Part shown: piece after piece, positions 1 through 64,000 of the stretch
Layout of the letters: every line of letters starts with the position of its first letter
Position numbering within the stretch: the stretch's first letter is position 1
Assembly (NCBI GenBank): GCA_903882745.1
Contig: CAIRYG010000013.1
Coordinates: 1-64,000, forward strand
DNA from: an uncultured Gemmatimonadota bacterium
Lineage (GTDB): Bacteria; Gemmatimonadota; Gemmatimonadetes; Gemmatimonadales; Gemmatimonadaceae
DNA: 64,000 nt
Reading direction: 5' to 3'
Translations under genes and position numbers: made by a program
The notes under the pieces: generated by a model
Told to the model about the DNA's origin: nothing
Databases searched by the model: none
Seen by the model: the letters and a program-made list of their open reading frames with translations, nothing else

Positions 1-130
1 ACCAGTCGCCCGACCAGTCGCCCGACCAGTCGCCCGACCAGTCGCCCGACCAGTCGCCCGACCAGTCGCCCGACCAGTCGCCCGACCAGTCGCCCGACCA
101 GTCGCCCGACCAGTCGCCCGACCAGTCGCC
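1..130. repeat. 12-bp tandem repeat, about 10.8 copies
   Basis: Ten exact copies of accagtcgcccg fill positions 1-120 and an eleventh copy diverges after ten bases at position 130. The array may extend left beyond the window. It lies in the reading frame of the beta-helix protein that follows, where each unit encodes Thr-Ser-Arg-Pro, so gain or loss of a unit would keep the frame. There are no spacers, so it is not a CRISPR array. Confidence 0.95.
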
Positions 131-2448
131 TGTTCCTCCGCCTCGCCACAGCCGTCGCCGTCGCGCTCATCGCGATAGCACCGGCCCACGCCGACGCACA
201 GGCCAAGAAGAAAGCCCCGGTCAAGAAGCAGACCACCAAGAAGCAGGCGCCGGCCAAGAAGCCCACGGCCGCGAAACCAACCCCGACCACCGACCTCAAG
301 CGCGGACTCGTCATCACCAAGTCCACCCGCATCACCCCCAAGAGCTACCGCCTCACCGCCGCCACCTCGCTCGACTCCGCACTGATCGTCGTCAAAGGGG
401 ACAACATCACCCTCGACCTCACCGGCGTCACGATTAATGGCGCCGAGCCGTTCTCCGACCCCGATCGCTTCGCCGGCGTCGCGATCCGCGTGGAAGGGGG
501 CAAGCACGTCACCATCATCGGCGGCACCATCCACGGCTTCCGCGTCGGCATCATGGCCCGCAACACCAAAACGCTCACCATCGCCGACGCCAACCTCAGC
601 TACACCTGGAAGCCGCGCCTCTACTCCACCGTCGAACACGAGTCGCTCGCCGACTGGCTCTCCTTCCATCACAACGAACAAAAAGAGTGGCTCCGCTTCG
701 GCGCCGCCCTCTACCTCGACGGCGTCAGCGGTGGCGACATCAAAAACGTCACCGCCGAACACGGGATGAATGGACTGATGATGGTGAAGTCCGACCACCT
801 CATGGTCCACGACAACACCTTCGCCTACAACTCCGGACTCGGGGTCGGGATGTACCGCGCCACCGACAACACACTCCTCCACAACACCCTCGACTACAAC
901 GTCCGCGGATTCTCCGAGGGCTTCTACCGCCGCGGCCAAGACTCCGCCGACTTGCTCATGTTCGAGCAGTCCAGTCGCAACGTCGTGGGCTACAACTCCG
1001 CCACCCACGGCGGCGACGGTCTCTTCCTCTGGGCCGGCCAAAGCACCATGGACACCGGCGCCGGCGGTGCCAACGACAATCTCTTCTTCGCCAACGATTT
1101 TTCCTACGCGCCCACCAATGCCATGGAACTCACCTTCAGCCGCAACACGCTGATCGCGAATGTGGCCAAAGGGAGTGACTACGGTCTCTGGGGCGGCTAC
1201 AGCTTCGACACCAAAATCGTGAGCAACTGCTTCGTGCGAAACCGCACAGGCATCGCCATCGAACACGGGCAAGACAACTTCATCACGGGCAACCGCTTCG
1301 AAGGCGAGCGCACCGCCATCCGTCTCTGGGCCGACAAAATCGAACCGTCAGACTGGATGTACCCGAAAAAGAAAGACACCCAGAACCGCAACAACAGCAT
1401 TACCGGCAACATGCTCAGCCGCAATCACGTCGGCTTCAACATCGCCAACGCCCGCGGCCTCCAACTCGCCAACAACACACTCGCCGCGGTCGACACAGCC
1501 TTCGTCATGAAGGACACACTGGGCCTTCGCAACACAGGCAACGCACCCATCCAAGCGGTCGACGACGCGGCCGACCCGTGCGCCACGATGGGCGCAATCC
1601 CCGCCGAATTCGACCGGCTCGCACCAGCGGTCGACGGGATCGCCAGCACGATCCCCGTGTCGCCGATGAGCCAGCGTCCACGGAGCGCGATCATCGTGGA
1701 CGACTGGGGCCCCTACGACTGGCGCGCCCCCAAACTCTGGCCCGTCGACAGCACCCACAGCGCTGCCGTGCGTCTCGCCGTACTCGGCCCCGACGGAAAG
1801 TGGAGTGTCGTCTCGCGTCGCGGCATCGCAGGACTCTCGGCGACCACCGGCGTCACCGGCGACACCGTCACCGTGACGCCAGCGCCCGACGGCGCGAGCG
1901 ACTGGGAACTCGTCCTCGAGTACAAAGGCGCCGCGACCCTTTCCCCCCGGGGCGAGTCCAAGGCGGCGAATGTCGCCCAGCGCTTTTCGTATCGTATGTT
2001 CGAACCCGTCACCGATTGGCGTGTGAAGTTCTACGCCTGGGCCGACAGCACCGACCCGCGCACCAAGAGCGAGGCCTTCAATCGCGTAGTACAGGGCACA
2101 CCGCTCACCACCGCGCACACCTCGCGCCTCGACTACCTCTGGGCTCGGCCAACGATCACGGGACTGCCGTCGTCCAAGTGGGCGCTCGAGGCCACAAGCA
2201 GTGTCACCGTCCCCGCGGGAACCCACACCCTCCGCACAATCAGCGACGATGCCGTGCGCGTCTGGGTCGACGGCGCACTGGTGATCGACAACTGGGTGCC
2301 TCACGAATCGGCGGTCGACGCGGTGCCGATTTCTGCAGGGAAACACGAGCTCCGCGTGCAGTATGTGCAGGTGGACGGCTGGACCGAACTTCGGCTCGAG
2401 ATCGTGAAGGGCGCGCAGCGCGCCGCAGGATCGCCGGGCCCGCATTGA
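1..2448 (+). CDS. secreted right-handed beta-helix protein with C-terminal PA14-like domain (5' end outside window)
   Basis: The frame is open from base 1 to the stop at 2446-2448, 815 residues visible. Residues 1-43 are TSRP repeats, followed by a hydrophobic signal-peptide core (residues 44-60) ending APAHADAQ, then a Lys/Pro/Thr-rich linker to about residue 98. No ATG, GTG or TTG precedes the signal core in frame, so the start lies upstream or at the atypical CTG at 130. Residues about 115-530 show the short repeating N-x-I/L patterns of NosD-like parallel beta-helix proteins, for example NTFAYNSGLGVGM and GNRFEG. Residues about 671-810 resemble a PA14 domain (ISDDAVRVWVDGALVIDNW). By family such proteins bind or cleave polysaccharide at the cell surface; no catalytic residues could be assigned. 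An internal ATG at 490 lies inside the helix and is unlikely to be the true start. Confidence 0.85.
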   Translation, partial: TSRPTSRPTSRPTSRPTSRPTSRPTSRPTSRPTSRPTSRPTSRLFLRLATAVAVALIAIAPAHADAQAKKKAPVKKQTTKKQAPAKKPTAAKPTPTTDLKRGLVITKSTRITPKSYRLTAATSLDSALIVVKGDNITLDLTGVTINGAEPFSDPDRFAGVAIRVEGGKHVTIIGGTIHGFRVGIMARNTKTLTIADANLSYTWKPRLYSTVEHESLADWLSFHHNEQKEWLRFGAALYLDGVSGGDIKNVTAEHGMNGLMMVKSDHLMVHDNTFAYNSGLGVGMYRATDNTLLHNTLDYNVRGFSEGFYRRGQDSADLLMFEQSSRNVVGYNSATHGGDGLFLWAGQSTMDTGAGGANDNLFFANDFSYAPTNAMELTFSRNTLIANVAKGSDYGLWGGYSFDTKIVSNCFVRNRTGIAIEHGQDNFITGNRFEGERTAIRLWADKIEPSDWMYPKKKDTQNRNNSITGNMLSRNHVGFNIANARGLQLANNTLAAVDTAFVMKDTLGLRNTGNAPIQAVDDAADPCATMGAIPAEFDRLAPAVDGIASTIPVSPMSQRPRSAIIVDDWGPYDWRAPKLWPVDSTHSAAVRLAVLGPDGKWSVVSRRGIAGLSATTGVTGDTVTVTPAPDGASDWELVLEYKGAATLSPRGESKAANVAQRFSYRMFEPVTDWRVKFYAWADSTDPRTKSEAFNRVVQGTPLTTAHTSRLDYLWARPTITGLPSSKWALEATSSVTVPAGTHTLRTISDDAVRVWVDGALVIDNWVPHESAVDAVPISAGKHELRVQYVQVDGWTELRLEIVKGAQRAAGSPGPH

Positions 2449-2465
2449 GCGTGAGAGGCACACGA

Positions 2466-3467
2466 ATGTCACATCATCGATCGGGGCTCACCGCGCTCGT
2501 CGCCGGCGCGCTCGTTGCCGGCGCACTCGCGCTGCCCAGCGCTACCGCACGCGCGCAAGGCATCGCCTTCTTTGCGGATACAACGCTGCTCGAGACCCCA
2601 ACCGGTTTCCTGCGCGGCTCCATCATGATGCCATTCCGGGTGGGGAAGTTTCCACTCGTGGTGTTCATCAGTGGCTCCGGTCCCACCGATCGGGACGGCA
2701 ACTCCATGGGCCTGCCCGGCAAAAACAACGCGCTTGGGATGCTCGCCCAAGCGCTCGCCGAACGCGGCATCGCCTCCGTGCGCTATGACAAACGCGGCGT
2801 GGCCGCGAGTGCTCGCGCGGCGACGAGCGAGCAGGAGCTTCGCTTTGAGATGTATGCCGACGACGCCGCGGCATGGGTCAAGAAGTTCCGCGACGACAAG
2901 CGCTTCAGCACGATCATCGTCGCCGGGCACAGCGAGGGGGCAATGCTTGGGATCCTCGCCGCGCAACGTGCCCCAGTCGACGGCTATGTCTCAATCGCTG
3001 GCGTGGCCCGCCGGGCGGACGCGGTGCTGCATGACCAACTCGCCGCCGGGCTCCCCAAGCCCGTGGCCGACCAAGCCGATGCCATTCTCGCGAGTCTCGC
3101 CGTAGGGAAGGCCGTTCCTGTGCCGCGCGCGATGCCGCTGTCAGCGGTGTTCCGCGCCAGTGTGCAGCCGTACATGATCTCGTGGTTCGCCTGGGACCCT
3201 GCCGTGGAGTTGGCGAAGCTAAAAATCCCGGTGTTGATCCTTCAGGGAACTGCTGACATCCAAGTGGCGATGTCCGAGGCAGATTCCTTACTCAAGGCCG
3301 CGCCCTCGGCGACGCTCGTGAAGGTCGACGGTATGAATCACGTGCTGAAGGGCGTCGTGGGCGATCAGGCGGCGCAGCTCAGGAGCTACAGCGATCCGAC
3401 CCTTCCGTTGGTCGCGCAGTTGGTGGACGCGATCGAAAAGTTTGTGAAGGAGATCCACGCACCGTAA
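2466..3467 (+). CDS. secreted alpha/beta hydrolase
   Basis: 333 residues starting at the ATG after AGAGG and 17 bases downstream of the beta-helix gene, so probably co-transcribed. A signal peptide with a duplicated LVAGA motif ends near ATARAQG (residue 32). The alpha/beta-hydrolase core shows the oxyanion-side ISGSGPTDRDG, the nucleophile elbow GHSEG (Ser156), a likely acid Asp264 in GTADIQV and a likely base His292 in GMNHVLKG. This is the pattern of serine esterases and peptidases acting outside the cytoplasm. The substrate cannot be told from sequence. No lipobox is seen. Confidence 0.85.
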   Translation: MSHHRSGLTALVAGALVAGALALPSATARAQGIAFFADTTLLETPTGFLRGSIMMPFRVGKFPLVVFISGSGPTDRDGNSMGLPGKNNALGMLAQALAERGIASVRYDKRGVAASARAATSEQELRFEMYADDAAAWVKKFRDDKRFSTIIVAGHSEGAMLGILAAQRAPVDGYVSIAGVARRADAVLHDQLAAGLPKPVADQADAILASLAVGKAVPVPRAMPLSAVFRASVQPYMISWFAWDPAVELAKLKIPVLILQGTADIQVAMSEADSLLKAAPSATLVKVDGMNHVLKGVVGDQAAQLRSYSDPTLPLVAQLVDAIEKFVKEIHAP

Positions 3468-3525
3468 CGAGCCTTTTCCCCAGCACGAAACGCGCGACGG
3501 TCCGACCATCTGACGAGGAGCGACA

Positions 3526-4020
3526 ATGAGTCTGCGTGTAACATTGCGGGAACGGATGATGGTGGTGTGGGCCGGCGAGCCCTGGCATGGAAAGTCGAGC
3601 AAGGCCATTCTCGCGGATGTCACCGCGGCTGAGGCGGCCGAGCGTGTGATGCCCGGCGCACCGACCATTTGGGAGTCGACGCTCCACCAGTTGGCCTGGA
3701 CCGAAGTGGTCGCCGCGCGACTCGCGGGCGGCGGCGGGCAAATCCCCGCACACGGCGACTGGCCAGCCGTCGCCGACACCACCGATGCCGCCTGGGCGGC
3801 GACACAAGAGTCGCTCAAGTCGGCCCGCTACGCCTTACTTGCCGCCCTGGAAAAGGCGCACGAGGAAGATCTCTTCCTCCAGGTCCCAAAATCGGTCACT
3901 GGCGAGGGTGGATCGAGCATGACACGGGCGCAAACAGTGGCCGGGCTGATCGACCACGATATTTACCACATGGCGCAAGTCGCTATGCTGAAGAAGGTTA
4001 TGCGTTCCAGGGGTGCGTAA
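3526..4020 (+). CDS. DinB-family four-helix protein
   Basis: 164 residues; ATG preceded by GAGGAG seven bases upstream. The sequence has the DinB/YfiT-like layout of a bundle with three metal-ligand histidines: His54 in STLHQLAWTE, and His144 and His148 in LIDHDIYHMAQ. The length is typical of the family. Members bind a divalent metal, and some are thiol-dependent transferases, but many have no known reaction. It has no signal peptide, so it is presumably cytoplasmic, unlike the two genes before it. It is followed by a strong hairpin. Confidence 0.8.
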   Translation: MSLRVTLRERMMVVWAGEPWHGKSSKAILADVTAAEAAERVMPGAPTIWESTLHQLAWTEVVAARLAGGGGQIPAHGDWPAVADTTDAAWAATQESLKSARYALLAALEKAHEEDLFLQVPKSVTGEGGSSMTRAQTVAGLIDHDIYHMAQVAMLKKVMRSRGA

Positions 4021-4081
4021 AAAGTACAAAAAGTGCTCCGCTGGAAATAGTAACCATCAAACAGATTTAAAGCAGTTACTT

Positions 4082-4113
4082 CACGGGCCGATCGCACTCG
4101 CGATCGGCCCGTG
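4082..4113 (+). terminator. perfect 14-bp stem-loop after the DinB gene
   Basis: Two 14-bp arms (4082-4095 and 4100-4113) are perfect reverse complements around the 4-base loop ACTC. It starts 61 bases after the DinB stop. No U-run follows, so it is a strong hairpin consistent with a terminator rather than a classical intrinsic one. Confidence 0.7.
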
Positions 4114-4312
4114 CTGCATTCCCTCCGATCCCATGCACGCGGCGACTGCTTCCATATAAATGCGCCATAACTGCGCCGTACAGGCTGTGGCTCACCTCAG
4201 CGCCCCAGCCAGCGGGCACCCTAGCGCGGTTATGATTCGCCGCCCCACTGCCGATGCTCTTGAGCGTGGAGAACTCACCGTTGTGATGTTCGCCTTGCAA
4301 GAGCCTCCATTT

Positions 4313-4340
4313 TTGGCTACATTTAGCAAGAAGATATACA
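4313..4340 (+). promoter_or_regulatory. possible sigma70-type promoter for the Ig-repeat lipoprotein gene
   Basis: TTGGCT (4313-4318) and TATACA (4335-4340) are separated by 16 bases. They lie about 110 bases before the lipoprotein ATG in an AT-richer part of the gap 4114-4451. That gap otherwise holds no gene I can support. This is a pattern match only. Confidence 0.35.
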
Positions 4341-4451
4341 CTGACTTATAAGTTGATAGTTAGGAATTCAGAACTCGTTTGACACGAGAGCAATCGCAGC
4401 CTCATGCAGAGCCTGCGCGCTGTCGTTCCTCATGACACTGTCGTTTTTCTT

Positions 4452-7400
4452 ATGAACCGTCGCATCCTCAAGTCGATTCTCGCCACATTGCTCGTGGTCG
4501 CTGCCTGCAGCAAGCTCGCAGACGTCACTGGGCCGCGCGCATCACGCGCGACGGGTACGTCCGCTCCTCGCTTCACCACGCAGGTTGGTCGGAGCTCGGT
4601 CGTCGCATCGCTTGATCCTCGTGCAACGCCAGCTGGTCTTATCGCCTGCATCGGTGGCGAAGGCACCGCGGTGGATTCGGTTATGGGCCGGCCGGGAACG
4701 ATCACCGGAAACGTGACCTTTGTGCCGGGGCACTTCGGCACCGCGTTCAGCATCAACGACGTCACCGCGGATATTTCACTGCCTGCCGACGCCGCGCTCA
4801 ATGTCGGCACGGGACCAGGCATGACGATGACCGCGTGGACGTACACTCGCGGCGACTGGTTTACCACCGTCACCTCCGAAGCCCCCAAGGGATCCGGCCC
4901 GATGCTGGAGTTCAATGGCGGCGCGCATATCTGGAGCCACAATCAGTATGAGGACCCCGAGAACGCTGAATTTGGGGACCTGGTCGATGTGAATGGCGGG
5001 TGGCATATCGTCCAGCAGCAAAACGTGGCGATGAAACTGAGGTGGAACCTCATCGCCCTGACCTATGATCGCGCGACCGGATGGGAGAAGCTCTGGGCGA
5101 ACGGAATCGTGACCGACAGCGCCCTCGTTGGCGACATCATGGTGTCCACGACGGGTGACCTGCATATCGGCTCGCGCAACGAGTTCTCGCCCTTCGGCAC
5201 CGATCGGTTCACGTTCAACGGCATGATCGATGAGCCCGCGATTTATAACCGCGCGCTGACCAAGGAAGAACTGGTCGCGCTGACGGCATCGACCGCCTCA
5301 ATCTGCTTTCCGAAACCGGTCGTGCTTCGCGCGGTCAGCGTACCGACGGCGGTCGAGTCCGGCGTGCCGTTCTCGGCGAGCTTCGACCTGATGACGTCGA
5401 CGGGTGTTCGCGCCCGCAACTATAACAACGTCACCGCGCAGCTCTACAGCGGCGCCGGCACCCTGCTGGGTACCACAACGGTCAGCGCCGACAGCGGTCG
5501 CGCAACCTTCACCAATCTGATTCTCGCCGGTCCGAGCACGGGCACGACGCTCGTGATCAGCTCCAGCGAAATCACCGACCTCATCACGGTGCCCATCACC
5601 GTCACGCAGGTCGTGCGTCGCGTGAACCTGCTCAACGCGCCGCTGCTCACGTCGTTGGGCGCGCCGCTCGCACCGCAGCCAAATATTGAACTGCTCGATG
5701 CCGCCGGATTGCGCATGGTCAACAGCGGCAACACGGTCACGGCAAGCCTCGCATCGGGCCCGGCTGGAGGCACGATCACCGGCACCACCAGTGTCACGAG
5801 CACAAATGGCCTCGCCAGCTTCAGCAGCCTGAGTGTGGCAGGGGCGTTGGGGTCGTACACAATCACCTTGAGTTCGGGCGCTGCAACCGTCGGCAGCTTC
5901 TCCGTGGCCACAGGCACGCAGCTCGCCATCGACACGCCGCCGGCCACCGTCGAAAATGGCGGCACGCTGGGGTCGTTCACCGTTCGGATCGCAAATGCCC
6001 TGGGGATCACCAACCCGTCGTCCACGGCACAGGTCAGCGTCACTGCGACCAACGGCACCGTCACCGGCACCACCACGGTAACAGCCGTCAATGGCGTCGC
6101 CACCTTCTCTGGCCTCGGCATTACGAGCAGCACGCCGGCCACGCCGGTCACACTGACCGTGTCAGCGCCGCTCTTCCCGAGCGTTCCGCTCTCGATTACC
6201 GTGACGCAGACGCCCACCACGGCGTCGTTTGTCACGCAGCCGACCAGCGCGAGCCTGAATATCCCGCTCTCGCCGCAGCCATCCGTGCGCGTGTTGGATA
6301 AAGCGGGCCAGCCGATGGTCAGTGGCACTGTTACCGCGGCCATCGCCGCGACGCCGTCCGCACTCGGTGGTACGACCACGGCATCAATCGTCGCTGGTGT
6401 GGCGAGCTTCTCGAACTTGGTGCTCACCTCGCTGGGCTCCTACAACATCACGCTGACCGCCGGTGGCACCGCAGCGCCGCTCACGTTGCCCCTCGCCGTC
6501 ACCCAGACAGCGCAAGCAATCAGCGTCCTCAACGCCCCGGCTGCGACCGTCCTTGGTTCAGCGCTCGTACCGCAGCCGAGTGTCGAGCTCCTCGACGCCA
6601 CTGGTGCGCGCATGGCGAGCAGCGGGAACGTCGTCACCGCCAGCATCGTCGACGGTCCAGTGGGTGGGACGCTCACCGGAACGCTGACCGCCACTTCGGT
6701 CAATGGTGTCGCCACCTTTACGAACCTCGGTGTCGCCACGAGCCTCGGCTCGTACACGATTGCGCTGAACAGTGGCGCCGCTACCGCCGGCATCTTCGTG
6801 GTGTCAACGGGCACGCAGCTCCTTGTCGACGTCCCGCCGACCAGCGTGGTGAATGGCGGAACGCTGAGCACCTTCGCTGTGCGCGTCGCTGACGCCACTG
6901 GCACGACGACCAGCTCGTCCACCGCGCCGGTCACCGTCACCGCGACCAACGGCACCGTTGCCGGAACCACCACCGTGAATGCCGTGAATGGTGTCGCGAC
7001 CTTTACGGGTCTCCGCATCACCAGCAGCACGGCAGCCACGCCGGTGACGCTGACGGTATCCGCACCGCAGTTCCCAGCGGTCCCACTCTCGATCGCGATC
7101 ACACAAACCGCCGCCACGCTGTCGTTTGTGACGCAGCCGACCTCGGCGAGCCTCAATGTCGCATTGAACCCGCAACCGTCGATCCGCGTGCTCGACAACG
7201 CGGGACAGCCAATGACGAGCGGAACGGTGACGGCCTCGGTGGCTAGCTCGCCGACGTCGCTGAGCGGCACGACCACCGTACCGGTCGTCAACGGCGTCGC
7301 GACCTTCACGGATCTCTCGCTCACCTCGGTTGGCGTGTTCACCATCTCGTTCAACGCCGGCGGCACCGCCACGCCGCTCACCCTGCTTCTCACCACAACG

Positions 7401-8558
7401 GGTGGCGGTACGAATCCCGGGGGTGCTACAGCTACGCAGGTCGCGATCACCTCGGCGCCGACTGCCGTCGAAAGCGGCGCATCGATGACGACACCGTTCC
7501 GCGTTGAGATTCGCGACGTGAATGGCGCGCTCGTGTCGAACGCCGCCGTGACTGTCACGGCGACGATCGCCAGCGGGAGCTCCGGTGTGTTGCAAGGCAC
7601 CACCAGCGCGACCAGCGTGAATGGTGTGGCCACCTTCACCAACCTGCGCGTCGGATCGACGGCCGGAACGGTGCGATTGCAGTTCGCGTCCGCTGGCCTC
7701 ACCTCGGCGACAAGCACTGCTGTCACCGTGACCCAGGTGGTCCGTCAGTTGGCGCTGGTGACGCAGCCCGGAACGCCGCGTCTCGCCAGCACCCTGACGG
7801 TCCAGCCTGTGGTTGAACTGCGCGACGCCGCTGGGCTCGCGGTCGCCAGCGGCACAGGCTCCGTCACCGCCTCGATTGGAAGTGGTACAGCCGGTGCGCT
7901 CACAGGCACCAACCCGGTGACGGCGACTGCTGGTCGCGCCACCTTTACCGACCTGTCGCTCAACGGCACGGGGAGCTACACGCTCGTCTTTAGCATGTCG
8001 GGCGCGTCGAGCGTTACCTCCTCGGCGCTCTCGTTCGCCGGCACCTCCTCGCTGGTCTTCAACGGCTTCCTCTCCCCGATTGACATGGGGCGGGTGAATG
8101 TGATTGAAGCCGGTCGTGTACTTCCGCTCCGCTACTCGGTAACGGGTGTGGCGGCAGGCACGACGGTGATTCAGTCGTTTACCTCCGTGCAAGAAGCCTG
8201 CGCCGTGCCGACGCTTCTCGATCATCCGTGGAATGGCGCAGGCAACGTGTGGGATGATCGTGGGCGCGGCGCGTTCACCAACGACGACGATGATGTCCGT
8301 GAAGGCTATGGCCAGTACGATGCTCGTCGTGGCTATTACCACGTCAACTTTGCGACGCAGCGAAGCTGGGCAGGCACCTGCCGAGTCTTCACCGCGACCC
8401 TGATTGACGGCACGACCCGCACCGTTCACTTCCGCTTCAAGCGGGGAGCGAGCAACACGGATTCAAACGACATGACAGCCTGGTGGGGCGCTGACGCCAC
8501 GCGCCGCTTCAAGCCAATCCTGGACGCGTGGAAGCGCGCCTGGAAGGACTCTGACTAG
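4452..8558 (+). CDS. large surface lipoprotein with LamG-like domain, tandem Ig-like repeats and PxKF-like C-terminus
   Basis: 1368 residues from the ATG at 4452, chosen because it begins a short lipoprotein signal (ILATLLVVAAC). An in-frame ATG 16 codons upstream would bury the signal. After the lipobox, residues about 64-285 look like a concanavalin/LamG fold (MTMTAWTY, WNLIALTYDR, FNGMIDEPAIYNRAL). Residues about 290-1195 are beta-rich modules of roughly 90-100 residues that repeat the phrases VTATNGTVTGTTTV and NGVATF, as in bacterial Ig-like/invasin folds. The first three-module block (about 5620-6510) is repeated as a second block (about 6515-7410). The C-terminal part (FLSPIDMGRVNVIEAG) resembles PxKF-type domains. 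This is a probable outer-surface adhesin or matrix protein; the ligand is unknown. Confidence 0.85.
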   Translation: MNRRILKSILATLLVVAACSKLADVTGPRASRATGTSAPRFTTQVGRSSVVASLDPRATPAGLIACIGGEGTAVDSVMGRPGTITGNVTFVPGHFGTAFSINDVTADISLPADAALNVGTGPGMTMTAWTYTRGDWFTTVTSEAPKGSGPMLEFNGGAHIWSHNQYEDPENAEFGDLVDVNGGWHIVQQQNVAMKLRWNLIALTYDRATGWEKLWANGIVTDSALVGDIMVSTTGDLHIGSRNEFSPFGTDRFTFNGMIDEPAIYNRALTKEELVALTASTASICFPKPVVLRAVSVPTAVESGVPFSASFDLMTSTGVRARNYNNVTAQLYSGAGTLLGTTTVSADSGRATFTNLILAGPSTGTTLVISSSEITDLITVPITVTQVVRRVNLLNAPLLTSLGAPLAPQPNIELLDAAGLRMVNSGNTVTASLASGPAGGTITGTTSVTSTNGLASFSSLSVAGALGSYTITLSSGAATVGSFSVATGTQLAIDTPPATVENGGTLGSFTVRIANALGITNPSSTAQVSVTATNGTVTGTTTVTAVNGVATFSGLGITSSTPATPVTLTVSAPLFPSVPLSITVTQTPTTASFVTQPTSASLNIPLSPQPSVRVLDKAGQPMVSGTVTAAIAATPSALGGTTTASIVAGVASFSNLVLTSLGSYNITLTAGGTAAPLTLPLAVTQTAQAISVLNAPAATVLGSALVPQPSVELLDATGARMASSGNVVTASIVDGPVGGTLTGTLTATSVNGVATFTNLGVATSLGSYTIALNSGAATAGIFVVSTGTQLLVDVPPTSVVNGGTLSTFAVRVADATGTTTSSSTAPVTVTATNGTVAGTTTVNAVNGVATFTGLRITSSTAATPVTLTVSAPQFPAVPLSIAITQTAATLSFVTQPTSASLNVALNPQPSIRVLDNAGQPMTSGTVTASVASSPTSLSGTTTVPVVNGVATFTDLSLTSVGVFTISFNAGGTATPLTLLLTTTGGGTNPGGATATQVAITSAPTAVESGASMTTPFRVEIRDVNGALVSNAAVTVTATIASGSSGVLQGTTSATSVNGVATFTNLRVGSTAGTVRLQFASAGLTSATSTAVTVTQVVRQLALVTQPGTPRLASTLTVQPVVELRDAAGLAVASGTGSVTASIGSGTAGALTGTNPVTATAGRATFTDLSLNGTGSYTLVFSMSGASSVTSSALSFAGTSSLVFNGFLSPIDMGRVNVIEAGRVLPLRYSVTGVAAGTTVIQSFTSVQEACAVPTLLDHPWNGAGNVWDDRGRGAFTNDDDDVREGYGQYDARRGYYHVNFATQRSWAGTCRVFTATLIDGTTRTVHFRFKRGASNTDSNDMTAWWGADATRRFKPILDAWKRAWKDSD

Positions 8559-8564
8559 TTCCTG

Positions 8565-9608
8565 CTAGTTCGTCGGTAGCGCTGCGTGCGCCGTCGCGGC
8601 CAGTAATGCGACGGCGTCACCCAGACGCGCGAAACGCGCATCGGTGGTGAGTCCGCCGCGATATCGCGCAAAGATCTGCTGCGCAATCACCGCAATCTTG
8701 AACAACCCAAACGTCCAATAAAACGTCGGGTCCACGGGGGCGCGTCCGGTGCGTGCGAGGTAGCGCGCCCAGAGTTCTGCACGAGTGAAATTCCCCGGCA
8801 GCGCCGTCACGCCAAGGCCGAGTGCGCGAAAAGCGGGATGATCGCCGACCTCGATCCAATACCCCATAGCCGTGCCCACGTCGAGTAAGGGATCGCCCAA
8901 CGTGGCCATCTCCCAGTCGAGCACGGCCACAATGCGGCTCGGGTCTGCGGGGTCGAGCACCAGATTGTCGTATTTAAAATCGTTGTGCACGAGCACGCTG
9001 CCGGCGTCCGCAGGCTGATTAGCCGCAAGCCAGGCTGCAACCGCGTCCATGGCGGGCACGGCATGGGTACGTGACGCCTCCCATCGCTGCGTCCACCCGG
9101 CAACCTGACGCGCCACATACCCCGTGGGCTTGCCCAATGCAGCAATCGCCGGATCGTCCGCACCGATCGCATGAATCGACGCTAACGTACGCACGAACGA
9201 CTCGCTGAGCGCGCCGAACTGTGCCGCACTTGGCGCGGGATCCGGCACCGCGCGCAGAATCGTGCCGCGTACCCGCTCCATCACATAGAACGGCGCACCA
9301 ATCGGTGCCTCGTCCTCACAGAGCACCATCGGCCGTGGCACCGCCACCCCGCGCTCGGCCAACACATGCAGTATGCGATACTCGCGCGCCATGTTGTGCG
9401 CGGGCCCTTTGCCAACGCCGCGCGGCGGCCGACGCAGCACCCACTCGCCGCTCGACGTGACGAGCAAATAGGTGAGGTTCGAGAACCCGCCCGGAAACTG
9501 CGCAATCTGCTCGACGACGCCAATCGGCGGCGCTGCGTCAGCGAGCCAAGCATTGAGCGCGGCCAGCGAAATCTCCTCGCCAGCGCGCACGGGGCGAGTG
9601 TCGCTCAC
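8565..9608 (-). CDS. aminoglycoside-phosphotransferase-like kinase, ACAD10/11 N-terminal type
   Basis: 347 residues, GTG start. The start overlaps the stop of the acyl-CoA dehydrogenase upstream by four bases (GTGA at 9608-9605), which suggests translational coupling. The APH/choline-kinase fold is shown by the catalytic loop VLVHNDFKYDNLVL (H-x-D-x4-N) and the metal motif LDWEMATLGDPLLDVG. Its close relatives in other organisms are either fused to, or encoded beside, an acyl-CoA dehydrogenase. In ACAD10/11 and in Pseudomonas LvaA this kinase phosphorylates the 4-hydroxyl of hydroxyacyl-CoA. That activity is inferred here from context and motifs; aminoglycoside resistance is unlikely. Confidence 0.85.
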   Translation of the reverse strand: MSDTRPVRAGEEISLAALNAWLADAAPPIGVVEQIAQFPGGFSNLTYLLVTSSGEWVLRRPPRGVGKGPAHNMAREYRILHVLAERGVAVPRPMVLCEDEAPIGAPFYVMERVRGTILRAVPDPAPSAAQFGALSESFVRTLASIHAIGADDPAIAALGKPTGYVARQVAGWTQRWEASRTHAVPAMDAVAAWLAANQPADAGSVLVHNDFKYDNLVLDPADPSRIVAVLDWEMATLGDPLLDVGTAMGYWIEVGDHPAFRALGLGVTALPGNFTRAELWARYLARTGRAPVDPTFYWTFGLFKIAVIAQQIFARYRGGLTTDARFARLGDAVALLAATAHAALPTN

Positions 9609-10786
9609 GACCGTGTGAGTCCGTAGCCTTTCAAAATACGACGCGCCACCGACGTTTTGTGCACTTCATCTGGTCCGTCATAGATACGGGCGCCACGCTC
9701 GTGGCGATACCAGTACGCGAGCGGGGTGTCGTCGGTCATGCCGTACGCACCGTGCACCTGAATGGCACGGTCGAGCACCTTGAGCAACACACCCGCTACA
9801 TGGAACTTGATCAGCGAGACCCGCTCGCGAGCCGCGTGCGCACCGTGCGCGTCCATCTGGGCCGCCGTGTCGAGCACGAGCAGCTTCGCCGCGTCGATCT
9901 CAGCCCGACATTCCGCAATCCAATGTTGTACCGCCTGCTGCAACGCCAAGGGCTCGCCAGGGTTGAGCTCACGCTTCACCGCGTAGGCGCACATCAAATG
10001 GAACGACCGTTCGCAAATGCCAATCCAGCGCATGCAGTGATGAATGCGTCCAGGGCCGAGTCGTTCTTGCGCGAGCGCAAAGCCGTCGCCCTCCGCACCG
10101 ATCCGATTCGTGATCGGCACGCGCACATTCACAAAGCGCAACTCCGCATGGCTTGCGTAGTCGGTGCCAGGCTCTCCCATCACCGAGATATTGCGCACCA
10201 ACGTCAGCCCCGGCGTGTCCATCGGCGCTATGATCTGGCTCGCCCGCTTGTGCGGCGCCGCATCTGCGTCCGTGACCGCCATAACAATCGTGAACGCCGA
10301 GTTCTCCGCGCTCGACGAAAACCACTTATGCCCGTTGATCACATAGTCATTGCCGTCGCGGACGGCGGTGGTGGCCATGTGAATCGGGTTTGACCCGGCG
10401 AACTCCGGCTCCGTCATCGCAAAGCAGCTCCGGATGTCGCCATTCGCGAGCGGAATCATCCATTGCGCCTGTTGCTCCGGCGAACCGTGCATGTGCAGCA
10501 GCTCAGTGTTTCCGATATCCGGCGCTTGGCAGTTGAACAGATAATGTCCGATCGGCGACTCGCCGAGCAGTGCCGACACCTGTCCGAAGGCTGTGAGCGA
10601 AAGGGCACGTCCGCCGAGTGCTGTGGGGAGGTGGGGCGCCCAGAGACCGCGCGCTTTGACTTCGGCGCGAAGCAGCTCGAGCTTCGGTTTGATCGTGATG
10701 AACGGCGTGTTCAGAAACTCCCGTTCCATCGGATGCACGCGCTCGTCGAGAAAGGCGCGGATGTCGGTCAACAATTGGTTGAGCAT
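9605..10786 (-). CDS. acyl-CoA dehydrogenase, ACAD10/11-like
   Basis: 393 residues from the ATG at 10786, which follows GAGGGACA; upstream in-frame starts would fall within the SDR gene and lack this ribosome site. Flavoprotein dehydrogenase signatures are AMTEPEFAGSNP, INGHKWFSSSAEN and, near the C-terminus, YDGPDEVHKTSVARRIL. The phrase LGPGRIHHCMR is characteristic of the ACAD10/ACAD11 branch as I know it. It lies between an SDR gene (37-bp gap) and the kinase it overlaps. It likely either oxidises an acyl-CoA or, with the kinase, removes a 4-phosphate to give an enoyl-CoA; the second role is inference. Confidence 0.9.
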   Translation of the reverse strand: MLNQLLTDIRAFLDERVHPMEREFLNTPFITIKPKLELLRAEVKARGLWAPHLPTALGGRALSLTAFGQVSALLGESPIGHYLFNCQAPDIGNTELLHMHGSPEQQAQWMIPLANGDIRSCFAMTEPEFAGSNPIHMATTAVRDGNDYVINGHKWFSSSAENSAFTIVMAVTDADAAPHKRASQIIAPMDTPGLTLVRNISVMGEPGTDYASHAELRFVNVRVPITNRIGAEGDGFALAQERLGPGRIHHCMRWIGICERSFHLMCAYAVKRELNPGEPLALQQAVQHWIAECRAEIDAAKLLVLDTAAQMDAHGAHAARERVSLIKFHVAGVLLKVLDRAIQVHGAYGMTDDTPLAYWYRHERGARIYDGPDEVHKTSVARRILKGYGLTRS

Positions 10787-10823
10787 TGTGTCCCTCGGTG
10801 GTCGCGCGTTCCGGCGCGACCGG

Positions 10824-11678
10824 TCACTTGCCGGCTTTCTTCCCTTGTGCAGTGAGCGCATCCCACTGCTCTGGGGTGAGCACATCCATCCACGAGAACT
10901 GCCCTGATCCCTTCAGCCATTCCCCGCCGTCAATCGCAATGCATTCACCATTGATGTACTGCGAGCCATCGGCCACCAGAAACGCACAGAGATTCGCGAG
11001 CTCTTCCTTCTCACCGACGCGGCGCAGCGGGATCCGATCGATCGCATGTTGCGCGAGCGCGGGATCCGGCAGCAGTCGATCCCACGCGCCCGGCGTCGGA
11101 AAGGGCCCAGGTGCGACCGCATTCATCGTAATCCCGTAGCGCGCCCATTCCACGGCAAGCGACCGCGTCATGGCCAACACACCGGCCTTCCCCGCAGCAC
11201 TCGGCACCACGAAGGCGCTCCCACTCTCGGCGTAGGTGGCCACCACCGAGAGCACGCGTCCCGGGTGCTTGGCCGCGATCCACTTCTTGCCGAGTGCGAG
11301 CGTGCAGTAGAAGGTGCCGTGGAGTACGATGTTCAGCACAGCGTCGACGGCGCGGTGCGACAGCCGTTCGGTGGGCGCCGAGAAGTTGCCGGCCGCGTTG
11401 TTCACGAGCACATCGATTCCTCCGAAGTGCTCCCACACACGATCAATCATCGCCTCCACGGCTTCGGGATCGCGAATATCGCACGGCGTGTGAAAGACCT
11501 TGCCGCCGTGCGCGGCCATCATCTCCTTGGCGGTGGTGGCCAGTACCTCTTCACGCCGACTGGTAATGGCGATGTGTGCGCCGAGTTGGAGAAACTTTTC
11601 CCCCATGGCGCGGCCGAGTCCGGTGCCACCCCCGGTGATCAGGATGACTTTGCCTTTGAGGAGATCGGCCGCGAACAT
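10824..11678 (-). CDS. SDR-family 2,4-dienoyl-CoA reductase-like protein
   Basis: 284 residues. The ATG abuts the stop of the upstream amidohydrolase with no gap. The Rossmann motif TGGGTGLG is near the N-terminus, NNAAGNFSAP follows strand 4, and the active-site segment runs TYAESGSAFVVPSAAGKAG. This segment, with Tyr and Lys 15 residues apart, matches mitochondrial DECR1 rather than the usual SDR Y-x3-K spacing. The family reduces 2,4-dienoyl-CoA with NADPH during oxidation of unsaturated acyl chains. Position in an acyl-CoA operon supports this. Assignment to DECR-type SDR is firm; the exact substrate is not. Confidence 0.85.
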   Translation of the reverse strand: MFAADLLKGKVILITGGGTGLGRAMGEKFLQLGAHIAITSRREEVLATTAKEMMAAHGGKVFHTPCDIRDPEAVEAMIDRVWEHFGGIDVLVNNAAGNFSAPTERLSHRAVDAVLNIVLHGTFYCTLALGKKWIAAKHPGRVLSVVATYAESGSAFVVPSAAGKAGVLAMTRSLAVEWARYGITMNAVAPGPFPTPGAWDRLLPDPALAQHAIDRIPLRRVGEKEELANLCAFLVADGSQYINGECIAIDGGEWLKGSGQFSWMDVLTPEQWDALTAQGKKAGK

Positions 11679-13214
11679 TTACTTTGCTCCCGAGGCTTTG
11701 GCCTTGTCGACGATGGCCTTCACTTCGCGCAGGAGCTGCGGGCCGTTGTAAGGGATGCCGTCCTTGATGACCCACTCGGAGCCGTGGGTGCGGATTTCCT
11801 TCCCGTCTTTGAGTCCCGTTGTACCACCCGCGTAGAGGACCTTGAGGTCTTCGAGCGGGTTGCCGTCCACCACGATCAGGTCGGCGAGCCAGCCGGCGCG
11901 CACGCGGCCGAGTTTGTCTTCGTGGCCCAGGATTTTTGCGTTGTTGCCGGTGCAGTGCTGAATGATTTTGATCGGGTTGAAGCCGGCTTCGGCGTGGAGT
12001 TCCATTTCTCGGATCAGGCCGTAGCCGTAGAGCTGGTAGATAAAGCCCGCATCGTCACCGCAACCGATGGTGCCGCCTTTGCGTTCGAAGTCGCGGAGGG
12101 CCGACATCCAGAGGCGATAATTTTCCTTCCAGTAGACTTCGTCGGTGGAGCTCCAGCCGATGAAGTAGGAGCCGTGGTTCGCCGGATCTGGCTTGAAGTA
12201 CCAGGCGAGCGACGGGTGGAGGTATTCGGAGAACCAGGGCTGCGTTTGTGCGCGCTGCAGGTCGCGGCTCGCCTCGTAGATGTCCATCGTGGGGACCCAG
12301 GCGACATTCTTCTTCACCATCATGGTGAGAACGCTGTCGAGGATCTTCGGGTCGGCCTCGCGCCAGAGCCTACCCGCCCAGCGGAAGCGATCCGTTTCGT
12401 TGGCGTAGTTGTAGTTGCTCGGGAAGTGCTGGCGCAGGTAGGGGATCGCGGCGTCGGGGATGCCGTACCAGTGCTCAATGGAGCGAGTGCCGAACTCGAT
12501 GTCGTCCCAGGCGTTGGTTTCTTCGACGCCAACATGGTGCGCGATTGGGAGGCCGAGCTTCTTCGCTTCATCTTCCATCGCCGCCATCAGGTCGCGTTCG
12601 ATGCCGGTGATCTTGATGCCGTCGACGCCGATCTTCTTGAGGTACTGCACGCGGGCGCGGGCATCGGCTGGCGTTTTGATGCGGGCACCGCCGCCCATGA
12701 GCATCGGGTAGGCGAAGATGCGCGGTGCGACGATGTCGCCTTTGGCGGAGCGCTCGCGGATGTTGACGATCCCGGTGTCACTCTCGGAGCCCACTTCGCG
12801 CACCGAGGTGATGCCGTTGGCCAACCACAGTTTGAGATTGTACTCATAGCCGTCGAGCGAGTGGCCCGAGCGTTGGCTCTGGAGATGCGCGTGTGCGTTG
12901 ATCAGGCCTGGGAGGACGTACTTGCCCGTGGCGTCGATGTTCACGTCGCCGGCTGGCCGTCGTGACTGCCCGCGTCCGGTGGCCACCGGATCGAGCGCAA
13001 CGATATCGGTGATCGTGTTCCCTTCGACCACGATGTCGACTGGGCCGCGCGCTGGGGTGCCGTTGCCATCAATGATGGTGGCGTTGCGGATCACCAGGCG
13101 CGTGGGGCGCTTGCCGTGGGTGGCGTTGGTGGGGAACTGCTGCGCGGCGAGGGTGGTGGCGGTCGCGAGGAGGGCGAGGGCGACGGCCGCGTGGCGGAGG
13201 AGGGGTCGGTGCAT
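11679..13214 (-). CDS. secreted amidohydrolase
   Basis: 511 residues from the ATG at 13214, which begins a signal peptide (core LLRHAAVALALLATATT, ending LAAQQ). An in-frame upstream ATG would add 30 residues before it. The amidohydrolase fold is visible: the N-terminal beta-sandwich part with NATIIDGNG, the metal motif INAHAHLQ, the lysine-strand region IKITGIE, His residues in IAHHVGVEE and the late acid GCGDDAGF. Such metal-dependent enzymes hydrolyse amide or ester bonds in peptides or cyclic compounds. It is the first gene of the acyl-CoA operon, although its product is exported, so the pathway link is uncertain. Confidence 0.85.
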   Translation of the reverse strand: MHRPLLRHAAVALALLATATTLAAQQFPTNATHGKRPTRLVIRNATIIDGNGTPARGPVDIVVEGNTITDIVALDPVATGRGQSRRPAGDVNIDATGKYVLPGLINAHAHLQSQRSGHSLDGYEYNLKLWLANGITSVREVGSESDTGIVNIRERSAKGDIVAPRIFAYPMLMGGGARIKTPADARARVQYLKKIGVDGIKITGIERDLMAAMEDEAKKLGLPIAHHVGVEETNAWDDIEFGTRSIEHWYGIPDAAIPYLRQHFPSNYNYANETDRFRWAGRLWREADPKILDSVLTMMVKKNVAWVPTMDIYEASRDLQRAQTQPWFSEYLHPSLAWYFKPDPANHGSYFIGWSSTDEVYWKENYRLWMSALRDFERKGGTIGCGDDAGFIYQLYGYGLIREMELHAEAGFNPIKIIQHCTGNNAKILGHEDKLGRVRAGWLADLIVVDGNPLEDLKVLYAGGTTGLKDGKEIRTHGSEWVIKDGIPYNGPQLLREVKAIVDKAKASGAK

Positions 13215-13358
13215 GGGCGGTTCCAGAGGGAAAAGGGGCTGTGATACGATAGCCTTTGGGAGGGGTGGGGCGCCATATCCCAACGGCCGCGGCACGGGGG
13301 TCACCCTGAGGGGAAAACCGACTCCTGTGACCCCTCCGAAGGGCCCGTCACCTCGGTG

Positions 13359-13499
13359 ATGCCGGTGTTGTGTGCGGTGGTGGGGCTGCAGGCCGGTGCG
13401 GTGCTCGCCATGCTCGTGCGTTCGGCGCTGCGCCGCTTCGTGCGCGCGCGGCCGTACGACGGGGTCGCCGAGGGGAGCTTAGCGAAGAAGGACCGCTAA
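13359..13499 (+). CDS. possible small membrane protein (46 residues)
   Basis: ATG to TAA, 46 codons. The predicted peptide has one hydrophobic stretch (VVGLQAGAVLAMLV) followed by Arg-rich residues and a polar tail, as in small single-span membrane proteins. It sits alone in the 13215-13593 gap, divergent from the amidohydrolase, and is followed by a hairpin. I found no clear ribosome-binding site, so this is a candidate only. Confidence 0.35.
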   Translation: MPVLCAVVGLQAGAVLAMLVRSALRRFVRARPYDGVAEGSLAKKDR

Positions 13500-13526
13500 G
13501 CGCGCCCTTCGCTCCACCGCAACTGA

Positions 13527-13558
13527 AACGGCAGCCCCGGATTCCCGGGGCCGCCGTT
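13527..13558. terminator. GC-rich hairpin between convergent genes
   Basis: aacggcagccccgg is followed by att and a nearly perfect complementary arm (one mismatch), positions 13527-13558. It lies 3' of the 13594-14100 minus-strand gene and 3' of the small ORF on the plus strand. It resembles the hairpins at 15574 and 18312 and probably acts as a bidirectional terminator. Confidence 0.65.
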
Positions 13559-13593
13559 CTCGTATTCGCGAATACCGACAGCCGTTTCAGCGG

Positions 13594-14100
13594 CTAGTGA
13601 TTGCGTCCCGCTGGTCTCTCCACGCGATCGCGATAATACTGAGGCTGTCGCACGAGAAGCGACAAGAAGCCCTCTCTCCCGAGTGTGACGATCTGCGCGC
13701 TCTCTCCATCGGGAAAGTTCGTGCGACTGAACTCGATTTCAGCTCGGAGGGTACCCGTGGAATCGGAGCCCATCCAGTCGGAGACTCGGCGTACGAGCAA
13801 CCGCTTGACGCCGTCCGGCTTCCGTCCACGACACGCGGAATCCGGTTCAACGCGAACCAGCGCACGCTGTTGGGCATTCAGATGTTCCCAGAATCCCTCA
13901 TCGCCCGTTATGGCTGCGATGCTGCACCCATCGGCCTTCGTCGTGTCGGCGAGCCACGCTGCACGGGCGACAAGCGCTCGTCCAACCAGTACCGTTCTGG
14001 CCGTCGCTTCCAATCTTCCCGGCGTCTGAACTACCTGAGCCTCAGCCTCGACTCCCAGCAACGCCGCAACAGCTACGATGCTACGACGGATCGTGTGCAT
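13594..14100 (-). CDS. secreted protein of unknown function
   Basis: 168 residues. The N-terminus is a signal peptide (IRRSIVAVAALLGVEAEAQ), so the product is exported. The rest has no motif I recognise; it is rich in Arg and acidic residues and carries two Cys (GCSIAA and SACRGR). The start overlaps the end of the upstream HExxH gene by 28 bases, so the two are probably co-transcribed on the minus strand. A GC-rich hairpin lies directly downstream. Confidence 0.65.
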   Translation of the reverse strand: MHTIRRSIVAVAALLGVEAEAQVVQTPGRLEATARTVLVGRALVARAAWLADTTKADGCSIAAITGDEGFWEHLNAQQRALVRVEPDSACRGRKPDGVKRLLVRRVSDWMGSDSTGTLRAEIEFSRTNFPDGESAQIVTLGREGFLSLLVRQPQYYRDRVERPAGRNH

Positions 14101-14825
14101 GAGTTCTGATTCCCGGAAGTAGGTGTGCGCGTCAAGTTGAAGGGAAATGGATAATCGGCGGGTTCCGCTCCCGCGTCATGGTGGTAGAGCGGTTGGCCGG
14201 AGGAGTCAAGAATGGAATGCGCGGCCTCGTGCATGGCGATCCCGAGTAGCACATGAGCAAATTTCGGAAAATCGACAGCGGTAGAGTCGAAGATCCATCG
14301 ATCAATGTGCAGCAATCCAGTGCCGAGATTGTATTGGCCAGTGTGATCGTCCTGCGTGGAATATGTTCCTTGCCGAATTCGGCTAGGAACCGCGTTGAAC
14401 AGTTCGATCAAGCGGACATAGATAGCGCCGCAGGCAGTGCGCGCAGAATCGTTCGTGAATTCGGCGTCGAGTCGCCGCGCCGCTAGTGCGCTGTCGAGCA
14501 GTTTCTTCTGGAAAAAAGTCAGCTCTCGAACACACGTAGAGTCCGTGGTGGTGTTGCTAGCCTGCCTGCCCGGCCGCCGAAGAAGTGCGTAGACCGAACA
14601 TGTAACGCCATCGCACGAGAGCGTGTAGCTGCCGACTCCAATGCACTCAATGAAAGAACTTTCGTTCCACACTATCGATGCCGACCCGGCCCGTATGGTC
14701 GAGAGTCCGGCGAGATTGGAGAGCGTGAGTGCCGAGCCTCTCGGATACTGCATCTGATGAAGCCGAGCTCTCAGGTCACCGGAGAGCGTATCGGCGTCAG
14801 GGACCACGCATGTCGCGCTGAGCAA
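14073..14825 (-). CDS. HExxH-containing protein, probable zinc metallopeptidase-like, N-terminus unclear
   Basis: 250 residues if the TTG at 14825 is used. The only strong motif is HEAAH (residues 199-203) in a hydrophobic helix context, LLGIAMHEAAHSIL, as in zinc-dependent peptidases; no third ligand could be assigned. Several Cys residues suggest an extracytoplasmic protein, yet no signal peptide is present in this frame. The frame remains open upstream as far as 15295, and a gene with a strong ribosome site and lipoprotein signal (14966-15187) stops just upstream in another frame. The likely explanation is that this is the 3' part of a lipoprotein gene broken by a frameshift. Confidence 0.55.
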   Translation of the reverse strand: MLSATCVVPDADTLSGDLRARLHQMQYPRGSALTLSNLAGLSTIRAGSASIVWNESSFIECIGVGSYTLSCDGVTCSVYALLRRPGRQASNTTTDSTCVRELTFFQKKLLDSALAARRLDAEFTNDSARTACGAIYVRLIELFNAVPSRIRQGTYSTQDDHTGQYNLGTGLLHIDRWIFDSTAVDFPKFAHVLLGIAMHEAAHSILDSSGQPLYHHDAGAEPADYPFPFNLTRTPTSGNQNSCTRSVVAS

Positions 14826-14965
14826 GTGAGCCCCGGTCTTGCGCGCGAAGCGGATATAATCGACGAGGCGAACGCCTGAACCGGCGTCCCCTGCATCGGC
14901 GGGCTCCAGAAGTTGGCGTCGGGTCCTCTGAGCCGTGGCGCGCTCTCCCGGGCGAGCAAGATCGA

Positions 14966-15187
14966 TCAGCTGTGTATCCTTGCCGTTTCCGCGCCGTTTC
15001 CGCTCTCGGAAACGCCACAGCGCAAGACGTTGACGCTGGAAGGAATCATCATGGTTACATGCCGACCGGATGCTACGATCAGCGACGCACCCGGCTCAGC
15101 TCGAAGCGGCTCTAAGGCTGAGTCATGGCAGGCAACGCCACCCAATGCAATCGTCAGCAATACCATCAAGCTTGCGGTCGTTCGCAT
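14966..15187 (-). CDS. short lipoprotein, possibly the 5' part of the broken HExxH gene
   Basis: 73 residues. GGAGG stands six bases before the ATG at 15187 (with another ATG directly after it), one of the best ribosome sites in the region. The N-terminus is a lipoprotein signal (SLMVLLTIALGGVAC). The mature part is short and ends in a TGA at 14966. The next gene downstream on the same strand carries the HExxH motif but no signal peptide, so the two may once have formed one lipoprotein. Whether the short product is functional is unknown. Confidence 0.55.
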   Translation of the reverse strand: MRTTASLMVLLTIALGGVACHDSALEPLRAEPGASLIVASGRHVTMMIPSSVNVLRCGVSESGNGAETARIHS

Positions 15188-15198
15188 AGACATCCTCC

Positions 15199-15572
15199 GA
15201 AGATTCAGATAGACCGTGATTGTAGATCGCGAGTTCAACGCGCCCGTGCTTGCTGCCGCATGCGACGGCGATTCCGGGGCGTATCGCGCATTCCTCCTCT
15301 CAAGCCATCGAGATCAACCGACGTCATATCGCAGTCGCGAATGCCAGATTCCCCCCGTGTCGCCATCAACGACGGAGTGGGGGTATGCATTCAACAACAT
15401 CCTCAATCCACGAAGCGCGACACCGTGAGTGGGACGAAAGCCGTCCTGCGGTCGACGTGGTTCTCTTGAGAATACTTCAAGCCTACGAAATGCTGGGGAA
15501 GTTCGCAAGAGGCTGTCGAAGCCGGCACCATCGGAGTGTCGATTCAGCCTGTCAACCGAGGATTCACAAGCA
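15199..15572. other. 374-bp stretch without a supported gene
   Basis: Upstream region of the short lipoprotein gene. Short frames are present on both strands, but none has a ribosome site, a signal peptide or a recognisable motif. It should contain the promoter of the minus-strand genes; I could not place it with confidence. Confidence 0.4.
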
Positions 15573-15722
15573 AACGGCGGCCCCAGAATCTCCGGAGCCG
15601 CCGTCCTCACATCGCCTGCTGGGACCCTTACGCGGCAGCCGCCTCGGCCACAGCCTGCACTTCGAACGCAAGCTTGACGTCGTCGCTCAGCAGAAAGCCA
15701 CCCGTCTCGAGCGCCGTGTTCC
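15573..15722. repeat. direct repeat, copy A (partner 18311-18460)
   Basis: About 150 bp nearly identical to 18311-18460 (only a few mismatches) in the same orientation. It includes the hairpin at 15574-15604 and the last 31 codons of a yceI-type gene. The two copies start 2738 bp apart and bracket three plus-strand genes. Weaker similarity continues to about 15780. Confidence 0.85.
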
Positions 15723-15783
15723 AGCCGAGCCCCCAGTCCTTGCGGTTCAGCTTGCCGCTCACGACGAGCGAGGCGCGCTTGAA
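15628..15783 (-). pseudogene. truncated yceI C-terminal fragment
   Basis: 52 codons including the stop, read on the minus strand, match the C-terminus of the intact YceI at 18366-18893. Shared phrases are NRKDWGL, WNTALETGGFLLSDDVKL and AFEVQAVAEAAAA. The first ten residues differ (KRASLVVSGKL against the intact RAAVNVSATI), so it derives from a paralogue or a diverged copy. An in-frame TGA at 15784-15786 ends the similarity, leaving no N-terminal two thirds. It cannot form the YceI barrel and is considered a remnant. Confidence 0.8.
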
Positions 15784-16002
15784 TCAGCGCCTGCTCCCGC
15801 CTTCTGGCGCGGCCACTACTTGCCCTTGTGTAAGAACGGGCGGCGCCCTGAACCAGTCTTCAGGACCTCGGGCTTCTTTGAACGCTTGACACCAGTCGAG
15901 ATACAACACATCTTCGAACCGTCACGCACGACTCTAGGCTAATGGCGGACGGCGCTCGTCCTCGTCACGGTGGCAGAACCGTCGACATCCACGGAGAGTC
16001 GA
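15784..16002. other. junction sequence of unknown origin
   Basis: Between the yceI remnant and the next gene. On the minus strand about 15791-15926 reads as a plausible protein tail (RFEDVLYLDWCQAFKE) without a start, possibly a remnant of another gene. I did not recognise a transposase or integrase motif or terminal inverted repeats. Confidence 0.3.
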
Positions 16003-17073
16003 GTGCATCAAAGAGACAATATTACGGCGCTTGCGCGAGTTCTCGGCGCGCTCTGCGTCTGCTTTGGGCTCGTCGCGTGTGACGAACACTTCCACACCAC
16101 GGCTCCGATCTCGGCAGACGATTATGCGCTGAGCGCCGAGATCTCCGCGAACCTGCGAGTCCACGGTGCAAATGGCGACCGTCTTTCTGAATTCACTGGG
16201 CCTCGAGTCATCTGGACCTCGACGCCTAGCTGGAGCATCTCTCGAGGTTCAATCACTCAGGCGAAGAGGACGCTCATTCCCAGATTCGGCGAAGCGGATG
16301 CCGCATCCGCGCCAATGTCGTCCATCCGTTCCGAGAATCGGCAGGTCTCAAAGCGGCTCTTGAGCGCGACGCGTGACGGTCACGAGTATGGAATTCACGT
16401 CTCACATCTCGATTTAGGCCGACTTTCCTTTCCGACTCGCATTCTCATCACCCGAGACGGCAAGCCAGAACGTACAATTCGGCCCAGATATGCACTGGTC
16501 AGGGGTAGGAGGGTGTTGGTTGGTATCAATGCTGACGTGTTCGACAGCGACGGCCATTCCGCCCTCAGCATTTCACTCGATGCGCATGGACTGGAACGGC
16601 AGCTGAGCCTGCGTCGGGTCCGGCACACCGCTCGGGACGTACTCGACGGACTTTTCTCGGTACGCCAGTTGCAGGCAGCGACACTTGGCGGTCCTGAATG
16701 GTGCCGCGAGTACGAAGACGAACTGGTGGCCGCCGAAATCAAAGCAGCAAAAAGTGCTATTGAGGCTCTTGGGGCCGATGCGCTCTGCGATGCGTCGCCA
16801 GCAGCGTGTCCTGAGGCAGCGAAGGCCGATGCAGATGCTATCGCCGACGCTCTCGAACTTACCCGGAAATGGGATCAGTGGATGGGATGCATCTCGTCGT
16901 ACGGCCCTCCCCAGACCATAAGCCCGGTGGTAGTCACGGCGACGGTGGACTGTTACGACTTCTCGTTTTGGGAATGGGTCGACGATCCAACATATCCTGA
17001 AGGCGGGTACAGTAATCTTTGGACATGGACTGAGTGTTTCGACCCTCCATACGCGGCTCTCCATGACCGATAG
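16003..17073 (+). CDS. lipoprotein of unknown function
   Basis: 356 residues from the GTG at 16003, which follows GGAGAG at a suitable distance; an earlier in-frame GTG at 15970 adds 11 residues before the signal. The signal ends in a lipobox (VCFGLVACDE). The mature protein has a beta-rich first half and an Ala-rich helix with several Cys (ADALCDASPAACPEA), then an aromatic C-terminal part (SFWEWVDDPTYPEGG). No known domain recognised. It is the first of three overlapping plus-strand genes (11-bp overlap with the next) encoding exported proteins between the direct repeats. Codon choice appears less GC-biased than in flanking genes. Confidence 0.7.
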   Translation: MHQRDNITALARVLGALCVCFGLVACDEHFHTTAPISADDYALSAEISANLRVHGANGDRLSEFTGPRVIWTSTPSWSISRGSITQAKRTLIPRFGEADAASAPMSSIRSENRQVSKRLLSATRDGHEYGIHVSHLDLGRLSFPTRILITRDGKPERTIRPRYALVRGRRVLVGINADVFDSDGHSALSISLDAHGLERQLSLRRVRHTARDVLDGLFSVRQLQAATLGGPEWCREYEDELVAAEIKAAKSAIEALGADALCDASPAACPEAAKADADAIADALELTRKWDQWMGCISSYGPPQTISPVVVTATVDCYDFSFWEWVDDPTYPEGGYSNLWTWTECFDPPYAALHDR

Positions 17074-17827
17074 TTGCCCTGCGTTGGCGCTAATAGCATT
17101 CCTGTGCGTCTCGATTGGAAAGACTTCCGATGCGCAAGCTCCGGCCGAGCCGGCCCCCTATAATTTGATTAGCCTCGCGAATCAGGTGATGGCGCGCACG
17201 CCGGGCACTCGCGGAGTGACCTCGGTCCAGGTAACTGGGACGATCGAGACTCATCCAGGGTCGCTGAGCACGCCGTTCGAGCTTTCCCTCGGCACCGAAG
17301 AGCGACTGCGTATGGTTTTCGCGTTGCCAGGCGGAGAGCGTCTTGTTCGCGGAAGGGACAGCAGTGTGGCTTGGGAGATCGTCGGCAGTGGGCACGTGAG
17401 GCCCATGACCGACTCTCAGGCAGAGATCGTTGCCGCTTTTCAAGGGATAGTCAGCCCACTTTGGCAGAGCGCGGGTTGGTCCCAGCATTCGACCAGTGTT
17501 CGAAGTTCATTCCACGGTATTCCTTGTATTGCGATCCGGAGGGTATTTCCTGCCGGCAGAGTCGCGATGGCTTACTTTTCCTTGCGCGACAGCGTTCTCG
17601 TCGGCGTGAGTGAGTACCGCGATTCGGCAAGCGGGGTGCCGACCACGGAAGATGCGTTCAACGGATACCGGGATTTTGGCTTTGGCCGTATCCCGACCGA
17701 GAAAATTCACAGAACGGGAAAGTTGGAGCAAATCACTCGGATTGAGCGCGTCTTGTACAACACTGTTCCCGAATCCGTGTTCACACGACCGTCGAATCTG
17801 ACGGTGAAGCGACCGGCGTTGCCATGA
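17063..17827 (+). CDS. secreted protein of unknown function
   Basis: 254 residues; ATG inside the end of the preceding gene. The signal peptide (LALIAFLCVSIGKTSDAQ) indicates export. The body reads as a beta-rich domain with phrases such as VTSVQVTGTIETH and EERLRMVFALPGGERLVRG; it distantly recalls LolA/LppX-like barrels that carry lipid, but no diagnostic motif was found. It overlaps the next gene by four bases (ATGA), so the three-gene cassette is probably translated as a unit. Confidence 0.65.
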   Translation: MTDSCPALALIAFLCVSIGKTSDAQAPAEPAPYNLISLANQVMARTPGTRGVTSVQVTGTIETHPGSLSTPFELSLGTEERLRMVFALPGGERLVRGRDSSVAWEIVGSGHVRPMTDSQAEIVAAFQGIVSPLWQSAGWSQHSTSVRSSFHGIPCIAIRRVFPAGRVAMAYFSLRDSVLVGVSEYRDSASGVPTTEDAFNGYRDFGFGRIPTEKIHRTGKLEQITRIERVLYNTVPESVFTRPSNLTVKRPALP

Positions 17828-18309
17828 TTCCGACGAAGCGCGGGTTCCGCCGTTACACAGTTCTGCTTGAAGTCCACGCTACAATCGCCAGAGCGCTCGG
17901 TAGCGTGTGCCGACGTGCGTCTCTTCTCGTAGCTCTGGGCTTGCATCCCGCGTCCGCCCAGCGCGCCGATTCCTTGGAACTACGGTCGCTGGCACCCAAA
18001 GGTCCTGTCGTCGCCGGAAGGTCGTTCGAGATCAAGATGACCCTTGAGGTACGGTTACAGGCGAGTGACTCGGCGCGCGTGCAGCTTTTCTCCAACTCCT
18101 TGGAGCCGCATCGATTCGTGGAAATTGCGCACGCCAAGGTTGTTCGCGGAGTGCAGACTGTTACGCTTACGGCGAGGGCCGTACCTGTCGATTGGGGGTC
18201 TGAAGGGCACTGGTCGTTGTTCGTCGCCATGATTCCGTCCCCGTCACCGAATACCAGAGCTTCTCCACTCACAAGACTGAACGTTCCGATCGACATTGTT
18301 GTAAGGTAA
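17824..18309 (+). CDS. secreted small protein of unknown function
   Basis: 161 residues beginning at the ATGA overlap with the preceding gene. An N-terminal basic region is followed by a hydrophobic signal segment (SLLVALGLHPASAQRAD), predicting export. The remaining 115 residues form a likely beta-sandwich (GPVVAGRSFEIKMTLEV; VVRGVQTVTLTARAV), as in small Ig-like domains. It ends just before the shared hairpin at 18312, which also terminates yceI from the other strand. Confidence 0.65.
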   Translation: MIPTKRGFRRYTVLLEVHATIARALGSVCRRASLLVALGLHPASAQRADSLELRSLAPKGPVVAGRSFEIKMTLEVRLQASDSARVQLFSNSLEPHRFVEIAHAKVVRGVQTVTLTARAVPVDWGSEGHWSLFVAMIPSPSPNTRASPLTRLNVPIDIVVR

Positions 18310-18310
18310 G

Positions 18311-18460
18311 AACGGCGGCCCCGGAATCTCCGGAGCCGCCGTCCTCACATCGCCTGCTGGGACCCTTACGCGGCAGCCGCCTCGGCCACGGCCTGCACTT
18401 CGAACGCAAGCTTGACGTCGTCGCTCAGCAGAAAGCCACCAGTCTCGAGCGCCGTGTTCC
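18311..18460. repeat. direct repeat, copy B (partner 15573-15722)
   Basis: This copy contains the hairpin and the 3' end of the intact yceI gene. It is the likely parental copy because the gene it belongs to is complete, whereas copy A belongs to a truncated remnant. Confidence 0.85.
18312..18342. terminator. bidirectional GC-rich hairpin
   Basis: Arms acggcggccccgga and tccggagccgccgt pair with one mismatch around ATC. It lies three bases after the stop of the plus-strand cassette and 24 bases past the stop of yceI on the minus strand. Confidence 0.7.
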
Positions 18461-18893
18461 ATTCCAAGCCCCAGTCCTTACGGTTGATCGTGGCGGACAC
18501 GTTGACAGCCGCGCGCTGATTGCCCCAGGGATCCTTGACCGGCGACGCATACTCACCGGTGAGGGTCACCGGCTTGGTCACGCCCTTCATGGTCAGATGG
18601 CCGGTGATCGTGATGTCGTCGCCGCTCTGGCTGATGGCCGTGGAGCGGAAGGTCGCCAAGGGGTTGTTGGCGACATCAAAGAAGTCCGCCGAACGGAGAT
18701 GGTCGTCGCGCTGCTGCTGGTTGGTGTCGATGCTGGCGACGTCAATGTCGAGCGAGACGGTCGTGAGCGTGCCCGCGGCATCGCTCTCGCCAAAACCGGT
18801 GAGCGTCTTAAAACGGCCGCGCACGGTCGAAATCATCATGTGCTTGATGGCGAACTCGGCCTGCGAATGGGTCACGTCGATATTCCACTTCAT
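18366..18893 (-). CDS. YceI-family lipocalin-like protein
   Basis: 175 residues, the usual size for the family when no signal peptide is present. The YceI barrel is clear: the N-terminal WNIDVTHSQAEFAIKHMM, ADFFDVANNPLATFRST, GHLTMKGVTKPVTL and the C-terminal NRKDWGL segment. Family members bind polyisoprenoid or similar lipids. The lack of a leader suggests a cytoplasmic location here. It lies 109 bp downstream of marR on the same strand, with a palindrome just upstream that copies the operator at the marR start, so MarR probably controls it. Confidence 0.93.
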   Translation of the reverse strand: MKWNIDVTHSQAEFAIKHMMISTVRGRFKTLTGFGESDAAGTLTTVSLDIDVASIDTNQQQRDDHLRSADFFDVANNPLATFRSTAISQSGDDITITGHLTMKGVTKPVTLTGEYASPVKDPWGNQRAAVNVSATINRKDWGLEWNTALETGGFLLSDDVKLAFEVQAVAEAAAA

Positions 18894-18956
18894 GCGTTGG
18901 GGCTCCTGGCGGTGTTAGCGGTACGGTATACGTTCTGAAATACTCTTATACTATAA

Positions 18957-18972
18957 ATCTTACTTCTAAGAT
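18957..18972. promoter_or_regulatory. probable MarR operator upstream of yceI
   Basis: atcttacttctaagat is an inverted repeat (ATCTTA, four-base spacer, TAAGAT) 64 bases before the yceI start, in AT-rich DNA that should hold the promoter. It differs by one base from the palindrome at the marR start (19538-19553). Confidence 0.7.
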
Positions 18973-19002
18973 ATTACCACAAGAAAAAAGGGGAGTCAAG
19001 GG

Positions 19003-19539
19003 CTACGAAGCGGAGTTGTTCAGTTCGGCCACGGCTTTCTTGCAGCGCGGGGTCTCCGAGGCGACCCGCTCGGCCTCTTTCCCGAGCGCCTTGAGCGCTG
19101 AGATCAGGGTTTTTTGTTCGTCGACGGGAAGTCCGGCCACGGCGTCGCGGATCGCGGCGGCATGCGCCGGGAAGATCTCATGCATGAGCGCTTCACCCTC
19201 TGGGGTGAGCGCGGCATAGCGGGCGCGTCGGTCACTCGGGCACTCGCGGCGCTCCACCAGCCCGCGCTTCGCGAGCTTGTCCACGAGGAAGGTGATGCCA
19301 CCACTCGACACGAGCACCTTTCGCTGCACTTCGCCCAAGAGCATCGGTCCCTTGTGGAAGAGCACCTCGATAATCGCGAACTCGGCGGGGCTGAGTCCGT
19401 GGCTCTCGATGTCGTTGATGGACACTTGCTGCACCGCCCACTGCGCACGGCTTAGGACAACCCAGAGCTTGAGCGCTGTGGCGGTCGGGAGGTCGTGATC
19501 GGTTCGGGCGGGAGCAGGCGACGGCTGGGGGGATTTCAT
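19003..19539 (-). CDS. MarR-family transcriptional regulator
   Basis: 178 residues. The winged helix is visible: LSPAEFAIIEVLFHKGPMLL, the recognition helix region VLVSSGGITFLVDKLAKRGL and the wing with RRECPSDRRARYAALTPEG. The N-terminal extension and C-terminal helix for dimerisation are of normal length. The start codon lies within a perfect 8-bp palindrome, so autorepression is likely. The yceI gene downstream carries a matching site. The inducing ligand is unknown. Confidence 0.93.
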   Translation of the reverse strand: MKSPQPSPAPARTDHDLPTATALKLWVVLSRAQWAVQQVSINDIESHGLSPAEFAIIEVLFHKGPMLLGEVQRKVLVSSGGITFLVDKLAKRGLVERRECPSDRRARYAALTPEGEALMHEIFPAHAAAIRDAVAGLPVDEQKTLISALKALGKEAERVASETPRCKKAVAELNNSAS

Positions 19540-19554
19540 CTTAGTTCTAAGATG
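19537..19554. promoter_or_regulatory. probable MarR operator at the marR start
   Basis: CATCTTAG, two bases, CTAAGATG: a perfect 8-bp inverted repeat overlapping the marR initiation codon. The central 16 bases equal the yceI-side site except for one position. Binding here would also sit upstream of the divergent Uma2 gene. Confidence 0.75.
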
Positions 19555-19629
19555 TTGGTAACGCGGCGCGAGGGCAAGGGTCGGCTGGGGGATGCCGAGT
19601 TGCGAAACGTCGACCGCCGAGCGTACGCT

Positions 19630-20208
19630 ATGGGAATGGCTGAAGTGTTACGGAAGTATTGGCGCCCCGTGGATGTGCAGGCGCTCCCGTATGGACGGGA
19701 GCGGTACGAGTGCATTGCTGGGGAGTTGTTGGTGACGCCGGCACCGCGCCATGCGCATCAGCGGGTAGTGGCGGCGCTCTTCGCCGAGCTGCATCGTGCG
19801 CTTCAGGGAACGCGCGGGCTTGAGGCGCTCTTCTCGCCCGCCGATCTCGAGTTGGAGCCTGGGACGCTCGTTCAGCCGGACATCTTTGTCGAGCGGCAGC
19901 AGGGCGTGGTGCGTGCGGACCGCAGCTGGAAGGAGGTGCAGCGGCTTGCGCTGGTGATCGAAGTGCTCTCGCCGAGTTCGGCGCGCTTCGATCGTGGCGC
20001 GAAGCGCGCGCTGTATCAGCGCGCGCAGGTAGAAGAGTATTGGATTGTGGATCTCGAGGCGCGCGCCGTGGAGCGGTGGGTGCGCGGGGCGATTGCGCCA
20101 GTGAATGAGCGGGAGTGGCTCACCTGGAACGCCGAGGGAATGACCGCGCCGCTGCGTCTCAACCTCCGAGATTTCTTCCAGCTGACGCTCGGTCCGGCCG
20201 ACGGCTGA
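19630..20208 (+). CDS. Uma2-family PD-(D/E)xK nuclease-like protein
   Basis: 192 residues from the ATG at 19630 (a second ATG at 19636 is also possible); longer in-frame starts overlap the marR operator. The Uma2/DUF820 pattern is present: RYECIAGELLVTPAP, HQRVVAALFAELH, the acidic pair LELEPGTLVQPDIFV, and LVIEVLSPSS followed by YWIVDL. These supply the Asp and Glu-x-Lys-like positions of restriction-endonuclease folds. Family members are abundant in cyanobacteria and Gemmatimonadota and their role is poorly known. It is divergent from marR and converges on fadA. Confidence 0.85.
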   Translation: MGMAEVLRKYWRPVDVQALPYGRERYECIAGELLVTPAPRHAHQRVVAALFAELHRALQGTRGLEALFSPADLELEPGTLVQPDIFVERQQGVVRADRSWKEVQRLALVIEVLSPSSARFDRGAKRALYQRAQVEEYWIVDLEARAVERWVRGAIAPVNEREWLTWNAEGMTAPLRLNLRDFFQLTLGPADG

Positions 20209-20226
20209 TTCACAGCGCCGTCGGCC
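20196..20226. terminator. bidirectional hairpin between Uma2 gene and fadA
   Basis: Ten-base arms ggccgacggc (20196-20205) and gccgtcggcc (20217-20226) are perfect complements around 11 bases. The left arm overlaps the last codons of the Uma2 gene; the hairpin ends 12 bases before the fadA stop. Confidence 0.65.
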
Positions 20227-20238
20227 AAGCCCGTGTCG

Positions 20239-21414
20239 TTACATGCCGAACACCTCAAAGATCCCCGCCGCGCCCATGCCGCCACCGACGCACATGGTGA
20301 CCATGCCGAGCCCGCCACCACGCGCACGGAGCTCGTGCACGAGCTGCGTGGTGAGCTTGGCGCCGGTGGCGCCGAGTGGGTGACCGAGCGCGATCGCGCC
20401 GCCATTGACGTTGAGGCGCGTGGTGTCGATGCCGAGGTCCTTTACCACCGCGAGCCCCTGCGCGGCGAAGGCCTCGTTCAACTCGATCAGGTTGATCTGG
20501 TCGAGCCGTAGTCCGGCCTTCGCGAGCGCCTTGGGTACTGCGGCCACCGGCCCGATTCCCATCACATCGGGTTCGACGCCGGCCACCGCGAACGACACGA
20601 AGCGCGCGAGTGGGGTGAGACCGAGCGCCTTGGCCTTCTCGGCGCTCATCATCAGCACGGCAGCGGCACCGTCGCTGAGCGGGCTACTGTTACCGGCCGT
20701 GACGCTACCGCCCCGCTTGAAGGCCGGAGGGAGCTTCGCGAGCCCTTCGATGGTCGTGGCGCCGCGCACCATCTCATCGGTCGCGAACATCCCGTCCACG
20801 ACCGTCTTCTTGGCGCCTTTCCACGTCACCTTCTGCACGGGTACCGGTACGATCTGACCGGTGAACGCCCCGCGCGCTTGTGCGGCCGCGGCCTTCTGCT
20901 GGCTCTCGAGCGCGAACTGGTCCTGCATCTCGCGCGTGATCCCCCAGCGCTTGGCCACACGTTCGGCGGTGAAGCCCATGCCGATGTTCAACTCGGCCAT
21001 CTCCGGATGCAGGCGCGTGTGGTACCCCGACATCGGCACCGCACTCATCATCTCCACGCCGCCGGCGACGACGATGTCCTGCATGCCGCTCATGATGGCC
21101 TGCGCGCCCATCGCGACGGTCTGCAGGCCACTCGAGCAGAAGCGGTTCACAGTCGCACCGCTCACGCTCACCGGGTATCCGGCGCGCAGCAGTGCGAGAC
21201 GCGACACGTTCAACCCCTGCGACGACTCGGGCATGGCGCAGCCCCAGAGCACATCGTCGACGAGCGCATTGTCCAACTGCACCCGCGCGGTCACGTCCTT
21301 GAGCACTGCCGCCGAGAGATCGATGGGCAGCGTGGCGGCGAGCGATCCGTCCTTCTTGCCGCGCCCGACCGCAGAGCGGACAGCGCTGACGATGACAACT
21401 TCACGAATGTTCAT
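20239..21414 (-). CDS. fadA: acetyl-CoA acyltransferase (thiolase)
   Basis: 391 residues, standard thiolase length. Catalytic residues are visible: nucleophile Cys93 in NRFCSSG, His345 in GHPLGATG and Cys375 in MCVGGGMG. It cleaves 3-ketoacyl-CoA to acetyl-CoA and a shortened acyl-CoA in the cytoplasm. The ATG lies two bases after the stop of the upstream 3-hydroxyacyl-CoA dehydrogenase gene, forming a two-gene beta-oxidation operon. The degradative FadA type is favoured over biosynthetic acetoacetyl-CoA thiolase because of that partner. Confidence 0.93.
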
Positions 21415-21416
21415 GG

Positions 21417-23726
21417 TCAGTTCCTCAGCGGCTTGCCGGTTTCGAGCATGTACTTGATGCGAGCCTGCGTCTCCGCGGTGCCGAGGAGCTTGAGGGTCGC
21501 TTCACGCTCAAGGTCAATGATGTCTTGTTCAGTGACGTCGCGCGGCGGTCCATCGCCACCGGCGAGCACATACGCGATCTCGTGACCAATGCGCACGTCG
21601 TGTGCGCTCGCTTGTCCAGCTTCCTGGAATGAGAAGAGCGCGTAGTCCAAGTTGCCGAGCCATTCGCGGCCACCAACCCGGATCGTCTTCATGGCGGGCG
21701 TCACATAGTCGTGCGCCAGATCGAGCACTCGCGCCTTCGCGTCGCTGATCAGCGTGTCGCGGTTGAACGAGATGCGATCGGCCATCGGACGCAGGAAGCC
21801 CATTTTGCGAGCTTCCAACGCACTGGTGCTCGTCGCCGCGAGGGCGATGAGCTTGAAGGCACGCTTGGCGGCTTCGAACGGATCGGCCTCTTCATACGGC
21901 TGTAGCGCACCGACGAAGCGGAACAAGAGCTCCTTGGTGCCGCAGCCGCTCGGAATGATCCCCACACCGACTTCCACTAACCCGAGATACAACTCAGCGT
22001 GCGCCTGAATACGGTCGCAGTGCAACGAGAACTCCACGCCGCCGCCCAGGCAGAGACCGAAGGGCGCGCTGACGACGGGGAAGGGCGCACGCCGCACCGA
22101 CATCACCGCATCCTGGAAGGCCTTCACGCTGGCTTCGATCGCTTTCCAGTCGCCGGCGGCCGCAGCACCCGCAGCAGCGCCGAGATTGGCACCGGCGGAG
22201 AAGGTGCGCGGGTCGTCATTGCCGAGGACGAGCCCCGCGTAGTTGCCGCTGACCACGCGATCGATCGACGTGGCGACCATCTCGAGCACGCCCGGTCCGA
22301 GCGTATTCATCTTGCCGCAGAACTCGAGGCAGAGCACGCCGTCGCCCAGGTCGCGCAGTCTGGCTTCCGTGTTGGACTCGACGACTGGGGTGTTGGCGAG
22401 AATGATCTGGCCCGGGATTTTCGGCAGTGCAATGCGCGGACCGGTCGCGGTCGCGAGGGTGATCGCCTCGCCGGTTCCTTCGTAGAACGCGGTGCCCGCA
22501 TTTGCGAGCAGCGGCGGGATCGTCTTGCCCGCCTTCGTGAACTCCGCGCGGAGCCAATCGAGGCCGAGCGCGTCCATCACCTTGAACGGTCCGATCTCCC
22601 AGCCGTAGCCCCATTCGAGCGCACGGTCCACGGCGGCGAGATCGTACGCGAGGTCGGGCGTCAGCGAGAGGCAGTAGTGGCACTGCTCCACGAGGAGTGT
22701 GCGGAGGAAGTCGCCATGGGTGCCGAGGAGATCCTTGGCTCTGTTGACGCGCTGAACGGCGGGGAGTTTGAGGAGGGCGTCGATTTCTGGCGTGGAAAAA
22801 CGGCCTTGGTCCTCGTACTCGAGCGTTTTCCAGTTGAGGGTAAGGATGTCCTTACCCTTCTTGTTGTAGAAACCGGCTTTGGTTTTGTCGCCGAGTCGCC
22901 CTGAGGTGACGAGCTCGTAGATCCACGGGGCGAGCGAGAGGTCCTCGCCGGTGGTATCGCTGAGTCCCTTGGTGACGTGCACCAGCACGTCGATGCCGGA
23001 GAGATCGCCCGTGCGGAAGGTCGCGGTTTTGGCGCGGGCGAGGAGCGCGCCGGTGAGTGTGTCGACTTCACTGATGGTGAGGTCGTAGTGCATCATCGCA
23101 CGTCCGGCGACGACCATGCCGTGCACGCCCAGTCGGTTGGCGACGAAGCCCGGGACATCCTTGGCGATGACGATGCCTTTGCCGAGGATGCGTTCTTGGA
23201 AGTGGCGCACGGCGTCGAGGACTTCCGGTGCCGTTTCGGGCGTCGGGATGATCTCGAGGAGGTGCATGTAGCGCGGCGGATTGAAGTAGTGCGTGCCGCA
23301 GAATTGTTGGCGGAACCGTTCGGAGCGTCCCTCGAGCAGAATCGCCATCGGGATGCCCGAGGTATTCGAGGTGACGATCGCGTGCGGCGCGAGCTGTTCG
23401 ATTTTGGCGAAGAGCTCTTGCTTGGGTTTTGGTTGTTCGATGATGACTTCGACGATCCAATCGCAATCGCTGAGCAGGTGGAGATGGTCAGCGGTGTTGC
23501 CCGTGGTGATCAGGGCAGCAGCGGCGGCGTCCATGAAGGCCGCGGGTTTGTTCTTGATCGCTTTGGTGAGCCCATTTTTGGCGGGCGCGGAGCGGTCGGG
23601 TGACGCCGGATCGTCGGATCCTGGGATGTCGAGGAGAACGACCGGGAGTCCTGCGGACGCGCAGAGGGCGGCGATGCCGTGCCCCATGACGCCGGCGCCG
23701 ACGACGCCGACTTTGGTGATGCGCAT
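21417..23726 (-). CDS. fadN: 3-hydroxyacyl-CoA dehydrogenase / enoyl-CoA hydratase, FadN-type
   Basis: 769 residues. The N-terminal NAD-binding domain ([15 protein letters not shown]) and the HAD C-terminal domains ([24 protein letters not shown]) come first, and the crotonase-like domain comes last (about residues 470-680; [23 protein letters not shown]). This order is the reverse of E. coli FadB and matches B. subtilis FadN. It would hydrate enoyl-CoA and oxidise 3-hydroxyacyl-CoA. It is coupled to fadA with a 2-bp gap. No separate acyl-CoA dehydrogenase is in this operon. Confidence 0.92.
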
Positions 23727-23793
23727 GCGGGGTGCCTCGAGATGAGGGTGATGCGTGAGGCGCGGGTCGCTGGGCTAGCCGCGCTGATTAATA

Positions 23794-23830
23794 GTAAACC
23801 GGCGACGTGGTAACCACGTCGCCGGTTTAC
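23794..23830. terminator. perfect 17-bp stem-loop
   Basis: gtaaaccggcgacgtgg and its exact complement flank TAA. It lies 41 bases past the stop of the BNR gene and 68 bases before the fadN start on the minus strand, so it should end the BNR transcript and insulate fadN. Confidence 0.8.
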
Positions 23831-23870
23831 AATCTGCTACTCGTGCAATCAGCGCACAGCTACCGCTCGA

Positions 23871-26800
23871 TCACGGAACGAAGCTGCACCCCTCGGCCTT
23901 CGCGCACTTCGGATCGACCGGGATCATCCCCAGCCGCTTGAGCTCCGCGTTGAACGCCTTGAGGTCGATGCTGAAGACCTTGTCCTTCCGGTCCGTCTGC
24001 ACCTTGAGGAGCTTGACGTACTCGTCGTAAAGCGCCGGCAGGTTGTTCGTCGGGCGGCCTTCACCTGCCGTGACCATGCGCAGGAGATTCGCCAATCGGT
24101 TATTGATGCGGATCGGGAAGTTGAGCGGATCTTGGCCCGCCTGGTTCTTCACCTGGTAGATGTCGTCTTCGACATCGGCGCTGTTGAAGCTCAGCTTGTC
24201 GCCCGTCTCCTTGAGCTTCGCGTCCTGCGCCTTCTTGAGACGGTCGGCCACCTGCGCCTTCACGTTGCGCAGATCGATGACCGCTTGGTTGGCCTCGCTC
24301 GCACGATTGCGGGCCTTGATCGCCAGCGCGAACTGCGCGCGGAGATCGGCGTCGCTCACATCGGTGATCATCGGGTTGCGCTTGACCTTGAACTTCTGCG
24401 TCTGCGATTTGCCATCAACCGTCAGGCGCACCTGATACGTGCCTGGCGGCGCGACTGGTCCTTGCGTGCTGGCACCCCAGAGAATCATTCCCGGGAATGA
24501 GGTGACCCCCTCGTAGCGCATGTCCCAGTTCAAGCGATTCATGCCAACGGTGGTCGCCGGAGCTGGCGTTGGCACAGCGCCGCGTCCACCGCCACGACCA
24601 GCCGGAGCCGGCGGTGCCGTATCCGGACCGAACGACTTCACGAGCGTGCCCGTGCTGTCGAGCACGTCGATCGTGACCTGCTTGGCGGCCTTCTTGAGTA
24701 AATAGGTGAAGGTCGCGCCCGGACCCGTGCGATACGCAGCGGCCGGCTCATACATCCAGGCATCGGCGGCATCGACTGCAGCGCCCGTCTGACGGAGCGG
24801 ACCGATATTGTCGAGAATGTAGAAGCCGCGTCCATGCGTCGCGATCGCGAGCTCGTTGTCCTGCACGATCAAATCGCTGACCGGTACGTCGGGGAGGTTG
24901 AGCGAGAGCGATTCCCACTTCGCGCCGTCATCGTACGAGATGTACACGCCGTGCTGCGAGGCCGCGTACAACAGCCCCTTGCGCGTGGGATCTTCGCGGA
25001 TCGCGTGCATCCAGTCGTCCGCACGGATCCCGTTGATGATCTTCGTCCACGTCTTACCATAGTCGGCCGTCTTGAACAAATACGGCGTCTTGTCATCCAT
25101 CAGCGGGCGACGCACGGAGATATACGCGACGCCAGCATCGAACGCCGAGGCGTCAATCTGCGAGACACGTCCGAAATCGGGCATCCCCTTGGGCGTGACG
25201 TTCGTCCACGTCTTGCCGCCGTCCTTGGTCACATGCACGAGCCCGTCGTCCGAGCCGGTCCAGATGACATTGATATCCTTCTTGCTCGGCCCAACCGAGA
25301 AGATCACGCCGTAGACTTCGGGGCCGTTCATGTCGCCCGTGATCGGACCGCCCGAGGTCCCCATGGTGTTGGGGTCATGGCGCGTGAGGTCGCCGCTGAT
25401 CGCCGTCCAGTTCTGCCCACCGTCACGCGTCTTCCAGAGGCGCTGCGACGACACGAAAAGCAACTTCGGGTCGAGCTTCGAGAAGACGATCGGGTAGGTC
25501 CACTGCCAGCGCTCTTTGATCTCAGCGCTGGGCTCGCCTGAGTAGAACCAGGGGTACGGGTTCACTTCACGGTGCTGCTCGTTGCGACGGTTGTACTTGT
25601 CGAGATAGCCGCCGTTGTTGGTGCCGGAATAGAAGACGTCCGGATCGAGCGGGTCGGGTGCGATATAGCCAGGCTCACCGCCGCCCGCCTGATACGACGG
25701 CGCTGCCGTCGGTGCTGCACCGCGTCCACCACCGCCGCCGCCACGTCCACCGCGTCCGCCGCCCTGCGTGTAGTTCCAGTTGAACGGCACGCAGAGCGTC
25801 GTGTTGTCCTGCTGCGACCCGCACACGTGGTACGGCAGGTGCGCCGTCGCCGCGATGTGATAGAACTGCTCGGTCGGGAAGGTCTGGGCGCTAAATGACG
25901 CGCCGGTGTTCATCGAGACGGCGCCGCCGCCGTCATTGCCGTTCACGAGATGCTTGGTGTCGTCCGGATCAATCCAGAGATCATGGTGATCGCCGTGGGT
26001 GCCGTTGCCGATGCTCACCATCGTCTTGCCGCCGTCGGTCGAGCGGTACGCGCTCGTGTTGAGCATGTACACCGTGTTCTCGTCCTTCGGATCCGCAAAC
26101 ACGTGCGTGTAGTAGAACGCGCGCTGGCGAACATTGCGATCGGTGGAGATCAGCTTCCAGGTGGCGCCTGCGTCATCAGAGCTCAAGAGCCCGCCGTCTT
26201 CATTCTCCACGAGCGCATACACGCGCTTGGAGTTCGCGCCGCTCACGCTCACGCCGATACGCCCAATCAGCCCCTTGGGCATGCCGGGGTTGCGGGTGAT
26301 CTCGGTCCAGGTCTCACCGCCATCGATGCTCTTGAAGAGTCCGCTGCCGGGCCCACCGCTCGACATCGTGAATTCTTTGCGGTACGCCTCCCACATGGCG
26401 GCGTACATGATGTTCGGGTTGTTGCGGTCGATGCTGATGTCGATCGCGGCGGTCTTGTCGTCGCGATACAGCACCTTCTTCCACGACTTGCCACCGTCGA
26501 TGCTCTTGTAGACACCACGGTCCTCGTTCGGCGCCGAGTGCTTGCCGAAGGCGGCGACAAAGATGATGTCGGGGTTGGTCGGGTGGATGCGGATCTTGGA
26601 GATATTCTCCGACTTCTCAAAGCCGATGTGCGTCCAGGTCTTGCCGGCGTCGGCGCTCTTATAGACGCCGTCGCCGGCCATGATGTTGCCGCGGATGCAG
26701 GTCTCGCCCGTACCGATGTAGACGATATCCGGGTTCGACTCGCTCACCGCCACGGCGCCAACCGACGAGCTCTTGATCTGGCCGTCGGTCACGGGGGCCC

Positions 26801-27092
26801 AGTTTTCACCGCCATCGGTGGTCTTCCAGAGACCACCGCCGACGGCGCCGAAGTAGGCTTCCTTGGCGCGTCCCTTAACGCCGCTGACGGCAATCGATCG
26901 GCCGCCGCGGTCGGGGCCGATGCTGCGCCAACGGAATGTCTTCAGTACGGTGGAGTCCACCGTGCTGAGCGCTGGGGAACCAGAGGGGGCCGAGTCGCCG
27001 ACGCGCCAGGCGCCGAGGACGAGGGCAAGGGCGGCGCAGGTGGAGACGCCGAGTCGAAGGGCGGGGCGAGCGGGTCGGGGCATTCGGGGCAT
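23871..27092 (-). CDS. secreted BNR/sortilin (VPS10)-like beta-propeller protein
   Basis: 1073 residues. A hydrophobic leader (LGVSTCAALALVLGA) follows an Arg/Pro-rich start. Many Asp-box (BNR) repeats are seen, such as SADAGKTWTHI, SIDGGKSWKKV, SIDGGETWTEI, TRDGGQNWTAI and TKDGGKTWTNV, spaced as in one or two ten-bladed propellers. A Gly/Arg-rich insert (about residues 445-465) and a second one at about 830 interrupt the repeats. The C-terminal 250 residues hold a beta domain and a helical segment. The family includes VPS10-like and glycosidase-related proteins, but many Gemmatimonadota and Acidobacteria members have no known activity. Monocistronic, with its own terminator. Confidence 0.88.
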   Translation of the reverse strand: MPRMPRPARPALRLGVSTCAALALVLGAWRVGDSAPSGSPALSTVDSTVLKTFRWRSIGPDRGGRSIAVSGVKGRAKEAYFGAVGGGLWKTTDGGENWAPVTDGQIKSSSVGAVAVSESNPDIVYIGTGETCIRGNIMAGDGVYKSADAGKTWTHIGFEKSENISKIRIHPTNPDIIFVAAFGKHSAPNEDRGVYKSIDGGKSWKKVLYRDDKTAAIDISIDRNNPNIMYAAMWEAYRKEFTMSSGGPGSGLFKSIDGGETWTEITRNPGMPKGLIGRIGVSVSGANSKRVYALVENEDGGLLSSDDAGATWKLISTDRNVRQRAFYYTHVFADPKDENTVYMLNTSAYRSTDGGKTMVSIGNGTHGDHHDLWIDPDDTKHLVNGNDGGGAVSMNTGASFSAQTFPTEQFYHIAATAHLPYHVCGSQQDNTTLCVPFNWNYTQGGGRGGRGGGGGGRGAAPTAAPSYQAGGGEPGYIAPDPLDPDVFYSGTNNGGYLDKYNRRNEQHREVNPYPWFYSGEPSAEIKERWQWTYPIVFSKLDPKLLFVSSQRLWKTRDGGQNWTAISGDLTRHDPNTMGTSGGPITGDMNGPEVYGVIFSVGPSKKDINVIWTGSDDGLVHVTKDGGKTWTNVTPKGMPDFGRVSQIDASAFDAGVAYISVRRPLMDDKTPYLFKTADYGKTWTKIINGIRADDWMHAIREDPTRKGLLYAASQHGVYISYDDGAKWESLSLNLPDVPVSDLIVQDNELAIATHGRGFYILDNIGPLRQTGAAVDAADAWMYEPAAAYRTGPGATFTYLLKKAAKQVTIDVLDSTGTLVKSFGPDTAPPAPAGRGGGRGAVPTPAPATTVGMNRLNWDMRYEGVTSFPGMILWGASTQGPVAPPGTYQVRLTVDGKSQTQKFKVKRNPMITDVSDADLRAQFALAIKARNRASEANQAVIDLRNVKAQVADRLKKAQDAKLKETGDKLSFNSADVEDDIYQVKNQAGQDPLNFPIRINNRLANLLRMVTAGEGRPTNNLPALYDEYVKLLKVQTDRKDKVFSIDLKAFNAELKRLGMIPVDPKCAKAEGCSFVP

Positions 27093-27159
27093 CCGTTGAG
27101 AGGTCCAGCTTAAACTTCGCTCCCGGGCCCCTGTTCGGGGAGAGGGCGTAGGGAACCAC

Positions 27160-27195
27160 GGCCAGCACCATGGCGAGCACCATGGCCAGCACCAG
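27160..27195. repeat. 12-bp tandem repeat, three copies
   Basis: ggccagcaccat, ggcgagcaccat and ggccagcaccag run in tandem. On the minus strand they encode LVLAMVLAMVLA within a signal-peptide-like leader starting at an ATG at 27216. That frame continues into the BNR gene out of frame, so I do not call it a gene. Confidence 0.75.
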
Positions 27196-27328
27196 ATTCA
27201 CGCGGCTGGGGCGCATATTGTTGAATCTTAGCCCTGCCGCCGGCCGTAGGGAGACTGCACCTCGGCGCCAGCTGGGGTGGGGGGTCGCACAGCAGTGAGG
27301 GGTTCCCACATCGCGAGGAAAACAGGAT

Positions 27329-27646
27329 ATGCAGAAGACCGAAGCTCTGGTGGCTGTCATGGCCTTTGCTATGATGACGGCAGTCCTCCTGCCCATCTCT
27401 CTCGCCTTCGCTCGACGGATTTTCAACAAAACCCCTGCGCCGCCGCCGCACGGAATGTCCGCGGAACTCGACGAACGGCTCCACCGAATGGAGCAAGCCA
27501 TCGAAAGCATCGCAATCGAGGTGGAACGCGTGGGCGAAGGGCAACGCTTTGTGACGCAACTGCTGGCGAACGCGCCCGCTCGCTCACCCGCTCGCTCACT
27601 TACGGATAGTGCCTCTGGTGGCGAACGGCTGGAGGAGAGAAAATAG
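27329..27646 (+). CDS. small membrane-anchored coiled-coil protein
   Basis: 105 residues; AGGA precedes the ATG. One N-terminal transmembrane helix (VAVMAFAMMTAVLLPISLAF) is followed by a Pro-rich hinge and a heptad-like helix (LDERLHRMEQAIESIAIEVERV). The C-terminus contains a duplicated PARS encoded by a 12-bp repeat (27575-27598). No family recognised; the layout resembles small phage-shock or division-associated proteins, but that is only a similarity of form. It is divergent from the BNR gene and 76 bases upstream of the acyl-CoA ligase. Confidence 0.65.
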   Translation: MQKTEALVAVMAFAMMTAVLLPISLAFARRIFNKTPAPPPHGMSAELDERLHRMEQAIESIAIEVERVGEGQRFVTQLLANAPARSPARSLTDSASGGERLEERK

Positions 27647-27722
27647 AAGGACCGCTCGCGCCCGCGAACGGAGTCGCATACGTTGCGAGTCTCGCCCCCC
27701 CCACTCCAGCCGAGTGCCACGT

Positions 27723-29297
27723 ATGATCTTTCGTAGCCAGTTTCCCGACGTGGTGGTTCCTGACGCGCCACTGCACGAGTACGCCTTCGAGCACGTGGAG
27801 CAGTGGCTCGATCATCCGGCCTTCATTGAGGGGCCCACCGGGCGGGTGATGACCTTCCGCCAGCTGCGCGACCAGGTGCGGATGGTGGCGGCGGGACTCG
27901 CACAGCGTGGGTTTACCAAAGGCGACCGGATCAGTATTTACGCACCGAACGTGCCCGAGTACGCCCCCGCCTTTTTCGGGTTGTTGACCGCTGGGGGAAC
28001 GGCGGTGATGTCGAACCCGCTCTACACGGCTGAGGAGCTCGGGCGTCAACTCAAGGACACGGGGACTCGGCTCGTTGTAACCGTCCCCGCACTGGCCCCG
28101 CGCGCCTTAGCGGCGCTCGACGCACTGGGTGGCGGTGAAGTCTTTGTCTTCGGCGAGGCGGAGCGCTGCACACCGTTCGCGGAGCTGCTCGTCGATGCGC
28201 CGGCGCCGGTCGTGCAATTCGATGTGCACCATGACTTCGCCGCGTTCCCCACGAGCAGTGGAACAACGGGACTGCCCAAGAGCGTCATGCTCTCCCACCG
28301 CGCAATCGTGGCGAATGTGGAGCAGTGTCATCACATCGACCCGGTAGGGCCCGGGGACCATACCATCGCGACGCTTCCGTTTTTCCACATCTACGGAATG
28401 ACGGTCATTATGTGCGCGCTCCTGCGCCGAGGCGCCTGCGCGGTCACGATGCCGCAGTTTGATCTGGAGCAGTATCTGCGGCTGTCGGAGCAGTACCGGG
28501 TGGTGGTGGCGTATGTGGTGCCGCCGATTGCGCTCGCGTTAGCCAAGCATCCCTTGGTCGGTCAGTTTGATCTGTCGTCGCTGCGGTCCATCAATTCCGG
28601 GGCCGCGCCGCTCGGTGCGGAGCTCGAGAAAGCGTGCGCCGATCGGTTGAACTGCTTGGTTAAGCAGGGGTACGGGATGACCGAAGCGAGTCCCGTCACG
28701 CACTTCACCCCGAGTGATCCCGCGTTGATTGTGCACGGATCGTGCGGGTTGCTGGTGCCGAATACGGAGTGCCGGATTGTGCATCTCGAGACCAAACAGG
28801 ACCTCGGGATTGGCGAACATGGCGAGATCCTGATTCGCGGGCCGCAACTAATGCATGGCTATCTGAATAATCCGGATTCGACCGCCGAAGCGTTGGATAG
28901 CGACGGATGGTTGCACACCGGCGACGTGGGCTACGCCACCGACAGTGGTCACTTGTATATCGTGGACCGCCTGAAAGAGTTTATCAAATACAAAGGCTTT
29001 CAGGTCGCGCCGGCCGAACTCGAAGCGGTGCTGCTCACGCACCCCGAAATTGCGGACGCGGCCGTCATTCCGTGCGCCGACGAAGAGGCTGGAGAGCTCC
29101 CGAAAGCTTTCGTGGTGCGTCGCGGTCACGGCTCCACGCTGACGGCCGACGCGGTGATGGCATTCGTAGCCACCCAGGTGGCGCCGTACAAGAAAGTGCG
29201 GAGGGTGGAGTTCGTGGACACGATTCCCAAGTCGGCAAGCGGGAAGATCTTGCGCCGCGAACTTATTCTGCGCGAACGCGCCAAAACCGCGACGTGA
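27723..29297 (+). CDS. acyl-CoA ligase (AMP-dependent synthetase, 4-coumarate-CoA-ligase-like)
   Basis: 524 residues from the ATG at 27723. ANL-superfamily motifs: the P-loop-like PTSSGTTGLPKSVMLSH, the A5 motif KQGYGMTEASPV, the A7/A8 region GWLHTGDVGY and DRLKEFIKYKGFQVAP, and the C-terminal catalytic Lys in PKSASGKILRREL. It adenylates a carboxylic acid and transfers it to CoA. The alignment feel is to 4CL/medium-chain ligases rather than FadD; it could feed the acyl-CoA modules in this window. It overlaps the following methyltransferase gene by four bases. Confidence 0.9.
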   Translation: MIFRSQFPDVVVPDAPLHEYAFEHVEQWLDHPAFIEGPTGRVMTFRQLRDQVRMVAAGLAQRGFTKGDRISIYAPNVPEYAPAFFGLLTAGGTAVMSNPLYTAEELGRQLKDTGTRLVVTVPALAPRALAALDALGGGEVFVFGEAERCTPFAELLVDAPAPVVQFDVHHDFAAFPTSSGTTGLPKSVMLSHRAIVANVEQCHHIDPVGPGDHTIATLPFFHIYGMTVIMCALLRRGACAVTMPQFDLEQYLRLSEQYRVVVAYVVPPIALALAKHPLVGQFDLSSLRSINSGAAPLGAELEKACADRLNCLVKQGYGMTEASPVTHFTPSDPALIVHGSCGLLVPNTECRIVHLETKQDLGIGEHGEILIRGPQLMHGYLNNPDSTAEALDSDGWLHTGDVGYATDSGHLYIVDRLKEFIKYKGFQVAPAELEAVLLTHPEIADAAVIPCADEEAGELPKAFVVRRGHGSTLTADAVMAFVATQVAPYKKVRRVEFVDTIPKSASGKILRRELILRERAKTAT

Positions 29298-30361
29298 TCA
29301 AGTACATCGGCTCCAAGCGCACGCTCGTGCCACGAATTGTGGCGCTCGCGAACGCGGTGCGAGCCGCAACGGGCGCGCGTACCGTTGTTGATTTATTTAC
29401 CGGAACCACTCGGGTTGCCCAAGCACTCAAGGGGGGTGGGTTCGCGGTAACGGCCAACGATCTCGCGAGCTATTCCGAGGTGCTGGCCACCGCATACATC
29501 GCCTGCGACGCCGCAACGGCCGACATCGTACGCCTCTCAGCCTTGGTGGAGCAGTTGAATGCCCTGCCCGGTGTCGAGGGCTACGTGACGCGTACCTTCT
29601 GCGAAGAGGCGCGGTATTTCCAGCCCGTGAACGGCCGGCGCATTGACGCGGTTCGCGCCGCGATCGATACGCTGGCGCGCGACCCTATGGAGCACGCCAT
29701 CTTGCTGACGTCGCTCCTTGAGGCTGCGGATCGCGTGGATTCGACGACGGGAATACAGATGGCCTACCTGAAGGGATGGGCGCCGCGGTCGCACAAGGCG
29801 CTGACGTTGCGCGTGCCCGAGCTCATCGCTGGGACGGGGACCGTCGCGCGCACCGATGCCAACGACTTCGTGCGCACGATGAGCGAGGTGGACATCGCGT
29901 ATATCGATCCCCCGTATAATCAGCACAGCTACTTCTCCAACTATCACGTGTGGGAAACCATTGTCCGCAACGATGCGCCGCCGGCGTATGGGATTGCGCG
30001 CAAGCGCGAGGATTGCCGTACGGTGAAGAGCGCGTTCAACGCCAAGCCGCGAGCCTGGACGGCGTTCTCGGAGTTGATGCGTGACGTTCGCGCGACGCAC
30101 CTCCTCGTGTCGTTCAGTAACGAAGGGTTTTTCGCGAAGGACGATCTCTTGCAGCTCTTGCAGGAGGTGCGCGGAGAAGTCGCCGCCGTGCCGGTCGCGT
30201 TCAAGCGCTATGTGGGGGCGCAGATTGGGATTCACAATCTGCACGGCAAGAAAGTGGGGCAGGTGGGCCACCTGATGAATCGCGAATACCTGTTCTTAGC
30301 GGGTCCCGGTGCAATCGATATTGTCGCGTCCGTGGCAGAGAACGTGGCGTTCGCCGTGTAA
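29294..30361 (+). CDS. DNA adenine methyltransferase (D12 class), apparently orphan
   Basis: 355 residues from the GTG that overlaps the ligase stop (GTGA at 29294-29297). Features: N-terminal KYIGSKRTL, the SAM motif DLFTGTTRVAQ, and the catalytic motif IV AYIDPPYNQHSYFSNYH (DPPY), which mark an N6-adenine methyltransferase of the D12 type. No restriction endonuclease gene is adjacent, so it may be a solitary methylase or part of a defence system located elsewhere. Its recognition site cannot be read from the sequence. Confidence 0.88.
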   Translation: MIKYIGSKRTLVPRIVALANAVRAATGARTVVDLFTGTTRVAQALKGGGFAVTANDLASYSEVLATAYIACDAATADIVRLSALVEQLNALPGVEGYVTRTFCEEARYFQPVNGRRIDAVRAAIDTLARDPMEHAILLTSLLEAADRVDSTTGIQMAYLKGWAPRSHKALTLRVPELIAGTGTVARTDANDFVRTMSEVDIAYIDPPYNQHSYFSNYHVWETIVRNDAPPAYGIARKREDCRTVKSAFNAKPRAWTAFSELMRDVRATHLLVSFSNEGFFAKDDLLQLLQEVRGEVAAVPVAFKRYVGAQIGIHNLHGKKVGQVGHLMNREYLFLAGPGAIDIVASVAENVAFAV

Positions 30362-30432
30362 ATGCTGGCGCCGAGTCGGCACACGGCGCATTTTCGAAGA
30401 GTTGTGTCATCTCCCGTCCGACGAGGATTTTC

Positions 30433-32682
30433 ATGATTGTCATCCCCGCGATTGCCCGCACGCTGGCGTTCGTTGCAGCGCTCGCCCCAGCGCGCGCGCC
30501 AGCGCGCGCGCCGACTGCCGACACGTTAGGGATTCGTGATCTGCTCGACATCGCCACCGTCTCTGTCGCGGACCTTTCCGCCGACGGGCGCTGGCTCGCC
30601 ACGTCGGTTGCGACCCGGCGTGACGCACTCGGCGCGGATTTCACCCGCGACGGTGATCAGACCTATCTCCGCGCATCGGTCGCGCGGTTGCTCGTTATCG
30701 ATACCAAGTCCGGTGCGCAGCGCCCCGTCTGGCCCACCAAGCGCACCTTCCGCGGCCCAACCTGGTCGCCCGACGGCGCGCGGCTTGCCCTCCTCGTGCT
30801 CGAGAACGACGCCTGGCAGGTCACCATCTGGGATCGCACGAGCGGCAAATTTTCCACCGCGAAAATGCCGGCCGGACGCTACGTCGCAGAGAACAGCGAA
30901 CTCCGATGGACGAAGCGCGGCGATGCGCTAGTCTTTGCCGCGCGCACCGAGGCTTGGCGTGCTGACGCAAAAGCGAAGTTCGCAGCGCTCACCTCCGCGC
31001 CAATCGTTGCACTCGACGGCAAAGACGATTTTCTCGAGTGGGACGGGATGAACCGCCTCTCGGCCACGCGCGCAATTGTCTCCTGGGATCCCGCGAGCGG
31101 GGCCGTGCAGACGCTCGTTCCCGAGGCGCGCATTGGAGCATGGACGCTCGCCGAGGATGGTCGGTCGGTGACGATTCAGGAAGACATCACGAAGAAGACG
31201 GACTACGACGTGATCGGTGGTCGTGAGTGGAAGCTCGTGGCGCATGGGGCTGGCGTGCCGCGCACAATCGCCGCAACCATGAAGGGGCAGCAGTTTGTGT
31301 GGGCCGAGGACGGCGTCCATTTCGCTGTGGCGCGTGATGGAAAGATTTGGATGGGGAGCACGGCCGATACGCTGCGTCGCCAGATCGTGGGGGCGACCGG
31401 TGCTACCGCGGCCAATGCCGCGGCCAATACCGAAGCCGACACCAGCGCTGCGGCGCGGGCGAAGCGCGACGCCGAGCGGTTTACGCCGATGTCGCTTACG
31501 AGTGATGCGGGCAAGCTGCTCGCCGAGAATCGCAACGGACTCTGGGTGGTGGATGTCGCGACGGGCAATAAGGAACAGGTCGTGACGTACCCCGATTCGA
31601 CCTCCACCCTTCCGCGCCCGATGCTGGTGACCTGGAGTCGCGATGGGCGGTATCTCGTGGCCGCGGTGAACTCGCGCCGCCAGTGGGACCGCTCGTTTGT
31701 GGTGCAGGATCTGCAGGCGAAGTCGTCGCGGACCATCGTCAAGGGTGGTGAGCTGTACACGGGCCCGCGCCTCGCGCGCGATGGAGCCACGATGGTGCTC
31801 GCGATTGCCGCGGGAAATCATCCGGCGGATCTCTTTGTGACCGATCTGGCGGGCGCAGCACCGCGAAAGCTGCTCGAGTCGAATCCGCAGCTCGCCGGAA
31901 AGCCGATCGCCAAGACCGAGCTCTTGCCGTACCTCGATGCCGACGGCAAAGGGCGCTACGGTGTGGTGCGGTATCCGGCGAACTACGTGAAGGGAACACG
32001 CTACCCCACGGTGTTCATTATCTACGAAGATTTCTATGACGACACCTTTGATGCTGTCGCCAACCTGCTGTCGGCGCACGGCTACGCGGTGGTGAATCCG
32101 AGCGTCGGCTTTGACATTGGGTATCCGGGCGAAGCATGGATCAAGGGTGTAACGGCTGCCGCCAACGCCGTGATCGCGATGGGGCTCGCGGATAGCGCGC
32201 GACTGGCCGTACACGGCACGAGCTACGGCGGCTACGCCACAAACTTGTTGATCACGCAGACCGGCCGCTTCAAGGCAGCGATCAATATGAGCGGGAAGGT
32301 GGATTTCATCTCCTTCTACACCGACAGTCCACGCCTCGGCGTGCGAAATATTCATGCCGCCGAAAAAAGCCAAGATCGAATCGGCGCAACGATGTGGCAG
32401 CAGCCGCAGAAGTATGTGCAGCACTCGGCGGTGATGTTCGCCGATCGGATTACGACGCCGTTGTTGTTGATGACGGGTGGCGAAGACCACAATGTGCCAG
32501 CGCTGAATACCCGTGAGATGTATTATGCGATGCGTCGCCTTGGGAAGACGGTGACGTGGGTGAACTACGCGAATAGCGGGCACGGGGTGCCCCAGACGAC
32601 AGAGTCTGAATTTATGGATTATCACCAGCGCGTGTTGGATTGGTACGCGAAGTATCTCGGACCGGCGGCCACGGCCAAGTGA
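30433..32682 (+). CDS. secreted S9-family (prolyl oligopeptidase-like) peptidase
   Basis: 749 residues. A signal peptide contains a duplicated PARA encoded by a 12-bp repeat (30487-30510). The N-terminal two thirds form a beta-propeller (FRGPTWSPDGARLALL, VTWSRDGRYLV). The C-terminal alpha/beta-hydrolase domain has the nucleophile Ser597 in HGTSYGGYA, Asp685 in GGEDHNVP and His717 in NSGHGVP. It should hydrolyse peptides outside the cytoplasm. The next gene starts within its stop codon. Confidence 0.92.
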   Translation: MIVIPAIARTLAFVAALAPARAPARAPTADTLGIRDLLDIATVSVADLSADGRWLATSVATRRDALGADFTRDGDQTYLRASVARLLVIDTKSGAQRPVWPTKRTFRGPTWSPDGARLALLVLENDAWQVTIWDRTSGKFSTAKMPAGRYVAENSELRWTKRGDALVFAARTEAWRADAKAKFAALTSAPIVALDGKDDFLEWDGMNRLSATRAIVSWDPASGAVQTLVPEARIGAWTLAEDGRSVTIQEDITKKTDYDVIGGREWKLVAHGAGVPRTIAATMKGQQFVWAEDGVHFAVARDGKIWMGSTADTLRRQIVGATGATAANAAANTEADTSAAARAKRDAERFTPMSLTSDAGKLLAENRNGLWVVDVATGNKEQVVTYPDSTSTLPRPMLVTWSRDGRYLVAAVNSRRQWDRSFVVQDLQAKSSRTIVKGGELYTGPRLARDGATMVLAIAAGNHPADLFVTDLAGAAPRKLLESNPQLAGKPIAKTELLPYLDADGKGRYGVVRYPANYVKGTRYPTVFIIYEDFYDDTFDAVANLLSAHGYAVVNPSVGFDIGYPGEAWIKGVTAAANAVIAMGLADSARLAVHGTSYGGYATNLLITQTGRFKAAINMSGKVDFISFYTDSPRLGVRNIHAAEKSQDRIGATMWQQPQKYVQHSAVMFADRITTPLLLMTGGEDHNVPALNTREMYYAMRRLGKTVTWVNYANSGHGVPQTTESEFMDYHQRVLDWYAKYLGPAATAK

Positions 32683-34031
32683 CCCGGAATCGCGTGCGTG
32701 CCGTTGCACTGGTGGCGGTATTCGTTGCCGCCTGTGGCGGGAGCGACAAAAATGGCTCAACCCCAGTCCCCACAGTCTCCCTCGGGGCTAGCACGTCGTT
32801 TCAGCGCATTCAGTCCGAGCTGTTCGAGAAATCCTGTGCGTTCAACTCGTGTCACGCGCCAGGGAGCACCACAACGTCGCTGGTGTTGTCGGGGACCGGC
32901 GTGCATGCGCGGCTGGTGAATGTGTTGCCGGCCAACAGCACCGCACGGGGTGACGGCCTCAAGCTCGTGGTCGCGGGGAAGCCGGACTCGAGCCTGTTGT
33001 GGCACAAGCTGAATCAGTGGCTCGCGGGACACCACGCGCATGACTACGGCGGGGCAATGCCGCAGGCCGCGCCGTCGTTGTCGGTTGAGCAGCTGAACTT
33101 CGTGCGGCAGTGGATCGAGAATGGTGCGAGCCCAACGGCCGATGACGTAGACCCCGTGCTGCTCACCGGGAAGACCCGTCCGGAGACGGCGCCGTACACC
33201 CCACTCGCGCCGCCAACAGCGGGGTTTCAGGTGAAGCTGAGTTCGTTCGCCGTTCGATCGAGTTTCGAACGCGAGCTCTTTGACTACAAGCCGGTCGGCA
33301 ACACGTCGGACGTGTGGGTGAATCGCATTCAAACACAGATGCGCTCGGGAAGTCACCACTTCGTGCTGTACACCTTTGCGCCGAACACCCCCGCGGTCAT
33401 CCTGCCGTCGCTCGGATCGGTTCGTGACATCCGCAACACCGATGGGACGTACAACCTGCTGAACATGGCGCCGATGGAGTATCACGTCTTTTTTGCGGGG
33501 ACGCAGGCGACCAGCAGTGATTTCCGCTTTCCAGCAGGTGTCGCCCTCAAGATTCCGGCTGGGCAAGCGATTGACCTGAACTCGCACTACGTCAACGCGA
33601 GCGCACAGGACGTGACGGGTGAGGCCGAGGCCAATCTGTGGACCGTGCCGGCCTCGCAGGTGACGCAGGCCGCGAGCAGCTTGAACCTCGCGAACAGCGA
33701 TATCACGATCCCGAAGGGACGCGACACCACGATCACCAAGACGTTTCGATTTTCGACCCTCACGCGCATTGTTGCGCTCACCTCGCACATGCATGCGCGC
33801 GGGCAGAAGTTCGTGATCCGAATTGCTGGCGGTGCGCGGAATGGCGAAATCATTTTCACCAATACGTCGTGGGATCATCCGCCCTTTATTGGGTTCGATG
33901 TTCCCATTGTGCTCCAGCCGGGGGAGGGCCTCACCTCTGAGGTGACGTATCGCGCGGACCCGAATAAAATCGTCAAGTTCGGCCTGACCTCAGACGATGA
34001 AATGGACATCATTTTCGGTTACTGGTATTGA
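32679..34031 (+). CDS. lipoprotein with cytochrome-c-like and copper-monooxygenase-like domains
   Basis: 450 residues from the GTG overlapping the peptidase stop. Lipoprotein signal ends VAVFVAACGG. Residues about 45-150 look like a c-type cytochrome domain (FEKSCAFNSCHAPGS and late helix LNFVRQWIENGA), but the haem motif is C-x4-CH rather than C-x2-CH. The rest resembles the copper type II, ascorbate-dependent monooxygenase (PHM/DBH) fold, with likely copper ligands in GSHHFVLY, LNSHYVN and TSHMHARGQ. A periplasmic or surface redox role is likely; the substrate is unknown. Haem attachment is not assured. Confidence 0.75.
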   Translation: MTRNRVRAVALVAVFVAACGGSDKNGSTPVPTVSLGASTSFQRIQSELFEKSCAFNSCHAPGSTTTSLVLSGTGVHARLVNVLPANSTARGDGLKLVVAGKPDSSLLWHKLNQWLAGHHAHDYGGAMPQAAPSLSVEQLNFVRQWIENGASPTADDVDPVLLTGKTRPETAPYTPLAPPTAGFQVKLSSFAVRSSFERELFDYKPVGNTSDVWVNRIQTQMRSGSHHFVLYTFAPNTPAVILPSLGSVRDIRNTDGTYNLLNMAPMEYHVFFAGTQATSSDFRFPAGVALKIPAGQAIDLNSHYVNASAQDVTGEAEANLWTVPASQVTQAASSLNLANSDITIPKGRDTTITKTFRFSTLTRIVALTSHMHARGQKFVIRIAGGARNGEIIFTNTSWDHPPFIGFDVPIVLQPGEGLTSEVTYRADPNKIVKFGLTSDDEMDIIFGYWY

Positions 34032-34147
34032 GGCGTAGCCCGAAGGTGCGTTAGCTGTATGGTCGTGGCCATTGGGCTGTGGCACTGGGAACAACGGCGC
34101 GCCACCCAGACTTTATGGGGTATGTCCCCGCTGCGAGTGAGTGCCGT

Positions 34148-35038
34148 ATGACTGAACGGATCGCCATAACCGGCGCGAGCGGCCTGATTGGCCGAGCGCT
34201 GACCGTATCGTTGCGTGCCGATGGGCATCAGGTGGTGTCGATCGGGCGCGGCGGATCAAACGACATCGCGTGGGATCCCGCGACCGACCGAATTGACCGC
34301 GCGAAACTCGCGGGAGTCACGGGCGTGGTACATCTCGCCGGCGCCAACGTCGGTGAGCGGTGGACGCCGGCGCACAAGCGGGCCATTGTCGACAGTCGCG
34401 TGCAGGGTACGGGGTGCATTGCCCGGGCCATCGCGGGGCTCGAGCAGAAGCCCCGTGTAATGGTGAGCGCGTCGGCCGTGGGAATCTACGGAAGCCGCGG
34501 CGACGCTTGGCTTGAGGAATCAACGCCCGCGGGGAGCGACTTCCTTTCGCATACCGCGCTCGAGTGGGAGCGCGCCGCATCGCCGGCGCGTGACGCGGGC
34601 ATTCGCGTCGTGCATCCCCGCATCGGTGTAGTCCTCACCCCGCACGGTGGTGCGCTGGCCAAACTGCTCCCAGTTTTCAAACTCGGCGGCGGCTCAGCCC
34701 TTGGTTCTGGGCGGCAGTGGATGAGTTGGATTTCGTTGGACGACGTGGTGCGCGTGCTGCGCTTCGCGATCGATACGCCGGCACTTCAGGGAGCGGTCAA
34801 CACCGTGACGCCGGAGCCGGTGACCAATGCCGATTTCACACGCGATGTTGCGGCAGCGGTGCATCGCCCTGCGTTCCTCCCAGCGGTCCCGACGTTTGTG
34901 CTGCGCGCCGTGTTTGGTGAAATGGCGGAGGGGACGCTGTTGGCGAGTCAGCGCGTGCGGCCGCGCGCGCTCGCCGATGCGGGATTTGAATTCCGTCACC
35001 CGCGACTGCCCGCCGCGCTCGCCGCGATGCTTGGCTGA
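34148..35038 (+). CDS. TIGR01777-type NAD(P)-binding epimerase-like protein
   Basis: 296 residues from the ATG at 34148, chosen since it places ITGASGLIGRAL (Rossmann motif) right at the N-terminus; an in-frame start at 34079 would add 23 residues. Further family signs: VHLAGANVGERW, MVSASAVGIYGSRGD, and the C-terminal DUF1731-like segment with PRALADAGFEFRHPRL. Homologues (E. coli YfcH, plant SulA-like) have no settled activity. It is separated from the EPS genes by 80 bp and may belong to neither neighbour. Confidence 0.88.
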   Translation: MTERIAITGASGLIGRALTVSLRADGHQVVSIGRGGSNDIAWDPATDRIDRAKLAGVTGVVHLAGANVGERWTPAHKRAIVDSRVQGTGCIARAIAGLEQKPRVMVSASAVGIYGSRGDAWLEESTPAGSDFLSHTALEWERAASPARDAGIRVVHPRIGVVLTPHGGALAKLLPVFKLGGGSALGSGRQWMSWISLDDVVRVLRFAIDTPALQGAVNTVTPEPVTNADFTRDVAAAVHRPAFLPAVPTFVLRAVFGEMAEGTLLASQRVRPRALADAGFEFRHPRLPAALAAMLG

Positions 35039-35109
35039 CGTATGAGGCGGGCGCCGCACGGTGTGACCGGCTGCGCGAGCTATAGCGCCCACGCCCTTCC
35101 TCCTCGTAA

Positions 35110-36844
<1,735 letters not shown>

Positions 36845-36848
<4 letters not shown>

Positions 36849-38086
36849 CGACGCAGGCCGCGGAGCTGCAGTTCGAAGTCGAGCGAGTTGGTGGCCAGCG
36901 TCAGCGCGACTTCGAACGACACCTGACCGCTAATCACGAGATCGGCGAGATGTTGGTCGAATGTTTGCGTGCCGAACTCGGCGCGTCCGTCGGCGAGCGC
37001 CATGCGAATTTCGGAGAGGCGTCCCGGATCGCCGAGCACGTCGCGAACGAGCGGCGTCATGAAGAGCGTCTCGGCGGCGAGGACACGACCGTGGCCATCG
37101 GAGCGCGGCAGGAGGCGCTGCGCGACGACCGCGCGGAGCATCTCGGTGATGTGCAGCCGTGCCGTGTCTTGTGCCTGTGTCGGGAGTCCATTGAAGAACT
37201 GCCGAAGGGCGTTGGTGCAGTCTGGGGCCGTCAGCTTTCCGATGACGAGACGCCCCGCCTCTGAGGCGCGCACTGCAATCTCGAGAATCTCGGGCTCGTC
37301 CATTTCGCCCACGACGATAACGTCCGCGTCCTGCTCGAGCGCGGCGTCCATACCGTTGGCAAAGCTGTCCGTGTCGACCCCGACCTCGCGCTGCGTGATG
37401 GCGCAGTGGTCGTTCCTATGCAGGAACTCAATCGAGGACTCGATCGTCACGATGTGTCGGCGACGCGGCGAGTACTTGTTTAGATGGTTGATGAGGGCCG
37501 CGATCGTGCTGGCGCGGCCGGAGCCCTGGACGCCGGTGACGAACACGAGCCCGAAATCACTGAGCAACGCTTGGCCGACCTGGACGGGGAGTCCGAGCGA
37601 GGCCAGCGAGGGGAGAATGTCGGGGATGACGCGCATGATGATCGCGAAGCTCGAGCGCTGGCGCAGGATGCTGACGCGGAATCGGGCGATGCCCGGCGCG
37701 CTCCACGGTCCTGTGTAGTCGCGAACTTCGTCGATCGGCGGGGCATGATTGGACGTCCCAAGGATGTGGGAGACCATTTCGTAGGTGCTGACCGCGGTGA
37801 GAACCGGGGTGTCCAGCGCCGTCAGGTGCCCTGCGACTCGGGCGTAGACCACATCGCCCGCACGAATATGGATATCCGACGCGCCGCGTTGAATCGCGTC
37901 GACCAGACACTGGCGCAGTTTCTCAATTTCCGGCGCGGCAACATCCGGGCGGATGCGGCGGACATCCCCAGGCGCGCCCGCGGTCCCCGCGGCGCCAGAG
38001 GCGCCGACGGTCGCATTGGGCATGCTTTCGCCTGGCAGCTGAGAAGAGGACAGCGGAGTGCCTGCGGTAAAACTTGAAATTGCCAC
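36845..38086 (-). CDS. PilT-like secretion ATPase with altered catalytic motifs
   Basis: 413 residues from the GTG at 38086; an ATG at 38023 preceded by AGGCGA is a good alternative. The N-domain of PilT is present (GASDIHIRAGDVVYARVAG). However, the Walker A reads TGVQGSGRAST (Lys to Arg at 191, Ser to Ala next), the Asp box reads TIESSIEF, the Walker B end reads VVGEMDEPE rather than GEMRD, and the His box motif (TLHTNS in PilT) is replaced by KLTAPD. These changes should weaken or abolish ATP hydrolysis. The rest of the fold, including the arginine region and C-domain, is intact, so it may be a regulatory paralogue. Convergent with cpsB; no pilus genes nearby. Confidence 0.85.
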
Positions 38087-38143
38087 GATACTGACTGGAG
38101 GAATGACGACCGAACTGAACGCGGGTAAAAAGCCCGCAGGGCC

Positions 38144-38195
38144 CGTCAGGTAATCAATTACTTGACACTGGTTGAAAAATGGGCAGTACCTGACG
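38144..38195. promoter_or_regulatory. inverted-repeat cluster upstream of the EPS genes
   Basis: cgtcaggta (38144-38152) recurs as its exact complement tacctgacg (38187-38195), and 38146-38165 itself forms a palindrome (TCAGGTAAT, two bases, ATTACTTGA, one mismatch). A TTGACA hexamer at 38162-38167 falls between them. This looks like a regulated promoter in the 201-bp gap between the PilT-like gene and the EPS operon. The -10 element is not clear. Confidence 0.4.
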
Positions 38196-38287
38196 ATATT
38201 TCAAGTGGGCGGGGTTGTTTCATAAAGAAGGGCAATCCTGCGATAGCTTACACAACGCTTCATGTTGATCGGTAACACTTCGCGAAA

Positions 38288-39772
38288 ATGGCCACCTTGG
38301 TAGCATCCAGCTACATCACACGTCTTGAGCTTCGACACCGCGCCCTTGGGCTGCAGCGTCGACGTTTTTGGCGTGAGGTGACCTACGGGTTCATTTTGGT
38401 CTTTGCGGATGTCCTGACCCTCTCGACGATCTTTGCGTTGGTCGCACTGTTGCCGTTGGACGGGTTGCTCCCCTCGTTGGGCGATGGCGCCGAAACGTTT
38501 TTCCGCGGCCTGATTCCGCAGACGACGACCGCGTTGCTCCGTCGTGTGACCTCCCTGATTTTCTGTTTGATGGTGACACGGTCCTACACGCAGACCGAGC
38601 GCCGGAAGCACGCGGGGCGAATGTTTGCTGCCCTGTTGCTGGGGCTTGTCCTCCCGCGGTGGGCCGAGACCTGGACCGTGAACATTCAGGCACGGTGGCT
38701 GGCTATTAGTGCGGTGCTGGCGGCGAGCTGGCTGGCGATGGTGCTTCAGCGTCGTTTGATGGCCGAAGCGTTACGCACCCTTGATCCGCGCCAGTTTGAT
38801 CCATCGCGAACGCTGATCGTTGGGCCTGCGAGCGATGTGGCGGCCGTGACGCGTGATTCCGGGGTGGTGGATGGCCGCTCAGGAGTGGTGAGTCCGACCT
38901 TTCTGCTGTCCCCGTCGTGGCCGACGGCGACGGCCGACAGTATGCGGGAGCTCTATGAACGACTCGCCGACTCCGCCGCTGACGCCATTGTTGTGGTCGG
39001 GTCGGTCTCTGACGCTGCACTCCAGGCGGTCATGATCGCGGCATCGAGCGCGGGGGTCAGCGTGTATGCCTCGCGTCGCGCGGCGTTCCGTCAACTCGAC
39101 GAACCGAGCTTTGTGTTGCGCCGTGCGGAGCCGTTGGCACTCTTGTCGCGACCGGCACTGGTGGGGTCGCAGTTGGTCGCCAAGCGCGTCATGGATGTGG
39201 TGGGCGCAACGATCGGCCTCGTGGTGCTCTCGCCCGTCTTGGCGCTTGTGGCGCTCGCCGTGCGGCTGACCTCTCCAGGCGCGGCGATCTTCAAGCAGGT
39301 GCGCGTTGGTCTCGGGGGCGAACCCTTCATGATGTATAAGTTCCGCACCATGGTGCAGAACGCGGAATCGCAGCAGGCCGAGCTCGAGCGCGGGAACGTC
39401 TATCCCAATGATCCGCTCTTCAAGCTGCCGCGGGACCCGCGTACGACCTCGCTTGGAATTTTCCTGCGGAAGTCGTCACTGGACGAGTTGCCGCAGTTGC
39501 TGAATGTGCTTCGGGGCGAGATGTCGCTGGTGGGACCTCGTCCGGCATTGCCCAAGGAAGTCGCGCGCTATAGCCAACACCACTTCATCCGGTTTGAAGC
39601 GCTCCCTGGGCTGACTGGGCCGTGGCAGGTCAGTGGCCGCAATGCGATTCTTGATTTTGAAGAGGTGGTGCGCTTGGAGGCGTCATACCTGCGCGGGTGG
39701 ACCGTGTGGCGAGACCTCATGATTGTGCTGCGGACGATTCCGGTGGTGCTCAGCATGAAGGGGGCGTTTTGA
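38288..39772 (+). CDS. polyprenyl-phosphate sugar phosphotransferase (WbaP/exopolysaccharide initiating type)
   Basis: 494 residues. About four N-terminal transmembrane helices (to about residue 160) are followed by a CoA-binding-like domain, then the C-terminal bacterial sugar transferase domain from KRVMDVVGATIGLVVLSPVL, with MYKFRTMVQNAE, SLDELPQLLNVLRGEMSLVGPRP and LTGPWQVSGRN. It transfers a sugar-1-phosphate from a nucleotide sugar to undecaprenyl phosphate and starts repeat-unit assembly. The first sugar (glucose, galactose or other) cannot be read. It leads the EPS operon. Confidence 0.93.
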   Translation: MATLVASSYITRLELRHRALGLQRRRFWREVTYGFILVFADVLTLSTIFALVALLPLDGLLPSLGDGAETFFRGLIPQTTTALLRRVTSLIFCLMVTRSYTQTERRKHAGRMFAALLLGLVLPRWAETWTVNIQARWLAISAVLAASWLAMVLQRRLMAEALRTLDPRQFDPSRTLIVGPASDVAAVTRDSGVVDGRSGVVSPTFLLSPSWPTATADSMRELYERLADSAADAIVVVGSVSDAALQAVMIAASSAGVSVYASRRAAFRQLDEPSFVLRRAEPLALLSRPALVGSQLVAKRVMDVVGATIGLVVLSPVLALVALAVRLTSPGAAIFKQVRVGLGGEPFMMYKFRTMVQNAESQQAELERGNVYPNDPLFKLPRDPRTTSLGIFLRKSSLDELPQLLNVLRGEMSLVGPRPALPKEVARYSQHHFIRFEALPGLTGPWQVSGRNAILDFEEVVRLEASYLRGWTVWRDLMIVLRTIPVVLSMKGAF

Positions 39773-39834
39773 CCTCTCGGGAAGCGGGTGCGGCGGTGAC
39801 TATAGACCGAGCCAATCGTTTAGTACATAGTGAA

Positions 39835-39858
39835 CAGGGACCGCGACCGCGGTCCCTG
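39835..39858. promoter_or_regulatory. hairpin in the leader of the wza-like gene
   Basis: A 10-bp perfect stem (cagggaccgc with gcggtccctg) around the loop GACC, located between the sugar transferase stop (39772) and the wza-like ATG (39886). It may act as partial terminator, mRNA processing site or leader structure. No U-run follows. Confidence 0.5.
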
Positions 39859-39885
39859 CGGCTCGTACTTTCAGCCTCGTCCTTC

Positions 39886-40542
39886 ATGTTTGGTTTGGCC
39901 ACGTTCCGTGCTCTGGCACTGGGATTCCTTGCGCTGTCGCTGGCGGGCTGCACGCCGCGAAGTCCTCGATCGCAGGCGGCCATGGTCGAGGTATCGCGCA
40001 GTGTGTCGTGGCTCGTGAGCGAGGGTGACGTGGTCACCTGGCGCGTCTACAATGACGCGTCGCTCTCCGGCAACGCCATTGTTGCCGCGGATGGCACCGT
40101 GTACGCGATCGGGCTTGGTCGCGTGCCGGTGGCCGGGATCTCGCTCGACTCGTTGAAGACGCTGTTTGCCGCCCGCTATGACAAAATCATTCAGGACGCG
40201 GCCGTCGATGCCTCGGTGCAGCGTGATCTCGTGGTGTACGGGCCGGCGCGTTCGATGACGCTGGTGCTCTCCGATCCGAGTCTCACGGTCCTGGGTTTGC
40301 TCGCGAAGGCTGGCTCCCAGAATGGGCAGACGCCGATTGTGTCGCTGGTGCATCCTGACGGGTCCCGCGAAATGATGCCGCGCGACGCGCGTCTGGGCAG
40401 TATCAACATCACGCGGGCCGATGGGATTTACGTCGAATCCTCGGACTTCATCTCGCGCAACGGCGGGACGTTTAACGCGTACTCGCAGCTCTTTGCATTC
40501 GTCGCAGGGGTCGCTGGGTTGCTCGGCCTCTTCTTGAGGTAG
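39886..40542 (+). CDS. wza: polysaccharide export lipoprotein (Wza-like)
   Basis: 218 residues from the ATG at 39886, chosen because it begins a lipoprotein signal (LALGFLALSLAGC); earlier in-frame starts overlap the previous gene. The polysaccharide export domain reads SEGDVVTWRVYND through DGTVYAIGLGRVPVAG, then a SLBB-like segment (DPSLTVLGLLAKAG) and a C-terminal hydrophobic helix (FVAGVAGLLGLFL). It is shorter than E. coli Wza (379 residues), lacking some ring domains. Predicted to form the outer-membrane exit channel with the Wzc-like protein encoded next. Confidence 0.85.
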   Translation: MFGLATFRALALGFLALSLAGCTPRSPRSQAAMVEVSRSVSWLVSEGDVVTWRVYNDASLSGNAIVAADGTVYAIGLGRVPVAGISLDSLKTLFAARYDKIIQDAAVDASVQRDLVVYGPARSMTLVLSDPSLTVLGLLAKAGSQNGQTPIVSLVHPDGSREMMPRDARLGSINITRADGIYVESSDFISRNGGTFNAYSQLFAFVAGVAGLLGLFLR

Positions 40543-40552
40543 CAGAGTTCTC

Positions 40553-42910
40553 GTGCAGAACCTCCCCGCAGTACAGTCCCCGTTCACCGAGCCGAACGCC
40601 GAGATCGACCTCCGGCGGGCATGGCTTACGGTATCGCGGAGTGCCTGGATTATCGTGGTGTGCGCGGGGCTTGCGCTCGCGGCTGCGGTCGTCGCCGTGC
40701 AACGCGTTAAGCCCACGTTCACGGCACAGGCCACCGTTCGTATTGAAAACCAGACCAAAACCCCCTCCAGGAACGCCATGGCGTATCTTGGGGGGCAGGA
40801 CTATTCCACCACCTTCGCGGTGGCAGAACAAATCATTCGCAGTCGGTCCCTCGCGCAGTTGGTTGTTGACGAGCTGGGGCTGCGTCTGAGTCTCGATTGG
40901 CCGGTGCGGACACAGCTGGGGACGTTGGTTGCCTCTGCGTCCACGCGACCCGATGCCCCGTCGATGGGGTACCGCCTCATGCAGGTGAACAGGACGTTCG
41001 AAGTCCATCCGCTGGCGGGAGAGGACACGCTGTACGGCGTGTATCCGGACACCGGCGAAATTCAGTTGATGGGTGGATCGCTACGCCTGACCTCGGTGGG
41101 GCGCGCTACGGCACGAATCATTCTGCAGGTGCGACCGCGTTTAGAAATGTCGGAAGGGCTGCGCAATTCCATTTCGGTGGAGCAGACCAACAAGGAAGCG
41201 AATGTGATCGCGATCGGCTATGCCGGTCCGGACTCGCTCAACGTGTTGAAAATCCCCAACGCGATTGCGTATCGGTTCGTCACCGCCCGTGGAACAGAGC
41301 AGGTCGCCGCCGCGAAGGGGCAGACGCGCTACCTCAAGGATCAAGAGATTGCGCTCGAGACCGATGCCGCCACGTACGAGGCTCAGGTGCAGGATTTCCT
41401 CGAAAAAGAGGGCATCCCCAGCATTCAGCAGCATCAGGCCACGCTCTCGGCCGAGATGCAGCAGCTCGAGGCGGGCCGCCGCGACCTGCAGTCGCAAAAG
41501 GATAACATCTCCCGGGCGATGGCGACGTTGCTTGAGGCGGATACCGCTGGGATCAAGGAGCGGTGGCTGCGTCGCTTGCAGGCCACGCCGGACTTCTTGC
41601 GCTCCGGCGCAGCGGCGCAGGATGCCGTGATTGTGGACCAGCTCATTACTGCACGCAACGACCTGATGTTGAAGGTCTACGCGAACAACCAGCAGGTCCG
41701 CGACATCGATAAGAAGATTGCGGAGCGGTACGAATCCGTGCGCATTCGTACCCAGACGTATCTGGCCAATCTTGACGCATCGATGGCGGCCGTTGAGCCG
41801 CGCATTCGGGTGCTGAACACGAAGCTGCTGCGTATTCCCGAGCAGTCGGCGACACTCAACAAGATGGTGCGCAACCAGAAGATCGTGGAGTCCATGATCG
41901 AACTGGTGCAGACGCGGTTGAAGGAAGCCGAGATTAGTGCGGCCGTAACGGATAGCTCAGCTTCGGTGCTGGACGAGGCAATGGCGGCGGGCCGTCAGGC
42001 CACGTCGTCAACGACGTTAATCTTTGCCGTCGCTGTATTCTCTGGCCTCTTCGTCGGCTTGGCGGTCGCCTTCCTCCGTGAATGGCTCGACACGACGATT
42101 CGGACCGAGATTGATTTGGCGAACATTGTCGGGGTCACGGTGGTGGGCATTATCCCGAACTTGCAGCAGCAGGCACGCTCGGTGGGGTATCGATTACCAA
42201 CGCCTGCCGATGGCGACCAGAACAAACCGGCAGCGGGGCGCGAATATCAAACGCCCGCGGCCGAAGCCTACCGCACGCTCCGTACGAATCTCAACTATCT
42301 GACCCCGCCCCGCCCGCCCCGTGTGATTGTCGTGACCAGCGCGCTGCCGGGCGACGGAAAGACGACCACCGCGGTGAACCTCGCCGTAACCCTCGCGCAT
42401 GCGGGGCAACGGGTGATTCTGATCGATGCGGAAACGCGTCGTGGAACCGTGCACGATGTGTTTGGTATTCCGCCGGCTCCAGGATTCTTCGACCTGATGT
42501 ACGGGCAGGCCTCGCCGGGCGAGTGCATCCGCCGCGTCCAGATGGAAGGAGGAGGAACGCTCGACGTGCTACCGCTCGGTAGCGCACCAAGCGTGAACCC
42601 GGCTGACTTGCTGGTGGCGGGTCGTCTCCAGCCGCTCTTTGAGCGACTCCGCGGCCAGTACGACTACGTGCTCATTGATACGCCGCCGCTCAACCTCTTT
42701 ACCGACGGCGCGTTGATTGGCGCCCAGGCGGACGCGCTGTTGCTGGTTGCGCGCGCCGACAAGACCGACCGCGAGGAACTGCGGTTCGCGGTACAACAGC
42801 TCCGCAATGTGAACGTGACCCTTGCCGGCACGATCCTGAACGACGTCGAGTTCCGCCGCAGTTCGCGGTACCGGCTCGGCTACGGCTACTACTACGATTA
42901 TGCCCGCTGA
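40553..42910 (+). CDS. wzc: Wzc-like polysaccharide co-polymerase with BY-kinase domain
   Basis: 785 residues, GTG start. A Wzz domain with the first transmembrane helix near residues 25-48, a long periplasmic coiled coil (about 250-460), a second helix (TTLIFAVAVFSGLFVGLAVAF) and a cytoplasmic tyrosine kinase. Walker A SALPGDGKTTTAVNL, Walker A' LIDAETRRGT and Walker B VLIDTPPLN are intact. The C-terminus is a Tyr cluster, YGYYYDYAR, the autophosphorylation target. CpsB at 36051 is the expected phosphatase. The stop overlaps the next start by 11 bases. Confidence 0.93.
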   Translation: MQNLPAVQSPFTEPNAEIDLRRAWLTVSRSAWIIVVCAGLALAAAVVAVQRVKPTFTAQATVRIENQTKTPSRNAMAYLGGQDYSTTFAVAEQIIRSRSLAQLVVDELGLRLSLDWPVRTQLGTLVASASTRPDAPSMGYRLMQVNRTFEVHPLAGEDTLYGVYPDTGEIQLMGGSLRLTSVGRATARIILQVRPRLEMSEGLRNSISVEQTNKEANVIAIGYAGPDSLNVLKIPNAIAYRFVTARGTEQVAAAKGQTRYLKDQEIALETDAATYEAQVQDFLEKEGIPSIQQHQATLSAEMQQLEAGRRDLQSQKDNISRAMATLLEADTAGIKERWLRRLQATPDFLRSGAAAQDAVIVDQLITARNDLMLKVYANNQQVRDIDKKIAERYESVRIRTQTYLANLDASMAAVEPRIRVLNTKLLRIPEQSATLNKMVRNQKIVESMIELVQTRLKEAEISAAVTDSSASVLDEAMAAGRQATSSTTLIFAVAVFSGLFVGLAVAFLREWLDTTIRTEIDLANIVGVTVVGIIPNLQQQARSVGYRLPTPADGDQNKPAAGREYQTPAAEAYRTLRTNLNYLTPPRPPRVIVVTSALPGDGKTTTAVNLAVTLAHAGQRVILIDAETRRGTVHDVFGIPPAPGFFDLMYGQASPGECIRRVQMEGGGTLDVLPLGSAPSVNPADLLVAGRLQPLFERLRGQYDYVLIDTPPLNLFTDGALIGAQADALLLVARADKTDREELRFAVQQLRNVNVTLAGTILNDVEFRRSSRYRLGYGYYYDYAR

Positions 42911-43559
42911 TCAGTTTCGCGCACGAACGTCGCCGTACGGGGCCGCTGGTGAGCGGCCCAGTGAGGACGTGATTCCCGATATCCTTGACGCGCGGAGCGA
43001 AAAACTTCCGTCGAGCGGGCAGCTGAGCGCGGCCGCAATCGCTGGACTCTGTCTGTTCGCGTTCGAGTTGTATATCGCGTGGGAAGTTTTTTTGGTTTCC
43101 CTCGTCATTTCGTTCCTGATGTGGTGGCTCCTCGACCAACCGTGGTCCGGAAGACGGCGTCGGACGCGTCGGCGTGGCATCACCTCGCGCTTGCTGTATA
43201 TGAGCACGTTGCTGATTGCGGGGATGTGGCTGGCGGTGATGTTCATTTTCCGCGCCAGTGATCCCTCCCTCGCGACCGGGTTCAATAGTACGCTTCCGGA
43301 ATCGATGCTTGGCGTCGACATCGGTGCCCTCGCGCAACTCAACGGCATGAAGGGTGGGCCGGCCGCGCGTACGGTGAGTCCGATTGTGACGCAGGAGACG
43401 AATCTCGCGCCGTTCAGTCTGTTCGCGCACGGAACCTTCTCCACGATCTCGATTGCGCTGTTGGGGTATGCCGTGGTCGTGGGGCGCCGCCGGCGTCGCC
43501 GCCGCCTGCGCGACGGTATGGAGCGCGAGGCGCGCGCTTCCTCGCCGCCGTCGCGGTAA
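42900..43559 (+). CDS. membrane protein of unknown function in EPS operon
   Basis: 219 residues. Hydrophilic N-terminus of about 40 residues, then helices around LCLFAFELYIAWEVFLVSLVISFLM (probably two spans in succession), LLYMSTLLIAGMWLAVMFIF and FSTISIALLGYAVVV, with Arg-rich clusters at cytoplasmic ends ([18 protein letters not shown]). No known domain. The 11-bp overlap with wzc and placement before the polymerase suggest a role in polysaccharide assembly, but this is from context only. Confidence 0.75.
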   Translation: MPADQFRARTSPYGAAGERPSEDVIPDILDARSEKLPSSGQLSAAAIAGLCLFAFELYIAWEVFLVSLVISFLMWWLLDQPWSGRRRRTRRRGITSRLLYMSTLLIAGMWLAVMFIFRASDPSLATGFNSTLPESMLGVDIGALAQLNGMKGGPAARTVSPIVTQETNLAPFSLFAHGTFSTISIALLGYAVVVGRRRRRRRLRDGMEREARASSPPSR

Positions 43560-43577
43560 CGGATAAGCCGGGCGCCC

Positions 43578-45185
43578 GTGGCGGCCCCAGTCGTCCCATT
43601 CCCGACGCCCGCCCAGACCGGGACGGCGCACTCGCCGCGCCACACAACGTCGGTGCGGAGTCGCTTCGGCTTACCGCACGTCGTGCTCTCCATGTGGGCC
43701 GTGTTCTTAGTGGCCATGTGGTTCGGTGTGGGTGGCGGGCTCTCGAGCTACATCTACGTCGTGGTGGCGGTGCTCGTCGGCGTGTTGTTGCACGAGAAAG
43801 CACCCGTGGCGTACATCACGTTCAGTATGTCGCTCTGGTGGTACACCCCCTTCATTCGACGGGTGCTCAACCTGCGTCACGGTTGGAACCCCACCGACGC
43901 GACGTTGTTGGCCCCGCAGATTGTTGCGGCGGTCGCGTTGGTCACGATCGCTCGCTACTCGCGTGAGTTGCGCGGACGGCTCTACTTGCCGTTTGTGCTC
44001 GTGCTGATTGCCCTCGCGTATGCCTATGCGATCGGGCTGGTCAATGGCGGCGTGGTTCCCGCGACGTATGCCTTGCTGACCTGGATTGCACCGCTGGTGT
44101 TCGGTGTCCATCTCGGATTGCGGTGGCGTCAATATCCGGAACTGAGTACGTCCATACGAGAGGCATTCGCCTGGTTCCTGCCTTTCATGGCGCTCTATGG
44201 CATCTATCAGTTTGCATTTCTCCCCGACTGGGATCGCGCCTGGCTCGTGAACGCGCAGATGCGCAGTCTCGGCGTGCCGTTTCCTTTCCTTATTCGCGTG
44301 TTCGGAACGCTGAACACGCCCGGCCCGTACGCGGCATTTCTGCTCGTTGGGTCAATCCTTGGAATTCAAGGCAAGGGGTTCCTGCGGTATCCGGCCATCG
44401 CGTTCTCGCTCGTTGCGCTGTTACTCACGCGGACGCGTGCCGCTTGGGTGGCCTTCATCATTGGGCTCGTGTTGCAGGGGTTGTCGCAGCCGGTCCTGCG
44501 TTTCCCCAAACGCACGCTCACGATTCTCATCGTGGCGTTGCTGGCCCTTCCCCTCGCGAACAGCACGCAGTTCAAAGATTCGTTCGTGTCGCGCATTAGC
44601 TCACTCAAGAACATCTCGGCGGACGCGAGCTTCGTGAAGCGCATGAACTTCGGCGAATCCGCGGTCGCGTCGATTTTGGACGACGCCGAAGGCACAGGGC
44701 TCGGGAATACCGGCGGCGCCATTAAGCTGCGAGCGGGCGGTGGCGTCCGCTCGTTGGATAATGGATTTCTGGAAGTGTTCTTTATCTTCGGGTGGGTGGG
44801 CGGCGCGCTGTTCTTCCTCGGACTCGCGGGACTCTTGCTCCAGTCCCTGCGATTTGCCGAGACGAAACGTGATCCGTACGCGGGAACCTTCCGTGCCTGT
44901 GCTGTGGCGCTCATCTCGATTCTGCCCATCGGTGAGGTGTTCACGGGATCGTCGGGCACGTTGCTGTGGTCGATGATTGGACTCGGGCTCTCCGCGCATG
45001 CCTACCACCAGACCACCGGCTTAGCCTTGCGATCGCGGGCCTGGGAAGCCGCCCGTGCGCGGTCGGCGCTGCCAGGGATGAAGCCTCGGATGACGCCAGG
45101 GATGACGCCGGGGATGGTGCCATTCCCGATGTCCCCAGCAGCGCCGGTGCCAATGCCAACGCCGGTGAGCCCGGTTCGTCGCTGA
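43578..45185 (+). CDS. O-antigen ligase/polymerase-like membrane protein (Wzy candidate)
   Basis: 535 residues, GTG start, roughly 11-12 predicted membrane spans with a large periplasmic loop between (SLKNISADASFVKR and following). The segment IRVFGTLNTPGPYAAFLL and LLTRTRAAWVAFIIGL match the Wzy_C/O-antigen ligase family. In this locus the likely job is polymerisation of lipid-linked repeat units in the periplasm. The tail carries low-complexity Met/Pro repeats from a 12-bp array. It ends one base into the next start (TGATG). Confidence 0.85.
   Translation: MAAPVVPFPTPAQTGTAHSPRHTTSVRSRFGLPHVVLSMWAVFLVAMWFGVGGGLSSYIYVVVAVLVGVLLHEKAPVAYITFSMSLWWYTPFIRRVLNLRHGWNPTDATLLAPQIVAAVALVTIARYSRELRGRLYLPFVLVLIALAYAYAIGLVNGGVVPATYALLTWIAPLVFGVHLGLRWRQYPELSTSIREAFAWFLPFMALYGIYQFAFLPDWDRAWLVNAQMRSLGVPFPFLIRVFGTLNTPGPYAAFLLVGSILGIQGKGFLRYPAIAFSLVALLLTRTRAAWVAFIIGLVLQGLSQPVLRFPKRTLTILIVALLALPLANSTQFKDSFVSRISSLKNISADASFVKRMNFGESAVASILDDAEGTGLGNTGGAIKLRAGGGVRSLDNGFLEVFFIFGWVGGALFFLGLAGLLLQSLRFAETKRDPYAGTFRACAVALISILPIGEVFTGSSGTLLWSMIGLGLSAHAYHQTTGLALRSRAWEAARARSALPGMKPRMTPGMTPGMVPFPMSPAAPVPMPTPVSPVRR
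45078..45125. repeat. degenerate 12-bp repeat, four units
   Basis: Units atgaagcctcgg, atgacgccaggg, atgacgccgggg and atggtgccattc encode MKPR-MTPG-MTPG-MVPF in the C-terminal tail of the polymerase. Confidence 0.7.
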
Positions 45186-46162
45186 TGCGCGGAGCCGGCG
45201 CCGTTCGTCGGCTCGCGACTGCCGTGCGCCGCCGTCTCGCACCACGTGGCGTGATTCTGCTGTACCATCGAGTGGCCGCGCCCGCGCACGACCCAGATGC
45301 TTTGGCTGTGACGCCCGCGCACTTTGACGAGCAGCTGCGGATCCTCAGCACGCTCGCTGAACCGCTTGCGCTCGATGAGTTCGAACGTCGACGTACAGAC
45401 GGAACGCTTCCGGCGCGTGCCGTGGCCCTGACGTTTGACGACGGCTACCGCGATAACCTCACGGCCGCTGCACCCGCCTTGGCTCGCGCCGGAATTCCCG
45501 CGACCGTCTTCGTGACCACGGGACGCACCGGCGCATTGCGCGGCTTTTGGTGGGACGAACTCGCGGCGATGCTGCTGCCCGGTACGCATGAGCCTCGATC
45601 GCTGCCCGTGTGCCTCGATGATGGCGGGCCGACGCAACTCGACTTCCTGCCAACGCAGGCGCACGTGGTCCACGCGGCGCTCGCAGAACGGCTGCGCGTT
45701 GCCTCCGCGGACGCGCGCGATCGCACCATCGATGCCATTGCTGCGTCGCTCGGACACCCGCTTCCTGACCCAGAAGTCGCGCGCGCCTGTGACAATGAGG
45801 AGCTCCGTGCGCTCGCCGCAACCCCGGGGATCTCCTTAGGTGCACACAGCGTGACGCACTCCGTGATGGCGCGGCAGTCGCCGCGAGAACTGCGGATCGA
45901 AGCCGTTGAGAGCCGGGCACAACTCACCGCCATACGTGGCGGAATCGCGCCCACCGCGTTCGCCTATCCCTACGGCGCCACGCGCGATATCTCGGCTGCT
46001 GCGGTGGACGCGGTCCGCGCTGCGGGATACACGATGGCCTGCGCCAATGTTCCGGCCGCTGCCTGGCGCGAGAGCGATCCTTTTCAACTCCCACGCCACC
46101 TCGTTCGCGATTGGGATGCGGCCACCTTCCGGCCTACGCTTGCGCAGTGGTTCCGCGAGTGA
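45185..46162 (+). CDS. polysaccharide deacetylase (NodB-type)
   Basis: 325 residues from the ATG overlapping the preceding stop by one base. The NodB domain is shown by VILLYHRV, the motif LTFDDGYRDN (catalytic Asp and metal Asp), and the metal histidines in LGAHSVTHSVMA; AFAYPYGATRD follows. No signal peptide is seen, although a basic N-terminus may be membrane-peripheral. It probably removes N-acetyl or O-acetyl groups from the polysaccharide or a precursor. Confidence 0.9.
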   Translation: MRGAGAVRRLATAVRRRLAPRGVILLYHRVAAPAHDPDALAVTPAHFDEQLRILSTLAEPLALDEFERRRTDGTLPARAVALTFDDGYRDNLTAAAPALARAGIPATVFVTTGRTGALRGFWWDELAAMLLPGTHEPRSLPVCLDDGGPTQLDFLPTQAHVVHAALAERLRVASADARDRTIDAIAASLGHPLPDPEVARACDNEELRALAATPGISLGAHSVTHSVMARQSPRELRIEAVESRAQLTAIRGGIAPTAFAYPYGATRDISAAAVDAVRAAGYTMACANVPAAAWRESDPFQLPRHLVRDWDAATFRPTLAQWFRE

Positions 46163-47118
46163 CGGCGACCAGCGCCTCTCCCCTGCGGACCCCGGTGGTG
46201 TTGCTGACGTTCAATCGGCCGGCGCTCACCCGGCGCGTGCTTGACGCCGTCGCGATTGCTGCTCCCACGCGGTTATACGTGGTGAGTGACGGACCGCGAG
46301 CCGACCATCCGGACGATGCGCGCTTAGTGGCGGAGGTCCGCGCCCTATTTGACGCATTGCCATGGGCCTGTGAGGTCATCCGCGATTTCGCGCCCGAGAA
46401 CATGGGGCTGCGGCGTCGCGTGTCGTCGGGACTCTCGGCGGCTTTCGCGGCTGACGAACGATTGATTGTGCTCGAGGACGATTGTTTGCCCCACGCCACG
46501 TTCTTTCCCTTTTGCGAGGCGTTGCTCGATCGCTTTGCGACGGACGAACGGGTGACGTCTATCACGGGGACAAACTTTCAGAATGGCCAGCGTCGCAGCG
46601 AGGCGAGTTATTATTTCTCGCATCGTCATCACGTGTGGGGATGGGCCTCGTGGCGTCGCGCCTGGCAGCAGTTTGATCTTGAGATGACCCGCTGGCCGAC
46701 CTTTGTGGCCGAAGGCGGCATGGCGACGGTCACCGATGATTCCTACGAGGAGTCGTACTGGACCCGCCTCTACTCACAGGCCTACCGCGGCGAACTCAAT
46801 ACATGGGCCTATCCGTGGTCGTTCAGTTGCGCGGTCGCGGGGGCGCTCTGCGTTCGTCCGGAGATGAATCTGGTCACGAACATCGGCGGGGCAGACGATC
46901 CAACGCATCCGAATCTCTCCGCGCGGTTGCACGATTTGCCGCTGGAGCCCCTCGGCGAACTGCGGCATCCGTCGGACATGGTGCGGCACCAGGCGGCTGA
47001 TATGTTCGAGTTTGACTGGGCGTTTCAGGGCAAGGAGCTACGTGAGCGGTTTGCGCCGCGTCGTGGATGGCGAGCCCTGTGGCCCAAGATCACGCACGCA
47101 CTCCGAGGACGCACATGA
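46159..47118 (+). CDS. GT2-like glycosyltransferase (GT-A fold)
   Basis: 319 residues from the GTG overlapping the deacetylase stop by four bases. The N-terminus PVVLLTFNRPALTRRVLDAV and the metal motif VLEDDCLPHATFF fit a GT-A-fold nucleotide-sugar transferase, of the kind often annotated as haemolysin-like HlpA/glycosyltransferase. HHVWGWASWRRAW is a conserved segment in that group. Sugar and acceptor unknown. Its stop overlaps the next ATG (ATGA). Confidence 0.85.
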   Translation: MTATSASPLRTPVVLLTFNRPALTRRVLDAVAIAAPTRLYVVSDGPRADHPDDARLVAEVRALFDALPWACEVIRDFAPENMGLRRRVSSGLSAAFAADERLIVLEDDCLPHATFFPFCEALLDRFATDERVTSITGTNFQNGQRRSEASYYFSHRHHVWGWASWRRAWQQFDLEMTRWPTFVAEGGMATVTDDSYEESYWTRLYSQAYRGELNTWAYPWSFSCAVAGALCVRPEMNLVTNIGGADDPTHPNLSARLHDLPLEPLGELRHPSDMVRHQAADMFEFDWAFQGKELRERFAPRRGWRALWPKITHALRGRT

Positions 47119-47999
47119 GCACGCACACGAGCACGAGCATGCCCCCGCTGCCGACGATCTCGCTCGTGACCCCGTCGTACAATCAAGGCGCGTGGCTCGA
47201 CGCGACCATGCGCTCCGTGCTCGATCAACGGTATCCCGCGTTGCAGTATGTGGTGATGGATGGCGGCAGCACGGATCAGAGCGTGGCAACCATCGAACGC
47301 CACGCGCCCGCGTTGGCGCACTGGCAGAGCCGTCCTGATTCGGGGCAGTACGATGCGATCAATAAAGGCTTTGCGCACACCGATGGCGAGATCATGGGAT
47401 GGCTGAACAGCGACGATCTGCATACGCCATGGACGCTGCGCACCGTCGGGGAGTTATTCGCGCGGTTCCCGGAAGTGGAATGCATTTCGTCACTGTTCCC
47501 GTTGTTCTGGGATACCGACGGTGGACTGACGGCGTGCGAGCCGCTGCAGGGGTTCTCGCGCCGCGCGATGCTGGCCGGGGAATTTCTCCCGACGGCGGGA
47601 TCCTCGTACGCGCAGGGATTCATCCAACAAGAGTCGACCTTTTGGCGGCGTTCGCTCTGGGAGCGCGCCGGCGGCGCGCTCGACGTGACCCAAACCCTCG
47701 CGGCCGACTTTGCCTTGTGGATGCGATTCTCCGCGCTGACGGATGTCGTGGGGGTCACGGTGCCACTCGCCGGGTTTCGTCGGCAGCCGATGCAGCGCAC
47801 GGCGACGGCAGGGGAGACGTATCGGCGACAAGCGGAGGCGTGCCTGCACGCCGCTGGCGGTGTGCGCCATGGTACGTGGGGTTCGCGACTGCGTCGTCAG
47901 CTCACGTCGCGCTGGCAGGCACGGTTGGGATTGCGTGATCCGGCGGCGCAGCTGCGCTACGATCCCTTTGCCGCACAGTGGCGTCTCGAGCGGCGCTAA
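47115..47999 (+). CDS. family 2 glycosyltransferase
   Basis: 294 residues, ATG in the ATGA overlap. The GT2 start TISLVTPSYNQGAWLDATM, the donor-binding VMDGGSTDQSV and the D-x-D-like MGWLNSDD are clear, followed by the acceptor-side QESTFWRRSLWERAGG. Cytoplasmic, probably adds one sugar to the lipid-linked unit. It is the last gene of the plus-strand run; the following genes are on the minus strand. Confidence 0.9.
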   Translation: MSTHTSTSMPPLPTISLVTPSYNQGAWLDATMRSVLDQRYPALQYVVMDGGSTDQSVATIERHAPALAHWQSRPDSGQYDAINKGFAHTDGEIMGWLNSDDLHTPWTLRTVGELFARFPEVECISSLFPLFWDTDGGLTACEPLQGFSRRAMLAGEFLPTAGSSYAQGFIQQESTFWRRSLWERAGGALDVTQTLAADFALWMRFSALTDVVGVTVPLAGFRRQPMQRTATAGETYRRQAEACLHAAGGVRHGTWGSRLRRQLTSRWQARLGLRDPAAQLRYDPFAAQWRLERR

Positions 48000-48046
48000 T
48001 CGATTGCGGGGCGCGCGCAGCCGCGTAGGTGCTGACGCGCAGCCGT

Positions 48047-49975
48047 TCAGGAGCTGACGCGCAGCCCCTCGTCGATCATGCCGCGCAACCACTGTTCCAG
48101 CACGAGCGCCGCGAACGGTTGATAGCCCCAGGTGGCGTTCCAGCCGGTCTGTGCAGCGAGGGTCGCGGCACCCGCCGCGCTCAGAATTCCCGCCCGCACC
48201 AGCGCGCCGTCGCGCAGCGAACTGCCGTAGCGCGCGGTGAGTCCGCCGAGCCACGCGTCATACGGTGGTTCAAATCCGCGCTTCTGTCGCGAGAGCACAT
48301 AGTCGGGGAGTAGCCCGCGCACGGCTTCGCGCATCCACGTTTTGGGTGGGAGCTGCCAGTCGGGGTGCGATTTACGGAGACCAATCACCGTCTCGACCAA
48401 GCGATAGTCCACGAGCGGCAGTCGCACTTCGACGGACGCATGCATGCCGAGTCGATCTCCCTGCGTGATACCATTCTCACGCAGATAGAGATTGGTCATG
48501 AGGCTGGTGACGCGCATGTCGACGCGATCGGGCATCGCGTCGAAAGTGAACCACTGCTCGGCTGGACCGCGCTCACCTTGCATGGCTGCGCCATACACCT
48601 GCGGCATGACGGCGCGCGCTTGTTGGAAATGCTGATTCAGGTCGTACGACACGAGCTGTCCGGCAGGACTCTGCATGTCGCGCGCGCGTTCGGCCAAGCC
48701 GTCGGCCCAGCCGAAGCGTCGCCGCCACCATTTGCGCAGCCCCCAGGGGGAGAGGCGTGGCGGTGGTTCGAACCGGACGTAGTCGTTGAGGGAGAAGTGG
48801 CCGCGCGCGAGGGATCGTTGCTTGCGGAGGGTTTGGCGCAGCCCCTGCTGCGGCCAGCTGTAGCCCCAGAACAGTTCGTCGCCGCCTTGGCCCATCAGGA
48901 GGACGGGTACGTGCTGTTCGCGCGCGTTCTGCATGACCGCCCAGTAGCCGTAGCCCGCAATGTCGGCGATCGGGTCGTCTGTGGCGCGACAGAGCTGCGG
49001 AAAACTTTCTACCACATCAGCCGTACGGCACTCAATCTCGATCAGCGGAATCTTGAGATCAGCGGCAAAGCGGGCCGCGTCGGCGCGCTCGTCGCACGGG
49101 GGGCGTCCCTCGTAGCCCACACTGAAGGCCACGAGCCCCGGGCACTGTGGCGCCGCGAGCGCCGCGACCGTGCTGGAGTCGAGGCCGCCCGAGAGCGCCA
49201 CGCCGACGGGGACATCGCTCCGTACGACGAGCGGTGCAATTTCTTCGAGCATACCGCGCACGGTGGTCGCGGGGTCTGCTTCGAGGGGAGTCGCGTCTTC
49301 CAGATTCCACCACCGCGACGTGGTCACGCGCCAGGGCGCGAGCTCCACGACCATGCGGTGTCCCGCGTCGAGCTTCCGCACATCCGCAAGCGGAGTGCGC
49401 GGCTCGGGGACCCAAAGAAAATGGAAATAGTGATCAATCGCTTCGTAGTCGAGCGCACCTGAGGGCGCTCCGGAGCGTACGAGGGCGCGCAGTTCGGAGG
49501 CGAAGGTCAGCGTGCCCTGTCCTTCGTGCACGTACAGCGGTTTCTCGCCCATGCGGTCGCGCACAATGAGTGCGCGCTGCCGCGTGGCGTCCCACAGCGC
49601 AAAGGCGAACATGCCGCGGAGGCGATGGACGCAGTCGTCGCCGAGTTCTTCGTACAGGTGCGCAATGACTTCGATGTCGCTTCCGGTGCGCAGGGTATGA
49701 CCACGTGCGGTGAGTTCGGTGGCGAGCTCGCGTGCATTGTAGATCTCACCGTTCGCCACCACACCGACGCTGCGATCTTCGTTGTAGAGTGGCTGCCATC
49801 CGCCGGCCACGTCGATGATGCTCAGGCGACGATTATCGAGCCGCACCTGTGCGTCGCGCAGCGTCCCGTCGCCATCCGGCCCGCGATGCACGAGCGCGCG
49901 CGCCATCGCATCACAGGCTGTTTGATCGGCGGCGGTGAGTGGTGCGGCGGAGAGGCGTCCCGAGATGCCGCACAT
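48047..49975 (-). CDS. asnB: glutamine-hydrolysing asparagine synthase-like amidotransferase
   Basis: 642 residues. Cys2 (MCGISGRL) is the glutaminase nucleophile; ALVHRGPDG, NGEIYN and GSDIEVIAHLYEEL follow. The synthetase part has the PP-loop VALSGGLDSSTVAAL and GQGGDELFWGY. The length exceeds E. coli AsnB (554), as in exopolysaccharide-locus enzymes. Such proteins probably amidate uronic acids or similar substrates of the polysaccharide; free asparagine synthesis is possible. The start lies two bases after the stop of the upstream glycosyltransferase. A second member is fused to a GT4 at 61229. Confidence 0.9.
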   Translation of the reverse strand: MCGISGRLSAAPLTAADQTACDAMARALVHRGPDGDGTLRDAQVRLDNRRLSIIDVAGGWQPLYNEDRSVGVVANGEIYNARELATELTARGHTLRTGSDIEVIAHLYEELGDDCVHRLRGMFAFALWDATRQRALIVRDRMGEKPLYVHEGQGTLTFASELRALVRSGAPSGALDYEAIDHYFHFLWVPEPRTPLADVRKLDAGHRMVVELAPWRVTTSRWWNLEDATPLEADPATTVRGMLEEIAPLVVRSDVPVGVALSGGLDSSTVAALAAPQCPGLVAFSVGYEGRPPCDERADAARFAADLKIPLIEIECRTADVVESFPQLCRATDDPIADIAGYGYWAVMQNAREQHVPVLLMGQGGDELFWGYSWPQQGLRQTLRKQRSLARGHFSLNDYVRFEPPPRLSPWGLRKWWRRRFGWADGLAERARDMQSPAGQLVSYDLNQHFQQARAVMPQVYGAAMQGERGPAEQWFTFDAMPDRVDMRVTSLMTNLYLRENGITQGDRLGMHASVEVRLPLVDYRLVETVIGLRKSHPDWQLPPKTWMREAVRGLLPDYVLSRQKRGFEPPYDAWLGGLTARYGSSLRDGALVRAGILSAAGAATLAAQTGWNATWGYQPFAALVLEQWLRGMIDEGLRVSS

Positions 49976-49977
49976 GG

Positions 49978-51408
49978 TCAGGGCGCGCCGGTGGCGGCGT
50001 GGCGGTGCATCGCAAACCAGGCGAGATACGCACTCGCGCTCTGTGTCAGGTCGAACCGTTTGCGTGCATCGCTCACGGCGGTACGGCTCATGGCGGCGCG
50101 AAGCGGTGGGCGTTCAAGGAGCGTAATGAGCGCCCGCGCCATCGTGGTCGCATCGCCTGCGGGAACGAGCACGCCGCCGCTCTGCGCTTCGGTGCCGTCG
50201 AGGCAGGCGGCGAGCGTGTCCGCCGTAAAGGCGTTCCCGAGTGTCTCCGCAATCCCGCCGACATCAGTCGCAATGACTGGCGTGCCACAGGCTAGCGACT
50301 CCAGCACGACCAGCGGTTGCGTGTCCATCCGTGAAGGATGCACAAAGACGTCGGCGGCGCGATACCACTGGGCCAGGCGTGCCGGATCCCGCTCGTAGGT
50401 GGCGGCAACAAACTGGACGCCGCCAATCGATTCGGTCGGGGCGCTCTCGCCGAGTGCCACGAAGATGATCTCGCGGCGCGGAAGCGCGGCGCCGGCTCGT
50501 GCGATCACGTCGCGGAGGAGTGCGGGATCCTTCCACATGTTGTGGCGGAGCATGTGCGCCGACGCGAGCACGACGGCTGCACCGGCGGGAAGCCCAAGCG
50601 CGCGTCGCGCGGCGCCGCGGTCGCCGGGGCAGTAGGTGGCGAGGTCCACGCCGTTGGAAATCACCTGCGCGCTGGCCATGGCCGGGCGGAGGATCGAGGC
50701 GTCCACCTTGTCCATCAGCCAGTGCGCCGGCGCGGCGACATGGAGCTGGCTCGCGGAGAGGATGTCCCGTTTGCGGCGCCAGTTTTCGGCGGTCGCGTCG
50801 GCAGCAATCGGGGGATAGATCGTGAGGTCTGGGCACTGGCCGCACCCCGACTGCCAGCGCGTGCAGTCAAAGGAGTGCGCGCAATGTCCCGCGAGCAGCC
50901 AGGCGTCGTGGAGTGTGAGGAAGACGGGGGCGATAGTCCGGAGTTCGGCGAGCAGGCGCAGATCGAACCAGTCGCCATGCAAATTGTGGGCGTGGACGAC
51001 GGTTCCCGGCTCGCGGGCCAACTCGAGAATGGCGCGCGAGGCGGGAAAATCCCACGATTCAATGCCGGACTGTTGGTCGCGCGCGCGCTCAGGATGCCGC
51101 CAGCGGCGCGCAGCGCGCGTCAGCGCGCCTGCACCAGGGAGCGTGCCGGCAAATGGCTTGGCGGCCCCTTCTAGGGCGCCACACGCGGTTCGCCAGGCCG
51201 AGAAGGGCTCGCGGGCGGCCAGGTCAATGACCGTCGGGTCGTTGGTGTGCTTCTTTCCGACCGCCATTACGGCGCGCACGCCAGCCGCGAGGTACGCGCG
51301 GTGCAGGTTGCGGGCCATCGCCTCGGCGCCCCCGGCGATGTCGCTGGTGCTGAGGGTGAGTACGCGGAGTGGCGCCTGCGCGTGACCCACTGGCCCGGAG
51401 GGGCTCAC
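49978..51408 (-). CDS. family 4 glycosyltransferase
   Basis: 476 residues from the GTG at 51408, which overlaps the stop of the upstream methyltransferase by four bases; an in-frame GTG at 51435 is less likely. The GT-B fold is indicated by LRVLTLSTSDIAGGAEAMARNLH, VHAHNLHGDWFDLRLL, ISNGVDLATYCPGD, and the C-terminal donor site FVHPSRMDTQPLVVLESLACGTPVIATDVGG with the E-x7-E pattern. The C-x-x-C pair (SGCGQC) recurs in this GT4 subgroup. Retaining transferase of unknown sugar. Confidence 0.88.
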   Translation of the reverse strand: MSPSGPVGHAQAPLRVLTLSTSDIAGGAEAMARNLHRAYLAAGVRAVMAVGKKHTNDPTVIDLAAREPFSAWRTACGALEGAAKPFAGTLPGAGALTRAARRWRHPERARDQQSGIESWDFPASRAILELAREPGTVVHAHNLHGDWFDLRLLAELRTIAPVFLTLHDAWLLAGHCAHSFDCTRWQSGCGQCPDLTIYPPIAADATAENWRRKRDILSASQLHVAAPAHWLMDKVDASILRPAMASAQVISNGVDLATYCPGDRGAARRALGLPAGAAVVLASAHMLRHNMWKDPALLRDVIARAGAALPRREIIFVALGESAPTESIGGVQFVAATYERDPARLAQWYRAADVFVHPSRMDTQPLVVLESLACGTPVIATDVGGIAETLGNAFTADTLAACLDGTEAQSGGVLVPAGDATTMARALITLLERPPLRAAMSRTAVSDARKRFDLTQSASAYLAWFAMHRHAATGAP

Positions 51409-52103
51409 CACGTGGGGAGGTCGGCGAGTCGCCACAGACCAAGCGACTTATCGGGATAGCGGCCGTCGAACTCGGTGCATCCTTCGTTGATGAGGGCGAC
51501 GGGCTCGGGGAAGCCATAGGGCGCCTGCTGGAGCATGGTCGGTCGCCAATCGCCGGTGACAATGTCGTGGTTGGCGCGCGTGCTGGTAAACGTTGTGGTG
51601 AGCAACCACGTGGCGCCGCTGCGACGGAAGTTGTCGAGGGCGCGGCGGGTCTCGTCGTACGAGAGATGCACCAGGCAATCGCGACAGAATATCAGGTCAG
51701 CCGTGGGAAGCGCTCCCTCGACGATGTCGCCGAGCACGAAGGTGCGGTCGGCGGAGCCGTAGCTGGCGCGATTGCGGGCAATCAGCGCGGGGACGATGTC
51801 CACCCCGGTGTAGTGGATGCCCGTAAGCGGCACATGTTGCATCCAGTTGAAGTCGCCGCAGGGGGCGTCGAGGATGCTGCCGACCCCATGTGCCGCGAGC
51901 AGTGCTGGAATGGCCTCGCGGATCATGGCGGTCTGGCCGAGCTCCGAGCCGGGGCCAGACACCGACGTGGGGCTCCCCCAGAAGTTGGTCTGGAAGATCT
52001 CGGAGAAGACCCGAAAGCGGCGCCGAGCTGCCGCCCAGCGCCCGAGTGCCGGAAAGAGCCGCGCGAGCCCAGCGGCGAGTCGGTAGCGGCGGGCGATGGG
52101 CAC
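51405..52103 (-). CDS. SAM-dependent methyltransferase, class I
   Basis: 232 residues, GTG start. Motif I SILDAPCGDFNWMQHV and motif II TGVDIVPALI bind SAM, followed by LIFCRDCLVHLSYDET (motif IV/V). It matches the group of methyltransferases found in polysaccharide loci. It would methylate a sugar of the EPS or another small molecule. Divergent from the plus-strand glycosyltransferase at 52187; first gene of the minus-strand trio with the GT4 and AsnB. Confidence 0.85.
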   Translation of the reverse strand: MPIARRYRLAAGLARLFPALGRWAAARRRFRVFSEIFQTNFWGSPTSVSGPGSELGQTAMIREAIPALLAAHGVGSILDAPCGDFNWMQHVPLTGIHYTGVDIVPALIARNRASYGSADRTFVLGDIVEGALPTADLIFCRDCLVHLSYDETRRALDNFRRSGATWLLTTTFTSTRANHDIVTGDWRPTMLQQAPYGFPEPVALINEGCTEFDGRYPDKSLGLWRLADLPTW

Positions 52104-52186
52104 CCGTGGAAATTAGAAGCCGCACAGCCATTGCGCCACGCGCGGACGGCGGACTAACGTCACGGTTGCCTCCGGAGGCTACACCC

Positions 52187-53116
52187 ATGGGGAATCCCCC
52201 AGCGGTTTTGGGACCGCGCATTACGATCGTCACCCCGTCGTTCAATCAAGCCGCCTTCCTCGAGGAGACGGTGCGGTCGATTCGTGCGCAGGGGTACGGA
52301 AACCTCGAGCACTTTGTGGTGGACGGTGGCAGTACGGACGGGAGCGCGGCGCTGATCGAGCGGCTCTCCGACGGGATTGACTGGTGGGTGAGCGAGTCAG
52401 ATCGCGGCCAGTGCCACGCCATCAACAAGGGAATTGCGCGCGCCACGGGGGAAATCGTCGCCTATCTCAACAGCGATGACACGTATCTTCCCGGCGCCTT
52501 CGACGCGGCGATTGCCGCAATCTCCGCGCCGGGCGTGCAGTGGGTCGCCGGTGGGGTGCTGGGCTTTGGCAGCGATGGTAGCGCCTGCGCCCCCGTGCAC
52601 GAGTGGCACATGGCGCAGCCGCCGCGTTCGCTGGCCGAGTGCCTTGGCGGGAACTTTATTGCTGCGCAGCCCGGCCATTTTTGGCGCAAATCGCTCTTTG
52701 ACCGACACGGATTGTTCGACGACAGCTTCCGCTATCTGTTCGACATCGAGTGGTACGCACGATTGCTCGCCGCGGGGGAGCGCTGCGCGGTGATCCCGCG
52801 TCCGGTGGCCAGCTACCGGTTTCATGCCACCAGTAAGACCGTGTCCGAAGGGGACAAGTTCGAGCGCGAATGGGAACGGATTCGTGCGCAGTACCTTCCG
52901 CGCGTGCCGTGGCTTGACCAGCCGCGGGTTCGCCACCTCGTGGCGATGCGGCGTGCCACGGTCCGCTACGGCGCCGCACTGGCGGCGGCGTCTCGTGAGG
53001 GCACCCCTGCCGGTTGGCGCGAGTTCCGGTCGGCAGTCGCTGGCTATCCGCCAAGCCTTGCGACACGCGTGGCGCTCGGCGCCGCTCGGCGCCTGATCAC
53101 CGGAGTGCGCGCGTGA
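52187..53116 (+). CDS. family 2 glycosyltransferase
   Basis: 309 residues; ATG nine bases after GGAGG. GT2 features: ITIVTPSFNQAAFLEETV, VVDGGSTDGSAALIE, the D-x-D-like VAYLNSDDTYLPGAF and FWRKSLFDRHGLFDDSF. Similar in build to the GT2 at 47115, so both belong to one subfamily. Its stop overlaps the following GTG (GTGA). Starts a chain of five plus-strand genes joined by four-base overlaps. Confidence 0.9.
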   Translation: MGNPPAVLGPRITIVTPSFNQAAFLEETVRSIRAQGYGNLEHFVVDGGSTDGSAALIERLSDGIDWWVSESDRGQCHAINKGIARATGEIVAYLNSDDTYLPGAFDAAIAAISAPGVQWVAGGVLGFGSDGSACAPVHEWHMAQPPRSLAECLGGNFIAAQPGHFWRKSLFDRHGLFDDSFRYLFDIEWYARLLAAGERCAVIPRPVASYRFHATSKTVSEGDKFEREWERIRAQYLPRVPWLDQPRVRHLVAMRRATVRYGAALAAASREGTPAGWREFRSAVAGYPPSLATRVALGAARRLITGVRA

Positions 53117-54249
53117 GTCACGCACCACTGCGCGTCTTTATCCCCTGCTCGGGGCTGGGACGCGTTGCCCGAGGCTTTGAGACGTTCACGCGAGAAGTCT
53201 CTGACGCACTCCATACGGATCCGCGGCTCGAGATCCGCGTGTTTGCCGGTGCGGCGACCCCAGAGCGCCGCGACACCGTGCTCCCGTCACTCGCGCGGTC
53301 GTCGCGTGCGGCCGACGCCATTGGTGCGCTGCTGCATCGAAGTCCGTACTTCGTGGAGCAGGGAAGTTTTTTTGCGTCGCTGCTCCCGTATCTCGTGACG
53401 GGGCGTCCGGACCTCGTGTACTTCGCCGACCTCAACGTGGGGAACGCCTGCTGGCACTGGCGCCGACTCTCGGGTCAGCGCTATCGACTGCTGTTCTACA
53501 ACGGCGGCGCCACGACGCGGCCGTTTACGCGCACCGATATGGTGCAGCACCTGGCCACGGTCTACCGCGAGAATGCCCTCGCGCGCGGCGAACCCGCGGC
53601 GCGGAACGTGGTGCTTCCGCATGGGGTCGCCATTCCAAGCACGCTCTACGCACCGCCTCGCGAGGCACTGCGCCGATCCCTCGGGCTTCCGACCGACCGA
53701 CCGGTGGTGCTCTCGGTCGGGTTGCTCGACCTGCAGACCAAGAATCTTCCCTATGTGCTCCGAGAGATTGCGGCGCTCCCCGCGCCGCGCCCGATGCTCG
53801 TGCTGCTCGGCGCGGCAACCTCCGAGACGCCTGCGGTCCTCACGCGTGCGACCGAGCTCCTTGGCGCTGACGGATTTCAGTGGCACAGCGTTCCGCATCC
53901 CGAGATGCCACGGTGGTACGCCGCGGCCGATGCCTTTGTGATGGCGTCGCTGCGTGAAGGGTTTGGGTTGGCGTACGTGGAGGCCCTCGCGCACGGATTA
54001 CCGGTGCTCGCGCACGACTTTGCCGTCCCGCGGGAATTGCTGGGGGACGATGGGTTCTATGGTGATTTTCGGACGCCCGGCGTGCTGGCGTCGCTTCTGA
54101 CGCGCGTGATGGCGCGTGGGTCCGACGACTTCACGCGGCACGCGCGACATCGGCATGCGTTTGACCGGTTCAGTTGGGAGCGGCTCCGCGATCCGTATGC
54201 GGATCTCCTGTTGCACGCCGCGACCGCTCCCATAGTTTCCGTCTCGTGA
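53113..54249 (+). CDS. family 4 glycosyltransferase
   Basis: 378 residues, GTG in a four-base overlap. N-terminal FIPCSGLGRVARGFETFTREV, the hinge region VLPHGVAIPST, and the GT4 donor-site segment ADAFVMASLREGFGLAYVEALAHGLPVLAHD (E-x7-E) define a GT-B retaining transferase. The last part wraps back as in other family members. Sugar unknown. Its stop overlaps the next start. Confidence 0.88.
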   Translation: MSHAPLRVFIPCSGLGRVARGFETFTREVSDALHTDPRLEIRVFAGAATPERRDTVLPSLARSSRAADAIGALLHRSPYFVEQGSFFASLLPYLVTGRPDLVYFADLNVGNACWHWRRLSGQRYRLLFYNGGATTRPFTRTDMVQHLATVYRENALARGEPAARNVVLPHGVAIPSTLYAPPREALRRSLGLPTDRPVVLSVGLLDLQTKNLPYVLREIAALPAPRPMLVLLGAATSETPAVLTRATELLGADGFQWHSVPHPEMPRWYAAADAFVMASLREGFGLAYVEALAHGLPVLAHDFAVPRELLGDDGFYGDFRTPGVLASLLTRVMARGSDDFTRHARHRHAFDRFSWERLRDPYADLLLHAATAPIVSVS

Positions 54250-54998
54250 GCATCCTCGATCGCCTCGTGCGCCGATTCGTGCCCCTGTCGGTCCGCGTAT
54301 GGTGGCGGCGCGGTGGGGCGGTGAATCTCGGCGATCTTCGGTCCACGGAACCCGTGAGTCGCGTGTTTGGTGGCGATCGTGGGCTCCCGATCTGTCGCTG
54401 GTATATCACGCGCTTTCTGGCATCGCAGGCCGGGCGCGTACGAGGCCGCGTGCTTGAGGTCGCGGGCAACGAATACACCCGTCGTTACGGGGGCGCGCAG
54501 GTCACGCACTCTGATGTGCTCATGGTGGTTGAGGGGAATCCCGTCGCAACGATTGTCGGCGATCTGCAGAATGGTGTGGGGATTCCCGAGGGCGCGTTCG
54601 ACACGATGATCCTGACGCAGGTGCTGCAGTGTGTGTTTGATCTGCAGGGGGCCATGCGCACGATCCACCGCGCGCTTGCTCCAGGTGGAACGGTGCTCAT
54701 TACCGCGCCCGCAATCGCGCCCGTAAGCCAGTACGACGTGGAACGATGGGGCGAGTTCTGGCATCTCACGCCGCAGTCGCTCACGCGATTGCTCGCCGCT
54801 GAGTTCGGTGAGGGTCAGGTACAGGTCGGGGCCGCCGGTAATCACATCGCGGCGCACGCGTACCTTGCCGGGATGGCCGCCGAGGAACTCACGGACGCTG
54901 AACTCGCACCGTACGATCCCGATTATCCCATTGTGATTACGGCGGTCGCCACGCGAGCGGTTGCGCAACCTGCGCTGCGATCTTCCGCACCCGCATGA
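54246..54998 (+). CDS. SAM-dependent methyltransferase-like protein
   Basis: 250 residues, GTG overlapping the preceding stop. The methyltransferase core is recognisable from GRVLEVAGNEYTRRYG (motif I, with Ala in the loop where Gly-x-Gly is common), GAFDTMILTQVLQCVFD and ALAPGGTVLITAPAIAP. FWHLTPQSL is typical of small class I methyltransferases in glycan clusters. Substrate probably a lipid-linked sugar. Four-base overlaps on both sides. Confidence 0.82.
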   Translation: MSILDRLVRRFVPLSVRVWWRRGGAVNLGDLRSTEPVSRVFGGDRGLPICRWYITRFLASQAGRVRGRVLEVAGNEYTRRYGGAQVTHSDVLMVVEGNPVATIVGDLQNGVGIPEGAFDTMILTQVLQCVFDLQGAMRTIHRALAPGGTVLITAPAIAPVSQYDVERWGEFWHLTPQSLTRLLAAEFGEGQVQVGAAGNHIAAHAYLAGMAAEELTDAELAPYDPDYPIVITAVATRAVAQPALRSSAPA

Positions 54999-55942
54999 CC
55001 GAAGTGCTGCCGTCGCTGCGTCTTGCGGTCATTGTGCCGAGTTTTCGGCGACCAGAGGGACTCGCCCGCTGCCTTGAATCGCTGGAGCGGCAAACACGGC
55101 GTCCCGACGACATCGTGATTGGTGTTCGCGAGCACGACGCGCCGACGCTCACCGTGATTGGTGCCGTGGCCGCGCGCGGATTGGCGGTTCGGGCTGTCAC
55201 CACAGCGCAACCCGGTGTCGTGGCCGCAATGACCGCTGCACTCAGTGGCGTGCGTGCGACGTGCGACATCACGGCCCTCCTCGACGACGACGCCACGGCA
55301 CACCCGGATTTCTGCGCGCGGATTCTCACCGCCTTTGCCGCCGATGCCACGCTCGGCGGCTTTGGTGGGCGCGACTGGCAGCCGTGGGAGCGCGGCAACG
55401 CGGAACCGGTCGGGATCGTGCAGTGGTTTGGCCGTGTGATTGGCAACCATCATCTCGGTGCGGGCGCCGCACGCGAGGTCGATCTGCTCAAGGGGGTCTG
55501 CAGCGCGTATCGCACCGTGCCACTCCGGGAGATTGGCTTCGGCACCCATCTGCGCGGTACTGGCTCGCAGTGGGGGTGGGAGTTGCGTGTCGGGCTCGCG
55601 CTCCAGCGTCGAGGGTGGCGGCTCGTGTACGACCCCGCGCTCGGTGTTGACCATCATATCGAACCGCGCCAAGTGGACGATCAGTATCACCGGGGTGTGT
55701 TCAACGCGGACGAGTTGATCGTCGCGGCCTCAAATGAAACGGCGATCCTGCTCGAGTTTCTGCCCTGGTGGCGTGTGGCGGCGTTTCTCCTGTGGGCGGT
55801 ACTGGTGGGGACGCGCATGTTGCCGGGCGTCCTCCAGGTGCCGCGGTTGCTGCTCATGGGGAAGGGACTCCGCTGGCGCGAGTTCCTGGCGACGATGCGT
55901 GGTCGAGTGGATGGACTGCGCGCGCCGCGAGGTGTCGCGTGA
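54995..55942 (+). CDS. family 2 glycosyltransferase with C-terminal membrane helix
   Basis: 315 residues, ATG in an ATGA overlap. LAVIVPSFRRPEGLARCLESLE, the D-rich ALLDDDATAHPDFCARIL (D-x-D), and a Gly-rich acceptor region GFGTHLRGTGSQWGWELRVGL fit GT2. A hydrophobic helix near the C-terminus (VAAFLLWAVLVGTRML) may anchor it to the inner membrane. It likely extends the lipid-linked oligosaccharide. Stop overlaps the next GTG. Confidence 0.88.
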   Translation: MTEVLPSLRLAVIVPSFRRPEGLARCLESLERQTRRPDDIVIGVREHDAPTLTVIGAVAARGLAVRAVTTAQPGVVAAMTAALSGVRATCDITALLDDDATAHPDFCARILTAFAADATLGGFGGRDWQPWERGNAEPVGIVQWFGRVIGNHHLGAGAAREVDLLKGVCSAYRTVPLREIGFGTHLRGTGSQWGWELRVGLALQRRGWRLVYDPALGVDHHIEPRQVDDQYHRGVFNADELIVAASNETAILLEFLPWWRVAAFLLWAVLVGTRMLPGVLQVPRLLLMGKGLRWREFLATMRGRVDGLRAPRGVA

Positions 55943-57081
55943 GAATTGTCGTGGTCATGCCGCTCGGGCGGCAGTTGGGCGGCGGCGAGTTGATGCTCGC
56001 ACAGCTGTTGCGTCAGAAGCACGATCCCGATGTGGCGTTCACCGTCATCTTTCTGCGCGACGGCCCGATGGTGGCCGAGGCCCGTGCGCAGGGGCATGAC
56101 GTGCGGGTGGTCGAGGCTGGACGCTTTCGTGCGCTGCGTCGCCGATGGGCGGCGGTGCGAGCCATCGTCGCTATTGCGCGCGACGTGCACGCCGATGTGC
56201 TGCTCGCGTGGATGGTTGCGGCGCAGCCGATGGTGGGACTCGCGTCGATGCTGAGTGGAATCCCTGCGGTGTGGTATCAAGTGGGATTACCGAGTGGTGA
56301 TCTCTTGGATCGGATCGCGACGGCGCTTCCCGCGCGGGGCGTGCTTGTCCTCTCACAGGCCGGGGCAGCGGCCCAGCACGCGCTGCGCCCACGACGCCCG
56401 CAGCGACTCGTCTACCCCGGGGTGTCGCTAAAGAAGTATGATGCATCAACGCTCCCGAGCGCAGGCGAGCTTCGTGCCGCGCTCGGATTGCCACTGCACG
56501 GACCACTAATCGGGATGGTGGGCCGGTTGCAGCGGTGGAAAGGGATGCACGTGGTGATTGATGCGATGCCGAGCGTGCTCGCCGCGCACCCGGACGCACA
56601 TCTCGTCATCGTCGGCGGGGCACACGAGACCGAACCGGACTACCCCACAGAACTCGCCTCGCAGATTGAGCGGCTCGGCGTCGGCGCGCAGGTGACGATC
56701 GCAGGCTTCCAGCAGGACATTCCCCGCTGGATGCAGGCGATGGATGTGGTGGTGCATGCCTCAGATCGCGAACCCTTCGGCATCGTGGTGATCGAGGCGA
56801 TGGCGCTCGGGAAACCCGTTGTTGCCGGAGCTGCCGGGGGGCCCGCCGAAGTGATCACCGATGGCGTCAACGGACTCCTCGCTCCCTACGGTGACAGCGC
56901 TGCCGTTGCCCGCGCCGTCTCGCGCTTCCTAGATGATCCCGGGTTTGCGGCATCATGTGGAGCGAACGCCGTGGGACGGGCCCAAGCGTTTGAGGAATCG
57001 CGTTACGCGCGTGCGGTGGTGCAGGCGGTGCGGGAGCTTATCGCCCCAGCACTGCGGCGGTCGCAGCACTCGGATTCGTGA
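55939..57081 (+). CDS. family 4 glycosyltransferase
   Basis: 380 residues from the GTG in a four-base overlap. RIVVVMPLGRQLGGGELML at the N-terminus, GMVGRLQRWKGMHVVIDAM in the donor domain and VVHASDREPFGIVVIEAMALGKPVVAG (E-x7-E) are textbook GT4. Its 3' end overlaps the convergent methyltransferase-like gene by 44 bases. Last of the plus-strand chain; the exporter genes follow on the other strand. Confidence 0.92.
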   Translation: MRIVVVMPLGRQLGGGELMLAQLLRQKHDPDVAFTVIFLRDGPMVAEARAQGHDVRVVEAGRFRALRRRWAAVRAIVAIARDVHADVLLAWMVAAQPMVGLASMLSGIPAVWYQVGLPSGDLLDRIATALPARGVLVLSQAGAAAQHALRPRRPQRLVYPGVSLKKYDASTLPSAGELRAALGLPLHGPLIGMVGRLQRWKGMHVVIDAMPSVLAAHPDAHLVIVGGAHETEPDYPTELASQIERLGVGAQVTIAGFQQDIPRWMQAMDVVVHASDREPFGIVVIEAMALGKPVVAGAAGGPAEVITDGVNGLLAPYGDSAAVARAVSRFLDDPGFAASCGANAVGRAQAFEESRYARAVVQAVRELIAPALRRSQHSDS

Positions 57082-57868
57082 CCATACCAGTGGCGAGTCC
57101 TTTGCCGACCGCGACGATTCCGTCCGTCTGAAGCCCCGGCCACTCGGCCCATTGTTCGACGTTTGCGAAGTACGGCGCGTCTAAGGCATCGTCGAGGAAC
57201 CATCGTGTGCCGGTGCGCGCGACGGCCGCGAGCGACGGCACGGTGAGGTCGCGCGATTCGCGAGGGCCATCCACGAGCAACCAGTCGGCGGTACCGGTGA
57301 GCTGGTCGAGCACGACCGCAGGATCGAACCGGTAGTTGCCGTCGGATGCAATCGGTGCATCGAGCACCGTCACCCACGGCGTGAGGGCGAGCGCGGCGAT
57401 GCGTTCGCGCAGTGCGGCGGCGTATGCGGCGTCCTGTTCCAGTGTGACGAGATGGCCGGACGTCGCGTCCCCCTGTTCACGTAAGAGACAGGCCCCGAGC
57501 ACGGTGCTCACCCCACCACCGCACTCCACAATGCGCCGCGGCGCGTCGCGCAGTCCAGCGCGCCAGAGCCATCGAACGGTTTCGGCATCGAGCGACCAGT
57601 GTCCGAGGGTGGTACTGCCGAGTGCCGCGGCGAGAGGTGCCGGCAGGCGCGCCTGTTGGGCCGACGTGGGCGACGGAGACCGCACGAGGAGCTCGCGACG
57701 ATTGGTCGTTGCGCGAACCCGCCGCGCCGCACGTTGCCACACCGGCAAGGGGATCGGTGCATCGCGGTGCGTGAATCGCAGCAGTGCGAACTGCGTGGCG
57801 GCGAAGGCCTCACCCCACGCCCACGCCGCGCGTCTCGCTTCAATCCGGACGCGATCTCCAACGCTCAC
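57038..57868 (-). CDS. class I methyltransferase-like protein
   Basis: 276 residues from the GTG overlapping the stop of the ABC ATPase by four bases; the longer open frame upstream lies inside the ATPase gene. The core shows RRIVECGGGVSTVLGACLL (motif I), LVTLEQDAAYAAALRERI and DWLLVDGPRESRDLT, as in O-methyltransferase-like and FkbM-neighbouring proteins. The N-terminal 100 residues are helical and basic. Its 3' end overlaps the convergent GT4 by 44 bases. Probably the third gene of the exporter operon. Confidence 0.75.
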   Translation of the reverse strand: MSVGDRVRIEARRAAWAWGEAFAATQFALLRFTHRDAPIPLPVWQRAARRVRATTNRRELLVRSPSPTSAQQARLPAPLAAALGSTTLGHWSLDAETVRWLWRAGLRDAPRRIVECGGGVSTVLGACLLREQGDATSGHLVTLEQDAAYAAALRERIAALALTPWVTVLDAPIASDGNYRFDPAVVLDQLTGTADWLLVDGPRESRDLTVPSLAAVARTGTRWFLDDALDAPYFANVEQWAEWPGLQTDGIVAVGKGLATGMVTNPSAATAAVLGR

Positions 57869-59112
57869 GGTGCGACCCCGTGGAGTGTCCACGCGTGGTC
57901 CACGAGCATCGGTCCTTGATCTGCCGGGGGCAAGCGACCATTGCCGAAGAAATCTCCAGCTTCCACCTCCATCACTCCGGCGTGCTGCACCCAGTCCGCG
58001 ATGTCGTGCTGGACGGTGGCGAACACCGTGATTCGATAGCGGCCAGGCTGCAGCGGTACCCGCGGAAGGCGACACTGCACAGTGCCGGCGGCGGGTGCCG
58101 AGGTGTAGTCGCCACCAACGGTCGCGGTCGACAGGTGGAAGAGTTGATCATCGAGCGCGCCGTGTACGGCGATCGACACGTGGAGGTCTCGCAGCTCCTC
58201 GGTGCTGGCACTCTCGTACCCGAGCGAGATGGTTGCCCCGCCGCCCGCGAGCACCGGGCCGTCGGTCCCATCGCCGCGGACGGCACAGGTCGAAAACCGG
58301 ATGCGACCATTCCCGCTCCGGTCGGCCCGATTCCGGAGATCGACGTGCCCCGCCTGTTCGAGCGACGCGAGATAGTGCTGGGCGACGTCGCCAATCGGCC
58401 CCTCTGCCGCAAGGCGGCCACGGTCGAGCAGCATACCGCGCGAGCACAGGCCCGTGACTGCCACCAGGTTGTGACTCACGAGCAACACGGTGCGACCGTC
58501 CTGCCGTGTGACATCGCCCATCTTGCCGAGGCATTTTTTCTGGAATGCCGCGTCGCCGACGGCGAGCACTTCGTCGACAATCAAAATGTCGGGCTCGAGA
58601 TGCGCCGCAACGGCGAACGCCAAGCGCACGTACATTCCGCTGCTGTAGCGCTTGACGGGTACGTCGAGAAATGCCTCGGTCTCGGCGAAGGCGACAATCG
58701 CATCAAACTGCCGAACGATTTCGCTCCGACGCATGCCGAGGATCGCGCCATTGAGAAAGATGTTTTCGCGTCCGGTCAACTCTGGGTGGAACCCGGTCCC
58801 GACCTCGAGCAAGCTGCCCACACGACCGCGGACCTCCACCTCGCCGCGCGTGGGGCGCGTGATCCGACTCAAGATCTTGAGCAACGTGCTCTTGCCCGCA
58901 CCGTTGCGTCCGATGATACCATACGCAGCGCCGGCCTCGACATCGAAACTCACATCGTCGAGCGCCCACAGCGTTTTGGGATCGCGTGGCGCGCGACCGC
59001 GAAGCCGATCCACCACCGCCTCCGCCATGGTCGTGGCTGTCGATGTGTGGTCGCTGATGTTGTACTGCTTGCCGATGCCGCGCGCGCGGAGCGCGAACTG
59101 ACTAGATGACAT
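57865..59112 (-). CDS. wzt: ABC transporter ATP-binding protein of polysaccharide export (Wzt-type)
   Basis: 415 residues from the ATG at 59112, which overlaps the permease end by 11 bases. Walker A GIIGRNGAGKSTLLKIL, the signature KRYSSGMYVRLAFAVA, Walker B ILIVDEVLAVGD and switch SHN are intact. The extra 170-residue C-terminal part (from about 245) is a beta domain, GGGATISLGYESA and LPRVPLQPGRYRI, like the Wzt carbohydrate-binding domain that recognises a capped chain. It powers export of a polysaccharide across the inner membrane with the permease next to it. Confidence 0.93.
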   Translation of the reverse strand: MSSSQFALRARGIGKQYNISDHTSTATTMAEAVVDRLRGRAPRDPKTLWALDDVSFDVEAGAAYGIIGRNGAGKSTLLKILSRITRPTRGEVEVRGRVGSLLEVGTGFHPELTGRENIFLNGAILGMRRSEIVRQFDAIVAFAETEAFLDVPVKRYSSGMYVRLAFAVAAHLEPDILIVDEVLAVGDAAFQKKCLGKMGDVTRQDGRTVLLVSHNLVAVTGLCSRGMLLDRGRLAAEGPIGDVAQHYLASLEQAGHVDLRNRADRSGNGRIRFSTCAVRGDGTDGPVLAGGGATISLGYESASTEELRDLHVSIAVHGALDDQLFHLSTATVGGDYTSAPAAGTVQCRLPRVPLQPGRYRITVFATVQHDIADWVQHAGVMEVEAGDFFGNGRLPPADQGPMLVDHAWTLHGVAP

Positions 59113-59926
59113 CGGCCAGATCCTGCTCGAAGCGGGTGAACACCACAAGGCCCGCGAGCACCGCGAGCGTACTCGCGGTGCACAGCCACACGACCGCGCC
59201 CCCTGACGGCGCCTGCATCCCGAGCAGACTCCAGCGGATGCCGTCCATAAGCCCCGTGAGCGGATTCAGGGCGAGATAGGGCTGGAATGCCGCCGGTACC
59301 TTGGCGGTCGCGTAGCCGACCGGGGTCGCATACACCAGCAACTGCAGCACAATCGGCAGCACGTGCTGCACGTCGCGGAACCGGACACTCCACGCGGCCA
59401 CGATCAATCCAGCCCCAAGTCCGAGGAGGAGTGCGAGCAGCACCCACAGCGGGAAGAGTAGCACGGGCCAGCCAATAGACACGCCCTTCAGCAGCGCGAT
59501 TCCACCAAAAACCAGCAATGCAATGCCGAGATCGACGAGCGTCGAGAGGATGCCCGAGAGCGGCAAGACCAGGCGCGGGAAGTACACCTTGCTCAGGACG
59601 GGTGCGTTCGCGAGCAGCGATGCCCCAGCTTTGGCGAGTGTCGACTGAAAGACCTGGAATCCGGCGTAGCCTGCAAAGGCGAGCAGGAAGTAGCGCCCGT
59701 CGCCGTCGTCCAGCTTCGCGATTTTGCCAAAGACCACGGTGAACACCCCCGCGGCAATAATCGGCTGCAGCACCACCCAGAGGACGCCAAGCACCGTTTG
59801 CCGATACCGCAGCCGGAGGTCGCGGGCGGCAAAGGTCCAGACGAGTTCACGGTACAGCCACAGCTCGCCGAAGTCGGGGAGCAGCCGGCTGGTGAACGGG
59901 CGGATCGTGGAGAGCTGAGGAGGCAC
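59102..59926 (-). CDS. wzm: ABC transporter permease of polysaccharide export (Wzm-type)
   Basis: 274 residues from the GTG at 59926, giving the normal family length; the frame stays open upstream but that sequence lies in the intergenic space and in the divergent GT4 gene. The ABC-2 fold is clear: ELVWTFAARDLRLRYRQTVLG, then six membrane spans, with LQPIIAAGVFTVVFG, VRFRDVQHVLPIVLQLLVYATPVGY and LNPLTGLMDGIRW near the C-terminus. First gene of the exporter operon. Confidence 0.92.
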   Translation of the reverse strand: MPPQLSTIRPFTSRLLPDFGELWLYRELVWTFAARDLRLRYRQTVLGVLWVVLQPIIAAGVFTVVFGKIAKLDDGDGRYFLLAFAGYAGFQVFQSTLAKAGASLLANAPVLSKVYFPRLVLPLSGILSTLVDLGIALLVFGGIALLKGVSIGWPVLLFPLWVLLALLLGLGAGLIVAAWSVRFRDVQHVLPIVLQLLVYATPVGYATAKVPAAFQPYLALNPLTGLMDGIRWSLLGMQAPSGGAVVWLCTASTLAVLAGLVVFTRFEQDLADVI

Positions 59927-60043
59927 GGTCCGAGGGTGGGGACGGTCTGGGGCCACGCTGCCGGGGGGCAGGGTGGGAGCGCGACCACGAAAGTTATCCC
60001 CGCTGTGCCTTGACTGGGCAAGTCCGCGACCGATCTTGCTTGG

Positions 60044-61228
60044 ATGCCTGCCGCCGCGCCTCCTGACCAGAGCCCCTTTTCGCTCGCCTTTGTGGCGCAC
60101 GCCGTGCACCGCCGGGGCGGCATGGAGCGCGCCGCCTGCGAAGTGCTCGCGCGAGTGGCTCGGCGTGTGCCAGTCACCGTGATTGCCAGCGCGTGCGATA
60201 TGCCCGAAGCGTCGCTTCGGTTCGAACGGGTCACCGCGCCGCAGCGCCCGGCGGTGTTGCGCACCTGGGCGTTCGCCCGTGCGGCGCGCACGATCGAGAC
60301 GCGGGTCGGTGCCACGATCACGAACGCCATTGGTGCGGCCGCCATCGACGCCGACGTCATCACCGCACAGTTCTGCCACGCGGCCTTCACTGCACGCTTC
60401 GGTGGGCTCCGTGGCGGGCGGGGACTCCGCGCGCTGTATCAACGGGTGTCGGGCGCGAGATTTGTTGCCGAGGAGCGCCATGCCTATGGGTCGAGGCGCC
60501 TGAAACAGGTGATCGCCGTTTCACAGGGTACCGCGCGCGAGTTGCAGGAGATGTACGGGGTCGCGGAGGAGCGGATCACGGTGGTCCCCAATGGGGTGGA
60601 TCGCACGGTGTTCGCACCTGCGGCCGATGGCGAGGCCAAGGCGGCACTCCGGACGAAGCTTGGGCTGCCAGCCGACGCCTTCCTTGCCTTGTTCGTCGGT
60701 GGTGATTGGGAACGCAAAGGGGTCCGCGATGCCATTGCGGCGATTGCCGGCGTCCCCGATGCGCACCTCGTGGTGCTTGGCCGCGGCGATGCGGAGGCCT
60801 TTGGTGCCTACGCTGCGCGTGTGGGCTCGGGTCGCCGGGTAAGCTTTGTACCACCGTCGCCGTCGCCGGAGCAGTTCTATGCCGCCTGTGACTGCTTCGT
60901 CTTTCCCTCGCGCTACGAGGCCTTCTCGCTCGTGACGCTCGAGGCGGCCGCTTCGGGACTGCCGATTATCGCGCACGCGATCAACGGCACCGAAGAGCTG
61001 GTGGCCGCCGATCACAATGGATGGTTGGTCCCCTTTGGTCCCGACGCGCTCGCCGAAAAGGTGCTGCGCTTGCGGGACGATGCCGCCGTGCGGGCGCGCA
61101 TGTCGGTCGCCGCGACGCAGAGCGCCGTGCGCTACGACTGGGACCGCATTGCCGATGAGCAGTTCGCCGTCTTCACCCGCGCGGCTGCGGAAGCGCGACA
61201 GGCACCTCGCGCGATGAGGACCCGCTAG
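60044..61228 (+). CDS. family 4 glycosyltransferase
   Basis: 394 residues, ATG start, divergent from the permease. FSLAFVAHAVHRRGGMERAA, ITVVPNGVDRTVFAP, ALFVGGDWERKGVRDAI and DCFVFPSRYEAFSLVTLEAAASGLPIIAH (E-x7-E) mark a retaining GT-B enzyme. The stop codon is directly followed by the start of the AsnB-GT4 gene, so the two are co-transcribed. Confidence 0.92.
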   Translation: MPAAAPPDQSPFSLAFVAHAVHRRGGMERAACEVLARVARRVPVTVIASACDMPEASLRFERVTAPQRPAVLRTWAFARAARTIETRVGATITNAIGAAAIDADVITAQFCHAAFTARFGGLRGGRGLRALYQRVSGARFVAEERHAYGSRRLKQVIAVSQGTARELQEMYGVAEERITVVPNGVDRTVFAPAADGEAKAALRTKLGLPADAFLALFVGGDWERKGVRDAIAAIAGVPDAHLVVLGRGDAEAFGAYAARVGSGRRVSFVPPSPSPEQFYAACDCFVFPSRYEAFSLVTLEAAASGLPIIAHAINGTEELVAADHNGWLVPFGPDALAEKVLRLRDDAAVRARMSVAATQSAVRYDWDRIADEQFAVFTRAAAEARQAPRAMRTR

Positions 61229-64000
61229 ATGTGCGGCATTATTGGCGTTATTCGTGAAGGGGCGGCCGAGGCGCGCGATCGGTTGGTGGTCGCGCGCGAC
61301 TTGATGTGGCATCGCGGCCCCGATGACGCGGGGCTGTGGTGTAGCAATCACGCCTGTATCGGTGCGCGGCGACTCTCGATTATCGACCTATCGGCGGCAG
61401 GGCACCAGCCGATGGTCAGTGCCGATGGCACGATTGTGCTCGTGTTCAATGGCGAGATCTACAATCACCGCGAGCTCCGTCGCGAACTCGAACCCGGGTG
61501 CGTCTTCACCTCGTCGACGGATTTTGAGCTGTTGCTGCACGGGTATCGCCGGTGGGGCGGGGAAGGGCTGGTGCGCCGCCTCGATGGCATGTTCGCCTTT
61601 GCTATTTGGGACGAAACCACGCGGACGTTGTTCGCCGCGCGTGATCGTGCCGGAAAAAAGCCGTTCTTTTTCCGCCGCGACGGGCGCACGATGCAGTTTG
61701 CCTCGACGCTCAACGCGCTCAGTGCGCTGCTGCCGGGAACGCCCGACGTCGATCCGGCGGCCATCGACGCCTTTCTGGTGTACCAAAGCGTTCCCGCGCC
61801 GCTCTCCGTATTTCGGGGCGTCCAGCAGCTGGAACCAGCGCACTTCCTTGAGTTTCAGGCCGACCGCGGCGACTGCCGGATTGCGCGCTACTGGAGCGTG
61901 TCGTACGCGCACAAGACAACGGCGTCCGAGGACGAGGTGGTCGCGCAGACCGACGCGCTCGTGCGCACCGCGGTACGTCGGCGGCTCGAGTCCGATGTGC
62001 CGGTGGGAATCTTCCTCTCCGGCGGTGTGGACTCGTCGTTGATCGCAGCGCTTGCAGCGCAGGAGAGCTCGCGCGACCTCGAGGCGGTGACGCTCGGCTT
62101 CGACGAACCCGAGTTCGACGAACGTCGCTACGCGCGCGCCGTCACGGATGCACTGGGCATGCGTCTCCATGAGGAGACGCTCAGGCCAGCGCTCGTGGCG
62201 GATCTCCCCTCGATTGTCTGGCACTACGGACAACCGCTCGCCGACGTCTCGATTGTGCCCAATCACTACTTGGCGCAGGCGGCACGTCGGTGGATGACGG
62301 TGGCGCTCAACGGCGATGGTGGCGACGAACTGTTTGGTGGCTATGCGCGCCCGATGCTGGCGCGCGCGACCGCCCCATATCGCGCGACGATGCCGGAGTC
62401 CTGGCGGCGTGGTCTGGCCGCCGCGGTCGGCATGCCGGAATCCGGCCCGTTTCGACGCGTTGGCATGTTCACGAACGCAGGCGCGGGCTCTGCGAGCGAA
62501 TCCTTCGTGTACAGTCGTGCGTTCCGCGATTTCCGTCTGCAAGCGTATCCGCCCGAATTTCTGGCGACCCTCGATGGCGCGCAGCCCGATGATTTGTATC
62601 GGGCCGTCTGGGACGCGGCGGACGGTGTCGACGACGTCGATCGCGCGCTCGAGGGGGACTTCCGGACCTACCTGCCCGACCAGCTGCTCGCGAAGGCGGA
62701 TCGCGCGAGCATGGCGCACAGCCTCGAAGCGCGCTCGCCGCTCCTCGACCGCGCGCTGATTGAGTACGCCGCCACGATCCCGACGTCGATTCGTCTGCGA
62801 GGGTATCAGACCAAGCATGTGCTGAAGGCGGTTGCCGAGCGCTATGTGCCGTCGTTCGTGCTGCATCGCCCCAAGCGCGGGTTCGTGATGCCGGCGTCGC
62901 GATGGTTGCGCGGTGAGTTGGCACCGTACGTGCGCGCCGCACTCGATAATCGCACCTTCTACGACCGCGGCTGGGTACGCCCCGAGTTCGTCCGTCGCGT
63001 GCTCGCGGAACACTTCACTGGCGTGCGCGACTGGGGTGAGCAGATCTGGACCATGCTCGTGCTCGAGGTGTGGGCGCGGCTCGTGCTCGACCGCTCGCTC
63101 GACCGCGATGCGTGCATGGATGCCTTCCTGCAGCGGCCAGAGCGCGCCCTGCCGGCTCCGGTCCGCACGCTGCAGATCGGGATGGAATGGTTCCCCGAGA
63201 AGCCCGGGGGGTTGAATCGCGTCTATTACGAACTGATGCGCCATCTGCCCGACGTCAACGTCGAGGTCCATGGTCTTGTTGCCGGGACGGACCGTGTTGC
63301 GCGCGACTCGAACGGGAATGTTGAGGCGTTCGCTTCGTACTCAGGGAGCTTAGCGCCTCGTCTGCTGGCGGCGCGGCGACTCGGGCAGCCGCTGCTTCGT
63401 GCCAATCCCGACTTGGTCGTCGTGTCGCACTTTGCCCTCTATACCGCGCCGCTGCTCGACTCCATTGGGGGGCATCCGTTGGTGGTGCACTTCCAAGGAC
63501 CGTGGGGGCTTGAGGGGAAAGTCGAGCGGCAGTCCGAAGTCGTCGTGCGCACCAAGAGCACGATCGAGCAAAAGGTCTATGCGCGCGCAGATTCCTTTAT
63601 TGTTTTGTCGCCGCCGTTCGCCGACATCCTCGTGCAGCAGTTTGGTGTCTCGCGCGAAAAAATCCACGTCATCCCTGGTGGTGTCGACGTCCCTCGTTAC
63701 GACATCGCGGAGTCGCGCGAGGCCTGTCGCGAGCGGCTTGGCTGGCCCGCGGACCGACCGATCGTGCTCACGGTCCGCCGTCTCATGCGCCGCATGGGAC
63801 TCGACAACCTGATCGCCGCAACGCTCGCCATCCGCGCGCAGATTCCTGATATCCTCGTGCTTGTGGCCGGCGGTGGGCCGATCCAAGATGAGTTGCACCG
63901 TCAGATCGTGTCGCTGGGCCTCGAGGCGAATGTGCGGCTCCTGGGTTTCCTTCCCGACAACGAGCTTCCGGCGGCGTATCGCGCGGCGTCACTCACCGTG
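61229..64000 (+). CDS. asparagine synthase fused to a family 4 glycosyltransferase (3' end outside window)
   Basis: One frame from the ATG at 61229, immediately after the previous stop, runs without a stop to base 64000; 924 residues visible. Residues 1 to about 625 are a complete AsnB: Cys2 (MCGIIGVI), MWHRGPDDAG, NGEIYNHREL, the PP-loop FLSGGVDSSLIAAL, NGDGGDELFGGY and SLEARSPLLD. After a short linker (ACMDAFLQRPERALPAP) a GT-B N-terminal domain begins at about residue 645 (63161): LQIGMEWFPEKPGGLNRVYYE, then IHVIPGGVDVPRYD and TVRRLMRRMGLDNLI. The donor-site E-x7-E should lie past the window. ATG at 63116 could serve as an internal start for a separate GT. Confidence 0.88.
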   Translation, partial: MCGIIGVIREGAAEARDRLVVARDLMWHRGPDDAGLWCSNHACIGARRLSIIDLSAAGHQPMVSADGTIVLVFNGEIYNHRELRRELEPGCVFTSSTDFELLLHGYRRWGGEGLVRRLDGMFAFAIWDETTRTLFAARDRAGKKPFFFRRDGRTMQFASTLNALSALLPGTPDVDPAAIDAFLVYQSVPAPLSVFRGVQQLEPAHFLEFQADRGDCRIARYWSVSYAHKTTASEDEVVAQTDALVRTAVRRRLESDVPVGIFLSGGVDSSLIAALAAQESSRDLEAVTLGFDEPEFDERRYARAVTDALGMRLHEETLRPALVADLPSIVWHYGQPLADVSIVPNHYLAQAARRWMTVALNGDGGDELFGGYARPMLARATAPYRATMPESWRRGLAAAVGMPESGPFRRVGMFTNAGAGSASESFVYSRAFRDFRLQAYPPEFLATLDGAQPDDLYRAVWDAADGVDDVDRALEGDFRTYLPDQLLAKADRASMAHSLEARSPLLDRALIEYAATIPTSIRLRGYQTKHVLKAVAERYVPSFVLHRPKRGFVMPASRWLRGELAPYVRAALDNRTFYDRGWVRPEFVRRVLAEHFTGVRDWGEQIWTMLVLEVWARLVLDRSLDRDACMDAFLQRPERALPAPVRTLQIGMEWFPEKPGGLNRVYYELMRHLPDVNVEVHGLVAGTDRVARDSNGNVEAFASYSGSLAPRLLAARRLGQPLLRANPDLVVVSHFALYTAPLLDSIGGHPLVVHFQGPWGLEGKVERQSEVVVRTKSTIEQKVYARADSFIVLSPPFADILVQQFGVSREKIHVIPGGVDVPRYDIAESREACRERLGWPADRPIVLTVRRLMRRMGLDNLIAATLAIRAQIPDILVLVAGGGPIQDELHRQIVSLGLEANVRLLGFLPDNELPAAYRAASLTV

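Follow-up and report, generated by a model that had tools for sequence, protein, structure and literature searches.

The nearest precedent for repeats within a signal-peptide coding region is given by the opa genes of Neisseria, whose leader-peptide CTCTT repeats, as far as two accounts describe them, lie in the signal-peptide coding region and bring about phase variation (PMC3899988, PMC3960869). The locus reported here shares with opa the location of its tandem repeats, in the part of a gene for an exported protein that encodes the signal peptide; however, the 5-base opa units are described in these accounts as switching the frame on and off, whereas the unit here has 12 bases, a multiple of three, and keeps the frame within the n-region. 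For a long charged extension, the nearest precedent is the ESPR of autotransporters, with signals of more than 50 residues in which the extension stands before an ordinary n-h-c signal (PMC2805444). Such an extension is common to ESPR and to the n-region studied here, but according to the same account ESPR has N and H regions of its own and a conserved pattern in a subset (PMC2805444), whereas the present extension consists purely of TSRP repeats, holds no second hydrophobic stretch and is absent in the close relative L045. In addition, no type V translocator or two-partner domain is found in the protein by Pfam. The TSRP array is a coding minisatellite, that is, of a known kind in an unusual place: like intragenic VNTRs it has perfect units with a length that is a multiple of three, differs from a close relative and lies in a low-complexity protein region, and it differs from them in standing directly after the start codon, inside the signal-peptide n-region. 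By coding minisatellite we mean perfect or near-perfect tandem units of at least 10 bases inside an open frame, with copies that differ between relatives, and here at least 11 full units stand against a single TSR and zero TSRP in L045. Within a narrow literature search on signal-peptide tandem repeats and minisatellites, n-region expansion and Gemmatimonadota repeats, none of the matches listed describes an in-frame n-region array.

The window, namely the whole stretch of DNA analysed, covers 64,000 nucleotides of an uncultured Gemmatimonadota bacterium, and its left edge is the end of contig C13 in a genome of 14 contigs. At this edge TRF reports a perfect array of ACCAGTCGCCCG with period 12, 10.8 (10.83) copies and 100% matches, a run length far beyond chance (Table 1). 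From base 1 on, frame 1 reads (TSRP)10-TSR-LFLRLATAVAVALIAIAPAHADA and meets no stop codon before the one at 2448. In this frame ATG, GTG and TTG are all absent from the end of the array to base 490, and a CTG is located at 130, exactly where the array ends; the start is invisible within the window because the left edge is the contig end. The original prediction of a tandem 12-bp TSRP array in frame just before the signal core is thus confirmed by TRF and by the open frame. Its count of eleven units corresponds, within the window, to 10 full units and a further 10 nt; 11 full units plus 10 nt (11.83 copies by TRF) are found on the overlapping contig C9.

Table 1. Features of the array-bearing gene, in window coordinates
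Feature	Position	Strand	Basis and remarks
Tandem array of ACCAGTCGCCCG, 10 full units + 10 nt	1..130	+	TRF; TSRP repeats in signal-peptide n-region; extends left onto C9
Hydrophobic signal-peptide core LATAVAVALIAI	142..177	+	Kyte-Doolittle mean 2.77
c-region APAHADA, candidate AxA-like cleavage sites APA, AHA, ADA	178..198	+	Motif scan
Lys/Pro/Ala-rich linker, variable too against L045	199..291	+	Alignment
Mature part: right-handed beta-helix (PF13229, PF05048) and C-terminal PA14	292..2448	+	Pfam; AlphaFold; Foldseek

Contig C9 matches bases 1-133 of the window on its minus strand; its end, reverse complemented, equals these bases exactly, and of the end-overlap lengths tested, 51-400, no other gives an exact match. 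Going upstream, C9 supplies one further unit and then ATGACTCCTCGCCGC in frame, with a start ATG 15 bases, or five codons, before the first unit. The joined precursor has 824 aa and reads MTPRR-(TSRP)11-TSRLFLRLATAVAVALIAIAPAHADA..., in other words MTPRR-(TSRP)11-TSRLFLRL-core. The ATG overlaps the TGA stop of an upstream ORF of 140 residues (ATGA), which encodes a DCC1-like thiol-disulfide oxidoreductase (PF04134, 74.1 bits, cut-off 27.8), and on reading the sequence no Shine-Dalgarno-like GGAGG is visible before it. This ATG is probably the start that is used. Actually, the original prediction had named a start left of the array as its alternative and had proposed to look upstream for the start codon and the total copy number, and C9 supplies the start codon, an ATG kept in L045, and a minimum for the copy number. 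Neither of the two findings that it would have counted against translation of the array is seen: an in-frame ATG lies upstream, though a CTG does stand at 130 and might be used, and the upstream frame is open through every unit to the ATG. The copy number is given as a minimum because the assembly breaks at the repeat, as is expected of assemblies to judge from one account (PMC6868369); the break falls inside the array, and the comparison between relatives covers one genome per species. The joined N-terminus matches the Pfam PT disordered repeat (PF04886) with 28.9 bits against a cut-off of 26.2, while the window part alone scores 22.8 bits, below this cut-off; the match is a label of composition, not of function. 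Besides the full DCC1-like copy adjoining the join, partial and diverged copies with 87-95% identity are seen nearby at C9:1372-1580 and at C8:254-440, and a broken stretch that reads as glycosyltransferase-like lies between the copies on C9, forming a local patch of gene fragments.

From outside this assembly, the join and the start are supported, at the level of sequence, by L045 (JAPLKT010000147.1, from the Gemmatimonadetes MAG LacPavin), since it holds the same gene order, the same ATGA overlap and MTPRRTSR on a single contig. L045 is the single relative locus found in the contig scan, with 93% protein identity over 718 residues and a DCC1-like gene identical at 414 of 423 bases. Its start ATGACTCCTCGACGCACCAGTCGC (MTPRRTSR) runs straight into the hydrophobic stretch MTPRRTSRRLLRLTTAVATAVAAALITLAPAQVDA, and the array is absent; as far as can be seen from this one close relative, the array would be specific to the present lineage. 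On the whole, 33 of 61 genomes (this one counted) have some match to the protein. The N-termini of 18 near-full-length homologues fall into three groups: in 12 the nearest start codon precedes the core by 3-16 residues, in five a start lies at the scored core or within it, and in one no start is seen ahead of the core. TRF lists no array at the N-terminus of any beta-helix gene over 68 loci with 266,259 bases, these being beta-helix, dipeptidase and TPR loci from the relatives together with the homologues of this genome. The unit was also considered as a mobile or widespread element, which is rejected: of 395 genomes of the phylum, this one alone contains the three-unit pattern when at most 3 mismatches are allowed, and the two-unit pattern, with at most 2 mismatches, occurs in two of 61, this genome and G056, the latter with one single chance-like site.

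We consider, with a probability of about 70%, that the array arose by recent expansion of an in-frame minisatellite in an n-region that tolerates it, and that Sec export proceeds through an ordinary core. The ancestral start would have resembled the MTPRRTSR of L045, directly before the hydrophobic stretch, and 12-base units would have been gained in this lineage by replication slippage or unequal recombination, as the perfect units and the array-free relative suggest. One possible seed of the expansion is a pair of TCGCC occurring 12 bases apart around the first ACCAG, where, on reading the sequences, L045 has TCGAC at the first place. Translation would begin at the ATG of the joined contigs, probably coupled to the DCC1-like gene via ATGA, and export would still depend on LATAVAVALIAI and the AxA site. 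The frame is kept because the units have 12 bases. The insertion would be tolerated because the n-region lacks structure and is removed by cleavage, and because the 12-base steps keep the frame, and its effect on export may well be small. That the array is recent and variable is suggested by the comparison with one close relative.

The signal itself agrees with the prediction of a long, positively charged and Pro-rich n-region: 56 residues with a net charge of +15 lie before the best 12-residue hydrophobic window, compared with 16 residues and +5 in L045, and the Kyte-Doolittle mean of that window is 2.77 here and 2.34 in L045. A simple hydropathy and motif scan, as distinct from a trained predictor, finds a basic n-region, a hydrophobic core and an AxA-like site, the last by what we take to be the cleavage rule. 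The twin arginine, which we take to be the mark of Tat, stands directly before the core in L045 (TSRRLLRL). Sec is considered the probable route here because this twin arginine is not kept (TSRLFLRL), which is a motif argument and not a predictor result. The locus thereby offers a natural n-region grown by some 40 residues without loss of frame, which could help to find out what length and charge Sec tolerates.

Two special causes of the array were considered and rejected. The fold of the start region is better than that of its dinucleotide shuffles (z -4.97); however, when the unit is permuted with its composition unchanged, the resulting coding-strand arrays are as stable in 54 of 200 trials as RNA and in 56 of 200 as DNA, showing the hairpin to be a by-product of periodicity, with no special role as cause or function. 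As for a loss of mismatch repair, MutS_V is above cut-off in all 19 genomes searched and MutL_C in 16 of the 19, this genome included in both cases; because MutS and MutL are present, no such lesion accounts for the several arrays in this genome.

Below we report these other arrays. Eight exact terminal overlaps are found among the 28 contig ends, and four of the eight lie in long tandem arrays, the TSRP array included, with TRF matches of 99-100% for all four. The C5/C14 ends carry a 12-base array giving in-frame AGGG repeats in a dipeptidase-like protein, and the C1/C4 ends a 15-base array giving in-frame IPVPA repeats in the linker before a TPR-like domain. The fourth, at C2 and the right end of C13, is a 10-base array of about 14 copies on each side (C13:67307-67443 and C2:282881-283019), which has no credible gene and stands in intergenic sequence just after a stop codon. 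The coding assignment of the C5/C14 and C1/C4 arrays rests on homologues, the names dipeptidase and TPR coming from sequence reading and not from a family search: the dipeptidase query has matches in 18 of 18 genomes of the genus, with an identity of at least 65% in 12 of these, and the TPR query likewise in 18 of 18. The units of the three coding arrays are 12, 12 and 15 bases and only that of the intergenic one is 10, though selection on the frame cannot be proved from as few as three coding arrays. For the AGGG array, 4.4 copies in the close relative L045 stand against a minimum of 11 in this genome, and the IPVPA array is absent in that relative. In one more species of the genus this TPR linker holds (APAG)6, again an array of 12-base units but a different one. 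Three of the four breaks have TRF scores of 218-284 on both sides and C1/C4 has 186 and 231, against a largest score of 172 (a 33-base unit in 3.2 copies) in 14 internal samples of 20 kb. Arrays are over-represented at contig ends because long arrays break assemblies, which is an effect of ascertainment, and in genomes of this sort an unstable coding array can lie hidden at a contig break. The right ends of C6 and C7 carry repeats around CCCCACACGCGTGGGGA that are presumably CRISPR-like.

The reading that survives next best is an adaptive one, in which the number of copies sets the length and charge of the n-region (one Arg more per unit) and hence the rate of export or translation, with the frame intact. 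A unit that preserves the frame, the step from 16 residues and +5 to 56 and +15, and perfect repeats, which would imply a high potential for slippage, all agree with such tuning, but the case is one gene, L045 and the other homologues have ordinary signals without an array, and like arrays occur in unrelated places. Because these other long in-frame arrays, in the dipeptidase-like protein and the TPR linker, point to general expansion and not to an export-specific device, tuning of export, which the original prediction had raised as a possibility, is not favoured and seems unlikely. A further proposal, a little more doubtful, is that of a dial, by which slippage would add or remove one TSRP, and with it one positive charge, so as to spread graded rates of export or translation of one secreted protein of carbohydrate-binding type across the population of a lineage with several expanding in-frame arrays. 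If copies varied and mattered, the array would do by degrees what the opa switch does as on or off.

Compared with the expansion in a tolerant n-region, it is quite improbable that the array is an untranslated 5' leader and that initiation takes place at the CTG of position 130, giving MFLRLATAVAVALIAIAPAHA with a standard short signal peptide. The place of this codon exactly at the array end, and the ordinary signal peptide that it would yield, have to be weighed against the rarity of CTG as a start codon, the CGC of L045 at the aligned codon, the frame open through every unit, and the in-frame upstream ATG with a stop-start overlap conserved in L045. The least probable reading is an assembly artefact or a join of two unrelated contigs. 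In its favour, the array stands at two contig ends and assemblers, by one account, fail at repeats (PMC6868369), degenerate DCC1 fragments adjoin the join on C9, and C9 and C13 come from the same assembly and hence are not independent. Against it, the repeat borders on unique sequence in each of the two contigs, a single frame runs through the joined flanks, and L045 shows this gene order on one contig.

The product is probably a secreted carbohydrate-active or carbohydrate-binding protein, as predicted from its domains and model. Apart from PT, the Pfam families in the protein are Beta_helix, NosD and PA14 only. For the part encoded from base 292 onwards, AlphaFold gives a model with a mean pLDDT of 83.6 and a pTM of 0.81, and the 60 PDB matches that Foldseek lists for this model, at E up to 0.001, include AlgE4/AlgG epimerases and PA14 sugar-binding domains, with low TM-scores for the whole model; a sequence search of the PDB with an E limit of 0.01 gives two matches, which fall on the PA14 part. 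Downstream, an alpha/beta hydrolase gene (window 2466-3467) is missing at this place in L045 (window 2452-3505 against L045 5161-5193), which is due either to an insertion here or to a loss in L045. The signal peptide of the next gene (ALVAGALVAGALAL) also holds a small in-frame repeat, with a 15-base unit in 2.5 copies at window 2492-2529.

Follow-up and report, generated by a model that had tools for sequence, protein, structure and literature searches.

The locus and the fused gene

The window (the whole stretch of DNA analysed, 64,000 nucleotides) lies on a host contig, C13, of 67,443 bases, in a genome of 3.06 Mb in 14 contigs, and it ends inside a gene where an AsnB-type glutamine amidotransferase and a GT4 glycosyltransferase are read in one frame. 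The features concerned are the following.

48047-49975, minus strand: stand-alone AsnB paralogue, beside a separate GT4 gene (49978-51435, minus strand)
57865-60481, minus strand: genes of a Wzt/Wzm-type polysaccharide ABC exporter (frames 57865-59148 and 59102-60481; PF00005 with PF14524; PF01061), adjoining the operon
60044-61228, plus strand: GT4 gene upstream of the fusion, a conserved neighbour, ending at the base before the fusion's ATG
61229-64000, plus strand: window part of the AsnB-GT4 fusion gene, an open frame with its stop outside the window, after C13:64294
61229-61723, plus strand: N-terminal class II glutamine amidotransferase (glutaminase) with nucleophile Cys2; GATase_6/GATase_7; CGI, NGEIYN and STDFE motifs
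61952-63079, plus strand: Asn_synthase (ATP-pyrophosphatase, amide-forming) with SGGVDSS and GDGGDE; PF00733, E 1.5e-93, residues 242-617
63089-63160, plus strand: linker joining the two domains (residues 621-644), modelled as flexible in an orthologue
63116-63118, plus strand: internal in-frame ATG (codon 630), a candidate GT4 start judged unused
63161-64000, plus strand: GT4 (GT-B fold; PF13439, PF00534, EX7E motif, MshA-like fold), window part

The frame is open from the ATG at 61229 through the end of the window, which holds 924 of the 1022 codons, and on the host contig it continues to a stop directly after C13:64294. A sequence-only reading of the window had described a full AsnB, with Cys2, PP-loop and GDGGDE, running without interruption into a GT4 domain, and had proposed reading beyond 64000 for the donor motif and the stop. 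Both are there, the EX7E motif at residues 931-939 (EGFGLIVAE, C13:64019-64045) lying just beyond the window. The protein, of 1022 amino acids and a predicted 112.8 kDa, consists of the amidotransferase (1-617), a linker (about 621-644) and the GT4 (645-1022), with both enzyme halves complete, and its Pfam matches are all above cut-off (GATase_6/7, Asn_synthase at 242-617, Glyco_transf_4 at 659-821 and Glycos_transf_1 from 830). The first half joins a class II glutaminase (Cys2, NGE and Asp motifs) to an Asn_synthase domain with the PP-loop SGGVDSS and GDGGDE, and its fold agrees with this assignment; the second has Glyco_transf_4 and Glycos_transf_1 above gathering score, a GT-B fold and EX7E.

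The surroundings are those of a polysaccharide locus, with genes for a sugar transferase, export, an O-antigen-ligase-like protein, a methyltransferase, many GT2/GT4 enzymes and Wzm/Wzt. The next gene downstream is another GT4, overlapping the fusion's stop by a few bases; in most of the loci compared the fusion has another GT4 gene on either side, and in every one of them it sits among polysaccharide glycosyltransferases. None of the locus genes examined was seen to encode a sugar dehydrogenase, and the two NDP-sugar dehydrogenases above cut-off in the host genome are both on another contig. The genome also has an asparaginyl-tRNA synthetase above cut-off and additional AsnB genes, namely the copies on C9 and the one at 48047-49975, which had been pointed out before and is real. 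The GT4 gene upstream of this last (49978-51435) and the AsnB gene itself form a separate pair on the minus strand, 2 bases apart. At the end of C13, outside the window (L009:6111-6544), lies a short tandem repeat with a YSEVQRSTAK-like pattern in translation, probably the point where the assembly stopped.

Conservation of the junction

Both domains are carried in one stop-free frame by 17 of 179 Gemmatimonadaceae genomes, the host included, the other 16 fusions being 56-86% identical to that of the host over their full length. They are spread over four genera (genus groups g1, n = 10; g29, n = 5; g4 and g22, n = 1 each); three further loci, L040, L041 and L118, are the same sequences as genomes already in this family set. 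Two more fused junctions are found in G034 and G120, on genes cut by contig ends, bringing to 19 of 22 the readable junctions that are fused, without stop or frameshift. Orthologues that were always separate at this site had been named as what would speak against the join, and this is not what the related genomes hold. An assembly or frameshift artefact is rejected, since 16 other full-length genes, and the two at contig ends, have the junction too. The catalytic motifs of both halves are kept in all 17 fused proteins, apart from a few single-residue departures. Pairwise comparisons give a dN/dS of 0.035-0.12 in the AsnB part and of 0.04-0.16 in the GT part, values that indicate purifying selection on both. 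The gene is thus confirmed as a genuine fusion and not a sequencing error.

In AsnB-type enzymes the catalytic cysteine is usually followed by glycine; the g29 fused proteins (L019, L020, L022, L023 and L024) begin with Met-Cys-Ala instead of Met-Cys-Gly, with Cys2 retained.

In three g2 genomes (G001, G005 and G006) AsnB and GT4 are adjacent separate genes, which in G001 and G006 overlap by ATGA. In six others, five of g31 and one of g6, the GT4 stands beside its usual neighbour or neighbours and the AsnB is missing. The g31 loci (L121-L125) are the same polysaccharide locus with the GT4 alone, whilst at the g6 locus (L120) only the GT4 neighbours are seen. The GT4 therefore does not need the amidotransferase everywhere, and amidation may be an optional addition to a core transferase. 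The fusion gene is absent from genomes of the same genus at 95-100% completeness (e.g., G036), which fits an accessory sugar enzyme.

Linker and internal start

In the model of a relative the linker of about 24 amino acids runs from the last AsnB helix (603-620) to the first GT4 strand (645-653), and the fixed points that flank it are 31-46 residues apart in the Gemmatimonadaceae genes, in frame throughout. Initiation at 63116 had been raised as the rival to a single product: the halves would be made separately, by initiation at this internal ATG or by re-initiation, and the open frame would not be a functional fusion. The ATG at codon 630 is indeed kept in nine of the 17 fused genes, all of g1, and split genes with an ATGA overlap occur in g2; the other eight fused genes, however, lack this codon, in-frame starts around the linker are not preceded by a Shine-Dalgarno-like site, and the stretch scanned in G014 offers no in-frame start ahead of the first strand of the GT4 domain. 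The amino acids of the linker are themselves constrained in g1 pairs (dN/dS 0-0.11), although relaxed in g29 (0.43-0.50). Use of 63116 for a separate GT4 is, on these comparisons, unlikely, and separate manufacture of the halves as a general account of the gene very improbable.

Origin of the fusion

The closest relative outside the family, L042 (a bin named Armatimonadaceae), has AsnB and GT4 split, and with this outgroup adjacent separate genes are likely the older state. The split g2 genes nest among the fused ones in the joined tree, and a topology with the fused genes as one clade, to the exclusion of the split g2 genes and L042, is rejected (p-AU 0.0003). At least two changes are then needed: either the genes fused once and came apart again later in g2, or they fused more than once. 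The AsnB frame of L042 is broken near its 3′ end with signs of frameshift (L042:7500-7980), and the taxonomy of the bin or its sequence quality may be off.

Fusions in Elusimicrobiota

When one genome per species was scanned, an AsnB-GT4 frame of 1019 amino acids came up in Elusimicrobiota (L043). AsnB-GT4 in one frame is present in 7 of 248 genomes of this phylum, the six relatives of L043 being 41-87% identical, and at ten other Elusimicrobiota loci examined (L165, L166-L172, L177 and L178; e.g., L165:1314-4253) AsnB of the same clade continues in frame into a GT9 domain (heptosyltransferase-like); partner domains were assigned with Pfam on a subset. These fusions resemble those of the Gemmatimonadaceae in domain order, size and linker, and in having an AsnB half also closest to TIGR03108 (502-508 bits); they differ from them in a separate AsnB clade and in a different GT4 lineage or a GT9 as partner. 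As the AsnB tree keeps the Elusimicrobiota clade apart from that of the Gemmatimonadaceae (100/100 support for the latter), the two sets arose separately. Within the Elusimicrobiota the GT4 and GT9 partners interleave in the AsnB tree, and at least four changes are forced by well-supported branches.

Elsewhere in the sample the arrangement was not met with. Among 93 frames examined for an extra C-terminal domain on AsnB in other organisms, only the Elusimicrobiota one has it, and of the matches from 50 further genomes the long AsnB frames checked are upstream extensions with no C-terminal fusion. Other long AsnB frames of Gemmatimonadota (up to 1332 amino acids) were rejected as C-terminal fusions, AsnB lying near the frame end in all those fetched. 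A reversed fusion in L173, with GT4 ahead of AsnB, was likewise rejected, as the two lie in different frames by their coordinates. No published AsnB-glycosyltransferase fusion was found in the open-access literature searched, and 'undescribed' is a provisional word for it.

Family assignment and predicted structure

The best NCBIfam model for the AsnB half is TIGR03108 (XrtA/PEP-CTERM amidotransferase), with 516.7 bits, below the curated cut-off of 816.9, while the AsnB half exceeds, with 439.1 bits, the cut-off of 267.1 set for the general asparagine synthase model TIGR01536. None of the named GT4 models comes near its cut-off with the GT4 half. A link to an exosortase was looked for and none found: the host genome has no match to exosortase (EpsH, TIGR02602) at E up to 0.001.

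The pass of TIGR01536, together with an asparaginyl-tRNA synthetase in the genome, by which free asparagine could be used, might be taken to mean that the AsnB half simply makes asparagine from aspartate, as ordinary asparagine synthetases do, with the join to the GT4 being neutral or only setting expression. E. coli AsnB (1ct9; TIGR01536) does have the two domains and the catalytic motifs of this half in common with it; the fusion, however, has an extra C-terminal GT4, is accessory and sits in a polysaccharide locus. The separate-gene and Elusimicrobiota relatives also pass TIGR01536, so that passing it does not decide what the substrate is, and the score to TIGR03108 is the higher of the two. 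Moreover, the genome has other AsnB genes (on C9 and at 48047), nearly or fully complete genomes of the same genus do without the fusion, the gene keeps the company of polysaccharide glycosyltransferases in every locus compared, and a neutral link would leave its recurrence with both GT4 and GT9 unexplained. We therefore regard asparagine synthesis as a rather improbable role.

An AlphaFold2 model was made of the L040 orthologue, about 71% identical to the host fusion. Its mean pLDDT is 91 and its pTM 0.68, and pLDDT drops below 50 at 638-641, where one well-folded part gives way to the other; in this prediction the domain folds are secure, and the placement of AsnB and GT4 relative to each other is not fixed by the model. 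No solved chain matching both halves by sequence was found. With Foldseek, the GT half is closest to MshA (3c48), which, like PimB' and BshA, shares with it the GT-B fold, Glyco_transf_4 with Glycos_transf_1 and EX7E, whereas in the fusion an AsnB module comes before the GT4. For the AsnB half the nearest folds are those of the hydroxyamidotransferase TsnB9 (7ylz) and of AsnB (1ct9), and TsnB9 is the nearest solved structure by sequence as well. TsnB9 is an AsnB homologue named for forming a hydroxyamide and not asparagine; it has no glycosyltransferase domain, and its identity to the AsnB half in the fold alignment is only 24-25%.

AsnB homologues such as TsnB9 and beta-lactam synthetase act on acids other than aspartate. 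With TsnB9 as the nearest structure, and the fold shared by beta-lactam and carbapenam synthetases too, the AsnB half could amidate or condense some other carboxylate of a glycan (e.g., of an amino-acid, lactyl or acyl substituent), the GT4 adding the residue that bears it. We hold this to be unlikely, since in the literature examined the described products of AsnB homologues from surface-glycan systems are uronamides (PMC7468200, PMC6025236), and a further glycan with a putative homologue of this kind in its locus contains uronate amides (PMC12407052).

Proposed function

The interpretation we lean towards, with somewhat more confidence than doubt, is that of one bifunctional enzyme of 113 kDa, in which a WbpS-like uronic-acid amidotransferase would be coupled to a GT4 for capsule or exopolysaccharide synthesis. 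The sequence-only reading had suggested that a fused enzyme could amidate a sugar acid and transfer it, and the comparisons made here support this within the limits of sequence evidence. The chemistry of AsnB is established: ammonia derived from glutamine attacks an acyl-adenylate. Here the AsnB half would free ammonia from glutamine, activate a carboxylate with ATP and form the amide, whilst the GT4 half would move a sugar from its nucleotide donor onto a growing lipid-linked glycan. The carboxylate would be the C6 of a uronic acid, either on the donor of the GT4 or on the residue just added, and the fusion would keep amidation and transfer together. The uronic acid as substrate, the sequence of the two steps and any channelling are our inference; by analogy with related enzymes, a C6 uronate is the most likely substrate.

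The analogy is to WbpS and WbqG (P. aeruginosa O6 and E. coli O121) and to PGN_1234 (P. gingivalis), of TIGR03108, which likewise consist of a class II glutaminase and an Asn_synthase domain. Like the fusion, WbpS/WbqG-type enzymes are encoded in surface-glycan loci beside glycosyltransferases; they are, however, described as stand-alone in the literature examined, whereas the fusion is joined to a GT4 and stays below the TIGR03108 cut-off. WbpS and WbqG have been assigned to TIGR03108 and linked to uronamide formation, the position of WbpS in its pathway being stated as not known (PMC7468200). In H. pullorum a wbpS mutant has a truncated glycan, and on the basis of earlier work the enzyme is proposed to act on the nucleotide sugar (PMC6025236). 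A putative asparagine synthase gene is also present in the Bordetella b-Cool locus, whose glycan carries two uronate amides (PMC12407052).

In favour of uronamide formation count the content of the locus, TIGR03108 as the closest model and the NDP-sugar dehydrogenases of the genome; against it count the missed cut-off of that same model, the pass of TIGR01536, the location of the dehydrogenases away from the locus and a domain arrangement that is not fixed. The independent AsnB-GT4 and AsnB-GT9 fusions of the Elusimicrobiota strengthen the case for amidation coupled to transfer, and a join of AsnB to a glycosyltransferase that was kept over long evolution and arose twice suggests that both enzymes act on the same sugar. 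If so, this natural tie, with its split and GT-only relatives, allows the WbpS-type step to be tested directly and indicates the transferase that deals with the amidated residue, and the fusion may serve as a ready tool for making uronamide glycans.

In a wider sense, these proteins might form a recurrent class of amidating glycosyltransferases, where a sugar-acid amidotransferase was joined at least twice (in Gemmatimonadaceae and in Elusimicrobiota) to the transferase of the same residue, with swaps between GT4 and GT9, and amidation and transfer would take place in one complex; to us the arguments for this generalisation and those against it are evenly balanced. As to the swaps, two Elusimicrobiota genomes (G462 and G500) have a GT4 gene directly after AsnB-GT9, so that AsnB-GT4 could arise through a deletion that removes the GT9.
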